DNA of 38,444 bases from a virus: IMG/VR virus record IMGVR_UViG_3300027759_000197, positions 1 to 38,444 of that record; one strand, given 5' to 3'. Every line of letters begins with the position of its first letter. Position 1 is the first letter of the stretch. This document shows, in pieces, positions 1 to 38,444 of the stretch. The position numbers and the translations under genes were made by a program. Below the pieces are notes generated by a model. That model had not been told where the DNA came from. It did no database searches and was given only the letters and a program-made list of their open reading frames with translations.

Positions 1-38
1 GATTTGGTTGTGCGCCCGCACATTGGACATTCGTTCAT
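1..38 (-). CDS. Zinc-ribbon mini-protein, 5' part (gene crosses the contig ends)
   Basis: ATG at 38 overlaps the TAA of the upstream gene (TAATG) and follows GAGGAGG. The first codons read MNECPMCGRTTK and then run off position 1. The first 9 bases of the window equal the last 9, so the frame continues at the far end and finishes at 38336. The joined product is 45 residues with a CPMC knuckle at residues 4-7 and a CIPC knuckle at 32-35, a typical four-cysteine zinc ribbon. Function is unknown; small zinc ribbons in phages may bind nucleic acid or host proteins. The 9-base overlap is a multiple of three, so the frame stays open whether or not those bases are counted once. Confidence 0.8.
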   Translation of the reverse strand, partial: MNECPMCGRTTK

Positions 39-292
39 TACTTTGCCTCCTCATATTTGATGACTCGCGCTTCCACAATCTCCGCAACGCTTCCAAACAA
101 GGTGTTGTTGTCGACCGAGATCAGCGCTGTGGTTTGATCGAACTCGTTGCGCAGATCAATTCGCACATCAATTAAGTAACCTGGGTTAGTAGCAATTGCT
201 TCGGTTAGAAATCTGACCAGCGATGCTGCATTGCGCTTGCTCATCTTTGTGGCGACCGTTGTAGCCGCATCTAGTTTTACTTGGTTTGTCAT
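38..292 (-). CDS. Hypothetical small protein (84 aa)
   Basis: The chosen start is the ATG at 292 (MTNQVKLD), preceded by GGAGGCAGAATA. An upstream in-frame ATG at 361 lacks a ribosome-binding site and would overlap the preceding gene. The product is soluble, mixed alpha/beta, with no cysteine pairs and no membrane segment. Its C-terminus is EEAK, encoded by the Shine-Dalgarno sequence of the next gene. It lies in the run of tiny genes between the third leader/promoter region and the contig junction. I do not recognise the family. Confidence 0.7.
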   Translation of the reverse strand: MTNQVKLDAATTVATKMSKRNAASLVRFLTEAIATNPGYLIDVRIDLRNEFDQTTALISVDNNTLFGSVAEIVEARVIKYEEAK

Positions 293-315
293 TATTCTGC
301 CTCCGCTTCCGTCTC

Positions 316-615
316 TTACAACAATTCCTGGATCGCTGCGATTAGAAAAGCCTCGCTGCAAGTGTCGCTCATCTTGATTGTGCGGCTGACTCCTGATCGT
401 TCAAACTTGTAAAGCGTGATTTGGTTGTCTTCGATCGCAATTCGAACTCCCTCAGATAAGTATTTGTGATCACGAACCGTGTAAGCAATTCCAACTTGGC
501 CTGGCTTCCAAACATCGGCTCCGCCGAACTCGTTGTCCTGTGGCACATCGATCTCGCCGCTTAATGCGATCTCAACTACTGCGTTTACGATCTTGTTGTC
601 TGTTGCTGTGTTCAT
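316..615 (-). CDS. Hypothetical protein (99 aa), first gene after a hairpin leader
   Basis: The start is the ATG at 615 (MNTATDNK), with GAAGG eight bases upstream. The longer frame from 663 would begin inside the conserved leader hairpin and is less likely. The product is a small soluble protein, with a C-terminal half containing the stretch YKFERSGVSRTIKM. It is the first gene of a transcript starting at the promoter-like region 661-765, and probably heads the small-gene operon that continues through 38-292 and across the contig ends. Function is unknown. Confidence 0.72.
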   Translation of the reverse strand: MNTATDNKIVNAVVEIALSGEIDVPQDNEFGGADVWKPGQVGIAYTVRDHKYLSEGVRIAIEDNQITLYKFERSGVSRTIKMSDTCSEAFLIAAIQELL

Positions 616-621
616 TTTGCG

Positions 622-660
622 CCTTCTTTCGTTTGGGGGCTTCCGCCCTGGTAAGACATA
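622..660 (-). promoter_or_regulatory. Conserved 5' leader hairpin, copy 1
   Basis: On the minus strand this reads ACCAGGGCGGAAGCCCCC and then CAAACGAAAGAAGG. The core is a GGGC/GCCC stem capped by a GGAA tetraloop (bases 637-648), followed by a purine-rich linker ending in the Shine-Dalgarno sequence of the 615 gene. Near-identical elements sit at 2021-2060 and 6202-6240. The loop differs (GAAA in the other two) but stays GNRA, which suggests an RNA-level role in translation or mRNA stability. Confidence 0.65.
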
Positions 661-765
661 CATTGCCGTAGATCTGAAAGAAGTGCAACTATTTGTGCCA
701 CTTATTTCTGATATTTTTTATTTATTTTCACGCGTGTTGGCCCTGAATTAGAACACCTGTTCGGA
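661..765 (-). promoter_or_regulatory. Promoter-like region, copy 1, with SOS-box-like palindrome
   Basis: AT-rich block upstream of the leader at 622-660. It shares three segments with 2061-2155: ttcgga (760-765), acgcgtgt (730-737) and tatttgtgccacttatt (690-706). The last lies exactly 42 bases from the hairpin in both copies. A palindrome gaacacctgttcg at 751-763 resembles the actinobacterial LexA box. I could not assign -35 and -10 hexamers with confidence. Confidence 0.5.
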
Positions 766-834
766 TTTACCCAGGCCACACAAGGCCGACACAGCCTTGA
801 TCAGGGTCGGGCTAGGGGTAACGGCCCAAGGCAT
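748..834 (-). CDS. Possible 28-aa mini-ORF
   Basis: ATG at 834, preceded by GGGGCGGAATA, opens a 28-codon frame starting MPWAVTPSPTLIKAVSALC and ending in TAA at 748. It occupies most of the otherwise gene-free stretch 616-864, and its 3' end overlaps the SOS-box-like palindrome. There is no recognisable domain. It may be a leader peptide or a chance frame in a GC-rich region with repeated GGCC/TTGTGTG elements. Low certainty. Confidence 0.25.
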   Translation of the reverse strand: MPWAVTPSPTLIKAVSALCGLGKSEQVF

Positions 835-864
835 TATTCCGCCCCGCACAAAGGCACACACGGC

Positions 865-963
865 CTAGTCCTTTCCCTCGGCACAGTCGGCGCAGATTGG
901 TTTGTGATAACCCGCCGCCTTGTAATCCCAGTAAAAGGATCGGCCGCATTCGTTGCATTTCAT
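865..963 (-). CDS. Zinc-ribbon mini-protein (32 aa)
   Basis: ATG at 963 follows AAAGGGTTGTTC. The product has a CNEC knuckle at residues 3-6 and a CADC knuckle near the C-terminus, separated by an aromatic linker (SFYWDYKAAGYHKPI), which is the classic rubredoxin-knuckle zinc-ribbon pattern. A longer frame from an ATG at 1053 has no ribosome-binding site and would run through the neighbouring zinc-ribbon gene at 980-1063 in another frame, so the short start is preferred. Function is unknown. Confidence 0.62.
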   Translation of the reverse strand: MKCNECGRSFYWDYKAAGYHKPICADCAEGKD

Positions 964-979
964 GAACAACCCTTTCGCT

Positions 980-1063
980 TTATTTGCAGCCGCCGCAATA
1001 ATTGGCCACGCGGATTTCTTTCTTTCCAATTTGGTAAGTGCGCCCGCATCCATAACAAGTCAC
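980..1063 (-). CDS. Zinc-ribbon mini-protein (27 aa, GTG start)
   Basis: A GTG at 1063 is preceded by AGAGGTGATCACC, with AGAGGTG a good Shine-Dalgarno sequence. The frame reads VTCYGCGRTYQIGKKE, then IRVANYCGGCK and TAA. The two knuckles (CYGC, CGGC) are spaced as in a minimal zinc ribbon. The clean start, paired knuckles and a neighbouring gene of the same type make it likely to be real despite its size. Function is unknown. Confidence 0.6.
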   Translation of the reverse strand: MTCYGCGRTYQIGKKEIRVANYCGGCK

Positions 1064-1089
1064 GGTGATCACCTCTGTTCTTTTTCTTT

Positions 1090-1296
1090 TTAACAAGCAG
1101 TCACCAAGCACAGTCCCAGGATGTGTCGGCTTTCGATTTCAGCCTTGGCCGCCTTTTTGGTTGGCGCATCCTCAATCACAAAGTTGTCAAACCAATTAGG
1201 GACCCAGGTTCCGTTGATCGGCTGGCATTCAGATCGGTGGTAAACATCCCAGCCATCCTCGTGCTTCCAATAGATCAGATCGCAACATCTTTTCAT
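1090..1296 (-). CDS. Hypothetical protein (68 aa)
   Basis: The start is the ATG at 1296 (MKRCCDLIYW), with CAGGAGGCAAA just upstream and an ATGA overlap with the preceding gene. The frame could be opened to 1413, but that region codes for another small gene in a different frame. The product is rich in tryptophan and cysteine (CC at 4-5, later C, plus LCLVTAC at the C-terminus). Metal binding is possible but there is no ordered knuckle pair. Function is unknown. Confidence 0.68.
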   Translation of the reverse strand: MKRCCDLIYWKHEDGWDVYHRSECQPINGTWVPNWFDNFVIEDAPTKKAAKAEIESRHILGLCLVTAC

Positions 1297-1391
1297 TTTG
1301 CCTCCTGCTGTTTTTCGCACCAGCGGCACATGCCAGCGCGTTTGATTTGGATTGGTGTGTGTGGTTCGGTTCCACACTTCGGACATTTCAT
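1293..1391 (-). CDS. Zinc-ribbon mini-protein (32 aa)
   Basis: ATG at 1391 overlaps the stop of the upstream gene (TAATG) and follows AAAGGAGGCAAAA, the best ribosome-binding site in this cluster. It begins MKCPKCGTEPH and contains a second knuckle CRWC about 17 residues later, then ends QQEAK with TGA overlapping the next ATG. The CPKC/CRWC pairs mark a zinc ribbon. The C-terminal EAK is specified by the next gene's GGAGGCAAA. Function is unknown. Confidence 0.72.
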   Translation of the reverse strand: MKCPKCGTEPHTPIQIKRAGMCRWCEKQQEAK

Positions 1392-1720
1392 TATTTTGCC
1401 TCCTTTGATCCAATTAACTTTCTTTCAATTGAGTCAGCAACGCGAAGCATGTGGCGAGCATCTGCTCGGTATGAAGCCACGCTTTCTCCATCGCGTTTCA
1501 ATTCATCCGCTCTCATAAACATATAATCTGCTTCGTCACGAAGTTCCACAATAAGTTGTCGCGCACACTCATTTGATAATTTAATCCGTCTAGATCCGTA
1601 CTGCTCATCCAAGGAGTCGTATAATTTGCGTGGCAAAGAACCAACCTTCTTATCCTCGCGGTCATCTAATTGAGACTGTAATTCCTGCCAAACGATCTTG
1701 GGTAAATTGATTTTGATCAT
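1391..1720 (-). CDS. Hypothetical helical protein (109 aa)
   Basis: ATG at 1720 is preceded by AAAGGAGGCAAACTA and overlaps the upstream stop. The product is charged and mostly helical, with many Arg/Asp/Glu residues (for example LRDEADYMFMRADELKRDGE) and no cysteine motif. It ends in KEAK, again encoded by the next ribosome-binding site. It may be a small DNA- or protein-binding factor, but I do not recognise it. Confidence 0.75.
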   Translation of the reverse strand: MIKINLPKIVWQELQSQLDDREDKKVGSLPRKLYDSLDEQYGSRRIKLSNECARQLIVELRDEADYMFMRADELKRDGESVASYRADARHMLRVADSIERKLIGSKEAK

Positions 1721-2013
1721 TAGTTTGCCTCCTTTGTTTTAAAGAGAAGGTTTGGTTCAAATGCTTTTGCGCATTCGTTTCCAACTGCCCAGCAACCCAT
1801 GTAGCCGCGATCGTTCGCAATGTCATGTTCTGTGCCATCTTGTAAGCGGATCTCGCCGCCGTTAATGCATTCGACCATCCAGGGATTGTTACCAACCAAG
1901 CGACCGCATTGAACACAGAACTGTGCGTCTGATGCATACTCTTTCTTGTCGCTCATCTTTGGCTCTGCAAAGTTAAGACCTTGTCCCGCTGCGATCTTTT
2001 CGCTTGTTGCCAC
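1720..2013 (-). CDS. Cysteine-containing small protein (97 aa), likely zinc-binding
   Basis: The most likely start is the GTG at 2013, with GAAGG seven bases upstream. This matches the architecture of the other hairpin-led genes. The frame is open to 2100, but those codons lie within the leader. The product contains FCVQCGR and later cysteines (VECINGG, GCWAVGNEC), so a zinc site is plausible. It ends KTKEAN. It heads an operon controlled by the promoter-like region 2061-2155. Function is unknown. A downstream ATG at MSDKKEYA is a weaker alternative start. Confidence 0.68.
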   Translation of the reverse strand: MATSEKIAAGQGLNFAEPKMSDKKEYASDAQFCVQCGRLVGNNPWMVECINGGEIRLQDGTEHDIANDRGYMGCWAVGNECAKAFEPNLLFKTKEAN

Positions 2014-2020
2014 TTTCTTG

Positions 2021-2060
2021 CCTTCTTTCTCTTGGGGGCTTTCGCCCTGTTGAGACATAC
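2021..2060 (-). promoter_or_regulatory. Conserved 5' leader hairpin, copy 2
   Basis: Minus-strand CAGGGCGAAAGCCCCCAAG with a GGGC-GAAA-GCCC hairpin (bases 2036-2047), followed by AGAAAGAAGG, the Shine-Dalgarno sequence of the GTG at 2013. It matches copies at 622-660 and 6202-6240. Confidence 0.65.
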
Positions 2061-2155
2061 CTTGCCATGGATCGGACAAGAATGGAAGTATTTGTGGCAC
2101 TTATTTTGACTATTTTTACGCGTGTTATCCTGTGAGTTTTATCCACATTCGGACA
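2061..2155 (-). promoter_or_regulatory. Promoter-like region, copy 2
   Basis: Shares ttcgga (2148-2153), acgcgtgt (2118-2125) and tatttgtggcacttatt (2089-2105) with the region at 661-765. The first two elements are 22 bases apart in both. The spacer between the second and third is 11 bases shorter here (12 against 23), about one helical turn. It lies between the RusA gene and the gene at 2013. Confidence 0.5.
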
Positions 2156-2156
2156 A

Positions 2157-2528
2157 TTAGGACCGCCAAAGCCCAACTTCCAGGAATGGGGCCGATCCAT
2201 AGACCTTAATTGCGTTAATCTCGGTCACCTGGCCGTCATCCAAATAAGCAATTGCAGTCATTGAGTCGAGAACGGCGCGGATCAACTTGTCGAGATCGGG
2301 AGCAACTGTTGGATGTAATCGTTTAACTGTTTTTGGTTTAGGCATTGAGAATAATAAATCTAATTTTACTGGTCCAGGTTCGGGCGTGCATCCAGCGCGG
2401 CGTGCTTCGATCGCAACTGCCGCTCGCCAAACTGCTAACTCTGCTCCCTTGTTATGAACTACATGGCCGTTGAAAACTCTCATCGAACCTTGCGGAACAG
2501 GAAGTCCGTCTACTCTGAAACTGATCAC
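2157..2528 (-). CDS. rusA: RusA-family Holliday junction resolvase
   Basis: The 123-residue product has the RusA fold signature. It has an N-terminal beta strand with PVPQGSMRV, the acidic catalytic block PDLDKLIRAVLDSM, and then a second acidic pair in AYLDDGQV. These aspartates bind the metals that cleave four-way junctions symmetrically, resolving recombination or replication intermediates before packaging. The length is usual for the family. Its start overlaps the stop of the preceding gene (ATGA). It is the last gene of the replication/recombination operon and is followed by a promoter-like region. Confidence 0.88.
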   Translation of the reverse strand: MISFRVDGLPVPQGSMRVFNGHVVHNKGAELAVWRAAVAIEARRAGCTPEPGPVKLDLLFSMPKPKTVKRLHPTVAPDLDKLIRAVLDSMTAIAYLDDGQVTEINAIKVYGSAPFLEVGLWRS

Positions 2529-2773
2529 ACCTCGATTGTAACCGCATCATAGAAACATGACCACTTTTCGCGACCTGCTGCATCAACCATCGATGCATCA
2601 ACGAAGCCAGCGTAGTCAGGTTCAGATACGGACTTTACTAACCAGCGATGATCGCCAATGACAATTGTGTCACCGCTCTGCACCAAGGTTGGCATAACGA
2701 CTCGTGTACTCACTTCAACCTCCAAGTTGTAATGGTTACGAGAAGTGTAAGGGTTACAAGTTGTTTCTGTCAT
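2525..2773 (-). CDS. Hypothetical protein (82 aa)
   Basis: A small beta-rich protein beginning MTETTCNPYTSRNHYNLEV, with a central segment GDTIVIGDHRWLVKSV that looks like a compact beta barrel. It sits between the replication-type wHTH protein and RusA and is translationally coupled to RusA by ATGA. The context suggests a role in DNA replication or recombination, but no family is recognised. Confidence 0.65.
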   Translation of the reverse strand: MTETTCNPYTSRNHYNLEVEVSTRVVMPTLVQSGDTIVIGDHRWLVKSVSEPDYAGFVDASMVDAAGREKWSCFYDAVTIEV

Positions 2774-2784
2774 CTTTTCAGAGG

Positions 2785-3591
2785 TTATTTCCGTAAAGAT
2801 TTCATAAGTATTTCCCGTAGGTTTTCAGGAACTGGAACCGCCAGGGCTGCTTGTTCCTTAATCTCTTCCTGCCAGCGCAAAGTTTCCAACCTTTCTTTTT
2901 CTGACTTGGCCCTGGACTCAGCCAAATCCCTCTCGCGCCGTTCCTCGGGTGTTAAAACCCGAGGCGGCAATGGTGAGTCGTTCCAGCGATGGGCGTTAAG
3001 CCAGGTGGCTGCGTGCGCCGTGAAAGACGGATGCCGATTTGGATCATCCGCGTATCGGATCGCGCCAGCAATAATTACATCAGCCGTTTCAACCTTGATC
3101 GCTTTCACCCAGGCTTTCTGCGCGGCGGCTTTGCCCACCTTAATCGGGTAGGACTTCCAAAATAAATCAAACTCGGGTGTTTCATTGGATGGTTTATTAG
3201 GGTGGTTCATGGGGCGTGATTGTCGCCCCGTAGGTGTCGCCAAAGTCGCCCCGTTGTCGGCTTCAATGTCGCCCCGCTCCTCGCGGGTAGACTCTGTGTC
3301 GCCTCGTAATTTTTTAATATTAATCGTGTATCGGTGCGGTCTGCGATCCTCGCGGCAATTAACGCTGCCCCCAGCACCTTTCTCCATCCAAAGATAACCC
3401 GCCGCCACCAGGCTATTCACGGCCCTCTGAACGGTCCTTATCGAGATGCTTGCCTTGGCCGCGATCGTTGCCTGGGAAGGCCAGGCTTCGGTTCCGTCAT
3501 CCGAGGCGTGATCCGCTATTACCAGCAGCACCATCTTTTCTACGGTTGGCAAATCGGTCCGCCAACATTCCGACATTAATCGAATGCTCAT
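2785..3591 (-). CDS. Winged-helix replication-type protein
   Basis: Residues 15-75 form a winged helix-turn-helix (HTH_36-like): VLLVIADHASDDG, then WPSQATIAAKASISIRTVQR and AAGYLWMEKG. A polar linker follows, then a C-terminal module FDLFWKSYPIKVGKAAAQKAW with HPSFTAHAATWLNAHRWND, common in phage replication initiation proteins. By analogy it would bind the origin and recruit host replication proteins; no primase or polymerase is encoded here. The ATG at 3591 has GAGGGAG eight bases upstream, lying inside the end of the whiB-like gene, so the 95-base overlap appears genuine. Confidence 0.72.
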   Translation of the reverse strand: MSIRLMSECWRTDLPTVEKMVLLVIADHASDDGTEAWPSQATIAAKASISIRTVQRAVNSLVAAGYLWMEKGAGGSVNCREDRRPHRYTINIKKLRGDTESTREERGDIEADNGATLATPTGRQSRPMNHPNKPSNETPEFDLFWKSYPIKVGKAAAQKAWVKAIKVETADVIIAGAIRYADDPNRHPSFTAHAATWLNAHRWNDSPLPPRVLTPEERRERDLAESRAKSEKERLETLRWQEEIKEQAALAVPVPENLREILMKSLRK

Positions 3592-3913
3592 AAGTCTCCC
3601 TCACTTCTTTGTAACTAATGCCGAACAATTGCAGCGCCTTGAGCGCTCGGTTTAACTGGATCGGATACTTCTCGGGGTCGCCAACCGATCGCCGCTCGAG
3701 ACTGGTCAATCCTCCCCAAACCCCAAAGTCCTCGTTTCCAAATGCGTAGGCCAAACATTCTCGTTGGATCGGGCAACGACCGCAAATCGTGCGAACCGCG
3801 TTGATGTATTTGTAAGCGGCTTGGTTTCTCTCCTCCTCCACTCGATAGAACAACTCGGTATAAGACCCTCGGCATTCGGCTAAATCCCAATTTATCTCTG
3901 TGTACTTGGGCAT
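3497..3913 (-). CDS. whiB: WhiB-family Fe-S transcription regulator
   Basis: The start is the ATG at 3913 (MPKYTEINW), preceded by GAGAGGTGGG. The 138-residue product has the four WhiB cysteines: C14, then C44-x2-C47-x5-C53, which hold a 4Fe-4S cluster. These are followed by the family signature GVWGG at 64-68. WhiB proteins occur only in Actinobacteria and their phages, so this is the best host marker in the window. Phage copies often alter host transcription or superinfection. The C-terminal region (after residue 85) extends past the core and overlaps the next gene by 95 bases. Confidence 0.9.
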   Translation of the reverse strand: MPKYTEINWDLAECRGSYTELFYRVEEERNQAAYKYINAVRTICGRCPIQRECLAYAFGNEDFGVWGGLTSLERRSVGDPEKYPIQLNRALKALQLFGISYKEVRETYEHSINVGMLADRFANRRKDGAAGNSGSRLG

Positions 3914-4566
3914 CCCACCTCTCCAGTCAAATCGTAGTAATCGCAGTACGCGGCGCAAAAGTTCAAGCGCTCTGTTGGTTCGGGTGCTGGGCCGTTCAGA
4001 GCAACAAGCGCCCTGAGATCATTCAACCAGGCCAAGCCTTCTAAAGCCAGGGCTTCATCGTAGGCTTCAACATGGGCGCGGATTTCCGTCATGATGCCAT
4101 CGCGTGGGATCGCAACCAAAGCCACATTCTTTACTTCGTGTCCGTTTTGGGCCAAAAGATAACCGTAAACCTGGACCTGCATTCGTTGCTGCAACTTGGG
4201 GAAATAGCGCAGAGATGTTTTCTTTGTGGTTTTCCAATCAACAACCATGCCCAGGTCTTTGATGAATAAATCCACATGGCCCTTTAAGTTCCCAAAGGTA
4301 ACCTCTTGCTCAATGATGAAGTTATCGCCAAATGGGTCCTCGCGCTTGATCGCTTCCGCAATACCTGCATGAATAAAAGTTCCCAGGATTGATGCCAAAG
4401 ACTCTGTGTCAGAGTTGACCTTAGGACTTTGTTTCAGGATGTGATAAACCTGGCGGCGACAACCGCCGATGGCTGAAGGCCCAACTTCTACCTGTTGTGA
4501 TCGGTCACGCTGTGAGTCAAAAGCCTCCAGCGATTTAATAAGCATCCCTTGCAGATCAATTGTCAT
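3892..4566 (-). CDS. PD-(D/E)XK nuclease, Cas4/RecB-like, with Fe-S cysteines
   Basis: The 224-residue product has the RecB/Cas4 nuclease core: GHVDLF with D99, then VVDWKTTKK with D110 and K112, and the QxxxY-type helix VQVYGYLLA. Four cysteines (C36 in GGCRRQ, and C204, C208, C219) are placed like the 4Fe-4S ligands of Cas4/AddB nucleases. It probably resects DNA ends in a phage recombination pair with the annealing-type protein at 5637-6197. There is no CRISPR locus, so this is a recombination enzyme rather than an adaptation protein. Confidence 0.82.
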   Translation of the reverse strand: MTIDLQGMLIKSLEAFDSQRDRSQQVEVGPSAIGGCRRQVYHILKQSPKVNSDTESLASILGTFIHAGIAEAIKREDPFGDNFIIEQEVTFGNLKGHVDLFIKDLGMVVDWKTTKKTSLRYFPKLQQRMQVQVYGYLLAQNGHEVKNVALVAIPRDGIMTEIRAHVEAYDEALALEGLAWLNDLRALVALNGPAPEPTERLNFCAAYCDYYDLTGEVGCPSTQR

Positions 4567-4696
4567 CGTTGCCTTCCTCTTCCACTTGCTTCATAAACTC
4601 TTCAAATGCCGCAAGAACTTCCTGGGGCGTTTTGTATGTGTTGCTGTTTTCAGCGATGCGTTCGGCCATTTTCCAGTCGTTTGGATCAATAGCCAT
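4556..4696 (-). CDS. Small acidic protein (46 aa)
   Basis: ATG at 4696 overlaps the stop of the preceding gene (TAATG), and the TGA at 4556 lies 11 bases inside the start of the nuclease gene. The frame begins MAIDPNDWKMAERIAEN and ends in the acidic tail VEEEGNDDN. It fills the otherwise empty interval between two operon genes, and both junctions are of the coupled type used throughout this genome. Function is unknown; an acidic helical protein could be a small partner of the nuclease. Confidence 0.65.
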   Translation of the reverse strand: MAIDPNDWKMAERIAENSNTYKTPQEVLAAFEEFMKQVEEEGNDDN

Positions 4697-5064
4697 TAAC
4701 TTAGTTCCATACTGCTTCGGACCGAAGCGCTCATTGAGCGTGCGATTTCTACTTGGGTTTTTAACCTTTGCACATTAGCGCGGGCTGCTTTGACCTGGGC
4801 TTCCACGGTTGCGATCATAAAGTGTTGCTCGGCGTTTTCTATAATCGCCATGTCCTCGCGCTCGCCGACCGTGTAATTCTTTCCAGTTGGCGATGACTTA
4901 CTTGCCCAAGAAATGCGGCTGCGGGCCATAGCCACTTCATATTCGGCAGTCTTTTGATGAAAGGCTTGTTCGGCTTGGACCAGGCTTTCATGTCCTTCAT
5001 CTACTTCTTTTGATAAAGCGTAAAGCCGCGCCTCAATCTGCTGAGGTGTCACCACTTGGTTCAT
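4696..5064 (-). CDS. Coiled-coil protein of the recombination operon (122 aa)
   Basis: The start is the ATG at 5064 (MNQVVTPQQIEAR), with GAGGAGG six bases upstream. The sequence is almost all helical with heptad-like spacing (ALSKEVDEGHESLVQAEQ, and later AARANVQRLKTQVEIAR). It is probably a structural or DNA-associated accessory factor, similar in style to phage proteins found beside annealing proteins and exonucleases. No catalytic motif is visible. Confidence 0.7.
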   Translation of the reverse strand: MNQVVTPQQIEARLYALSKEVDEGHESLVQAEQAFHQKTAEYEVAMARSRISWASKSSPTGKNYTVGEREDMAIIENAEQHFMIATVEAQVKAARANVQRLKTQVEIARSMSASVRSSMELS

Positions 5065-5335
5065 CAACCGCCTCCTCATCTTGTACGGGATCTTGTACCA
5101 GTTTTAATCCTGCGGTGTTTTGCCGCTCTTCCATTTCAATAACTTTCTTAGCATCGTTTGTCAGGTTGAACGGATCGGGAACCAACTGGAAGCCAGCCTT
5201 ATCCATAGCCTCTGCCAATACTTCGGCAAATATTCCATCCAACTCAGCGGCCACGGCCCTGATCCCTAACTTATTCATGTGAACAGATACCACAAAGCCA
5301 GCGCTTGGCTGAAACTTCTTAGTTTTGTCGCTCAT
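5033..5335 (-). CDS. Hypothetical protein (100 aa)
   Basis: The ATG at 5335 forms an ATGA overlap with the preceding gene. GGAAGG lies upstream within that gene. The middle of the protein is helical (VAAELDGIFAEVLAEAMDKAG), and the C-terminal third is acidic and probably disordered (DEEAVDEPSGDTSAD). The 3' end overlaps the next gene by 32 bases. It lies inside the recombination operon. Function is not recognised. Confidence 0.68.
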   Translation of the reverse strand: MSDKTKKFQPSAGFVVSVHMNKLGIRAVAAELDGIFAEVLAEAMDKAGFQLVPDPFNLTNDAKKVIEMEERQNTAGLKLVQDPVQDEEAVDEPSGDTSAD

Positions 5336-5637
5336 AACATCATCCCTTCCTCGACTGATCGCCAAACGATACAGTCATTGTTGTGTTGGTTTTTACGAGT
5401 TGTTCCCGTGTCCAAGATGTAGCCGTCTTTAACCAGGCTGATCCGAGTCGGGCGCACCGTGTTGCCTTCGATGCTTAGAGTTTTCTCAATCTCCTGATCG
5501 GTTGCCCCGCGCAAGCCCTGGCCCAGGATGTATTCATACACCTTGCGGCGTAATGATCCAGTCCTGGGCAGGACCTTTTGCGCGGCTGCAATCGAGGTGC
5601 GTTGTGCGTTGCGTGCAATAACAACCTTGTTTTCCAT
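5332..5637 (-). CDS. Winged-helix DNA-binding protein (101 aa)
   Basis: The core reads LRRKVYEYILGQGLRGATDQE, then IEKTLSIEGNTVRPTRISLV and KDGYILDTG, the pattern of a winged helix: helix 1, a recognition helix with NTVRPTR, and a beta wing. Such proteins are common in phage recombination operons and may bind DNA as regulators or accessory factors. The start overlaps the previous stop; the end is coupled by ATGA to the next gene. Confidence 0.66.
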   Translation of the reverse strand: MENKVVIARNAQRTSIAAAQKVLPRTGSLRRKVYEYILGQGLRGATDQEIEKTLSIEGNTVRPTRISLVKDGYILDTGTTRKNQHNNDCIVWRSVEEGMML

Positions 5638-6197
5638 CAGGCACTTAACTCCGCAACTCGAGCATTGATTACATCCTTGAGCGTTGTTCCGTTGATCGGC
5701 GCGTCAATAATCTCAGCGCTTCCTGTCCACAACTCTCGCAACTTATCTTTGTCATTCATGGCTGCAACCGTCTGAATGGCTGCTTCCGCAAGTTTCAGTT
5801 GATCATCGGTCCATGAGAGTTTCTTTACTGCTGTTTTGCGTGGTTCGGCTTTATAGCGCTCAACCTTCTGCATCTCTTCTTGCGATGGGCGCTTGCCAAC
5901 TGGTGCGCCAAGGCAAAGGACCGAGTTACTTAAACAACGGCCAATGCTGGAAGTTTCGCAGTTCTCAAGGGCCGAGGTTTTATTTACAAAGCCCGCGCCC
6001 ACGATCTCTTCGGCAAAGCCTGTCGAGTGAGGGGTTGGGTCTTTTGGATCAAGATACAAGAATGACTTACAGATAAAGCGGCGTTCATCCTGGTAGACCA
6101 GGTCTGTAAGCAATCGTGCGGATGGGTATTTTTCGTATAGTCGGCGCAGACGCGACTCGACCGTTTCGTAATCCTCAAGGCTGTATTTCTCTGCCAT
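5637..6197 (-). CDS. Putative single-strand annealing (Erf-like) protein
   Basis: The 186-residue product has the central motif GAGFVNKTSALENCETSSIG followed by RCLSNSVLCLG, like the ENxETSxxGRAL motif of phage proteins placed near Erf/annealing proteins. The N-terminal half fits an alpha/beta core, and the C-terminal part is a basic linker plus a helical tail. Location directly upstream of a RecB-like nuclease supports a recombination pair. The ATG at 6197 follows AAGGAAGG and a conserved leader hairpin. The family link is from memory of the motif, so the exact function is only moderately sure. Confidence 0.5.
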   Translation of the reverse strand: MAEKYSLEDYETVESRLRRLYEKYPSARLLTDLVYQDERRFICKSFLYLDPKDPTPHSTGFAEEIVGAGFVNKTSALENCETSSIGRCLSNSVLCLGAPVGKRPSQEEMQKVERYKAEPRKTAVKKLSWTDDQLKLAEAAIQTVAAMNDKDKLRELWTGSAEIIDAPINGTTLKDVINARVAELSA

Positions 6198-6201
6198 GGG
6201 G

Positions 6202-6240
6202 CCTTCCTTTCAGTTTGGGGGCTTTCGCCCTGGTGAACAT
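6202..6240 (-). promoter_or_regulatory. Conserved 5' leader hairpin, copy 3
   Basis: Minus-strand CACCAGGGCGAAAGCCCCC with a GGGC-GAAA-GCCC hairpin (bases 6219-6230), then AAACTGAAAGGAAGG, the Shine-Dalgarno sequence of the gene at 6197. It matches copies 1 and 2, but the upstream tatttgtg block of those copies is absent here. Confidence 0.62.
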
Positions 6241-6341
6241 AGGTTGGCACAGCAGACCAGGAATTGGAAGGACCCCAGGTCGGGCGCGCCGCATTCATTA
6301 CAGGCGTAATTACAGGCATAATTTCAGCAAGGAGGTCTCCC
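6241..6341. promoter_or_regulatory. Divergent intergenic control region with tandem 12-bp repeat
   Basis: This is the only point where transcription diverges: minus-strand recombination operon to the left, plus-strand two-gene island to the right. It contains the tandem repeat attacaggcgta/attacaggcata (6297-6320), the palindrome ggcgcgcc (6283-6290) and, at 6329-6335, the strong ribosome-binding site AAGGAGG of the plus-strand gene. The tandem repeat is a candidate operator. Promoter hexamers are not clear. Confidence 0.45.
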
Positions 6342-6554
6342 ATGGCTTATTCACAAATCTCGATCCGACTAGGTGGCCTTGCCGTGGAATTGGGAACCGA
6401 TGCCCAATATCCCGACATGGTTTCCGATCTAACTAACCGTTGCCTTTCCACTTTTAAAGATGCGATGGATAAAGCAAAAGATAACGGTGTAGACATCGCC
6501 AACATGAGGTTGATCACCAGCGATTATGGTGACGACTATGAGGATGATGAATAA
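6342..6554 (+). CDS. Plus-strand small acidic protein (70 aa)
   Basis: ATG at 6342 has a near-perfect AAGGAGG six bases upstream. The frame could be opened to 6264, but that part is the control region. The product begins MAYSQISIRLGGLAVELG, continues as a helical segment and ends in a strongly acidic tail (DYGDDYEDDE). Its TAA overlaps the ATG of a second small gene. Together with that gene it is the only plus-strand coding sequence in the genome. Function is unknown; an acidic tail could mimic DNA or bind a basic partner. Confidence 0.72.
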   Translation: MAYSQISIRLGGLAVELGTDAQYPDMVSDLTNRCLSTFKDAMDKAKDNGVDIANMRLITSDYGDDYEDDE

Positions 6555-6637
6555 TGTGCAAAGAATGCGGACATTGTTCTAGAGAACATTCCTACTCTGT
6601 TGATGACGCTGTGGACACAACCGAAGCGTCAATCTAG
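6554..6637 (+). CDS. Plus-strand cysteine/histidine mini-protein (27 aa)
   Basis: ATG at 6554 overlaps the preceding TAA (TAATG). The frame starts MCKECGHCSREH and ends TTEASI before TAG at 6637. Cysteines at 2, 5 and 8 with histidines at 7 and 12 could bind a metal. The last 9 bases overlap the 3' end of the convergent phosphoesterase gene. Translational coupling is the main support; function is unknown. Confidence 0.5.
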   Translation: MCKECGHCSREHSYSVDDAVDTTEASI

Positions 6638-7663
6638 CCAAACCTTGTAAGCGGCTGTGACTCGACCCTTTACTGGATCAATAAAGTGAAGGCGTTGCGA
6701 TGGAGTTGCGCTTGCCGCAAGCATCACACCTGCATACCTATTGTCTGACTCCGTTGAGCCTGTTTGGTAAACCGCTCCGAGTCCGTTGGCCATAGACCAT
6801 TCTGCGTGCGTGTGATAATGGCCAATATAAACATCACGGAATTCCCAAGGATAAGAACCCGAACGCCATTTGTTTGCGTGTTGAACGATAGCGCCAGGGG
6901 AAGCAAAACCATTGCGGCCAACTTCATCTCCGTGGATCAAGAGCGCTCTGTAGTTTCCGATCTCGATGCGTTGAATGTCCTCGGGGCAATCTTGCCAAAC
7001 CAAGCGTTTCTCTCCTTGAAGCAACTGATGCGCCAACTCGTAGCACATGCGGTCAAAGTTATCCGATCGCGGAACATTGTCACGCTTTGATCCAATACGA
7101 CCGTGGTTTCCCCACTCAGGAACCACCGTGACCTTTTCATAATTAGCCAGGGCAAACCTGACCACATCAACACAAAGGCGTGAAACATTTACATATTGCT
7201 CAAACAAGGTGCTGTCGATCTCAAATGCTTGACTTGGAAAGTTGAATAAGCCTTCAACCATGTCACCGCCAAAAGCAATGGTGACTTCTTTTACTGGATG
7301 ATCTGCGCGTTGAATGTCGGTAATTCTGACGGCTTTTTCGGCAAATTCCATCACGCGTTTACGCATAACCTGAGAGTTATAACTTGCGGTGCGTTTTGCA
7401 CCTTGCCAATCCGTCATGTGCCACAGGGCAACTTCGCCCTTGGCTTTGCGCTTATCAATGGCAACTGTTGGAACTGGCGTTATCTTTCCAAAGGTAAGCA
7501 TCGCATCGTAGGCCGCTTGACGAGTAGCAAATACCAGGTCCTCGTTGCGTTCTTTAGATTGTTTCAGTTGTTTCTGCAAGCGAAGCATCGCCTGGCGTAA
7601 TTCTTTTACATCGTTGGACTCAACGCCCTCGGGCATCTCTTCAAATTGATCTTTAAGACTCAT
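6629..7663 (-). CDS. Calcineurin-like metallophosphoesterase
   Basis: The 344-residue product has the ordered metallophosphoesterase motifs: TDWQG (D85), GGDMVEG (132-138), GNHGR (185-189), LIHGDE (near 244) and GHYHTH (281-286). The first motif has D-W-Q where many members have D-x-H, a family variant. Residues 15-50 are a charged helical extension. Such phage enzymes may be DNA nucleases or phosphodiesterases like SbcD/Mre11, but the substrate cannot be read from sequence. The start overlaps the previous gene; the 3' end converges with the plus-strand island. Confidence 0.8.
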   Translation of the reverse strand: MSLKDQFEEMPEGVESNDVKELRQAMLRLQKQLKQSKERNEDLVFATRQAAYDAMLTFGKITPVPTVAIDKRKAKGEVALWHMTDWQGAKRTASYNSQVMRKRVMEFAEKAVRITDIQRADHPVKEVTIAFGGDMVEGLFNFPSQAFEIDSTLFEQYVNVSRLCVDVVRFALANYEKVTVVPEWGNHGRIGSKRDNVPRSDNFDRMCYELAHQLLQGEKRLVWQDCPEDIQRIEIGNYRALLIHGDEVGRNGFASPGAIVQHANKWRSGSYPWEFRDVYIGHYHTHAEWSMANGLGAVYQTGSTESDNRYAGVMLAASATPSQRLHFIDPVKGRVTAAYKVWLD

Positions 7664-7907
7664 CGAGAGCGATCCGTTTCCCTAGTTCCGAATAACCCGC
7701 TTTGTCCTGCCAAGAGTCCTCGTGGGTTGGGTTGATTGCGCAACGGATTGTTTTAAGAAAGTCCATCATCAGGGCGACTTGATACGGTGGAATATCATCA
7801 ATGTCTAAGATCGCGCCCCAGCCTCTACCAACAGCCGTGAAGTTGTCAACCGCCTCACCATACATTTTGCCGCGTTCTTTTAACAGCGCATCTATTCCTT
7901 CGGACAT
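7653..7907 (-). CDS. Hypothetical phage protein, DUF6378-like (84 aa)
   Basis: The ATG at 7907 is preferred over a TTG at 7913. The sequence RGKMYGEAVDNFTAVGRGWG, followed by PPYQVALMMDFLKTIRCAIN and DSWQDKAGYSELGKRI, matches the pattern of a small, widespread phage family of unknown function (recalled as DUF6378). It is helical, with conserved tyrosine/tryptophan positions. It is coupled to both neighbours by short overlaps. The family assignment is from memory. Confidence 0.68.
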   Translation of the reverse strand: MSEGIDALLKERGKMYGEAVDNFTAVGRGWGAILDIDDIPPYQVALMMDFLKTIRCAINPTHEDSWQDKAGYSELGKRIALDES

Positions 7908-8137
7908 CTGCAAGTGCCGTTTCTATGAAGTCGGATCGTATCCGAACTGCACTTATGCCCATCCGCTCGCAAGGCTTGAACTATTAAGTTTGCAGGGTAG
8001 TTCTTTGCCCACGCATCGTCTAAAGCCTTCTGATCCTCTTTACTTAGATTGTTATACATTTCTTGGTACGCACAATATTCTGATCCACGCCGAATAGATC
8101 GCTTCGACAGGATTTCGATGAATTTATCATTAAGCAT
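7892..8137 (-). CDS. Small HTH-like protein (81 aa)
   Basis: ATG at 8137 has GAGGAGG four to five bases upstream. It begins MLNDKFIEILSKRSIRRGSE and has a C-terminal segment PANLIVQALRADGHKCSSDT plus IRLHRNGTCRC, which could form a helix-turn-helix or a small metal site with its cysteines. It is the first gene after the lysis-module terminator, so it opens the DNA-metabolism transcript. Function is unknown. Confidence 0.65.
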   Translation of the reverse strand: MLNDKFIEILSKRSIRRGSEYCAYQEMYNNLSKEDQKALDDAWAKNYPANLIVQALRADGHKCSSDTIRLHRNGTCRCPKE

Positions 8138-8180
8138 AATGCCTCCTCGAGCCTAAAGGGTACCTTAACAGTTATGAAAG

Positions 8181-8214
8181 AGAAAGCACCCGACCTCGAG
8201 AGAAAGTCGGGTGC
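8181..8214 (-). terminator. Rho-independent-type terminator after the lysis genes
   Basis: A perfect 9-bp stem: gcacccgac (8186-8194) pairs with gtcgggtgc (8206-8214) around an 11-base loop. On the minus strand it is followed by TTTCTCTTTC, a T-rich tail, so it works for the leftward structural/lysis transcript. It lies just past the holin-candidate stop codon. Confidence 0.75.
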
Positions 8215-8226
8215 AATTCGCTGCGG

Positions 8227-8469
8227 TTACTTTGTTTTCTTTTTAGACTTCTTGGCGAGCGCTTTAATCTCAACATCGACTGCATTGGCAATGAAGCCAA
8301 ACGCTGGGTCTTTAGGATTAATTGCGCGGATCGCTGGGCCAGCAACTGCGGCCAATCCAGCAATTAGGATGGCTTTCAGATCGGTTTCTCCTGCGGAATA
8401 AACGGCGATGGCCGCAACCACAAAGGATCGTGCGTATGACTCAAGCGCTGCTTTTAACTGTGCGTTCAT
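8227..8469 (-). CDS. Holin candidate (80 aa)
   Basis: Two hydrophobic helices (about residues 15-25 and 32-50: SFVVAAIAVYSAG and AILIAGLAAVAGPAIRAI) and a lysine-rich C-terminal tail (KALAKKSKKKTK) are the usual signs of a small phage holin. It follows the CHAP endolysin with an ATGA overlap and is the last gene before the terminator. Holin would form membrane lesions and release the endolysin. Identification rests on topology and position rather than a specific motif. Confidence 0.65.
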   Translation of the reverse strand: MNAQLKAALESYARSFVVAAIAVYSAGETDLKAILIAGLAAVAGPAIRAINPKDPAFGFIANAVDVEIKALAKKSKKKTK

Positions 8470-8981
8470 TTGGTCTCCTTGAACTTTGGTTTACCGAAGC
8501 CCACAATTGCTACAGGCTGCGATTTGACTAGTTTGCTTCCGTTCTTTTTCTTGTAAGCGCGAACCTTCAGGCAGCATTCGCCACCGTTTCTTTGGTCGCC
8601 TTTCTTGTCTGAACTGGTATTGCCCTCTACGCAAGTGATCGTGCCGTTGCCGTTGTCTTTTACAACAATCCCAACATGAGAAATACGGTCAATCCCATCT
8701 CCAGGGAAGTCAAAGAAAACAATGTCGCCTGGTAGTGGTGTTGCTTCCTCGGCTGCTTGCCATTGGCCTTTATCCAAGAACGCTTTGGCCCCTGCTTGCG
8801 TAGACACGCAGTTTGGGATCTTTAGCGTTACCTGGCTTGCGCACCACATTACAAACGATCCGCACCAGGGCAGAAAGTTAGCCTTTGTGAATGCGCCATA
8901 CTTGGTTTCGTTATCTTTTGGCCCTTCAATGGTTCCCACTTCTTTAAGTGCAACCGCAACTAACTCATCGCGTTGGCTCAT
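8466..8981 (-). CDS. CHAP-domain endolysin
   Basis: The start is the ATG at 8981 (MSQRDELV), nine bases after GGAGG; an in-frame GTG at 8990 would touch that site. The 171-residue product has the CHAP amidase/peptidase motifs: catalytic C40 in LPWCGSFV, H102 in ISHVGIVV and VEGNTSS (about 118-124) supplying the third residue. CHAP enzymes cut peptidoglycan amide or peptide bonds. There is no signal peptide and no obvious separate wall-binding domain; the lysine-rich C-terminus may bind the wall. It lies in the lysis module. Confidence 0.85.
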   Translation of the reverse strand: MSQRDELVAVALKEVGTIEGPKDNETKYGAFTKANFLPWCGSFVMWCASQVTLKIPNCVSTQAGAKAFLDKGQWQAAEEATPLPGDIVFFDFPGDGIDRISHVGIVVKDNGNGTITCVEGNTSSDKKGDQRNGGECCLKVRAYKKKNGSKLVKSQPVAIVGFGKPKFKETK

Positions 8982-9249
8982 CGATCTCACCCTCCTTCGG
9001 TTTTGGTTTAGATTTTAACCCATTAGCACTCAATATGCCTGAAAGCGTGCCAGTAAGAAACACGCAAAGTGTCGAGACTAGATCGATGAAAGCGGCATCG
9101 TTTGGGGCTTGCGACATAGGCTGCGTCACAAATACCAAGGCATAAAGCATGGCAAAGACCGATCCTGCAAATACCAAGGCAAGCAGGATGCCAATAGTGA
9201 CTATAAGGCGAGCGTGTAGTTCCTCGGGTGTGAGTCGTTTTCTACTCAT
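8965..9249 (-). CDS. Two-TM membrane protein of the lysis module (94 aa)
   Basis: The start is the ATG at 9249 (MSRKRLTPEELHAR), overlapping the end of the lipoprotein gene by eight bases. There are two membrane helices: VTIGILLALVFAGSVFAMLY (about 17-38) and a second around VSTLCVFLTGTLSGILS (58-76), then a charged tail. It could be a second holin, an antiholin or a lysis regulator. No family motif is certain. Confidence 0.62.
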   Translation of the reverse strand: MSRKRLTPEELHARLIVTIGILLALVFAGSVFAMLYALVFVTQPMSQAPNDAAFIDLVSTLCVFLTGTLSGILSANGLKSKPKPKEGEIDEPTR

Positions 9250-9427
9250 TGATTTCCACATTCGGTAGTAGGTCCTTAGTGCATTGCCCAAGCGCCTTGC
9301 ATTGCGGCGGGTTGCATTCGGCTTTGGTCCAGTTCTCATATTCCTGGCAAGGATAACGCGTGTAGCCTTGATACCCACAGCCTGTCAGACTAAGCGCGAT
9401 TAAGCAGCAAGCGATAAATCTCGTCAA
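9242..9427 (-). CDS. Small cysteine-rich lipoprotein (61 aa)
   Basis: The best start is the TTG at 9427, with TGGAGAA five bases upstream; an ATG at 9475 is possible but has no clear site. The product begins MTRFIACCLIALSLTGCGYQ with a lipobox LTGC, so it would be lipid-anchored after Cys17. The mature part has spaced cysteines in RYPCQEYENW, AECNPPQCK and GQCTKDLL, a pattern I associate with small lipoproteins of environmental phages. The 5' end overlaps the TM/coiled-coil gene by 38 bases in another frame, a spanin-like arrangement. Confidence 0.58.
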   Translation of the reverse strand: MTRFIACCLIALSLTGCGYQGYTRYPCQEYENWTKAECNPPQCKALGQCTKDLLPNVEINE

Positions 9428-9608
9428 CGCGGTTCTCCAGCCGTTTGATTGTGTCACCTTGTCTGTTCTGCTCATCCCGAAGGCTTGCCCCACCGTTAGG
9501 TTTAAGTTCGGATAAATAATGCTTCACTAAGAAGCGCACCGCGACTGCCAGCGATCCCAAAAGGGTGCAAACCGCAACTCCGATGCCAAGCCATTCATTA
9601 GGTGTCAT
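9390..9608 (-). CDS. TM plus coiled-coil protein, lysis-associated (72 aa)
   Basis: ATG at 9608 begins MTPNEWLGIGVAVCTLLG. One membrane helix (about residues 7-28) is followed by the motif HYLSELKPNGGASLRDE and a short coiled coil (IKRLENRVDEIYRLLL). Proteins of this form are common next to endolysins in actinophages and are often called membrane or holin-like. The ribosome-binding site is weak. It lies between the tail-fibre gene and the lipoprotein. Confidence 0.65.
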   Translation of the reverse strand: MTPNEWLGIGVAVCTLLGSLAVAVRFLVKHYLSELKPNGGASLRDEQNRQGDTIKRLENRVDEIYRLLLNRA

Positions 9609-9622
9609 GTTGTAATGATAAC

Positions 9623-10237
9623 TTATGCTAAGAAATACATGCCTGTAAAATAAAAGAAATCGGCTGTCTGTAATGTGTGCGGACTGTTGTGATCCATACG
9701 CGCCATCGTGCCATTTGCCTGAGGATAGTAAAGTTCAGCGGTAAGGCTTGCGCCATTAAAGTCCATGTAAAGCAGGTAATGATTGCCGCTTGCGACATGG
9801 TGCAAACCGCCAGTGACTAGATTGTTTATGTTGGGCTGCAAACCTGTGGGTAAAGTTAGCGAATAATCACCTGTGCCAAAGTTTGTAACGGTTGTGCAGT
9901 TGACCCTAATCGTAAAGAAAACCATCTTGCCGACCCTGGAATAAAACCCTGTGGCTGGCGTGCCTGTGTAAGCCAGTCCTGTTCCTGTCCAAGTGGATGT
10001 GAAAGCGATCTTAGGAACGCCAAGATAATCATCGGCAAAGACAACCCACTCAGTTCCATTCCAATACTTCATTTGATCGGGCGTGTTATCAAAGATTATG
10101 TCGCCAGTCCGTGGGTAAGTTGGCTCGGTTGAAACATCGGGCGCGGTAAAGCGCTGGGCCGTTTCCAATTTGCGAAGTCGGCTGTCTAGATCGGCGAACA
10201 TCTGCTGCAAGGCTGGCGGTTGATTTATGTAGGCCAT
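9623..10237 (-). CDS. Tail fibre / receptor-binding candidate (204 aa)
   Basis: The N-terminus is a short coiled coil (MFADLDSRLRKLETAQRF), typical of trimer assembly. A module with GDIIFDNTPDQMKYWNGTEW follows, then a beta-rich C-terminal domain with aromatic loops. It is the last gene of the tail-tip cluster, next to lysis, the usual position for host-recognition proteins. The NT...Y.NGT.W module recurs in two other proteins here (13917-14171 and 29779-31215). Function is inferred from structure and position. Confidence 0.65.
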   Translation of the reverse strand: MAYINQPPALQQMFADLDSRLRKLETAQRFTAPDVSTEPTYPRTGDIIFDNTPDQMKYWNGTEWVVFADDYLGVPKIAFTSTWTGTGLAYTGTPATGFYSRVGKMVFFTIRVNCTTVTNFGTGDYSLTLPTGLQPNINNLVTGGLHHVASGNHYLLYMDFNGASLTAELYYPQANGTMARMDHNSPHTLQTADFFYFTGMYFLA

Positions 10238-11352
10238 TACGCTTCTCCTGAACCCTGGGTCAAAGTTAGCGTAGCGCGTTCAGGTCCATCCTCGCCAGGC
10301 TGCACAGAAATACCCACGATGCGATAAATCTCATCTAAGCCTTCGGGGAAGCGGTTGTCTTGGATCAAGATACGAGCGTCATCTCCCACTTTGTAGGTTC
10401 CATATTCAGGAATTACATACGGCGGAACTACCATCTTGAGAGTTGTTGGGGGATAAGACACGGCGATCACTTGCGCTGCAACCAATTCGGTTAACACGGC
10501 TTGATCTGTAATGTCTGAATAGTTGGCTTGATCCTCAAGAAGCGCCCAACCATCAACTAGAAATGATGTGTTTTGTGCGGTTGAGATCAACTTGCCCTCG
10601 TTAGAACCAGCGCCTAAAGCGTAGATTGTGTTGGCCGCAATTGATCCATCCTCGGGATACTCATATTCAACGACATTGCCAGCAGGGAACTGAAACACAA
10701 GCGCCTGGGAATTACTGGCGCTGTAAGGGGTTCCGCTTCGTGGATAATATGTGTTGAAAGCCTTCTTGGGTAAACCAGTTACGCTGTCATATTCAATGTA
10801 AATGTCAAAATCAAAGCCATCGTCTTGACGAGATAAATCCTGGATGGCGTTGAAGACTGTCTTGAGTTCATAGTTGTAATACACACGATCAATCAAAACG
10901 CCCGATGTGGTTTGACCTGCGGTGTTGTAGAGAACCCCAATGCTTCCGTACGGCTCGTCTTGAGCATCCTCTACCAGGGTCTTGGCGATCACTAACTGAT
11001 CAATATTAGAGAAATTTACTGTTTGGGTTATGCGGCGGCGTTCGAAGTAGGAGATCCATTCGCGAGCGCTAAAGGTCAGGGTTTGATCGGCGCTGTTATA
11101 AGTTCGGCCCCAAATCACTCCGCCCCATACCAGGATGCCATTGCGGTCAACATAAACACCGCATTTGCCAGGGATCGTTGAAGCGTCAATATTGAAAGCC
11201 GCAGCATTCAAACCTGAAAGCAAAAGGTGGCCCGTGAAAGTTCCAGCCTGATTTAACTGCTGTGTAAAAGCCACTCCCGTTAGGGGCAACTCAGCAATGA
11301 TCGTGTTTGTAGAAAGATTTACAAACAGATAGCGGTATGTTGTTGTTGGCAT
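10237..11352 (-). CDS. Minor tail / hub protein (ReqiPepy6 gp37-like)
   Basis: The 371-residue beta-rich protein contains GVYVDRNGILVWGGVIWGRT and a later AREWISYFERRRI, a pattern of the siphovirus tail-hub proteins recalled as ReqiPepy6 Gp37-like. These sit below the distal tail protein and contact the host envelope. The C-terminal domain (after residue 300) has KVGDDARILIQD and an IVGISV strand typical of the same family. It is coupled by the start of the downstream fibre gene. Confidence 0.72.
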   Translation of the reverse strand: MPTTTYRYLFVNLSTNTIIAELPLTGVAFTQQLNQAGTFTGHLLLSGLNAAAFNIDASTIPGKCGVYVDRNGILVWGGVIWGRTYNSADQTLTFSAREWISYFERRRITQTVNFSNIDQLVIAKTLVEDAQDEPYGSIGVLYNTAGQTTSGVLIDRVYYNYELKTVFNAIQDLSRQDDGFDFDIYIEYDSVTGLPKKAFNTYYPRSGTPYSASNSQALVFQFPAGNVVEYEYPEDGSIAANTIYALGAGSNEGKLISTAQNTSFLVDGWALLEDQANYSDITDQAVLTELVAAQVIAVSYPPTTLKMVVPPYVIPEYGTYKVGDDARILIQDNRFPEGLDEIYRIVGISVQPGEDGPERATLTLTQGSGEA

Positions 11353-11356
11353 ACCA

Positions 11357-11629
11357 CTAGATTACCAGGACTGAGGCTTCTTCCTCTGTGAGTGGCTTAC
11401 CAGCAATTAATTTGGCCTTTGCGGATTCTTTAAGCGCGGCTATGCGAACGCGCTCTGCTTCTTCTGCGGCGTAGCGAGCCTCTGCTTCATCCTCAATTGC
11501 TTTGTTAGCGGCTAGTTCTTCTGCGCTCATAGGAATTGTTGCTTCTTTAGCACCTACTTCGCAAGAAGGATCTGTTGCGTGATCGTGGTCTGCGCAGCAG
11601 ATAATTGTTTTCATGATTGTTTCTGTCAT
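11357..11629 (-). CDS. Hypothetical acidic/alanine-rich protein (90 aa)
   Basis: ATG at 11629 follows AAGGAGAAAAAA. The N-terminus has TIICCADHDHATDPSC, a cysteine/histidine-rich patch that could bind metal. It is followed by a long charged helix (EDEAEARYAAEEAERVRI) and a C-terminal KPLTEEEASVLVI. Its place between the fibre paralogs and the hub protein suggests a small tail-assembly or chaperone role. No family is recognised. Confidence 0.6.
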   Translation of the reverse strand: MTETIMKTIICCADHDHATDPSCEVGAKEATIPMSAEELAANKAIEDEAEARYAAEEAERVRIAALKESAKAKLIAGKPLTEEEASVLVI

Positions 11630-11639
11630 TTTTTTCTCC

Positions 11640-12167
11640 TTATGAGTTGGATAATCCGTATAGCGAGAACTTTGAACCTATACTGAAAGTTGCGCTTGTG
11701 TTACAACGAACATCAAATGATGTGATCGCGTTTGTAACGCCATTGTTATTGTTCCAAATGGACAGTTGATTAAATGCTTGAGTAGTAGAAGCCCCGAATG
11801 AACCTAAAGCCATGTAGGTCTTGGCGTTGTTAGTCCCCGTATAGTTAGGAATAGATAGTTCAATTCCTGAGAAATATTGACTTCCGTTTCCCGCAGTAGG
11901 GATAGCCACGGTTGCGCCTTGGCTTGTGTAATAATCACGCAATTTATTAGCACCGTCATAAAATAAAACTCTGTTTGTGGCCACATTGCCTGACGAGTTA
12001 CCGTTAGGCGTGAACCAAATATCTGTACGGTTTGCCGCACCCGAAGAGTCTTGCGCATTTACTTTAAGAACAAGAGTTCCGTAAGTCTGTGGGATCGCAG
12101 AAAAAGAAATAGAATTAGTTGTGCTTGCGAGTGTCTTAGTTTCTATAAGTGTGAATGTAGTTGCCAT
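11640..12167 (-). CDS. Tail fibre paralog A (175 aa)
   Basis: A beta-rich, Asn/Ser/Thr-rich protein starting MATTFTLIETKTLASTTNSI and containing SFSAIPQTYGTLVLKV, with a terminal strand FSLYGLSNS. The same plan (N-terminal SI.F..IP.TY..L.L and C-terminal xLYGIK-like strand) appears in the next two genes, so these are tandem paralogs. Such proteins decorate tail tips or bind receptors. Function is inferred from fold pattern and location. Confidence 0.65.
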   Translation of the reverse strand: MATTFTLIETKTLASTTNSISFSAIPQTYGTLVLKVNAQDSSGAANRTDIWFTPNGNSSGNVATNRVLFYDGANKLRDYYTSQGATVAIPTAGNGSQYFSGIELSIPNYTGTNNAKTYMALGSFGASTTQAFNQLSIWNNNNGVTNAITSFDVRCNTSATFSIGSKFSLYGLSNS

Positions 12168-12168
12168 T

Positions 12169-12693
12169 TTACTCCGCCTTTATTCCCCACACGGTTACTG
12201 ACGAACCAGCAGCAAAAGTGCCACCACCGCCGACTGAGAAAGTGATGCGATTTATAGCGCTGAGTTCTTCATAGTTTCCGTTACGATAACCAGCCTCATA
12301 ATTGTAAGTTCCCCAAGAACCTATTGTGAATTTCCAACGGCTAGTGTTTGCATATTGCGCTACCTTAAATTCAAATGGTGTGTAACTGCCACTAAGAACA
12401 GGAGCAGCGCCTTGAACCGCACCAATATAATTATAATTATTTCCCCAACTAGAATTCTGCGCCCAAGTTCCTGGAGAAGCAGAATAACCAATCATGCGCA
12501 TGTCTGAGTAAATAGCGCGGGTGTCATTGTTAAAGTAATACCAGCAGTTTTCCACCACTGATGAACCACCAGCAGCGCGCACAGCACCTTTGACAATTAA
12601 ATCGGTGTAAGTTGCAGGTATGCCAGTAATATCAATAGCGCCACTAGAACCAAGCGTTACAGTTCCTACAAGTTCGTATGTTGAAGTTGGCAT
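12169..12693 (-). CDS. Tail fibre paralog B (174 aa)
   Basis: Begins MPTSTYELVGTVTLGSSGAI, followed by DITGIPATYTDLIVKG, and ends SSVTVWGIKAE. It has the same plan as its neighbours but a different central sequence, rich in tyrosine, tryptophan and glycine (NSSWGNNYNYIGAVQG), consistent with a variable binding surface. It is one base short of overlapping paralog A. Probably a tail-tip structural or receptor-binding protein. Confidence 0.65.
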   Translation of the reverse strand: MPTSTYELVGTVTLGSSGAIDITGIPATYTDLIVKGAVRAAGGSSVVENCWYYFNNDTRAIYSDMRMIGYSASPGTWAQNSSWGNNYNYIGAVQGAAPVLSGSYTPFEFKVAQYANTSRWKFTIGSWGTYNYEAGYRNGNYEELSAINRITFSVGGGGTFAAGSSVTVWGIKAE

Positions 12694-12697
12694 TTAC

Positions 12698-13279
12698 TTA
12701 TCCTTTGATTCCGTAAAGCGCAATATGTGTCCCTGTGATGAAAGTGCCAATATCAGGATACAAAGTAAGGCTGGTTAAAGCGCCAGTATTTTTCCAAGTA
12801 GAAAAAGTTGTGGTGTAGTTGTTGTATCCCGAACCTGTGCCGTCTTGTTGAAATGCGCCATCTGCTCTACTGGCTTTGTATTTTCCAGTATCGTTAATGT
12901 TATAAATATTAGCGAAGCCACTTCCAAAGAAATTAGCGTTCAGGCTATTACCTGGGCAAGCAGAGTTAGGCGTGTATGTGCCGCTTGAAGGATACACATT
13001 GCTAGTATTTGTGCCGTCCCATTCAACTTGCTCACCCATATAGTAAGGGCTAGTGGTATCACTATTCATATACATAATTAGAGTTTCGTTTGGCGCGGAT
13101 CGAGAACCGCGAACAATCCAGGATAAATATAAATGAGAGTAGTCAGCCCAAACTCCCCCGCTTGTAAAAGTCACAGTTCCAGTTCCAGTTGTTGGCTGAG
13201 CCGTTGCTAAAGAAAAGAATGAGTTAGTGCTTAGTCTCCCTGTCTTAGCCGAATCAATAACACCAATGATCGGACTCAT
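12698..13279 (-). CDS. Tail fibre paralog C (193 aa)
   Basis: The start is the ATG at 13279 (MSPIIGVIDSAKTGRL), forming an ATGA overlap with the upstream gene. The first 25 residues are an added segment before the shared core (VTFTSGGVWADYSHLYLSW). The C-terminus is HIALYGIKG like the other paralogs. The centre is aromatic and polar (YPSSGTYTPNSAC), suited to glycan or surface contact. Tail-tip role inferred. Confidence 0.65.
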   Translation of the reverse strand: MSPIIGVIDSAKTGRLSTNSFFSLATAQPTTGTGTVTFTSGGVWADYSHLYLSWIVRGSRSAPNETLIMYMNSDTTSPYYMGEQVEWDGTNTSNVYPSSGTYTPNSACPGNSLNANFFGSGFANIYNINDTGKYKASRADGAFQQDGTGSGYNNYTTTFSTWKNTGALTSLTLYPDIGTFITGTHIALYGIKG

Positions 13280-13917
13280 GAAATATCTCCCACCACATAC
13301 CACAGATCTGTTGCGGCCTTAATCAAAGTGGCTGATGAGTATTGCGCTCTCAATTTAGGAGCGGTAGCGGTTGCTCCTGTTGAAGCAACTGTTGTTGTTC
13401 CCGAAGTGACCGCTTGAATAGTGACTTGTCCTGCGCCAATTTGAATGATGTTTATTTGAGTTCCAGTTGGGTATGCAACTGAAGCGTTGGTGGGTATTGA
13501 ATAAGTTTGCGCTGATGCATTAGACGCGGTGACCAATTGTCCATTATCGCCAAGCACAAATGTGTAGGTTGTTCCAGTTTGCGCATTAAGAGTCAAGTTG
13601 ATCTTGGGCGCAGTTAAAGTTTTATTTGTAAGAGTTTGCGCAGTTGAAACATCCACGGTGGTTGCGGTGTCAATTGCGATCGTGCCTGTTGATGTAATTG
13701 TTCCGCCGCTAAGGCCTGTTCCAGCCGTGATACTTGTAACAGTTCCAGTTGAAGCACCTGTATAACCTAAAGAGTTCCACGCGCTTGATCCGTTGCCGAT
13801 CTTTACTTTGCCTGTGTCGGTTTCATAACCCCACTCGCCTGAAGCAAGAACAGGGTTAGTTGAAGTCCACTGGGAAGCAGTTCCTCTGCGTACTTGGATT
13901 TGTGTTACAACTGCCAT
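13276..13917 (-). CDS. Tail fibre protein with N-terminal RRGT-type module (213 aa)
   Basis: The first 50 residues read QIQVRRGTASQWTSTNPVLA followed by SGEWGYETDTGKVKIGNGSS, a module common at the N-terminus of phage fibres and tropism determinants, probably for tail attachment. The remaining part is a Thr/Ala/Gly-rich beta structure whose last ~110 residues (AQTLTNKTLT through VVGDIS) closely match the C-terminus of the 14168-15181 protein. It overlaps the next gene by ATGA. Confidence 0.72.
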   Translation of the reverse strand: MAVVTQIQVRRGTASQWTSTNPVLASGEWGYETDTGKVKIGNGSSAWNSLGYTGASTGTVTSITAGTGLSGGTITSTGTIAIDTATTVDVSTAQTLTNKTLTAPKINLTLNAQTGTTYTFVLGDNGQLVTASNASAQTYSIPTNASVAYPTGTQINIIQIGAGQVTIQAVTSGTTTVASTGATATAPKLRAQYSSATLIKAATDLWYVVGDIS

Positions 13918-14171
13918 CAGGGAGTTCCTCCGTTTACGGTCTGCGTTGAAGTCGTTGTTGGATCGCCACCATTATAAGGGGCTATGCTATCAAACACACC
14001 TGCGTCTACCTCAGTTAAAGGCGGAACGCCCATGGCTGACCACGCTGCGCCTGTGTAAACCTTTAAGCCTTCGGTTGTGTTGTAGTAAAGATCGCCCGCT
14101 CTGAGAGTGGGTGTTGAAATGTCTGTTGCTGAAACAGGAACATTTGTAGGAGTTAAAGCAAGGCGACTCAT
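13917..14171 (-). CDS. Small fibre-associated protein (84 aa)
   Basis: MSRLALTPTNVPVSATD is followed by AGDLYYNTTEGLKVYTGAAW, a copy of the NT...YxGxxW module also found at 9623-10237 and 29779-31215. The C-terminal half is Thr/Gly-rich. It sits between two long fibre proteins with overlapping junctions and is probably a small tail-tip component or an attachment piece split from a larger fibre. Function inferred. Confidence 0.62.
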   Translation of the reverse strand: MSRLALTPTNVPVSATDISTPTLRAGDLYYNTTEGLKVYTGAAWSAMGVPPLTEVDAGVFDSIAPYNGGDPTTTSTQTVNGGTP

Positions 14172-15181
14172 GAAATGTCACCCATGATCAGCCATGTGTC
14201 AGTTGCGGTTTGAACAGCCGTGGCTGTTGAATATTGCGCTCTTAACTTGGGAGCCGTTGCGGTAGCACCCGTTGAAGCAATAGTCACGCCTCCTGCGCCT
14301 GAAATTGTTACTTGGCCCGCTCCCATTTGCGCGATGTTTATCTGAGCGCCGACTGGATAAGCCACGCTTGAATTCAAAGGAATGGTTGTGGCAATAGCGC
14401 TGGCGTTTGTCTGAGTTACAAGTTTGCCATTGTCATCCAGGACCGTGGTGTAGGTGGTTCCTGTTTGTGCGTTGATACCCAAGTTAACCTTTGGGCTAGT
14501 CAAAGTTGAAGTGGCAATAGTTGCGCCATTAATTGTTGGGCTGGTTAAAGTTTTATTAGTTAAAGTTTGGGCGGTTGTTAGATCGGCGGTCACGGCTGTA
14601 TTGATAGCCAAAGTAACCGATCCGCTTGTGCCTCCGCCTGAAAGTCCTGTGCCAGCAACAACCGCGCTGATGTCACCTGACTCAGGAATGTTTGTGGTTA
14701 CAAGAACGCGTGTGTCGGTAATGTTTGCATTTGTGATCGCAGTTGCGCCCGCACCAACGGCCACAGTTGCCAGGGTGATTGAGTTGGCTGGAAGCGCTGG
14801 GGCAACAGGCGATCCCGCAGGGGTTCCTGCTACAACCTGAAGCACCACATTGTTAAGCGATCCTGTGTAATACGCGTCATTTACAGTTGCGCAAACAAGG
14901 TCAATTCTTGGGTTGGTTGGATTTGCCGTGTTTAAAGACAGAACAGAACTGGCATCGTTGTAAGTTACATAAGTTCCCATGTTGGCTTGAGTTGTTCCAA
15001 CAATTGCAGCCCATCCTGATGCAACAACAACAGAAAGACCAGGAGGTGTATTTTGCGTGACAAGTAAAGAAGCGCTGTTGATGATACCTGTGGTAGCCCA
15101 AAGTGCCTGGGTTGTTAGGCGATCGTTTTCAGCAGGGTGCGATCCGTTCTGCAACCAACTGGGCGGGGTTCTAACTGTCAT
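14168..15181 (-). CDS. Long tail fibre protein (337 aa)
   Basis: The N-terminal ~150 residues (PPSWLQNGSHPAENDRLTTQ, ALWATTGI, then TYVTYNDASSVLSLN) form a beta-rich domain typical of phage tail-fibre N-termini. Then come Thr/Ala/Gly repeats and a C-terminal block (AQTLTNKTLTSPTINGAT, later APKLRAQYSTAT and IMGDIS) shared with 13276-13917. It starts the host-recognition cluster right after the distal tail protein. Role inferred: adsorption. Confidence 0.7.
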   Translation of the reverse strand: MTVRTPPSWLQNGSHPAENDRLTTQALWATTGIINSASLLVTQNTPPGLSVVVASGWAAIVGTTQANMGTYVTYNDASSVLSLNTANPTNPRIDLVCATVNDAYYTGSLNNVVLQVVAGTPAGSPVAPALPANSITLATVAVGAGATAITNANITDTRVLVTTNIPESGDISAVVAGTGLSGGGTSGSVTLAINTAVTADLTTAQTLTNKTLTSPTINGATIATSTLTSPKVNLGINAQTGTTYTTVLDDNGKLVTQTNASAIATTIPLNSSVAYPVGAQINIAQMGAGQVTISGAGGVTIASTGATATAPKLRAQYSTATAVQTATDTWLIMGDIS

Positions 15182-15189
15182 TTATTCTC

Positions 15190-16053
15190 CTAAATGTAAG
15201 CCGATTGCCAAGTCACAGTTGCACCTGTCACACCCACTACTGTACTACCTGCGTTGCCTGTTAGGTAGAACAAGTTAGTACCTGGTTGTGCAGAGAACCA
15301 TTGACCCGAAGCCAGCAAGTTTCGAGCGGGGTTTCCGTTCAAAGTTATTAGTTTATTGTATAAATCTACGGTCAAGAAGTCCGTGTTGGTTAAAGAGCAG
15401 GTAAAGTTTAAAGCCAGGTTCTCGGTTTGGTTACCAAGGATCGGGTTGATGATCGGGCCGTTAAGAACGATGGTGGGATAGGTCGCAGTCCATCCATTGT
15501 TTTGGATGTTGGTTGTAATTAATACCGATCCGCCACCATAAACTAAGTTATAAACTCGGTTATAAGTTCTGCCGCCAGGCGGGGTGTAGTTCAGGGTTGC
15601 GGTCTGAGTATTGGAGTCGTAATACCGTGGATCGGGGCAAAAGAAACTGACCTGGGCAATGATGTAGCCGTAGGTGTAGTTGGGGTCTACAGAGGCGCTC
15701 AAGCCTCTTACGCGGGCGTTTAAGACCTGCTCGCCTGATGCATTGGACAATATAAAGTAAAGGGGCGTAGTGCCGCTTGCCTGGGGCAAAAGGGCCTGCT
15801 GAAGGGTGTTGAAATTAGCCTGGGCCGATCCTGTGCCGTTGCCCAAGATCTGAACCAGCATTGTAATGTATCGGCCGCCAAGGAAGTCACGGCCCGAGAA
15901 CATACCGTCTGCGTAGCCTCGATTGTCATCTTGAGATCGGATTGCTGGCAAGGCTTCTAAGCCATCAACGCTCATGATCTGATAAGGCGAGCCTTCTCCG
16001 CCAAAGACCTGACTGTTGAAGGAGAACGAGTAGTTAGCAATTACGGCGGCCAT
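15190..16053 (-). CDS. Distal tail protein (Dit-like)
   Basis: The 287-residue beta-rich protein follows the tape measure with the gene starts overlapping, the usual Dit position. It contains VDGLEALPAIRSQDDNRGYA, DGMFSGRDFLGGR and later AQVSFFCPDPRYYDSN, features of siphovirus distal tail proteins (a hexameric ring at the tube end plus a galectin-like C-terminal domain). It links the tail tube to the hub and fibres. No enzymatic motif. Confidence 0.75.
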   Translation of the reverse strand: MAAVIANYSFSFNSQVFGGEGSPYQIMSVDGLEALPAIRSQDDNRGYADGMFSGRDFLGGRYITMLVQILGNGTGSAQANFNTLQQALLPQASGTTPLYFILSNASGEQVLNARVRGLSASVDPNYTYGYIIAQVSFFCPDPRYYDSNTQTATLNYTPPGGRTYNRVYNLVYGGGSVLITTNIQNNGWTATYPTIVLNGPIINPILGNQTENLALNFTCSLTNTDFLTVDLYNKLITLNGNPARNLLASGQWFSAQPGTNLFYLTGNAGSTVVGVTGATVTWQSAYI

Positions 16054-19004
16054 TAGAGTATGTTCATTCCCATCGCCTTAATCTTGTTAGACACTCCTGT
16101 TGAAGTGTTAATGCTGCTGCTTGTCTTAGTTGTTCCGCTTGCAGCCATAATTCCAGCAAGGGTTGTGGTGTTGACTGTTACGGCGGCTCCATATTTTACC
16201 GCACTGACAGTCGCAAGATGCACATCGGCTGGATCAACCTTTGTGGTGTTAAAAGTTTGCGCAATATTTGTGGTTGGCCCATACGCGGTGTTGCCAACTC
16301 CGCCGTTTGAATTAGTGCCTCCTGTAACATAAGGCGTGGTCACAGTTTTTGCAGTTGCTGCGCTTGCGTAAGCCGATTGTGCAGATTGAAGCGCGGCCGT
16401 GGCCGCAGCCACAGAAGCAAGTTGTGCTTTTAGGCTTTCTAACTTTTGGGCTGTGCTTGCAGAAATCTCATCAATAGCCTTTTGATAAGCAAGTTGAGCA
16501 TCAACCAAAGCCTTCTGCAGAACCTTTTGCGCTTCGGCTAATCCTTCATTGAGTTTCTTTTGGGCTTCCTCGCGGGCTTTCTGTAATATTGCAGCAGACT
16601 CGGCAAGAGAAGCCTCAAGGCGTGCTTTGGCTTCAGCGATCGCGGTCTGTAATTGTGTGGCCGCTTCAAGCATACGAGCATCGCGTTCAACCTTGGCTTC
16701 GGTCATAGCGCGGGCATACTCGGCGTTGGCTTCTGCCAAGGAGTTCATTAACTCCATGTCTACTTCGGCTAAAGAGTTTTTAAGATCAATTGCCACCTGA
16801 TCGTAAGCCTGTCGCAATTCGGATGTGGCTAGGTTGGCTCCGTTGCTCATGGATTTAGCCAAAGCGTCTAAGCCTGTGTCTTGGATACCTTCAAGATCCA
16901 TGAAAGTCTCACGGATTTCTTTCTGTTGTTCAGGTGACGATTTCTTTAACTCATCAATCATCTGATTGCCAACTTCAGGTCCAGCCTTTACAACCTGCTC
17001 AATAAAGGTCTGTGCATAACCTTCGCCCGCAAGATAGGCAGCGCCTTGCTGTAGTTTCTTGGCCGCTTCCAGTTCCTTTTTCATTTGCTCTAAGAAGCCG
17101 CCTGAAGTCTTGCCCTTGAAAGCCTCGGTCAGACTGAATGATGTGCCTGAAGCAAAAGCGCTGCGCAAGCGATCTACTGATTGCTGAATAATAGATGCTT
17201 CTTTTTCAGCAGCCTTAACGCGTAAATCGGCAGACTTTGCAGCAGCGGCTTGCCTTAAATCTACAAGTTTTCTTTGAAGGGTTGCCTCAATGTCTGCGGT
17301 TTTCTTTGCATAATCTTTTGCGATGTCCACCATGGCTTGGGTGTGAACCTTTTGGGCATCAACAACGGCGGCATCATAGGTTTTCTGTGCATCGGCGCGG
17401 CGCTCGCGATCGGCTTCCTCGGCCTCGGCAATTGCTTCTCCGTAGGCTTTGTGTAGATCGGCAACCTTCTCTTGATACTTTTCATGTGCTTCAATCGACT
17501 TCTCAATATAAGCAGTCTCAATCTCAAGCATCTTTTCAGCGCGGTCTTTTGCTTTATCCGCTGCTTCTTTTGCGGCCTCTGCAACTTTAGGATCGACTAC
17601 GCCTGGCTTGCCTTTTCCACCTTTGGTTGCCTTTTCTACTTTCTGAGCGTTCTTATCTGCGGCCGCACCCATCTTGTCCAGGCCAGCGGCTAGGTCCTTA
17701 GCCTTATTAGAAGCAGCCTTAGCAAAATCGCTAATGCCATCCAAACCTTTATTCATGATGTCCAGGCCAGCCTTAGCGTATTTACCAACGCCTGGAAGTT
17801 TAGAAAGAACTAACAACAAGGCACGCAACGGACCCGTGACCACTTTCATGATCACTTCAAATACCTGGCCGACCATAGGAATGATTGCCGCAAAAGCGTT
17901 GAGAGCAACTTTGGCCATGGAAACTACGGCTTTTCTGAATGTCTCATTGCTGTTCCATAGTTTGACCATCATCGCAACAAGCAGACCCACGGCAATAACA
18001 ATGAGGCCGATCGGGTTGAGTTTCTGAACCAGGTTAAGAATTTTCTGTTGAATAATTGCTGCTTTTACAAAGACGGTGTAAGCGCCCCAAGCAGCGCCTA
18101 GCACGCCAACTGTTATGGCAAAGGCTTTAACTTCGGCTTGGTTGTTCTTAAAGAACTCACCGATCTTGGTAAGAACAGGAATAAGCAAATCTAATATTTT
18201 TAACAACCCTCTAAAGGCTGGCATCAAAGCATCACCAAGTGCGACTTTTGCATCCTCCATTTTGGCTTGCAGAGTTTTCATGGTGTTAGCGGTTCCATCG
18301 GCGGTGCGGGCGTAGTCGCCTTGCGCAAGAGCCGTGTCTTTTAAGATCAATGAGTAAGCAGCCTGGGACTTGATCGCAACAGGCAGAGTTCCACTTGTTG
18401 TTTTGATCAGACCCATTCGCAGGGCCTCTTCCTTCAAGCGAACTTCTGAAAGAGCAACACCGAAGCGCTTTAGAGGTTCTGTTTCACCTGAAAGACCTGA
18501 TCGTAAAGCGGTGATGGCTTGATCGATGGATGTGTTGTTAAACGAAGCCATGTCTGCGGCCAACTGAACAAGGCTGGTAGACATCTTTTGCGACTCGCCC
18601 TGACCTAAACCAAACGCCTGGAATAAGTTACCGTAAGTTCCAGCAGCCTCTAAAGCAGCCTGGTTAGAAATACCTAAGTTTTGCGCAGCGCTTTTACCAA
18701 ACGCTTCAACCTCTGCCGCACCTTCGCCAAACACAACTTGCACTTTGGATAAAGACTCGGCCATGTTGCTGGCCGCCATAATCGACTCTTTGGCAAATGC
18801 AGCAACTTGGGAAGCGGCAAAAGTAGCACCCATTGCAGCGCCGACCTTTTTAAGGTTGCCCACAAAGTTGCTCATGCCACCGCTGGCCTTTTTTACATTG
18901 TCATCTACGCCCTTGATCGCGTTCTGCGCCTGGGCAAGACCTGCCTTCAACTGACTTACATCGGCTTGTATCTGAATGAGAATTGGCGGGATCGTAGATG
19001 CCAT
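16053..19004 (-). CDS. Tape measure protein (983 aa)
   Basis: The longest gene in the window. N-terminal region: ADVSQLKAGLAQAQNAIKGV plus an alpha-helical domain (FNNTSIDQAITALRSGLSGE) of the siphovirus tape-measure family. Residues about 293-347 hold two hydrophobic segments (AFAITVGVLGAAWGAY; PIGLIVIAVGLLVAMMV). Long coiled coils follow (about 480-660 and 745-900) with repeats such as EANAEYARAMTEAK. No lysozyme or peptidase domain is visible. It sets tail length and is probably ejected into the host membrane. Confidence 0.92.
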   Translation of the reverse strand: MASTIPPILIQIQADVSQLKAGLAQAQNAIKGVDDNVKKASGGMSNFVGNLKKVGAAMGATFAASQVAAFAKESIMAASNMAESLSKVQVVFGEGAAEVEAFGKSAAQNLGISNQAALEAAGTYGNLFQAFGLGQGESQKMSTSLVQLAADMASFNNTSIDQAITALRSGLSGETEPLKRFGVALSEVRLKEEALRMGLIKTTSGTLPVAIKSQAAYSLILKDTALAQGDYARTADGTANTMKTLQAKMEDAKVALGDALMPAFRGLLKILDLLIPVLTKIGEFFKNNQAEVKAFAITVGVLGAAWGAYTVFVKAAIIQQKILNLVQKLNPIGLIVIAVGLLVAMMVKLWNSNETFRKAVVSMAKVALNAFAAIIPMVGQVFEVIMKVVTGPLRALLLVLSKLPGVGKYAKAGLDIMNKGLDGISDFAKAASNKAKDLAAGLDKMGAAADKNAQKVEKATKGGKGKPGVVDPKVAEAAKEAADKAKDRAEKMLEIETAYIEKSIEAHEKYQEKVADLHKAYGEAIAEAEEADRERRADAQKTYDAAVVDAQKVHTQAMVDIAKDYAKKTADIEATLQRKLVDLRQAAAAKSADLRVKAAEKEASIIQQSVDRLRSAFASGTSFSLTEAFKGKTSGGFLEQMKKELEAAKKLQQGAAYLAGEGYAQTFIEQVVKAGPEVGNQMIDELKKSSPEQQKEIRETFMDLEGIQDTGLDALAKSMSNGANLATSELRQAYDQVAIDLKNSLAEVDMELMNSLAEANAEYARAMTEAKVERDARMLEAATQLQTAIAEAKARLEASLAESAAILQKAREEAQKKLNEGLAEAQKVLQKALVDAQLAYQKAIDEISASTAQKLESLKAQLASVAAATAALQSAQSAYASAATAKTVTTPYVTGGTNSNGGVGNTAYGPTTNIAQTFNTTKVDPADVHLATVSAVKYGAAVTVNTTTLAGIMAASGTTKTSSSINTSTGVSNKIKAMGMNIL

Positions 19005-19007
19005 CTA

Positions 19008-19442
19008 TTAACTCCTCAAATACGATGCAAAAGCGCCAATGAATGTCCTACTGAGTTTGCCTGATTGTTTCAGACTTTCTGCAGCGGGTACAAGATACGG
19101 GTATTTTACTCCTGATTTCCATTCGGGGAGTCCTAGTTCAACGGCGCGTGCATAAACCATCGAAGCGCCAACTTCAGCAACATAACTTTGTCCGAAGCCG
19201 ATCTTGGTCTGCGAGTAAATGGATCGGCGCAAGTTACCAGTCATGACATTGGGACCAGGGCCTGTGCCTGGGATGTGGCCTTGGCCTCTTGGGTGCGTTC
19301 CTGTGTTTGCATTCTTTTTGGCTTGGCGTTCAACTTCGGCCGCAGCCATGCCGATCGCAAAGCGAGCAGCGTTGTTTACATCCATCTCTGTTTTGCCAAG
19401 AGCGGCCAAGACTTTAGGCAGGTTTGTGAATTCAAATGTCAC
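19008..19442 (-). CDS. HK97 gp10-like neck/tail completion protein (144 aa)
   Basis: The start is a GTG at 19442, overlapping the stop of the frameshifted chaperone (GTGA). The sequence has AARFAIGMAAAEVERQAKK, then TGTHPRGQGHIPGTGPG and TGNLRRSIYSQ, with VYARAVELG later, matching HK97 gp10-like proteins of the head-tail interface. Its position between chaperone and tape measure differs from the common one near the connectors, so it may be a tail component with this fold. Confidence 0.72.
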   Translation of the reverse strand: MTFEFTNLPKVLAALGKTEMDVNNAARFAIGMAAAEVERQAKKNANTGTHPRGQGHIPGTGPGPNVMTGNLRRSIYSQTKIGFGQSYVAEVGASMVYARAVELGLPEWKSGVKYPYLVPAAESLKQSGKLSRTFIGAFASYLRS

Positions 19443-19983
19443 TCACGCACCTCGCTTTGCATCTTAGTCACAGTTGCTGCTATTCCCAACAACCAATCAG
19501 CGGTCCCTGCGGGTAGATCATCCACTTGCGTGGGTGTCCATCCAAAGCGATCAGCGAACTGAAAGTAGTACCACTCCTCATCGGGGTAATCTAGATCAGG
19601 TCGGCGCTCGCCACCCTCAAGCCACCACCTTAAGCGTTCGAGTTGTCGGTATCCGCTTTTGGGTCTTGCTCGTTATCAGGTGTGTCGCCCAAAGAAGGGA
19701 ACAGAAACTTCTGCGCATCCTTTGTAGCGTCAACCAAAGCATCGTAATCTTTCATTTCTAACTCATCAAGGTTGTCGATCTTGAGTGCGGGGATCAAGAG
19801 GTCCAACGACCAGTCCTCGATCAACATCGCAATCAAAGCATCGCCCAATGCTAAGGCTCGAGTTAAATCTCCGCCTTCTACATCTGCAGTTTTCAACACG
19901 CGCTTACGATCTTTAACGCGTAATGATTTAGGGTCCTTTAAAGTGACTGTTGCCCCTGAAGGTAGTGTTATTTTCTCTGACAT
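19439..19983 (-). CDS. Tail assembly chaperone, frameshifted long form (about 181 aa)
   Basis: The short frame (19630-19983) slips back one base at CCCAAAA (19663-19657). The frame then continues to a TGA at 19439, adding about 72 residues: ERLRWWLEGGERRPDLDYPD, EEWYYFQFADRFGWTP, ADWLLGIAATVTKMQ. This is the G/GT chaperone pair found upstream of tape-measure genes in siphoviruses. The long form is thought to link the tape measure to tail-tube subunits. The downstream frame has no independent start with a ribosome-binding site, which supports frameshifting. Confidence 0.85.
19630..19983 (-). CDS. Tail assembly chaperone, short form (117 aa)
   Basis: ATG at 19983 follows TTAGGAGGCAAAA. The product begins MSEKITLPSGATVTLKDPKS and has SLRVKDRKRVLKTADVEGGD, typical of phage tail-assembly chaperone (G-type) proteins with an N-terminal beta and helical core (LALGDALIAMLIEDWSLDLL). 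It ends with an acidic tail at a TAA at 19630 when no frameshift occurs. It keeps the tape measure soluble before tube polymerisation. Confidence 0.85.
   Translation of the reverse strand: MSEKITLPSGATVTLKDPKSLRVKDRKRVLKTADVEGGDLTRALALGDALIAMLIEDWSLDLLIPALKIDNLDELEMKDYDALVDATKDAQKFLFPSLGDTPDNEQDPKADTDNSNA
19657..19663 (-). promoter_or_regulatory. -1 ribosomal frameshift slippery site
   Basis: The heptamer CCCAAAA lies in the zero frame as C-CCA-AAA, so a -1 slip re-pairs as CCC-AAA. It is 27 bases before the zero-frame stop, and the -1 frame is open for 73 codons beyond. This fits the X-XXY-YYZ rule. No strong stimulatory hairpin directly downstream was confirmed. Confidence 0.8.
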
Positions 19984-20027
19984 TTTTGCCTCCTAATAGT
20001 TTGCCTTCCTAAATCATAACCTATAGG

Positions 20028-20083
20028 GAGCAGGTGGGTGGGATGGCGGGAAGGCGTTCGCCATCAACCGATCCCACCTGCTC
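20028..20083 (-). terminator. Strong hairpin after the tail-tube gene
   Basis: Outer arms gagcaggtggg (20028-20038) and cccacctgctc (20073-20083) pair over 11 bp, with an inner stem gatggcg/cgccatc (20042-20048 with 20059-20065). There is no T-run on the leftward side, so it may be an mRNA 3'-end protector or attenuator rather than a full terminator, setting tail-tube output above the chaperones. Confidence 0.5.
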
Positions 20084-20089
20084 TTGGAT

Positions 20090-21076
20090 TTAGGCGTAGG
20101 TTCCTGATGCTTTCGCATTCTGTAGAACCCACTTGATTGGTGCAAAACCACCTGTTGATCCAGCGTCAGTTGTGTTGCCTTGGCCGTTTAGATCAATTGA
20201 AACCTGAACGAAGTCCTCACCGCGTTCAATAACGGCGGCTGTATAAGCGCCCTTAGAGATTGTGGCTTGGATTTGAACCGCGCTTGCACCTGTGCCATAG
20301 GCCCAGTTAAGAACAATTGCTGGCTGAGTGTTGTTTAAGAAACGGGTTAGTTCTGTGTCATCTTCCATGATGAATGTGATCTTGCCTGTTACTTCTAGAG
20401 GTCCCAAAAAAACCTGGTATGGGTTCTGAGTATTGCTGATGCCGTAAACAGGAGTAACAGATCGAGCCATGTCGATGTTGCCTGTCATGGAGTTTGATAC
20501 CGCAGCGCCTCCAATAGAAACTGTGCCGCGCCAAACAACTGTTGGTAGCAAAGTGCTAAATGTTGGAGTTGGATCGGCAACTGCGCTTGAAGCCCAGCCT
20601 GTTGTCTTTGTATCATACTCAAGCATTCCGTCAGCGTTAAACTTCAAAGAGAAGTCTGAGAACTGGCATCCTGGATAAGAACGAACATCTGCAGTATAGA
20701 AGTCTGTTAATGTGTAAGAGATTGGCTGATTATCTACACCTGAAACAAGGCTGTTCTTTAGCGAGATTGTGTGTGTGTAAGGTGCGCTAACACCTGTAGT
20801 TGCGACCGATCCAAGAAGTCCCGCAAGACCGTATCCAACTGTGTCGGCAAATACTGCGCCTCCAAAGTCAAAAGTCGAGCGTGTGCGACCTTGTAGATAA
20901 GCGTAGTTCACAACATTAGAACCACGAAGCCCTGTGTCGTAGAGCGGATCTACTACATCTACAGGCTTGATGTTGTCCTTTGCTACTGGTATAAAATCTG
21001 TTGGTGCAACGATCGTTCCCTTGGTTGCTTCTTTAGCAATACCCAGGTACGAGCGTACGGATGCTTGTACTGACAT
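20090..21076 (-). CDS. Major tail tube protein (328 aa)
   Basis: A beta-rich protein with features of phage tail-tube subunits: N-terminal VRSYLGIAKEATKGTIVAPT, VDPLYDTGLRGSNVVNYAYL, a central FYTADVRSYPGCQFSDFSLK and a C-terminal IDLNGQGNTTDAG. It lies between connectors and chaperones, the standard place. Its 3' end is followed by a strong hairpin, as expected for an abundant structural protein. The length is normal for actinophage tubes. Confidence 0.85.
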   Translation of the reverse strand: MSVQASVRSYLGIAKEATKGTIVAPTDFIPVAKDNIKPVDVVDPLYDTGLRGSNVVNYAYLQGRTRSTFDFGGAVFADTVGYGLAGLLGSVATTGVSAPYTHTISLKNSLVSGVDNQPISYTLTDFYTADVRSYPGCQFSDFSLKFNADGMLEYDTKTTGWASSAVADPTPTFSTLLPTVVWRGTVSIGGAAVSNSMTGNIDMARSVTPVYGISNTQNPYQVFLGPLEVTGKITFIMEDDTELTRFLNNTQPAIVLNWAYGTGASAVQIQATISKGAYTAAVIERGEDFVQVSIDLNGQGNTTDAGSTGGFAPIKWVLQNAKASGTYA

Positions 21077-21279
21077 TATTCACTCTCCTTAGAGTCGTAG
21101 TCTGACGCGGCAGACTTGGTTGGGGCTTGTGTTGGAATTGCTGCTGGCTTCGCTGCTCCTGGTGCTAGGCAGTCAGGATGAGTAAAGCCTTCGGGTGCGT
21201 CAAACTCGTCACCTGGTTTTACTGTGATCCCCAGCGATGGGAACACTCGTTCATCTGTTCCGTTGTATTTCAGTTTCAT
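21076..21279 (-). CDS. Small connector-region protein (67 aa)
   Basis: Begins MKLKYNGTDERVFPSLGITV, followed by KPGDEFDAPEGFTHPDC, then an Ala/Pro-rich, probably disordered tail. Short proteins of this style, with a compact N-terminal beta domain and a flexible C-terminus, are common between tail terminator and tube genes. The stop overlaps the tail-tube start. Function unknown, probably virion assembly. Confidence 0.65.
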   Translation of the reverse strand: MKLKYNGTDERVFPSLGITVKPGDEFDAPEGFTHPDCLAPGAAKPAAIPTQAPTKSAASDYDSKESE

Positions 21280-21287
21280 GTTGCTCC

Positions 21288-21776
21288 TTATGCTTGGATC
21301 ATTTCAGTAACATCGAATTCTATCTCAGCAAACACCTCGGAAGCGCCCTCATTGGTAGTAGACACTTCTCCGTAGCGTGCATTGATGATCGGTTCGGCTC
21401 CTTGCCACACTAGATTACCCGTTGGGTCGCCAAAATTGTGGTCGGAACGCAGTCGTGTTTTGATGTTGTCGATCAACACATCAAAATCATCCATTACATC
21501 CTCGGCATTCCGATGCATCGAGTGGGTATAAATCTGCAAAACTAATGTGTAGTCAACGCGCTTCCAACCGTTATGAGCGCCGCCAATCGCCAGGCGTGTT
21601 TCTGTTTCAGCAGCAATGAAAATAACGGCAGCCGATCGGGTCAACTGCCCAGGCTGCGAATTGATCTGATAGTTAATGCGCTTGGGGAAGGAAGTAAAGA
21701 CCTGGTTCAAGTTTGTAATCTGTGGGTTGGAAATAAACGCTGCAAGCGTATTTCTGACCCCTACGCGGCCCGCCAT
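21288..21776 (-). CDS. Tail terminator / neck protein (162 aa)
   Basis: The sequence contains INYQINSQPGQLTRSAAVIF, IAAETETRLA and GWKRVDYTLVLQIYTHSMHR, then DFDVLIDNIKTRLR, similar in plan to phage minor tail proteins that cap the tube. Order (connector, terminator, tube) supports a tail terminator. The start overlaps the connector stop (TAATG-type). No catalytic site. Confidence 0.68.
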   Translation of the reverse strand: MAGRVGVRNTLAAFISNPQITNLNQVFTSFPKRINYQINSQPGQLTRSAAVIFIAAETETRLAIGGAHNGWKRVDYTLVLQIYTHSMHRNAEDVMDDFDVLIDNIKTRLRSDHNFGDPTGNLVWQGAEPIINARYGEVSTTNEGASEVFAEIEFDVTEMIQA

Positions 21777-22663
21777 TATCTGATCCTGCGGTACTTATCA
21801 ACCATGCTTAGTGCCATGGAGATCTCTCCGCCGTAACGAGCCGATCCAGGGATGCTTCCTTGCGGTTGAGTCGTGATGTTCATGGTTAAAGAGTTGTCGC
21901 CACGGATCTTTATGAAAGCCGTGGTGATAAGAATGCACGCTTGTTTGATTGCGTTAGGCAAGTTGCCAATGGCAGCGCCCGCAGCGTGGGTATAAACAAG
22001 GGGAGAAACCAAGGTAATGGTTGCGCTGCCGTAGGTATAAGTTGAACTTACATAGACGGTTTCGCTGCTTGCGCCATCAGAGATACGCAGCATTTCGCCT
22101 GGAATGATGCCGATTGGATCGGCCACAACGATTGTGGAAGCCCCTGCGGTTCCTGAAACAACGGTTGTATTGGCAAAGCCAGCCACATAAGTGTATTTAG
22201 CAAAGATCTGATTAGACCCACCGATACCAGCGCCGAAGGCCAACGGCCCTTGAGAGGACCAGGTGGTTGCCATTTGGGAAAGCGGGATGATGATCTGTTG
22301 CTCTTCAAACCAGCATTGAGATGGATCGTTGACTGGGATCAAGTTTGTAGGAGCGCCGCCGTAGTAGAAACTCTCTAGGGAGATGATCGGGCTTTGATTG
22401 GGATGCAGGGCGATGTAGCCGCTGTTGTTTAGGCGGACTCGCTGTGTTTCTGTGGCTCGGTTGGCCACGACATTTTGGTTCAGGTATTCATCCATGTAAG
22501 ACGAAGCCCGAAGGATTACATTCTTGAGTTCGGCATCTTGGGCTGTTGCGTTGCCGCCAACTACCAGGTTGTCATAGTCGATCGAGGTGGGCGCGTTCTT
22601 GTATTCCTGAACGGTCAAATATGACTGCTCCGAGAAGGTGTCTGTTGTTACGCCCGTTGCCAT
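21776..22663 (-). CDS. Head-tail connector protein (295 aa)
   Basis: N-terminal half: EQSYLTVQEYKNAPTSIDYD and KNVILRASSYMDEYLNQNV, an all-helical connector pattern (HK97 gp6-like adaptor). A beta-rich insert (about residues 160-230) follows. The last part returns to helices (NAIKQACILITTAFIKIRG), as in connectors with an inserted domain. It lies directly after the capsid genes. Probably a 12-mer ring below the portal. Confidence 0.72.
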   Translation of the reverse strand: MATGVTTDTFSEQSYLTVQEYKNAPTSIDYDNLVVGGNATAQDAELKNVILRASSYMDEYLNQNVVANRATETQRVRLNNSGYIALHPNQSPIISLESFYYGGAPTNLIPVNDPSQCWFEEQQIIIPLSQMATTWSSQGPLAFGAGIGGSNQIFAKYTYVAGFANTTVVSGTAGASTIVVADPIGIIPGEMLRISDGASSETVYVSSTYTYGSATITLVSPLVYTHAAGAAIGNLPNAIKQACILITTAFIKIRGDNSLTMNITTQPQGSIPGSARYGGEISMALSMVDKYRRIR

Positions 22664-22942
22664 TTATGAATTCCCATCTGTTGGAATACTGGAGTTGTTA
22701 TGCCCGCACCGTGAACACAATGCAAACCAACTACCAAAGCCACATTCTACGCAAGTAAATCCTCGTTCGCCGTCTTTACTGTCATAAGGATTTAATGCCG
22801 CCTCGAAATAACCCTCTGCCTTCATTAACTTTGCGTGCTTGGCATTGTCTACTGTGTAAATACCGCTGCGATCGGGGCGGTAGGTTGCGTTGCCAATAAC
22901 TGTTTCTTTCACACCTTTGTCGGGTGCTACCCATCTTGCCAT
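22664..22942 (-). CDS. Head-region protein with C-terminal zinc ribbon (92 aa)
   Basis: N-terminal segment TYRPDRSGIYTVDNAKHAKL followed by MKAEGYFEAA resembles small proteins placed after major capsid genes. The C-terminus has two knuckles, CVECGFGSWFALCSRCG, a compact zinc ribbon. It could be a minor capsid or connector accessory protein. It is preceded by the hairpin that follows the capsid gene. Confidence 0.68.
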   Translation of the reverse strand: MARWVAPDKGVKETVIGNATYRPDRSGIYTVDNAKHAKLMKAEGYFEAALNPYDSKDGERGFTCVECGFGSWFALCSRCGHNNSSIPTDGNS

Positions 22943-22961
22943 GCTGCCTCCTTATGGAATA

Positions 22962-22996
22962 AAGGAAGGGTGCGCCCTTGAGAAACGCACCCTCCC
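22962..22996 (-). terminator. Hairpin after the major capsid gene
   Basis: gggtgcg (22968-22974) pairs with cgcaccc (22986-22992), with outer bases partly extending the stem; on the minus strand it is followed by TTCCTTTATT. Likely an imperfect terminator or attenuator limiting read-through from the abundant capsid transcript. Confidence 0.5.
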
Positions 22997-23010
22997 TTCT
23001 TATTCAGTGA

Positions 23011-24681
23011 CTAAGCGTTAACAATTCCTGAAACTGCACCGTTCCACGCAGGTGCTGCGCAGAAGAAAGTGCCACGGAAGTATGTTGAGAAGTCATAAGA
23101 GAACTGAGTTACAGGCCATTGGATACCCATGTAGTCCTGAACTAAGTAGTTCGCCCAAACATCTGAAACCTCTGTGTCAGGGATTGGAAGTGTGAATGAA
23201 AGGATTGGAGCAACGCCCTGGTTGAGCCATGGGTGAACCATAAGATCAACAGCCTTGCCTGTTACTTCATTCTGTAGACCAGTTACAACTGATCCGTATG
23301 TTGTGCCGTCTTCGCCTGGGTTGTTGATAACCAAACGGTAGTTAGCGTTAGAGCCGCTCTTGATTGCATCAGAGAGTTGCTTACGATCGTTACCGTTAAG
23401 GAGAACCACATCAGGATCAGCCTTTACATTCTGGTACATAGATGCGAATGCAGTCTGGAATTCTCCGCCTGGATTAGAAGTTGAGAAAGCGCTGTTGATT
23501 GCGTTGTTGTAACCTGAGTTAGGTCCAAGAACAGTAGCAAGAATTCCGTCATAACCAGTTGCGTAAGCAGATGTGTCTGCTGTTGCGCGTGATGCTGCGG
23601 CTCCTGTTGTTGTGAATGGAGCGTTGTTACCTGTTAGGCCTTGTGCGCTCGCACCTTGGATTGTGAATGTGCCAGTTCCCTTTAGAGTTCCCTGATACTT
23701 CAAGTTAGCCGCGCCTGTTGCTGTTCCAACATAAATGTTGTAACCAAGTGCGCCGACTACTGGAGTTGATACTGTAACTGTTAGAACATCTCCTGAAGCA
23801 ACTACCTCTGAAGTTTCTGTTCCAAGGATTGACTCACCAAATCCGTTACCTGAAATACCTGCGTCTGCTGTCACATTGATGTAGTAAGTGCCTGCGGCAA
23901 GTGCTGTTTGTCCTGTGACTGCTGCTGGTGAACCATCAACGAATGTAGGTGCTGAAAGTGCGCCTGAGTATCCGCTTGCTGTTCCGCGAGCCATTAGCAT
24001 CATACGCTCTTCCATCAACATTGTTGCGTAAAGAGTTGATGTTGATGACAACTGACGGAGATCTTGGTAGCCAAGACCTGAGAAGTTAGCATCAAATGTC
24101 ACGCTGTCAGATAGTGAGTATGAGTTGTAAGGCAAGATCAAATCTTGAGCAGCATAACTGATAATTGGTCCACGCTCGTAATTGATAGAACCAAAAGTTG
24201 CAGTTGAACTTTGTGTGATACCTGGCCATAGGTTGCCAACTCCACCAGTTCCAGTTCCTGTGTAGCCGAGGATCTGCTTCTGACGATGGCTAGTGCCTAC
24301 GCCTTTCTTGCGAGGAATACGGTTACGGAGAGGTGTTGGGCGTGGTGTGAGCAACTTTGCAGGTGCTTCAAGATCGAAGGCTGCGAAAGATGTTGAGAGT
24401 GGAGATGTAAGGGTGATGTCCTTTTGCATGTCCTGCATAGCGAGGCGCTGCGCAGCAAGTGCATTTTGGAGTCCTGCTGATACATCAGGAGATAGAGACT
24501 TGTTAGCAACAAGTGCTTCGATCTGCGCTGCTGGATCTGCAAGAGGTGCTTGTCCTGGAACTGTAGATGCGCTTGAGAGAGACTTTCCAAGTTCGGATGT
24601 GTACTCTTCCATGCGTTCTGCGGCTTCGCGTGGACTTGCATCACCGAATAGGTCTGTGACCTTAGGTGTTGATAATGTCAT
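23011..24681 (-). CDS. Major capsid protein with inserted Ig/FN3-like domain (556 aa)
   Basis: HK97-type plan. A helical N-terminal region (1-95) is followed by the N-arm with RPTPLRNRIPRKKGVGTSHR (114-133), core strands (YAAQDLILPYNSYSLSDSV), then the C-terminal core (ADPDVVLLNGNDRKQLSDAI; WPVTQFSYDFSTYFRGTFFC). Between residues about 243 and 360 is an insert with GTYYINVTADAG, EVVASGDVLTVTV and LGYNIYVGTATGAANLKYQG, like an Ig or FN3 sandwich probably displayed on the surface. Longer than typical capsids because of it. Confidence 0.88.
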   Translation of the reverse strand: MTLSTPKVTDLFGDASPREAAERMEEYTSELGKSLSSASTVPGQAPLADPAAQIEALVANKSLSPDVSAGLQNALAAQRLAMQDMQKDITLTSPLSTSFAAFDLEAPAKLLTPRPTPLRNRIPRKKGVGTSHRQKQILGYTGTGTGGVGNLWPGITQSSTATFGSINYERGPIISYAAQDLILPYNSYSLSDSVTFDANFSGLGYQDLRQLSSTSTLYATMLMEERMMLMARGTASGYSGALSAPTFVDGSPAAVTGQTALAAGTYYINVTADAGISGNGFGESILGTETSEVVASGDVLTVTVSTPVVGALGYNIYVGTATGAANLKYQGTLKGTGTFTIQGASAQGLTGNNAPFTTTGAAASRATADTSAYATGYDGILATVLGPNSGYNNAINSAFSTSNPGGEFQTAFASMYQNVKADPDVVLLNGNDRKQLSDAIKSGSNANYRLVINNPGEDGTTYGSVVTGLQNEVTGKAVDLMVHPWLNQGVAPILSFTLPIPDTEVSDVWANYLVQDYMGIQWPVTQFSYDFSTYFRGTFFCAAPAWNGAVSGIVNA

Positions 24682-24702
24682 TGCTTATCCTTTGATTAGT
24701 AG

Positions 24703-26736
24703 TTAGTTGTTTTCGCCATCGGCTGCTTTGGAGTAAAACTCCTCGGCCAAAATCTTGTAACCCTTGGCGAGTACTGGGTCTGTTGTTGCGTTTGCTTTCG
24801 CTTTGTAAATGGCAGCCTTTGTAATGTTGTCATTGATCTTGGTAGACAATGGTCGAACAGTACGGCTTGGACCGCCAGCCACGGCGAGAGACTTGGCAAT
24901 TGCTAACTCAGACTCAAGAACTACCGACTTCTCTAGTGCGACCTCTTTTGCCGCGACTAATGAAGTGATCTCTGCTCGAAGTGACTCAGTTGCGCTCTTT
25001 ACCACCTGCTCTACGATGGCTTCAACATCTGCTGCATCAACTTCCGTTGGTGCTTCAGAATTCTCTGTTACTGCCTCTTCAACTGGGGTTTCTGCAGGGG
25101 TCTCTTCGACTGCTGCTTCCTCTGTTGGGGCTTCTACCGCTTCGTCTGCTTCTGCTGACTTAGGCGTTTCACCTGGCGCATACATTTCTGCGGTGGTGAC
25201 ATTTGATGGCATTGCGATGTTCGCAAAATCGTTAGTTGTTTTCAGTCCGTGATTGCTGCCAGGTTGGTTGCATCCGCACTCGAGGCACTTAGCAATGTCA
25301 GCAGACTTCTCTGCGCCCATGTACTTGTCCCAGCAAGCCTTAGAAGCGTCATCATCCATGCCCGCTTCTTTACAACGCTTTAGAAAGTCAGGCTTTGACT
25401 CATCCTTGGCTGGCTTCATTTCTTTATCCGATCCAGCGGCGCGTTCGATAATTGTCTCTTCTTCCATGACTTCTCCCTCTGCTTCCTCTCCTTCATACCA
25501 TGCATGGAGATGCATAACGGCTTCTAGAAGGTGACCGATTGATTGTATTTCATTGTGACCTTCACGCATTTCGCCAGCCTCGATTTGGATCAAGTTGGCA
25601 AGTGCTTCGCGTGCGGCTTCATACTGAACTTTGTCGAACTTTAGCAGTTCACCTACGGCCCCAACAGGTAATTCGATGGTTGTTTCTTTCATTGGGGCAT
25701 CCTCCGATTTGGTTAGAGAGTATAAGTGTAGGGCAGATTGTAATGCTTTGCGGAGATCTGCATCGGTTGCTTTACCGCTGCGACCTACAAAGACTGCAAG
25801 GCTATTCAAGTCGACCTGGATCTCATGAATTGACGAAGCCTCGCTGTTGTAATTTTGATCCTCAAGACTTGTCTTTGCAGACTCAAGTGTTGTCTTGGCT
25901 TTCTTTAATTCTGATGCAGCCTCTTTTGGATCATCGGTCTTTTCGGCTCTTTCAATATGAGCGCGTGCCTTGTTAACTTTAGATGCTGCGCGATCGCGAG
26001 TCTTATCATCGGCAGGGTTGTTGGCCTTTAACTCATACTCAAGATCTCGAGCGCGGCTTCCTACTTTCTTAATCTTTTCTTTGGCTTCAGGGCTAACTTT
26101 GCCTTTGGTTCCGCTTGCTTCTCCCGAAGCCGATCCTCCGCCTCCACCACCGCCACCAGCCGCTGCTGCAGGTGCGCCTCGGCCACCTGAACCGCCTCGG
26201 GCGTGTGTAGATTGATCGTGACCTGGGTGTTTAATAATGTCTTCGCTTAACTCTTCAACTTGGATCAGGCTCGACTCGCCATCCACACTCTTGGCAAGAA
26301 CCAATTGGCAGTTAGGGTTTGCAGGGCGATCAACAAGTGAAACTTCAACAATCTGTCCGTCAATGATGCGACCGTTTACAGCCTTGGTATCGCGCACAAC
26401 GCGTGGAGATTTGATGCCGATCGAGAAGCCTCGCAGGACTCCCGCATCGACTTTCTTTACGCTTACTGGATCAACAACATGGGCCATGATGTAATGACCG
26501 TCTGCTTTTGCTTCATATTCTTTAGCAACACCTGCAGCAATACTTGAGTGTTGTTCACGGATGTTTCCACCTGACTTAAACCAGGCTGGCATTGCACGAT
26601 CCAACCAAGCAGCGTCACAAATCTGCTGATCAATGTCAACTGAGTCGTCTGTTGCCTTGCCGTAAACCATAAGAGTTCCGTCAGGCTGTTTGTCTGACTT
26701 CTCAATGCTGAAATACGATGTGGTTAAATCGTTCAT
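24703..26736 (-). CDS. Prohead protease fused to scaffold (677 aa)
   Basis: The start is the ATG at 26736 (MNDLTTSY), after AGGAG. Residues 1-150 are a maturation-protease domain (XkdF/HK97-protease-like): IREQHSS (H63), GVLRGFSIGIK and VEVSLVDRPANPN (S133). Then come HPGHDQSTH (170-178) and a Gly8 linker (about 194-201). Helical segments, a cysteine patch (CLECGCNQPG) and a Glu/Ala-rich C-terminal scaffold with a coiled coil follow. The protease-scaffold pair as one chain is a known layout; expected to cut itself and the capsid during maturation. Confidence 0.8.
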   Translation of the reverse strand: MNDLTTSYFSIEKSDKQPDGTLMVYGKATDDSVDIDQQICDAAWLDRAMPAWFKSGGNIREQHSSIAAGVAKEYEAKADGHYIMAHVVDPVSVKKVDAGVLRGFSIGIKSPRVVRDTKAVNGRIIDGQIVEVSLVDRPANPNCQLVLAKSVDGESSLIQVEELSEDIIKHPGHDQSTHARGGSGGRGAPAAAAGGGGGGGGSASGEASGTKGKVSPEAKEKIKKVGSRARDLEYELKANNPADDKTRDRAASKVNKARAHIERAEKTDDPKEAASELKKAKTTLESAKTSLEDQNYNSEASSIHEIQVDLNSLAVFVGRSGKATDADLRKALQSALHLYSLTKSEDAPMKETTIELPVGAVGELLKFDKVQYEAAREALANLIQIEAGEMREGHNEIQSIGHLLEAVMHLHAWYEGEEAEGEVMEEETIIERAAGSDKEMKPAKDESKPDFLKRCKEAGMDDDASKACWDKYMGAEKSADIAKCLECGCNQPGSNHGLKTTNDFANIAMPSNVTTAEMYAPGETPKSAEADEAVEAPTEEAAVEETPAETPVEEAVTENSEAPTEVDAADVEAIVEQVVKSATESLRAEITSLVAAKEVALEKSVVLESELAIAKSLAVAGGPSRTVRPLSTKINDNITKAAIYKAKANATTDPVLAKGYKILAEEFYSKAADGENN

Positions 26737-26749
26737 TTCTACTCCTTCA

Positions 26750-27031
26750 TTAAGCACTGTAAGTTATAACAATTGCGCCAGTTGCGGAAGCCGCAGCAGA
26801 AATACCGTAAATTACATCGTTTGGATAAACATAGAACACTTGCGATGCTGCCGCTGGAATTGTGCGGCCAATCGTTGCACCTGATGTTGTGATGCTTGCA
26901 TCACCAATAAAGATTGCTGCGCCGTGACCATTGTAAATGTTTACAGGAGTTAAAGGGCGAGCGTTTTTATCTACTGTGAATAAAATTGATGCCGTTGTGA
27001 GGGTGCTTGCGTTGATGTGTTTGGTTGTCAT
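26750..27031 (-). CDS. Small head protein / decoration candidate (93 aa)
   Basis: A beta-rich protein: MTTKHINASTLTTASILFTV and NIYNGHGAAIFIGDASITTS, then PAAASQVFYVYPNDVIYGIS. Polar/Thr-rich, without membrane segments. Its place between MuF and the protease gene and its beta-sandwich look suggest a capsid decoration protein. Tentative. Confidence 0.6.
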   Translation of the reverse strand: MTTKHINASTLTTASILFTVDKNARPLTPVNIYNGHGAAIFIGDASITTSGATIGRTIPAAASQVFYVYPNDVIYGISAAASATGAIVITYSA

Positions 27032-27076
27032 TTATTCCTCAATCCTTGTAAGGCTAGGTGTATTACTTTAGCAGTT

Positions 27077-27907
27077 TTACCGAGAAGGGATAGGCACTAA
27101 TGCCACGCCTTCAGGAATATCTACGCCAAAGTCAGGGATCACAGGCAACAATGCGCAGCGACAATTTGGATGTGCTGGCGGTTGCGTGTGGCCCGAGTTG
27201 AAGGTTCCACCGATCGCCACGACTTGGTTGGCGTTCTGCGCACAAATAGGACAAGGATCAGAAACCTCCCATTCCATCTCGGGGATCTGCATCTCTCGGT
27301 AGCGGTTGATCGTTGCCGCCGACATTGCTCGGTTCTGTTCGGTGATTGCGATTGTCAAAGCCCGATGTGAGGTTGCCACATTGCGCCTGATCAACTTGGC
27401 CGCTTGGTTTGCAGAAAGGCCCTGCTCTAAAGCATCGGCGATCGAGTTACCAATGTCATTTACTGTTGTGTTGGTTAGTTCTTTCAGGGTAATACCAAAG
27501 GACTCTAAGAAGCGTTGGAAGGCTCGAGTTGGCCGAAGCAAAAGGGCTGCGGCATCATCGCCTGGGTTCCAAAGTGACCAGTTAATAAGATCATCCTCGG
27601 CTGCTTTGTTTGCTTCTTTGGCCTTAGCGATAGTTTCATCTGCTGCGGCTACACCTGTTACCCAGCCTTCGGCATAAACTCGCTCAAGCACACCCATCAA
27701 AGCCATCATGTTTACCCGAACATTCAACATCACCCAGGCACGCGCTCGCGCACGATCCTGAGAACGGTTGTCTGAAAGGTTGGGTTGCGTTAAAAGATAA
27801 CTCTCGAACACGCGTTTGAATTCTGCCGTTTGTGCCAATGCTGCTCTGATCTTTACTGCGCTTTTGGCCGCCATTCGCCCATCGGCCTGGAGAGGCCCCC
27901 ACTTCAT
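27077..27907 (-). CDS. MuF-like minor head protein (276 aa)
   Basis: Helical N-terminal part (residues 1-190). The C-terminal motif EWEVSDPCPICAQNANQVVA and IGGTFNSGHTQPPAHPNCRC (about 220-260) contains the conserved Cys and His positions of the MuF domain (CxxC, HPNCRC). Such proteins bind the portal and aid DNA ejection or packaging. Coupled to the portal stop by ATGA. Confidence 0.82.
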   Translation of the reverse strand: MKWGPLQADGRMAAKSAVKIRAALAQTAEFKRVFESYLLTQPNLSDNRSQDRARARAWVMLNVRVNMMALMGVLERVYAEGWVTGVAAADETIAKAKEANKAAEDDLINWSLWNPGDDAAALLLRPTRAFQRFLESFGITLKELTNTTVNDIGNSIADALEQGLSANQAAKLIRRNVATSHRALTIAITEQNRAMSAATINRYREMQIPEMEWEVSDPCPICAQNANQVVAIGGTFNSGHTQPPAHPNCRCALLPVIPDFGVDIPEGVALVPIPSR

Positions 27908-29760
27908 GACAAGTAAGCCTTGGCGAGTGCCTTTGCGCTTTCGAGATCGCCTTCATAGGCGCAACGGTTCAAAGCATCGCCCACGATCGGATCGAGTGTC
28001 TTGAATTCAAAGAGGCGAGCGCGTTTGCCCTTGTTGGCCCACTTCATGAAAGCCTTCACTTCGTTCTTTGTCTCGTTTTCGATCTCTTCCTCTTCAATAA
28101 CAGTTGGTTCCTTGTCGGGCTTCTCGCCGATCTCGGTAACTGGTGCAACTGCCTCGGCGTTGGGTCCTGCCAAAGCGGGTGCTGTTGAAGCGGTAGCCGC
28201 ATCGATGATCCCGTCAGGGCTGAAAAGGAATGTGCTGGCCCCTGCCATCAAGATCGGCATGTCAGCCTGTGGTGTATCAAGAAGTGGAAGGCCTAATTCA
28301 GAGCGGCGTTCGTTGATTGTCTTACCACCGCTTGTGATTTCAATTTGATTTTTGCGAGCGTTGGACTCGTTGTCCAGGCGCTTTGAAGTCATCAATCTAA
28401 ACTCCAACTCGCGTGGCATACCAAGGTATGTGTAAGAGATGTTTGTCAGCATCTTGCTGATCCAGTTAACCAAAGGCTGTGTTCCGATGGCTTCGGCGCT
28501 TTCTGACTGTCCTTCTGAAAATCCTGCCCCGCCTAATCCGCCCTTTGGAGAGAAGCCGATCTCGGAAGGTTGCACACCGTAATGACCGCAAATGGATGTG
28601 ATCAAATAGTCGTCAAGAGTGTCTTTGAACTTCTCACCGTATGCATCAAATTGCACAGGGGTCATACCCGCTGGCAGTAAACGCAGACGCTTGCGTTGTT
28701 CTGTCTGACCTGAAAGATCATCGTTGAATATGTTTTCATAGGCACGCAATAAGTCAGGGTTGGTTCCCCAGTTCTCATCGGTTGTAAACATCAACTCAGG
28801 CATAACGCCATCTGTGTATTCCGCTCTGATCCATTGCTGACGGCGAAGGTAAATGTCGGCCAAAGGTAGCGCTCGCTCTGTTGGGCTGAAACCATAAGCC
28901 GAAGTTGTGCGGCGGTTGCGGATCAAATACTGCAAATCGTCAGATGTGAATTCACCATCCGCGCTTGGATCGTCATCGTTAGCCGTGAACTCCGCACGAG
29001 GGAAGCCATAGAGGATCTGTTGGTAGGCCGCGTTGGGAGCCATAGGGCGCATACCACGATCATCTAGAAGTGGCTTGATTGTTCCGCCATCCAAGATTTG
29101 AAGTCCGTAAAGATCGCCACCGACAGAACGCTGTGGCCAAATAGCCCAAGCATCAATTACAAGTATCTCTTCAAGCGCAACCATCAACCAATCAGAAAAG
29201 GTTAGACCGTTTGCTCGGTCAGGGTTTTCCCAAAATGCACGCAGACGAGCAATCTCATCGGTGTATTTCTCACGCGCTTTGGCCATAGCCCGCACATGAT
29301 CGCCACCTGAACTTGCTGCAATCTTTTCTGACGCATCTGTGCCAAGGGTGATGTCCCAGTCAAGGCCCGTGACCTTGTTCTTGATCACTTCAATACAACG
29401 GCGCAGGATGTCAATCTGATCAGCAGAAGCACGCAGGGTTTTGAATGGAACCAGGCGGGTTTCTGTGATGTTGATGTTCTGCGCAACTTGGAATTCATAA
29501 CGGCGTGGATCGGGGCGGCCATCCTCGCGGACTGGGTTGATCGCGCCAGGGGTGATCGGGCTGCCAGGGCCAAATGGAACACCTGCAAGCCAAGGATTGC
29601 GTGGAAGCGGAACGGAGTTACCGTAGTTTTGCGCAATCTGATTAAGCGCATTCGTACGCATCTCTTGTTCCGTCATTGTCACCGCACCTGCAGGCAGGTT
29701 TGGCTTCTTTTCAACTTCACCTTGCAGTAGTGCCTTTGCGATACGGTCTCTAAGACCCAT
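27904..29760 (-). CDS. Portal protein (618 aa)
   Basis: A phage portal pattern: QIDILRRCIEVIKNKVTGLD plus WDITLGTD, then LTFSDWLMVALEEILVIDAW (clip region), FSPTERALPLADIYLRRQQW, and the DYLITSICGHYGVQPSEIGF segment typical of the stem/wing. The last ~90 residues form an acidic stretch (VIEEEEIENETKNE) and a helix ending in ALAKAYLS, an extension often found in portals fused to or coupled with MuF. It forms the 12-mer DNA channel. Confidence 0.88.
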   Translation of the reverse strand: MGLRDRIAKALLQGEVEKKPNLPAGAVTMTEQEMRTNALNQIAQNYGNSVPLPRNPWLAGVPFGPGSPITPGAINPVREDGRPDPRRYEFQVAQNINITETRLVPFKTLRASADQIDILRRCIEVIKNKVTGLDWDITLGTDASEKIAASSGGDHVRAMAKAREKYTDEIARLRAFWENPDRANGLTFSDWLMVALEEILVIDAWAIWPQRSVGGDLYGLQILDGGTIKPLLDDRGMRPMAPNAAYQQILYGFPRAEFTANDDDPSADGEFTSDDLQYLIRNRRTTSAYGFSPTERALPLADIYLRRQQWIRAEYTDGVMPELMFTTDENWGTNPDLLRAYENIFNDDLSGQTEQRKRLRLLPAGMTPVQFDAYGEKFKDTLDDYLITSICGHYGVQPSEIGFSPKGGLGGAGFSEGQSESAEAIGTQPLVNWISKMLTNISYTYLGMPRELEFRLMTSKRLDNESNARKNQIEITSGGKTINERRSELGLPLLDTPQADMPILMAGASTFLFSPDGIIDAATASTAPALAGPNAEAVAPVTEIGEKPDKEPTVIEEEEIENETKNEVKAFMKWANKGKRARLFEFKTLDPIVGDALNRCAYEGDLESAKALAKAYLS

Positions 29761-29778
29761 GTGTATCTCCTTTACTGC

Positions 29779-31215
29779 TTAAGCGTGAACTACAACTCGG
29801 TATTGGTTAGAAGTTGGAGCCACGGAGAACAACAGCGTGATTGTGTTAGTTGTCGCGTGGTTGACATCGCAAATGACCTCAGCGTAAGAACCGCTGCCTT
29901 CATAAACGCTAACGATCACATCTCTTGTTCCGAGGTTGTGTGTGATTGTGTAAGAAGTTGCTGCTCCATCACCGACATTTGTCGCATACTTGGAAACAAC
30001 AACGCTTGAGTCGATTGCTACTGTGTTTGTAAGGACCGAGATACCGTTACCAGCACCTACTGCCAAATCTGATGTGAGGTTAAGACCTGAAGTTGTTGCC
30101 AACTTGATCTCTGCACCGCTTGCACCAGTTTGTAGACCGTAGCCTGTGCGTGGATTAAAGGTGAAGTTGCTGCCAGTTAGCAATACGCCGTTAGAAGCGG
30201 TGTATGTTCCAGCGCCTGAAAACTGTGCAAAGACAAGAGCCGTGGTGTTTAGAGTGATTGGGTTGTTAGTTGTTAATACCCAGCCGCTGTTGTCATTTGT
30301 AGTGCCTTGTTCAACGAATGTGAACATACCTGATGTAACTTCAGCGCTTGTGTTGGCATCTGTTGATCGAGTCAGCACATAAGGTGTTGATCCATCGCCA
30401 ACAGTTGTAACTACATAAATACCATTATAAGGAGCGTTGCCGCTTGTTTCATTCTTTACAAGAATGCGATCTGCAACGCTTGGTGTAACGCCATCGATCG
30501 ACAACGCACCGTTTGCATTTCCAGTAAGTGTTCCACCTGCTGTTGAAGTGAAGGTATAAGCAGAAAGAGCGCCTGTTGTTCCAAGGCGAACAGAAGCCTT
30601 TACATCTAATCCTTGCGCTACGGAGTCAACATAACCCTTGTTCGCTGCATCGCCATCGGCACTTGGTGCGCCAAGAGAAGTGATCTTGTAACCACCCCAT
30701 GCAATGTCCGCTGCAGGAACAAGTGCGTGTGTGTGATCCTCTTTAGAAGGCGTTGTTGCTGATCCAGCAGAACCAGTAATGCCAGCGATCGCGTTAGGTG
30801 TTGCAGTTCCAAGAGCGGGTGTTCCGTGGGTGTGATCGGAGCGTGCATAATCAGTTGCTGTTCCGTTGCCACTTGATGCACCATAAGAAGTCTGCGCAGT
30901 AATGGTTCCAAACTGGTTAGTCTGTTGCCAGGCTGATCCGTTGGAATAATAGAAAAGATAATTGTCGGTTGCGTAGTAGATCGTGCCTGTGTCTACTGTT
31001 GCTGCGGCTGGGCGTGCGGCAAGTGTTCCTGATGTAACTGCGTTGCCCGCTACTTCCCAACGAGTGCCGTTGTAAATGTAGAGTTGGTTATCGGTTGTGT
31101 TGTAGTAAACCTGTCCTGCTAAAGGTGTCGCTGGCGCTGTAGCAAGGTTCTGAATTACGGCATTCTGCAATTCATTCTTGTTCAGGTCAATCGAAACTAG
31201 AAACTTACGGGCCAT
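29779..31215 (-). CDS. Fibre-like virion protein in the head module (478 aa)
   Basis: ATG at 31215 after AGGAGAAATAA. The N-terminus has AGQVYYNTTDNQLYIYNGTR, a copy of the NT...Y.G.W module, then two HTH repeats (ARSDHTHG; KEDHTHAL) and a beta-rich region with repeats of NGIYVVTTVGDGSTPY type. The C-terminus is TITHNLGTRDVIVSVYEG. It looks like a fibre, yet lies between terminase and portal, so it may be a head fibre or a packaged tail appendage. Function inferred. Confidence 0.65.
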   Translation of the reverse strand: MARKFLVSIDLNKNELQNAVIQNLATAPATPLAGQVYYNTTDNQLYIYNGTRWEVAGNAVTSGTLAARPAAATVDTGTIYYATDNYLFYYSNGSAWQQTNQFGTITAQTSYGASSGNGTATDYARSDHTHGTPALGTATPNAIAGITGSAGSATTPSKEDHTHALVPAADIAWGGYKITSLGAPSADGDAANKGYVDSVAQGLDVKASVRLGTTGALSAYTFTSTAGGTLTGNANGALSIDGVTPSVADRILVKNETSGNAPYNGIYVVTTVGDGSTPYVLTRSTDANTSAEVTSGMFTFVEQGTTNDNSGWVLTTNNPITLNTTALVFAQFSGAGTYTASNGVLLTGSNFTFNPRTGYGLQTGASGAEIKLATTSGLNLTSDLAVGAGNGISVLTNTVAIDSSVVVSKYATNVGDGAATSYTITHNLGTRDVIVSVYEGSGSYAEVICDVNHATTNTITLLFSVAPTSNQYRVVVHA

Positions 31216-31224
31216 TTATTTCTC

Positions 31225-31503
31225 CTAGATCACATAGGCAGTGCCTGTGAAAGCACTGGTAAAGGTTATCACCATTTGACTCTTGCTCGGGTAAGAAAAG
31301 GTGCCTTCGCATTGTGTTCCAGCAGAGTCGAGAACGACTGCCGTTGGTTCACCGTTCAAGTTGTGGTTAATAGTCCACACCGCGCTTGCGACTGCTTGTG
31401 TGTGAACATAGAAAATCTCTCCACCACCTGGGCCTTGCGGTCCTGGGGATGAAATAACAACTGTTGGAATAATCGGTTGAATGATTACTGCATCATCGCT
31501 CAT
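31225..31503 (-). CDS. Small virion-type beta protein (92 aa)
   Basis: N-terminal VVISSPGPQGPGGGEIF has a short collagen-like PGPQGPG element. Then comes VWTINHNLNGEPTAVVLDSA and FTSAFTGTAYVI, the same NHNLxxxP strand pattern seen at the C-terminus of the larger neighbour (THNLGTRDV). It is probably a small fibre tip or a spike component. It overlaps the next upstream gene (ATGA). Confidence 0.62.
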   Translation of the reverse strand: MSDDAVIIQPIIPTVVISSPGPQGPGGGEIFYVHTQAVASAVWTINHNLNGEPTAVVLDSAGTQCEGTFSYPSKSQMVITFTSAFTGTAYVI

Positions 31504-32051
31504 CGTGTTACCTCCGCTGATACTACAACCTGGCCTTGAGCCAAACGATAAACAATGCCGCCTGTAGAAGTTATCTCGATGTCATAGTAGTAGGTTCCAG
31601 CAACAATTGCGCGGGTTTGTGTGGCTGTTGCCTCGACTACAACCGTTCCGTTGGTTGGCGTTGGGATCGTGATGCCGTTGCCGCCTGTGGCCAAAGAAAG
31701 AACTGCCGTTGGGCTTTCAGGAAGGGATCGGATCTGCAAAGCCGCTGTGTAACCAGTTAGGTTGATTGGAACGGTTGCGAGACCGCCTGAGATGTAGGTT
31801 CCTGTTGCTGGGTTTGTGACCGTAAACGCCGTGGTTGTTCTCGTTGCGATCGTTGCGCCTTGAAAGTTGTATTGCGATGGCAGAACACCATCAATGCTCA
31901 CCGTTTGACCGCCTGTGAAATTGTTGGCCGCTGTAAAAGTTACGGTTGTGCCGTTGCCCGTGATGTTTGTGATTGTTGCGGGTTGTTTATACTGAAAGTT
32001 GATGAACCAGTTAGCGCCTTGGTTGATTACGGTGTTATAAACTACAGACAT
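31500..32051 (-). CDS. BppU-like beta-rich virion protein (183 aa)
   Basis: The start is the ATG at 32051 (MSVVYNTVINQGANWF), with AAGGAG just upstream inside the terminase end. Pattern: INLTGYTAALQIRSLPESPT, then TNGTVVVEATATQTRAI, AGTYYYDIEITSTGGIV and YRLAQGQVVVSAEVTR, typical of baseplate-upper-protein-like N-terminal domains. An inserted ~40-residue segment (GNGTTVTFTAANNF) precedes it. Placed between terminase and portal, it may belong to a head appendage or be packaged with tail parts. Confidence 0.65.
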   Translation of the reverse strand: MSVVYNTVINQGANWFINFQYKQPATITNITGNGTTVTFTAANNFTGGQTVSIDGVLPSQYNFQGATIATRTTTAFTVTNPATGTYISGGLATVPINLTGYTAALQIRSLPESPTAVLSLATGGNGITIPTPTNGTVVVEATATQTRAIVAGTYYYDIEITSTGGIVYRLAQGQVVVSAEVTR

Positions 32052-32052
32052 T

Positions 32053-33441
32053 TCACTCCTTGGCCACTTCAGATTGAGTTGGTTCAATCATAGCGGTTCC
32101 ACACTTAGAACAATGCGACATTGCCTTTGGCATTGGTAATCCGCAACCAGGACAGAAGTTTGCGAGCGCTCCAAAGTATGACGAGATGCTGGCCCTTCCA
32201 AGTAAATCAGAAAAAGCCTGAACCAACGCATCAATACGATCAGGAGACTTTGCGTCTTGCGGTGTCCAAATCGTCATCTGATCCTCGAGCAATGGATATT
32301 CCCCAATGTGGTGGATACGGCCTTGTTCATACATTGCAGCAACTGGTTCTGCACGCAGACGCTTTCCAACATGGGCGCGAATTTCACGGATCGGTAAACC
32401 AAGCCGCACTTGCTTTAGAACAGCGCTGACCATGTCGCCGCCTTGGTTAACTTCAACCAAAATGCTGTCGGCTTTCCATTCATCAAATACCGCCACGGCT
32501 TTACTCGCCCAATCGAGCGGTGATCCACGGAATGAATAGTCGCCGAGAACATAACCGTGGCCGTTGGCATCCGATCCGCACACGATAATTCCTGTTTCAT
32601 CGCTTTCATCGGTATTAGTTACAGCAGGATCAATAGAAACAATGATGCGAGATAAAGGTGGGGCTTTGGGAAGGCGAGCGCGTTCGATCAGGCCCTTGGT
32701 CCATAGTGCGCCTTCAACATCCTCGAGGATTTCCCCGTATAACTCCTGGCGGCCCAGGCGTGTGCCGTTGTATCGGGCCTGAAGTTCAAGCAACGCTGCA
32801 GGGGCAAGGTTGGCCGCGTTATCAAAGGTTGAGCCGCGTGTGACCACGACAGAGCCGTCTTTGCGGCCCGCTAAGGCCCGAATGAGGGGCGTTGGCTTGG
32901 GGGTGGTGGTAACGATCACCCTGGGATGTTCGCCCAGGCGTAGGCCAAACTGCAATTGATCCCAAGAGTCGGAATATCGGTAAGAGGCCAACTCATCACA
33001 CCAGGCTCCGTGATGTTGCGGTCCACGGAAGCGCTCGGGTTCATCGGCCGAGAAAAGTTTAATGCGGGACCCGTTGTTAAGAATGATCTCACCGTTGTTG
33101 CGGTTCCAAGTCTTAAGCATTCGGTATCTACGCAGAACGCCTAGAATTCCTGATTGGCCCTCAGCGCAAGTATCACGAGCATCACCGAATGTCGGGGCTA
33201 CTATTGCCCAACGCGTCATCGGGTTTTGGATCGCTTCCCACGCTAACCACTCCGCTGCCGTTCTCGTCTTGCCCGCTCCGCGACCCGCCATGTAAAGCCA
33301 GGTCTTCCAACCGCCCTGGGGTGGCAACTGTTCCGATCTCGCTTGTTCCACTTTCCACTTCCAACGGCTCGCTGCTATCCACTCCTCGGAGGATATTGAC
33401 GATGCGTTCGATGTCTCCATCGATGTCACGATTTCCGTCAT
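32053..33441 (-). CDS. terL: Terminase large subunit with C-terminal zinc ribbon (462 aa)
   Basis: ATPase: Walker A AGRGAGKT (52-59) and Walker B GAWCDE (145-150). RNase H-like nuclease: IVSIDPAVTN (D271), ILVEVNQGGD (E330) and PDRIDALV (D401 or D404). Length is normal for siphoviruses up to about residue 425. An added tail follows with FCPGCG (C430, C433) and HCSKCG (C444, C447), a zinc ribbon. It pumps DNA and cuts concatemers. The first 260 bases overlap the small-subunit gene. Confidence 0.92.
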   Translation of the reverse strand: MTEIVTSMETSNASSISSEEWIAASRWKWKVEQARSEQLPPQGGWKTWLYMAGRGAGKTRTAAEWLAWEAIQNPMTRWAIVAPTFGDARDTCAEGQSGILGVLRRYRMLKTWNRNNGEIILNNGSRIKLFSADEPERFRGPQHHGAWCDELASYRYSDSWDQLQFGLRLGEHPRVIVTTTPKPTPLIRALAGRKDGSVVVTRGSTFDNAANLAPAALLELQARYNGTRLGRQELYGEILEDVEGALWTKGLIERARLPKAPPLSRIIVSIDPAVTNTDESDETGIIVCGSDANGHGYVLGDYSFRGSPLDWASKAVAVFDEWKADSILVEVNQGGDMVSAVLKQVRLGLPIREIRAHVGKRLRAEPVAAMYEQGRIHHIGEYPLLEDQMTIWTPQDAKSPDRIDALVQAFSDLLGRASISSYFGALANFCPGCGLPMPKAMSHCSKCGTAMIEPTQSEVAKE

Positions 33442-33841
33442 AATTCACCACCTCTGCTTGGATACGCTGTGGAGCGTCTATACCCACCAATCTTGCCCTT
33501 CTTTCCATCAATCGGACAATCGTGCCAATAGCGCGATCATCGCCTTTCATAGCCCTGGGCCATAAAGCAACCTGCATCCGATCCAAACGGTCTAACTCTT
33601 GCCAGCGAAACTCCTCGGGCGCTTGGGGAACATTGCGCGTCATGATCCGTTCAAGCGCTCGCTGCGCACCTGACGGAGTTGCGTAACCGACCTCTTCGGC
33701 TATGCGTTGGAAAGTAAAACCAGCCCTACGAAGTTCCAGGACCTTCAGTTCTTTGGCTTCAAGTTCCGCAGCCTTCTCCTCGGCTGTCTGTTGGGGTTCT
33801 TGGATCACCTCAATTGTAATCTTTTGCTTATCCTCCTCCAT
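33182..33841 (-). CDS. terS: Terminase small subunit candidate (219 aa)
   Basis: N-terminal HTH region (AAELEAKELKVLELRRAGFT with FQRIAEEVGYATPSGAQRAL) would bind the packaging site. A helical oligomerisation part follows (QELDRLDRMQVALWPRAMKG; RLMERRARLVGI). The last ~85 residues are polar, Gly/Ser/Asp-rich and coded in a different frame over the start of terL. Position directly before terL and the domain order support TerS. The long overlap is unusual. Confidence 0.78.
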   Translation of the reverse strand: MEEDKQKITIEVIQEPQQTAEEKAAELEAKELKVLELRRAGFTFQRIAEEVGYATPSGAQRALERIMTRNVPQAPEEFRWQELDRLDRMQVALWPRAMKGDDRAIGTIVRLMERRARLVGIDAPQRIQAEVVNYDGNRDIDGDIERIVNILRGVDSSEPLEVESGTSEIGTVATPGRLEDLALHGGSRSGQDENGSGVVSVGSDPKPDDALGNSSPDIR

Positions 33842-33848
33842 CTTTTGC

Positions 33849-35039
33849 TTAACTTCCAGGCAAAAGTTCTGCTGTTTTACCCGTAAACTTTTCCCATCTC
33901 GCTAAGATTACATCACAATATTGCGGGTCCAACTCCACCATTCGACACTTGCGGTTGGTCTGTTCGCAAGCGATAAGAGTGCTACCTGATCCCCCAAAAG
34001 AGTCCAGGACGATGTTGCCTGGCTTGGATGAATTGACGATTGATTTCTGCACCAGTTCGATCGGCTTCATTGTTGGGTGGAGTTCGGATCGCGCTGGGCG
34101 TTGGATTTCCCACAGGTCGGACTGCTTTCGATCCTCCACGGGGCTTAAGCGTGCCGCGTCTGCGTTCCAGCCATACCAAATCGGCTCATATTGCGTGTGG
34201 TAATCCTTGCGAGATAGAACCAAGCGATCCTTGGCCCAAATCACGGTGCTGCTCCAATGAAAGCCAACCTCACGCAGTTGCTTATCTATAACTGGCCATT
34301 CTTGGGCGGACATAACCAGGTAGATCGGTGCGCCTGGCTCGCTGTAATCTTTCAGGGTTGCGCAAAATTGCTCTACAAATTCCTCCCATTGGCCTTCATT
34401 CATGTGGTCATTCATGATTGTGCGAACTTTCCAACCTTGCACATTGTCATTATCAATCCCGCCGTAATTCACATTCCACGGTGGATCGGTCCAAATAAGG
34501 TGCGCCTTTTCATCCCCCATCAAGCGAGTAAAGGTTGCTTCCTCAGTGGAGTCTCCGCAATAAAGCAAGTGATCGCCCAACTTCCACAGTTGACCCAGTT
34601 TGGTTCGGTGTTTAACTTCCTCAATCGATGGCGCATCGTCAGGTTCAACTTGGATTTCAGGCTCGGGCAATTCAAAGCCCAGCGCTTCAATATCAAAGTC
34701 CACATCGATAAGTTCCAAGAGTTGTTTAGCCAGGACATTTTCATCCCATTCGGCCAACTCTGCGGTGCGGTTATCGGCCAAAGCATAAGCACGAGCAGTA
34801 TTTAGATCCCAATCAACTGGAGTGATCGTTACATCAATGTGATCCCAACCCAGGCTTTTAGCCGCTTCAAGCGTTCCGTTACCCGCAAGCACTAATCCTT
34901 CACCTGTGATCACAATCGGTTTGCGCTGGCCAAACTTTGTAAGGCTTGCTTTGATCGCATCCAGGTTCTTTTGTGAGTGGAAGCGTGCATTCTGTGGGTC
35001 CAGTTGTAAATCTGCTATAAGCCTTCTCGTTACTTCCAT
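33849..35039 (-). CDS. ParB-like domain fused to N6/N4 DNA methyltransferase (396 aa)
   Basis: Residues 5-115 are ParB/Srx-like (IADLQLDPQNARFHSQKNLD; PIVITGEGLVLAGNGTLEAA). Then a DNA methyltransferase of beta type: TDPPW (about 184-188) before LDSFGGSGST (345-354) and CRMVELDPQY, which bind the methyl donor. Such phage proteins modify DNA to resist host restriction or to mark it for packaging. The target sequence is not readable here, though GATC is very common in the genome. It lies just upstream of terS. Confidence 0.88.
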   Translation of the reverse strand: MEVTRRLIADLQLDPQNARFHSQKNLDAIKASLTKFGQRKPIVITGEGLVLAGNGTLEAAKSLGWDHIDVTITPVDWDLNTARAYALADNRTAELAEWDENVLAKQLLELIDVDFDIEALGFELPEPEIQVEPDDAPSIEEVKHRTKLGQLWKLGDHLLYCGDSTEEATFTRLMGDEKAHLIWTDPPWNVNYGGIDNDNVQGWKVRTIMNDHMNEGQWEEFVEQFCATLKDYSEPGAPIYLVMSAQEWPVIDKQLREVGFHWSSTVIWAKDRLVLSRKDYHTQYEPIWYGWNADAARLSPVEDRKQSDLWEIQRPARSELHPTMKPIELVQKSIVNSSKPGNIVLDSFGGSGSTLIACEQTNRKCRMVELDPQYCDVILARWEKFTGKTAELLPGS

Positions 35040-35050
35040 TGCTCGCCTTC

Positions 35051-35221
35051 TTACTTAGTTAAATTGATCCTTGCGTCAAGTAAATCATCAATGCTGCTTA
35101 ATAGTAATTCTTTCTTTTGATGTGACAATCGGTTGCCATAGCGATCTACAAGCATCTCTCTAATGTTGCGCAGCGCTTCATCAATCTCCGCAACTGTTAC
35201 TTCTCCTTCAATAACAATCAT
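35051..35221 (-). CDS. Small helical protein (56 aa)
   Basis: The start is likely the ATG at 35221 (MIVIEGEVTVAEIDEALRNI); longer frames upstream overlap the HTH gene. A helical protein (LVDRYGNRLSHQKKELLLSS) with a charged surface. The ribosome-binding site is weak, so the start is uncertain. Located between the HTH protein and the methylase, it could be a regulator or an accessory to either. Confidence 0.55.
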   Translation of the reverse strand: MIVIEGEVTVAEIDEALRNIREMLVDRYGNRLSHQKKELLLSSIDDLLDARINLTK

Positions 35222-35234
35222 GGTTGCGATACTA

Positions 35235-35420
35235 CTATTCGATAGACCTTTTTCGTCTTTCCGCGAGCGCGACCACATCCTGTTCAAGATAATAGACATT
35301 GCGCCCGACTTTCTGCACCCATACAAGTTGCTTTCGATGTTGTAACTGCCTGAGGTTGTTCATTGTAATATTCAATCGAGTGGCAACCTCCTGGGCAGAG
35401 ATCAACCCTTCGCTTACCAT
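35235..35420 (-). CDS. MerR/excisionase-type HTH protein (61 aa)
   Basis: LISAQEVATRLNITMNNLRQ and QKVGRNVYYLEQDVVALAER match the helix-turn-helix and wing of HTH_17/AlpA-type DNA-binding proteins. With no integrase present, an excisionase role is unlikely; it is more likely a transcription regulator or DNA-architectural protein. Overlaps the end of ssb by seven bases. Confidence 0.7.
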   Translation of the reverse strand: MVSEGLISAQEVATRLNITMNNLRQLQHRKQLVWVQKVGRNVYYLEQDVVALAERRKRSIE

Positions 35421-35809
35421 CCAGGTGCTTCCGCTCTGCTAACTTGAGCCTGACCGCGAGATGCAGAAGTGCGCACAATCTTGGGAACGATGCCAATGTC
35501 AGTCGCGTTGATCTCCAAAGCCGTCTTATCAACTCCATCACGCCCCTTAAATGTAGATTGTTTCATGCTGCCCTGAACAAGAACGGTGTCGCCCTTCTTT
35601 AGCGCGTCAACATAAACTTCGCCTTTTTCACCCCATGTTGTAATTCTGAACCAAATGGTCTCGCCCTCGACCCATTCATCGCCTTTGCGCTCTCTTGGCG
35701 TGTGCGCCAATGAAAAGGTTACAAGCGCTGCGTCTCCACGCGCTGTTTTTACATACTTAAGTTCGGGATCAGACCCGAGGTTGCCTTTAATTGTTACTGG
35801 AATGCTCAT
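35414..35809 (-). CDS. ssb: Single-stranded DNA-binding protein (131 aa)
   Basis: OB-fold SSB: IKGNLGSDPELKYVKTARGD, then TPRERKGDEWVEGETIWFRI, TTWG, and later GDTVLVQGSMKQSTFKGRDG. The length fits bacterial/phage SSB, but the C-terminus ends EAPGW, without the acidic DDxxxF tip used by bacterial SSBs to recruit partners. It coats ssDNA during replication/recombination. Overlaps the HNH gene end by ATGA. Confidence 0.9.
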   Translation of the reverse strand: MSIPVTIKGNLGSDPELKYVKTARGDAALVTFSLAHTPRERKGDEWVEGETIWFRITTWGEKGEVYVDALKKGDTVLVQGSMKQSTFKGRDGVDKTALEINATDIGIVPKIVRTSASRGQAQVSRAEAPGW

Positions 35810-36147
35810 GATGTTCCTTCCTCTAGGTTTGTAATCTTACCGTCATTTTGTAATAAAACAACACGGCCGTCAGGCAAATGCATCGGCGTGTTTTCAGGAT
35901 TGGCCCAAGATCCAACCATCCACCCTTTGTCAGCGGCATAGGCAGGGCGCAGGTGGATCGACTCGGTTCCAAGGTTGTGGCATTCGTGGTGGACATAGAT
36001 CAAGTTGCTGGCGGAGTCTTTGCCGCCCCTGGACTTTAACTTGCGGTGATGGAGCGCCATAGACTCAGAAGCGGGTCGGCCACAGGTTTCGCAGTAGCCG
36101 CCCGCTCTCTGAATGACAAGATTTACCAGGCTTTGCTTAATCGTCAT
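35806..36147 (-). CDS. HNH endonuclease (113 aa)
   Basis: The start is probably the ATG at 36147 (MTIKQSLVNLVIQRAG); other in-frame starts lie inside the preceding mini-gene. Contains CETCGRPASE, the HNH motif LHHRKLKSRGGKDSASNLIY and VHHECHN with two CxxC-type ligand pairs (a zinc-finger HNH). Free-standing HNH nucleases near terminase genes often assist cos cleavage and packaging, but this one is separated from terL. Also possible: a homing nuclease. Confidence 0.8.
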   Translation of the reverse strand: MTIKQSLVNLVIQRAGGYCETCGRPASESMALHHRKLKSRGGKDSASNLIYVHHECHNLGTESIHLRPAYAADKGWMVGSWANPENTPMHLPDGRVVLLQNDGKITNLEEGTS

Positions 36148-36226
36148 CCTCGTCATCCCAATCGCTGGGATCAACGGTCGGGTGATCAACTCGCAACGGG
36201 AGGCCAAATGGAGAGTCCATGCTCAT
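36137..36226 (-). CDS. Acidic mini-protein (29 aa)
   Basis: ATG at 36226 overlaps the TGA of the preceding gene (TGATG), with GGAGG ten bases upstream. Reads MSMDSPFGLPLRVDHPTVDP then SDWDDEDDD and TAA at 36137. The last nine residues are almost all acidic, like an SSB-type or DNA-mimic tail. It overlaps the HNH start by 11 bases. Function unknown. Confidence 0.6.
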   Translation of the reverse strand: MSMDSPFGLPLRVDHPTVDPSDWDDEDDD

Positions 36227-36576
36227 CAATACCAACCTCCTCTTAAATCGGGTCCTGCTTTGCGTTTCCAAAAGTTCCACGCTTGGCATGGAGTGTCGTA
36301 GCGCTTGTAGATGTATTGAAGCCCTGCGTCAATTTGAACCTGCGGATCTTTAGGTCGCAAAGGATACTTGTAATTTAGCCAGGTGGAGTCGAGAAATTGT
36401 GGAATGCCAAAGGCTGATGAATGCGGGTTCCTGGCTTTGTGATTCCAGCCGCTTTCTTTATGCCATAACAGATCCAAACAGGCAAACTCACGCTTAGCGT
36501 TGAGCCACTTCGACTCAACTTTCATCAGCGCATAAGACTTGGGCGACATTAGTTTGATCCTTTGTGCCTGAGTCAA
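36226..36576 (-). CDS. Lytic transglycosylase-like protein (116 aa from TTG)
   Basis: Contains the SLT-like core FACLDLLWHKESGWNHKARN, with Glu as candidate catalytic acid, then SSAFGIPQFLDSTW and QIDAGLQYIYKRYDTPCQAW, a pattern common in actinobacterial secreted transglycosylases. A TTG at 36576 gives the frame, but the in-frame sequence upstream (36577-36666) encodes a classic signal peptide without any standard start codon. It probably acts on peptidoglycan outside the membrane. C-terminus GGWY. Confidence 0.75.
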   Translation of the reverse strand: MTQAQRIKLMSPKSYALMKVESKWLNAKREFACLDLLWHKESGWNHKARNPHSSAFGIPQFLDSTWLNYKYPLRPKDPQVQIDAGLQYIYKRYDTPCQAWNFWKRKAGPDLRGGWY

Positions 36577-36666
36577 GTGCGGTGCTTGCGCTTGCGCGGA
36601 GGTTGCTGCAACAAGTCCAACCGCTAAGGCGGCTGCTAAGAGGACTCGCTTTGGGGTCTTAAAGGC
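36577..36666 (-). other. Signal-peptide-coding stretch without a standard start codon
   Basis: In frame with the transglycosylase gene this reads AFKTPKRVLLAAALAVGLVA then ATSAQAQAPH: a basic n-region, hydrophobic core and AQA-type cleavage site. It begins directly after the TAA (36669-36667) of a mini-gene in the same frame. No ATG, GTG or TTG occurs in it. It could start at an unusual codon, contain an assembly error, or be a remnant. Confidence 0.6.
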
Positions 36667-36756
36667 TTACTCGATCCGCCCCTTACGACAGGCTTCGCAG
36701 AGTTGTTCTCCGTAGTGCCACGCACCATAAGCGCAGCGGTTAATCATTTGATCCAT
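36667..36756 (-). CDS. Cysteine mini-protein (29 aa)
   Basis: ATG at 36756 follows AGAGGAACTTAAA. Sequence MDQMINRCAYGAWHYGEQLC then EACRKGRIE and TAA. C8, C20 and C23 (a CxxC) plus H14 could bind zinc. The stop is followed in the same frame by the signal-peptide-coding stretch of the transglycosylase. Function unknown. Confidence 0.6.
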   Translation of the reverse strand: MDQMINRCAYGAWHYGEQLCEACRKGRIE

Positions 36757-36790
36757 TTTAAGTTCCTCTCGGTTCGGGAATGGAGCGGGT

Positions 36791-37003
36791 TTATTTTACC
36801 TTGAGCGCCCTAGAAAGGGGTCCATCAAACACCTTCGCGTGCGCTTTTCCGCTTGGCTCAACCAGCACAATCTCACGCTGTAACTTAGCAAAGCCAAAGT
36901 CCGTAAAGCGATCAAAAGCGTGAACAGCATCTACCGCGTTGTTATAACGCTGAGAAAAGGTCACAGCCCCATCCTCGACAACTTGGATCATGTATTCATT
37001 CAC
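36791..37003 (-). CDS. Hypothetical protein (70 aa)
   Basis: GTG start at 37003 with AAGGAGG seven bases upstream; overlaps the previous stop as GTGA. Product MNEYMIQVVEDGAVTFSQRY, then AVHAFDRFTDFGFAKLQREI and KVFDGPLSRALKVK, a small alpha/beta protein without cysteines. Function unknown. Confidence 0.68.
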   Translation of the reverse strand: MNEYMIQVVEDGAVTFSQRYNNAVDAVHAFDRFTDFGFAKLQREIVLVEPSGKAHAKVFDGPLSRALKVK

Positions 37004-37212
37004 GCTGACTCCTCCTTAAATGTAAAGGAATGCTTACAGAGTTCGCACTCCACGGTCTGTTCTACATTGCCCCAATCGTCTGTCTCAAAGTCCTCATCCC
37101 AAACAGCCGCGCAGGTTTGTTTATCATCCTGGCAGGTATCGCACATCTCAGCGCATACCATTTCACGAGTGATTGTGTGGCCCAGCGTTCCCGATCCATG
37201 CCAATATCCCAT
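37000..37212 (-). CDS. Zinc-binding small protein (70 aa)
   Basis: ATG at 37212 overlaps the stop of the upstream gene (TAATG). Contains VCAEMCDTCQDDKQTC, a cysteine-rich cluster, and a second site CELCKHSF close to the C-terminus. The knuckles suggest a zinc ribbon with an extra cysteine cluster. The end overlaps the next gene's GTG. Function unknown. Confidence 0.68.
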   Translation of the reverse strand: MGYWHGSGTLGHTITREMVCAEMCDTCQDDKQTCAAVWDEDFETDDWGNVEQTVECELCKHSFTFKEESA

Positions 37213-37676
37213 TATTTGCCCCAAGTCATGAGGAATTGTGTGAACCAAGATTTGAACCACGCTTCAAATTCAGTCCAAAAGGTCTCCCAACTGAAAAGAT
37301 CAACGCTGGCCGCTTGAACAACTCCTGCCTTGATCGAAGCCGTTGTTGACTCAATGCTTACGGCCGTGGCTGTGTCGCTGATCGTTAAAGAAGGCGGCGC
37401 AATATTTGGTTCCTCAGTATTTGCAGGATAATAATGCTCCACACTATTTGGATTGTAAGGATGCGTGTTGGCTGGCACTTCTTTACTTGGTTCATACGCT
37501 CTTAATACAGGTTGCCTGGATTGCGCCTCGCTTAACTCCGCTGGAGTCATTTCTCGAACTACCGTTGTTGATCCCGTTACTTCCATCACGCAAACCGTGG
37601 GACACACAAAGTCCTCTGCTTGCGCTGCTGGAGTTACAAATAACAACCCCAAGGTGACTATTCCGATCTTTTTCAT
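37212..37676 (-). CDS. Secreted protein with Trp-rich C-terminal helix (154 aa)
   Basis: N-terminal signal peptide MKKIGIVTLGLLFVTPAAQA (cleavage after residue 20). The mature region is Pro/Thr/Ser-rich (VPANTHPYNPNSVEHYYPAN) and probably extended. The last 30 residues form an amphipathic helix rich in Trp/Phe (FSWETFWTEFEAWFKSWF). Such a helix could bind the membrane or cell wall. Possible role: host-surface modification, superinfection exclusion or release. Not a recognised family. Confidence 0.7.
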   Translation of the reverse strand: MKKIGIVTLGLLFVTPAAQAEDFVCPTVCVMEVTGSTTVVREMTPAELSEAQSRQPVLRAYEPSKEVPANTHPYNPNSVEHYYPANTEEPNIAPPSLTISDTATAVSIESTTASIKAGVVQAASVDLFSWETFWTEFEAWFKSWFTQFLMTWGK

Positions 37677-37861
37677 TTGCCTTCTCCTATCACTCGGTCG
37701 ATCATTTCATTACAAGATCCGTAGCCGAACGCGTTGCCGTGTTCAGATCCGACATAGCAAAGATCGCGGGTTGCGTATCCGATCAGCAGCCCTAGAACGA
37801 TCGCTGGTATTAGCACAAACGCCACAAACCTGCGGCGGCGATAAACTGGTGCGTTATTCAT
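37673..37861 (-). CDS. Single-TM membrane protein (62 aa)
   Basis: N-terminus MNNAPVYRRRRFVAFVLIPA then IVLGLLIGYATRDLCYVG: a basic start, one membrane helix (about 12-29) and a C-terminal exterior part with two cysteines (LCYVG and GSCNEM) that could pair. Overlaps the next gene by ATGA. Likely acts with the secreted protein next to it, but function is unknown. Confidence 0.68.
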   Translation of the reverse strand: MNNAPVYRRRRFVAFVLIPAIVLGLLIGYATRDLCYVGSEHGNAFGYGSCNEMIDRVIGEGK

Positions 37862-38061
37862 AATTCATCCTTTGCCCTCGCAACGACCACCGATTTGACG
37901 GCCGCTTGTAACCCATAGATTGCCATGGCATCGGCCACTTGTAGCCACACCGCCTCGCGCATTAGTGCATTTTTGTGAGATTTACTGAATGGGCGCTCGG
38001 GGCGCTCCACCCCGATCTCGCCGTCATAGTTGATCTCAATCTCGACTTTGAACTTATGCAT
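37858..38061 (-). CDS. Hypothetical protein (67 aa)
   Basis: Product MHKFKVEIEINYDGEIGVER, followed by a helical part (VWLQVADAMAIYGLQAAVKS). Small soluble alpha/beta protein; coupled on both sides by overlapping start/stop codons (ATGA downstream, a one-base overlap upstream). Function unknown. Confidence 0.66.
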   Translation of the reverse strand: MHKFKVEIEINYDGEIGVERPERPFSKSHKNALMREAVWLQVADAMAIYGLQAAVKSVVVARAKDEL

Positions 38062-38339
38062 CAGGACCTCCAGGTTTGTGTTTCATAGTTTGTGAGAATT
38101 AAGTGGCAGTTGAATGCCCGATCCCAAACGGTCTGCGTTTCGCAGTTTTGCGTGGTCAGATAAGCGCGGCAAAGAAGGACCGCCATAAAGTTATCCACCC
38201 AGTAGGCGTAGCGCCAATGAAGCATCGGGGCAGGATCAAAGCGATTAATCTGCTCGATCCAATGGCCGCCCCAGGGCATCGAGGTGTGGACCATCTGCTC
38301 GAAGTCCTCCTCGATCATGTGCAGTTTGATCTCGCTCAT
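38061..38339 (-). CDS. Hypothetical protein (92 aa)
   Basis: Begins MSEIKLHMIEEDFEQMVHTS and is rich in aromatic and His residues (MPWGGHWIEQINRF; APMLHWRYAYWVDNFM). No membrane helix is certain. Start coupled (ATGA) to the junction-crossing zinc-ribbon gene. Function unknown. Confidence 0.68.
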   Translation of the reverse strand: MSEIKLHMIEEDFEQMVHTSMPWGGHWIEQINRFDPAPMLHWRYAYWVDNFMAVLLCRAYLTTQNCETQTVWDRAFNCHLILTNYETQTWRS

Positions 38340-38444
38340 TTATTCACCATGCTTGCGTGTAGATCAGCGCAGGGAATGCAAACCCAGGTTAGGAATTGCT
38401 CGCCGTTGTCGTATTGATACCAGCGGCCCACCAGGGATTTGGTT
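38336..38444 (-). CDS. Zinc-ribbon mini-protein, 3' part (gene crosses the contig ends)
   Basis: Continuation of the frame at 1-38. From the end of the window the minus strand reads KSLVGRWYQYDNGEQFLTWV then CIPCADLHASMVNK and TGA, whose bases overlap the next ATG at 38339. CIPC supplies the second knuckle of the zinc ribbon begun by CPMC at the other end. The final 9 bases of the window (38436-38444) are the same as bases 1-9. Confidence 0.8.
   Translation of the reverse strand, partial: TKSLVGRWYQYDNGEQFLTWVCIPCADLHASMVNK

Follow-up and report, generated by a model that had tools for sequence, protein, structure and literature searches.

Zinc-type mini-genes between RusA and a transglycosylase in an uncultivated tailed phage, and a possible non-AUG start beside one of them

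The window analysed here is the whole of the virus record IMGVR_UViG_3300027759_000197, which is 38,444 bases long. Most of its genes are on the minus strand, and the features discussed are listed in Table 1. A cassette of small genes runs from RusA to a secreted transglycosylase, passing across the contig ends. The ends have a 9-bp overlap in common, gatttggtt (1-9 and 38436-38444), and the frame divided between them, zr_38336, is uninterrupted in relatives, L002/L011 among them. Thus, the split frame is one gene, and joining the ends through it makes the contig a circle. In related phages, RusA is followed by a variable stretch, after which come zr_38336-g38061-g37858, a membrane-type gene, zr_37000-g36791 and finally m_36667-transglycosylase. 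The segment is read, with confidence no better than even, as a cassette region with several operons, belonging to an uncultivated tailed phage and coding for single-domain, zinc-stabilised mini-proteins.

A repeated leader is present at three places in the window. Each copy ends in GGGCG(A/G)AAGCCC, and the same element precedes the cassettes of the relatives. The hairpin of the second copy appears in the minimum-energy fold, with a z-score of only -1.5. A promoter may lie just upstream of the leader. The upstream part of the leader itself carries an imperfect inverted repeat, AAGTGxCACAAATAxTTGCACTT, which may be a candidate regulator site. The spacing of the leader prompted a sigma-54-like reading, which was dropped. 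Whatever timing is assigned to the operons is deduced from the layout.

Table 1. Features of the window; the last column gives amino acid identity in relatives and nucleotide differences from the window at codon positions 1/2/3
Feature	Position	Strand	Description	Relatives
leader copy 1	621..718	-	GGGCGGAAGCCC hairpin; ahead of g316-g38-zr_38336 operon; repeat family D2	
zr_865	865..963	-	32-aa CxxC-x16-CxxC mini-protein (MKCNECGRSFYWDYKAAGYHKPICADCAEGKD); AGGG-type SD	73-91% in several relatives; 21/16/50 (pairwise 154/116/338)
zr_980	980..1063	-	GTG start, 27 aa, or 30 aa from GTG 1072; CxxC...CxxC; SD GAGGTG upstream of GTG	18/21/51
o_1090	1090..1296	-	68-aa Cys-containing companion downstream of zr_1293; AGGAGG SD	91-94%
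zr_1293	1293..1391	-	32-aa CxxC...CxxC; AAAGGAGG SD; TAATG overlap with preceding gene	97-100% in L008, L009, L031, L032; 0/1/42
g1720	1720..2013	-	97-aa Cys-rich (CVQC...C...C...C); first gene of leader-driven operon	59-62% in L013, L028, L031
leader copy 2	2020..2117	-	ahead of g1720...zr_865 operon	
RusA	2157-2528		one border of small-gene cassette	
HTH/nuclease block	near 2.8-6.2 kb			
hairpin copy 3	6213..6234	-	ahead of 5637-6197 gene; repeat family D10	
m_6554	6554..6637	+	27-aa MCKECGxCSxEH protein	71-85%; 12/6/30
terminase-portal-tail block		-		
transglycosylase	36226..36663	-	secreted, transglycosylase/lysozyme-like; PHROG transglycosylase matches; start TTT at 36663..36661 by alignment	
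m_36667	36667..36756	-	29-aa Cys mini-protein immediately upstream of transglycosylase; GAGAGGAA SD	83-100% in close relatives; 42/38/110
zr_37000	37000..37212	-	70-aa six-Cys zinc-ribbon-like; TDDWGN motif; TAATG overlap	301/294/638
g38061	38061..38339	-	92-aa partner gene of zr_38336, directly after it	
zr_38336, 3' part	38336..38444	-	gene total 45 aa	58-96%; 98/67/201
zr_38336, 5' part	1..38	-	ATG start at 38; SD GAGGAGG	

A sequence-only reading had named seven tiny cysteine frames in this DNA. All seven are present where it placed them, and all are real genes, as judged from SD and stop overlap, from relatives and from synonymous change. Its remark that most of them fall below the size of normal gene calling holds, and applies to nearly all. 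Most of the mini-genes begin 5-10 nt after an SD, and several show a AAAGGAGGCAAAATAATG-type arrangement, their start overlapping the stop of the gene before. Relatives were collected with g1391, RusA, the transglycosylase and a zr_37000 alignment as scan queries; this gave about 110 loci, some being overlapping parts of the same contig. The frames were checked for breakage in these relatives and are intact, with changes mainly at third codon positions. The mini-genes are under purifying selection. Median dN/dS over pairs runs from 0.02 to 0.29 across them (0.13 over 72 pairs for zr_38336, 0.21 over 192 pairs for zr_37000), with the exception of zr_980, the high value of which (0.53) comes from four pairs only. 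The companion o_1090 has a median of 0.10. The partner gene g38061, which is present in loci with zr_38336 and missing where zr_38336 is missing, has a median of 0.04. The near-identity of zr_1293 is found at a dS of about 1; recent horizontal transfer of this gene is ruled out by its saturated synonymous sites.

The density of such genes was compared with chance by Markov resampling of the cassette, counting ORFs of 24-90 aa that follow an SD and contain two CxxC pairs. Four are observed in the 4.4-kb cassette against a mean of 0.0025 by chance. For stretches of three control phages, 36-42 kb in length, the count over both strands is one or two apiece. In the relatives, 205 CxxC mini-ORFs lie on the cassette strand and 20 on the other, most of the latter being recurring mini-protein families. 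The 28-kb late region holds a single one, which is the C-terminus of the terminase; this ORF end (32056-32277, minus strand) is a CxxC...CxxC zinc-ribbon tail and is conserved in the relatives. The virion module is, even so, not wholly free of such proteins, since a 92-aa protein of the structural region (z22664, 22664-22942, minus strand), with a C-terminal CxxC...CxxC and 64% identity in L112, lies above the 90-aa limit of the count. That the mini-genes are chance ORFs and not genes is next to inconceivable: short CxxC-paired ORFs are found inside other genes too, but conservation, codon-position bias, SD sites and density all speak against it, and the intact frames in relatives had already rejected it.

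In related phages, CxxC mini-proteins of at least 14 families occupy the interval from RusA to the transglycosylase. This count was obtained by curation of clusters, with the terminase tail and antisense matches left out; the cluster 'MTIWTP...' was rejected as a mini-protein, since it corresponds to the C-terminus of the terminase ORF. The earlier suggestion of a diversified, exchanged set is thus borne out. The label of an accessory segment fits in part: zr_865, zr_980 and zr_1293 come and go and have no constant neighbour, whereas zr_38336, zr_37000 and m_36667 are near-constant in the interval. Some of the families extend to phages of 30-134 kb. Homologues of zr_980 occur both there and in close relatives, and their sole invariant columns are the four cysteines. 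Relatives of zr_37000 are encoded on 89 IMG/VR stretches. Its alignment has invariant cysteine columns, and in the larger phages the protein is a plain four-cysteine ribbon. Dense real genes of about 30 codons can therefore fill phage DNA that usual gene calling leaves partly empty.

The common cysteine pattern claimed for these proteins stands as far as zinc-type pairs are concerned. Cysteines are among the invariant alignment columns of the mini-proteins, with all four retained in the zr_865 homologues, and the pairs are taken to bind zinc. The full set of four is absent from m_36667 in the window and from m_6554. The former has three cysteines, with CxxC...CxxC or an H-for-C variant in distant relatives, and the latter has three and one histidine, without two separate CxxC knuckles; zr_37000 has six.

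In profile searches, no mini-protein of the window reached a curated Pfam or NCBIfam cut-off, no PHROG match of theirs was convincing, and none of the relatives' mini-proteins tested reached the Pfam cut-off. Thus, among those tested, none of at least 14 CxxC families belongs to a Pfam, PHROG or NCBIfam family at cut-off. The best score against Com (PF10122) was that of zr_1293, 10.0 of the 22.9 bits of the gathering score, and m_36667 had no match. The same protein scored 13.7 of 27 bits against the Gin anti-sigma-G family (PF10764), also below the gathering score. Against the FmdB-type Zn_ribbon_8 (PF09723), a relative's protein (L018) reached 24.6 of 34.4 bits and no window protein matched; against Ogr/Delta (PF04606), there was no match at E <= 1 among the window proteins. 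Cultured phages searched for zr_38336, zr_37000 and a zr_980-type protein gave no match.

An AlphaFold model of zr_38336 (mean pLDDT 89) has strands at 15-20 and 26-31, a helix at 33-44 and cysteines at 4, 7, 32 and 35. The protein models as a treble-clef layout, that is, a CxxC knuckle, a beta-hairpin and a second CxxC at the N-terminus of the helix. The top PDB matches of the model are L24e ribosomal proteins at around 20-28% identity, with E of 0.66 at best and a TM of about 0.4. They are not significant, and the likeness to the L24e treble clef is a comparison of folds only. The best viral structure match had an E of 0.09. The zr_37000 model (mean pLDDT 74) found no significant PDB match, and a sequence search of solved structures with queries A1 and A3 gave nothing convincing.

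Numerous CxxC microproteins have been described in the HF1-group haloviruses HF1, HF2, Serpecor1 and Hardycor2 (PMC7230728). These are mostly below 100 aa, of unknown function and absent from the virion-assembly region, and the same genomes carry repeated intergenic sequences with promoter activity (PMC7230728). The window is alike in its many small CxxC genes, with four in the 4.4-kb cassette against one in the late region. However, the HF1 group consists of archaeal myoviruses, while the window phage is presumably bacterial, and the likeness is one of description, the homology searches being the profile searches and the phage-collection searches with three mini-proteins given above.

It is proposed that each mini-protein would be a small adaptor binding one macromolecule, such as the host RNA polymerase, the ribosome, another enzyme or an mRNA, and that this binding would alter the physiology of the infected cell or the expression of the phage's own genes. 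As for the variable members, they would be host-directed functions exchanged between phages. A mixed picture is favoured, in which the variable members are probably host-directed and at least one constant member is most likely tied to the control of a phage gene.

A second explanation makes all of them phage-internal regulators, Com-like or Ogr-like, each controlling a neighbour gene through phage transcripts or promoters. The phage P2 Ogr and P4 Delta proteins are small, have cysteine metal sites and act on transcription. The adjacency of m_36667 to a transglycosylase without an AUG start, the association of g38061 with zr_38336 and the stop/start overlaps all agree with such a role. On the other hand, no Com or Ogr/Delta family was recognised by profile, the window proteins are shorter than Ogr and Delta, and zr_865, zr_980 and zr_1293 lack a constant neighbour. 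As an account of the whole set, this explanation is possible but doubtful.

Host takeover or anti-defence, the role suggested in the sequence-only reading, is plausible for these proteins, and their profile searches gave no defence-related match and no family pointing to either activity. In its strict form, each mini-protein would inhibit one host defence system, and its presence would track the defences of the host strain. Anti-defence loci typically consist of small proteins packed in operons, as here, and zr_865, zr_980, zr_1293 and other families turn over in one interval between core genes. Yet three families are near-constant, and zr_1293 is near-invariant despite saturated synonymous sites, unlike arms-race proteins; it thus looks more like a protein with a conserved target than one evolving against a defence protein. 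An anti-defence set of this kind is considered unlikely.

The reading preferred here joins zinc-stabilised adaptors with a coupled control of the transglycosylase through m_36667, and taken together the two are held with middling confidence. The second part comes from an unusual gene start. In the window and its close relatives, none of ATG, GTG and TTG stands where the conserved signal peptide of the transglycosylase should begin. An m_36667-type ORF lies directly upstream in 78 distinct loci, its stop only a few nucleotides away from the inferred start. When the codons from -4 to +9 nt relative to the mini-ORF stop were scanned, 76 of the 78 loci had one or more near-cognate (NTN) codons, including AUA, CUG and GUU, and no canonical one. 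The other two have a TTG, with a CTG better placed, and an ATG was found in none. Among the loci with an SD 5-9 nt ahead, ATA is best placed in 19, CTG in 18, GTT in 13, TTA in 4, ATT and CGC in 2 each and TTG in 1. By contrast, an SD-preceded ATG is present in 11 of the 29 loci where the pattern did not find a mini-ORF (Fisher p ~1e-7, shared ancestry ignored). On inspection, a mini-ORF with a histidine for a cysteine is present in several of the other 18 (L018, L202, L207 and L208), and some loci without a recognised mini-protein likewise have no canonical transglycosylase start. In L042, L045 and L046, an unrelated ORF takes the place of the cysteine mini-ORF, and there the transglycosylase begins with a normal ATG.

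These starts fit near-cognate initiation with translational coupling to the mini-ORF. Since a near-cognate start by itself should work poorly, translation of the transglycosylase would depend on this coupling. In this way, m_36667 would exert translational control over the secreted enzyme next downstream. Readthrough of the m_36667 stop could instead give a fusion of knuckle, signal peptide and enzyme. The two frames are in register in the main clade, with TAA or TAG between them, as readthrough would need. The frame of the enzyme relative to the mini-ORF, however, varies between clades (L018-L021, L057, L085, L090, L095 and L112 have it in another frame), which makes readthrough unlikely and rules it out as a general mechanism. 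The stop codon and the codon after it vary as well, and in many loci an SD stands 5-9 nt ahead of the near-cognate codon. Readthrough is accordingly given very little credence.

Coupled near-cognate initiation resembles a known arrangement. In phage Mu, the gene of a tiny zinc protein, com, overlaps the next gene, mom, and controls its translation. The layout of m_36667 directly before the transglycosylase is the same, and its protein may perhaps also act on the transglycosylase as Com does on mom. Here, however, no Com profile match rises above the cut-off, the neighbour is a secreted cell-wall enzyme and the start is non-AUG. A bolder proposal, offered tentatively, is that the zinc mini-protein licenses near-cognate initiation on the adjacent transglycosylase mRNA, the other mini-proteins of the cassette being cousins with other targets. 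If true, synthesis of the cell-wall-cutting enzyme would have to await the mini-protein or would scale with its amount. Whether non-AUG initiation coupled to a zinc mini-ORF holds back such an enzyme is a testable question. For annotators, the gene is a concrete case in which the true start probably differs from ATG, GTG and TTG. In the open papers searched, no bacterial-phage precedent and no non-AUG phage lysozyme was found, though one may exist elsewhere.

As to the host, the terminase matches in cultured phages come mostly from bacterial hosts, all below 60% identity, and the terminase and portal searches weakly suggest Actinomycetota. A search of 166 genomes of the order to which this lead points found no match to a zr_37000 profile; having no positive control, it shows little. 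The closest genome match, L112, is a phage-like contig in an Actinomycetota MAG, with a terminase 81% identical to that of the window. The two have RusA, m_36667, HNH, SSB, terminase and portal in common.

Follow-up and report, generated by a model that had tools for sequence, protein, structure and literature searches.

Genomic organization of the locus

The window analyzed here is the whole IMG/VR record IMGVR_UViG_3300027759_000197 (positions 1 to 38,444; 38,444 nt), which by its gene content is an actinophage genome, with a freshwater setting and an actinobacterial host. It encodes WhiB at 3497–3958 (PF02467, E 1.2e-14) in an otherwise leftward genome; whiB is used as an actinophage hallmark (PMC6802176, PMC10202952), and 125 whiB-encoding actinophages have been reported (PMC6802176). 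Two small rightward ORFs, gene1 and gene2, are present as originally predicted (Table 1). At a size of at least 40 aa, the claim that they stand alone as rightward genes is supported: under a codon model built from the leftward genes, the frame containing gene1 has the top score among the 157 listed plus-strand ORFs of that size. Gene1 itself reaches 0.31 bits per codon, where the leftward genes average 0.25.

The two genes overlap at TAATG, where the gene1 stop and the gene2 start share one base, and are thus probably carried on one message. At its 3′ end gene2 shares 9 nt with that of the convergent metallophosphoesterase (MPE) gene. On the other side, a 144-bp gap between 6197 and 6342 separates gene1 from a divergent leftward gene, whose product we take, by eye, to resemble an ERF-type annealing protein. 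Immediately 5′ of the Shine-Dalgarno site of this leftward gene lies a minus-strand hairpin, GGGC-GAAA-GCCC (6219–6230); other clades carry different stems and loops at the equivalent position (GGGCT-AGTT-AGCCC, GGGCC-AGTT-GGCCC), and such variants at one position suggest a retained RNA structure in the leftward leader. Elsewhere in the window, gaps of 426 nt (664–1089) and 214 nt (36577–36790) hold no well-supported gene, and a tRNA and Rfam search of the window gave no match.

Table 1. Features of the gene1–gene2 locus and its flanking genes in the window
Feature	Position	Strand	Remarks
Divergent neighbor, leftward gene	5637..6197	-	phrog_11717, E 9.8e-25
Tandem 12-bp repeat, ATTACAGGCRTA x2	6297..6320	+	within promoter spacer and -10
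Putative -10 element CATAAT, rightward promoter	6317..6322	+	19 nt before ATG; position conserved
Shine-Dalgarno AAGGAGGT of gene1	6329..6336	+	duplex energy -13.0 kcal/mol
gene1, 70-aa acidic protein	6342..6554	+	ATG at 6342; relatives, codon score, dN/dS
gene2, 27-aa microprotein MCxxCGxCxxEH...DDAVD	6554..6637	+	motif, relatives, dN/dS
Convergent neighbor, MPE/SbcD-like exonuclease	6629..7663	-	phrog_284, E 2.9e-39

Conservation and properties of the gene1 protein

Relatives of gene1 numbered at least 107 at the first scan of IMG/VR, and the final set comprised 132 distinct loci with 77 distinct readings. The original prediction was made dependent on conserved frames; both frames are conserved and selected (dN/dS about 0.06–0.15), with pairwise values of about 0.06–0.10 for gene1 and 0.09–0.15 for gene2, and by sequence comparison both genes are under purifying selection. 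For gene2, which shows no codon signal of its own (codon score -0.05), coding status rests on this comparative support.

The predicted acidic tail (DDYEDDE) was confirmed, and the gene1 protein as a whole has a pI of 4.05 and a net charge of -9.5. Across 60 sequences, 17 residues are invariant (Y3, R9, G11, G12, L13, V15, Y23, P24, D25, D29, R33, D51, M55, R56, L57, I58 and T59). AlphaFold2 was run with 22 and with 60 sequences and gave a weak model both times; the low-confidence structure (pLDDT 67.9, pTM 0.42) consists of a beta hairpin, a long helix and a disordered DDYEDDE tail. A Foldseek search of the PDB with this weak model returned no significant structural match; a phage dGTPase-inhibitor-like (gp1.2-like) protein appeared at rank 35 with a non-significant E of 2.7 (43 superposed columns, rmsd 1.4). 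The protein has no Pfam, NCBIfam or PADLOC match. PHROG 6233 was considered as its family and not accepted (best E 0.0009, among 12 of 60 members). Three gene1 variants gave no tblastn match in cultured phages, and the gene1 profile found none in 84,980 prokaryote genomes.

Promoter and ribosome-binding site of the cassette

Comparison of the sequences upstream of gene1 revealed two designs. Leaderless relatives carry TANNNT ending 6–7 nt before the ATG in 32 of 32 distinct upstream sequences (control offsets: 1.7%); TTG at a spacer of exactly 19 nt is also present in 30 of the 32. Leadered relatives, the window included, carry NATA[AC]T 17–24 nt before the ATG in 59 of 59 cases, together with a Shine-Dalgarno site; in the window's clade, no TTG stands at the -35 position as it does in the leaderless group. 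The complete promoter signature, scanned for in 21 leaderless loci, is present at gene1, and its frequency elsewhere does not exceed that in shuffles. A sigma-70 consensus scan found no promoter at gene1. A promoter belonging to the gene1 cassette itself is well supported by the comparative evidence, as is the predicted independent control of the unit, to which counter-orientation, a positionally conserved promoter and conserved frames all point. A terminator consensus scan of 5900–7000 found none, so that the rightward transcript could run antisense into the MPE gene. The ribosome-binding site of gene1, initially ranked as the strongest in the genome, is among the strongest but stands third of 63 starts by duplex energy.

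In some leaderless relatives (loci L170, L171, L181, L194, L198 and others), an inverted repeat, GTAAC-N3-GTTAC or GTAA-N5-TTAC, overlaps the -10 element and is possibly an operator.

A counter-oriented slot beside the MPE gene

In all 132 distinct loci gene1 is opposite in strand to the adjoining MPE gene, and all other window genes detected around it share the MPE strand. To avoid selection by gene1, a second sampling was started from MPE and yielded 80 loci, 77 of which could be classified; all 77 carry a counter-oriented gene in this slot. The remaining three are uninformative, since their downstream sequence extends for only 42, 544 and 691 nt and b-type genes (see below) lie up to about 960 nt from MPE. 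Counted as loci and not as independent lineages, the occupants are a-type, i.e., gene1 of the window type (36), b-type (27) and c-type (14). The b-type is a divergent gene1 homologue (GKIVISLHQLWVEVEHES.YPDQ...), and the c-type is a proteasome-like Ntn hydrolase unrelated to gene1 (loci L236, L239, L240, L242, L243, L248–L250, L277, L286, L287 and L290–L292). Two c-type proteins tested match phrog_1040 of the HslV family (E 6e-27 and 1.9e-22) as well as Pfam Proteasome, above the Pfam cut-off in one of the two. The gene1 profile matched 0 of 14 c-type records, and phrog_1040 matched none of 23 gene1-bearing records except for one marginal hit (E 0.002, 11.6 bits). The window genome itself lacks the proteasome homologue (PPH). 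DNA upstream of the slot is related among some genomes of the a-type (clade B), b-type and c-type, with local scores of 62.5, 18.5, 17.5 and 15.0 exceeding every shuffle (maxima 10.5–12), and the leftward neighbor upstream of gene1 varies between clades.

Such alternative occupants of one slot, preceded by related DNA, could represent anti-defense or host-takeover cargo, in which gene1 would inhibit a host defense or metabolic protein, gene2 would act as a second inhibitor, and the proteasome homologue would be an alternative. The genes are small, acidic and independently promoted, and the resemblance to the dGTPase-inhibitor-like protein, non-significant and single as it is, would fit. However, PADLOC and the other libraries gave no match, the structural resemblance ranks only 35th, and gene1-family proteins occupy 63 of the 77 classified loci, a distribution more like that of a core gene than of fast-changing cargo; we regard this explanation as rather unlikely.

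A role of gene1 as a partner or modulator of MPE is less probable still. The constant association in 132 of 132 loci, a set sampled by gene1 alone, speaks for it, but the opposite strands and the separate promoter of gene1 imply that the two are not co-expressed, and the unrelated PPH shares the slot with MPE in 14 of 77 loci. Moreover, the synteny of gene1 and MPE may simply be inherited, as DUF6378, endolysin and holin show almost the same constancy.

The tandem repeat upstream of gene1

The tandem 12-bp repeat of the original prediction is real: ATTACAGGCGTA (6297–6308) and ATTACAGGCATA (6309–6320) match at 11 of 12 positions, and ATTACAGGC has no other exact pair in the window. When the 144-bp gap was dinucleotide-shuffled 5000 times, a tandem of this kind arose only 4 times, which places it above chance. 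Clade A, nearest to the window, has two ATTAC half-sites 12 bp apart in 19 of 19 distinct upstream sequences, with the repeat copies identical at 6–11 of 12 positions. The sister clade B lacks the repeat and is about 13 nt shorter there in the alignment, and other clades keep the same gene1 under other promoter sequences without the tandem repeat. These observations weaken its description as operator-like, as the repeat overlaps the promoter spacer and the -10 element, is confined to clade A and is not conserved with gene1; it may be a clade-specific operator or a simple spacer duplication. Near the left end of the window, at 150–173, lies another 12-bp tandem with at least 11 of 12 positions matching.

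The divergent layout, the non-random repeat and the regular half-sites of clade A would also be expected if gene1 were a Cro-like or anti-repressor switch of the divergent region, with the repeat as its operator. This is a doubtful explanation: the protein is strongly acidic, no helix-turn-helix (HTH) was found in family searches or in the weak AlphaFold2 model, whole clades keep gene1 without the repeat, and the leftward gene that such a switch would face differs between clades.

The gene2 microprotein family

The family motif of gene2 is MCxxCGxCxxEHxxxxDDxVD, and seven positions (M1, C2, C5, G6, C8, H12 and D21) are invariant in 24 chosen diverse sequences. The Cys/His knuckle proposed earlier is present as MCxxCGxCxxxH, but metal binding by it is a motif-based assignment; a ferredoxin profile scored E = 0.72 against gene2, which is not significant. 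Searched alone, the motif occurs in at least 119 viral stretches. Among the 80 matches listed, nearly all are products of 26–45 aa that share the DD.[VI]D tail, exactly or nearly, and gene1 lies upstream in only 18; two of the 80, an HNH-like protein (L332) and L365, look like chance matches. In other actinophages without gene1 (L293–L369), gene2 recurs between two other genes: it lies downstream of a gene of about 66–70 aa ending in HGIRRETS..PKPPKKTGRKKV and upstream of one for a large VAGRDITEGRATRAIAVDLG protein.

Within the slot, gene2 is found downstream of 56 of 126 a-type genes and 14 of 27 b-type genes, but of none of the 14 c-type genes (Fisher p 0.0004, the counts being of related loci). 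The remaining 70 of 126 loci have gene1 without gene2; relocation was considered and not seen, as 18 of 18 gene1 records without an adjacent gene2 carry the motif nowhere else. The two genes thus form a pair in about half of the loci, as predicted, but gene2 occurs alone elsewhere. A toxin–antitoxin arrangement, in which acidic gene1 would neutralize gene2, is extremely improbable even though the genes are small and overlapping and the upstream one is acidic, because gene2 is acidic too (net charge -4.3) and the genes are not kept together, gene2 standing alone in 27 of 27 long records other than the window and gene1 alone in 70 of 126 loci.

These long records (28 of 32–125 kb, window included) were chosen for carrying gene2; each has it exactly once, the reversed control pattern never occurs, and gene1 is absent from all 27 other than the window. 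All 28 also encode WhiB, which, because they were selected for gene2, reflects co-occurrence with an actinophage hallmark and not a functional link. A dependence of gene2 on WhiB was dropped, since four gene1+gene2 records (G026–G029) lack WhiB. NCBIfam and PADLOC gave no match for gene2, nor did short-query tblastn against cultured phages and plasmids, a search of limited sensitivity at 28 aa. In 84,980 prokaryote genomes gene2 had one match, contig RGDC01000007.1 (L407) of the Actinomycetota MAG WB6_1B_195; this contig, binned with the actinobacterial MAG, carries the syntenic phage block, including gene2 and a b-type gene1. Taken together, gene2 apparently belongs to a widespread and undescribed family of viral microproteins of about 28 residues.

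A model of the cassette

We interpret gene1 and gene2 as an independently transcribed, counter-oriented accessory cassette, and assign this reading as a whole, including the roles proposed below, a probability of roughly 0.5 on the basis of sequence. In a family of freshwater actinophages, the cassette would lie where the MPE/lysis block meets the recombination/replication operon. A promoter directly before gene1 appears to be kept family-wide, with mRNAs that would be leaderless in some members and leadered in others, and the slot can hold a proteasome-homologue gene instead of gene1. Leaderless relatives have a promoter similar to those used by actinobacterial SigA, so the cassette could be transcribed by host polymerase as soon as infection begins, and we infer that its action is early and host-directed. 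The gene1 protein is strongly acidic, no DNA-binding fold is predicted for it, and it would bind a host or phage protein; given the weak AlphaFold2 model and a Foldseek search without significant match, this assignment derives mainly from charge. The gene2 product would bind metal, either Zn or an Fe-S center via its ferredoxin-like CxxCGxCxxxH, and would serve as a partner or effector in its own right. More specifically, gene2 might be a metal or Fe-S microprotein of many unrelated actinobacterial phages that hits an actinobacterium-specific target, e.g., the SigA–WhiB machinery, and that here rides with gene1 on an early leaderless cassette, though we give this extension a low probability.

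Viruses of abundant freshwater Actinobacteria repeatedly carry two protein families for which searches of curated libraries (Pfam, PHROGs and NCBIfam) gave no accepted match. Large small-gene catalogues exist (e.g., Fremin et al. 2022, as cited in PMC11323111), and either family may have been listed there without description. The conserved single-copy microprotein, with its invariant Cys/His motif, provides a testable lead to a host target, and the slot raises the question of what common ground a tiny acidic protein shares with a proteasome homologue.

Comparison with known phage systems

The kind of element described here, an autonomous accessory cassette of small phage proteins, is already known. 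Morons are autonomously promoted accessory genes of phage genomes, and the cassette resembles them in its own promoter (on comparative grounds), its counter-orientation, its accessory nature and its exchangeable occupant at a fixed site. Unlike morons, it is family-wide and not a sporadic insertion, no terminator was found, and no prophage context was seen. T7 Gp2 and gp1.2 are small phage proteins that redirect the host; the cassette proteins, as predicted, are likewise small, acidic or compact and independently expressed, but have no sequence relation to them, and the gp1.2-like structural resemblance is not significant.

The phage proteasome homologues PPH and AAH (Fuchs et al. 2021, PMC8665760) resemble the c-type proteins, which fill this counter-oriented slot in 14 of the 77 classified loci; they are not homologous to gene1, and the window genome lacks them. 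In the study by Fuchs et al. (2021, PMC8665760), no phage specific to Actinobacteria was reported to have the AAH subtype; the c-type proteasome/HslV-like hydrolases described here stand in actinophage relatives. Finally, gene2 shares CxxCGxC, in the same order and spacing and often followed by HP, with the ferredoxin [4Fe-4S] motif CxxCGxCxxxC(P), and differs from ferredoxin in having His as the fourth ligand and a single motif within 28 residues.
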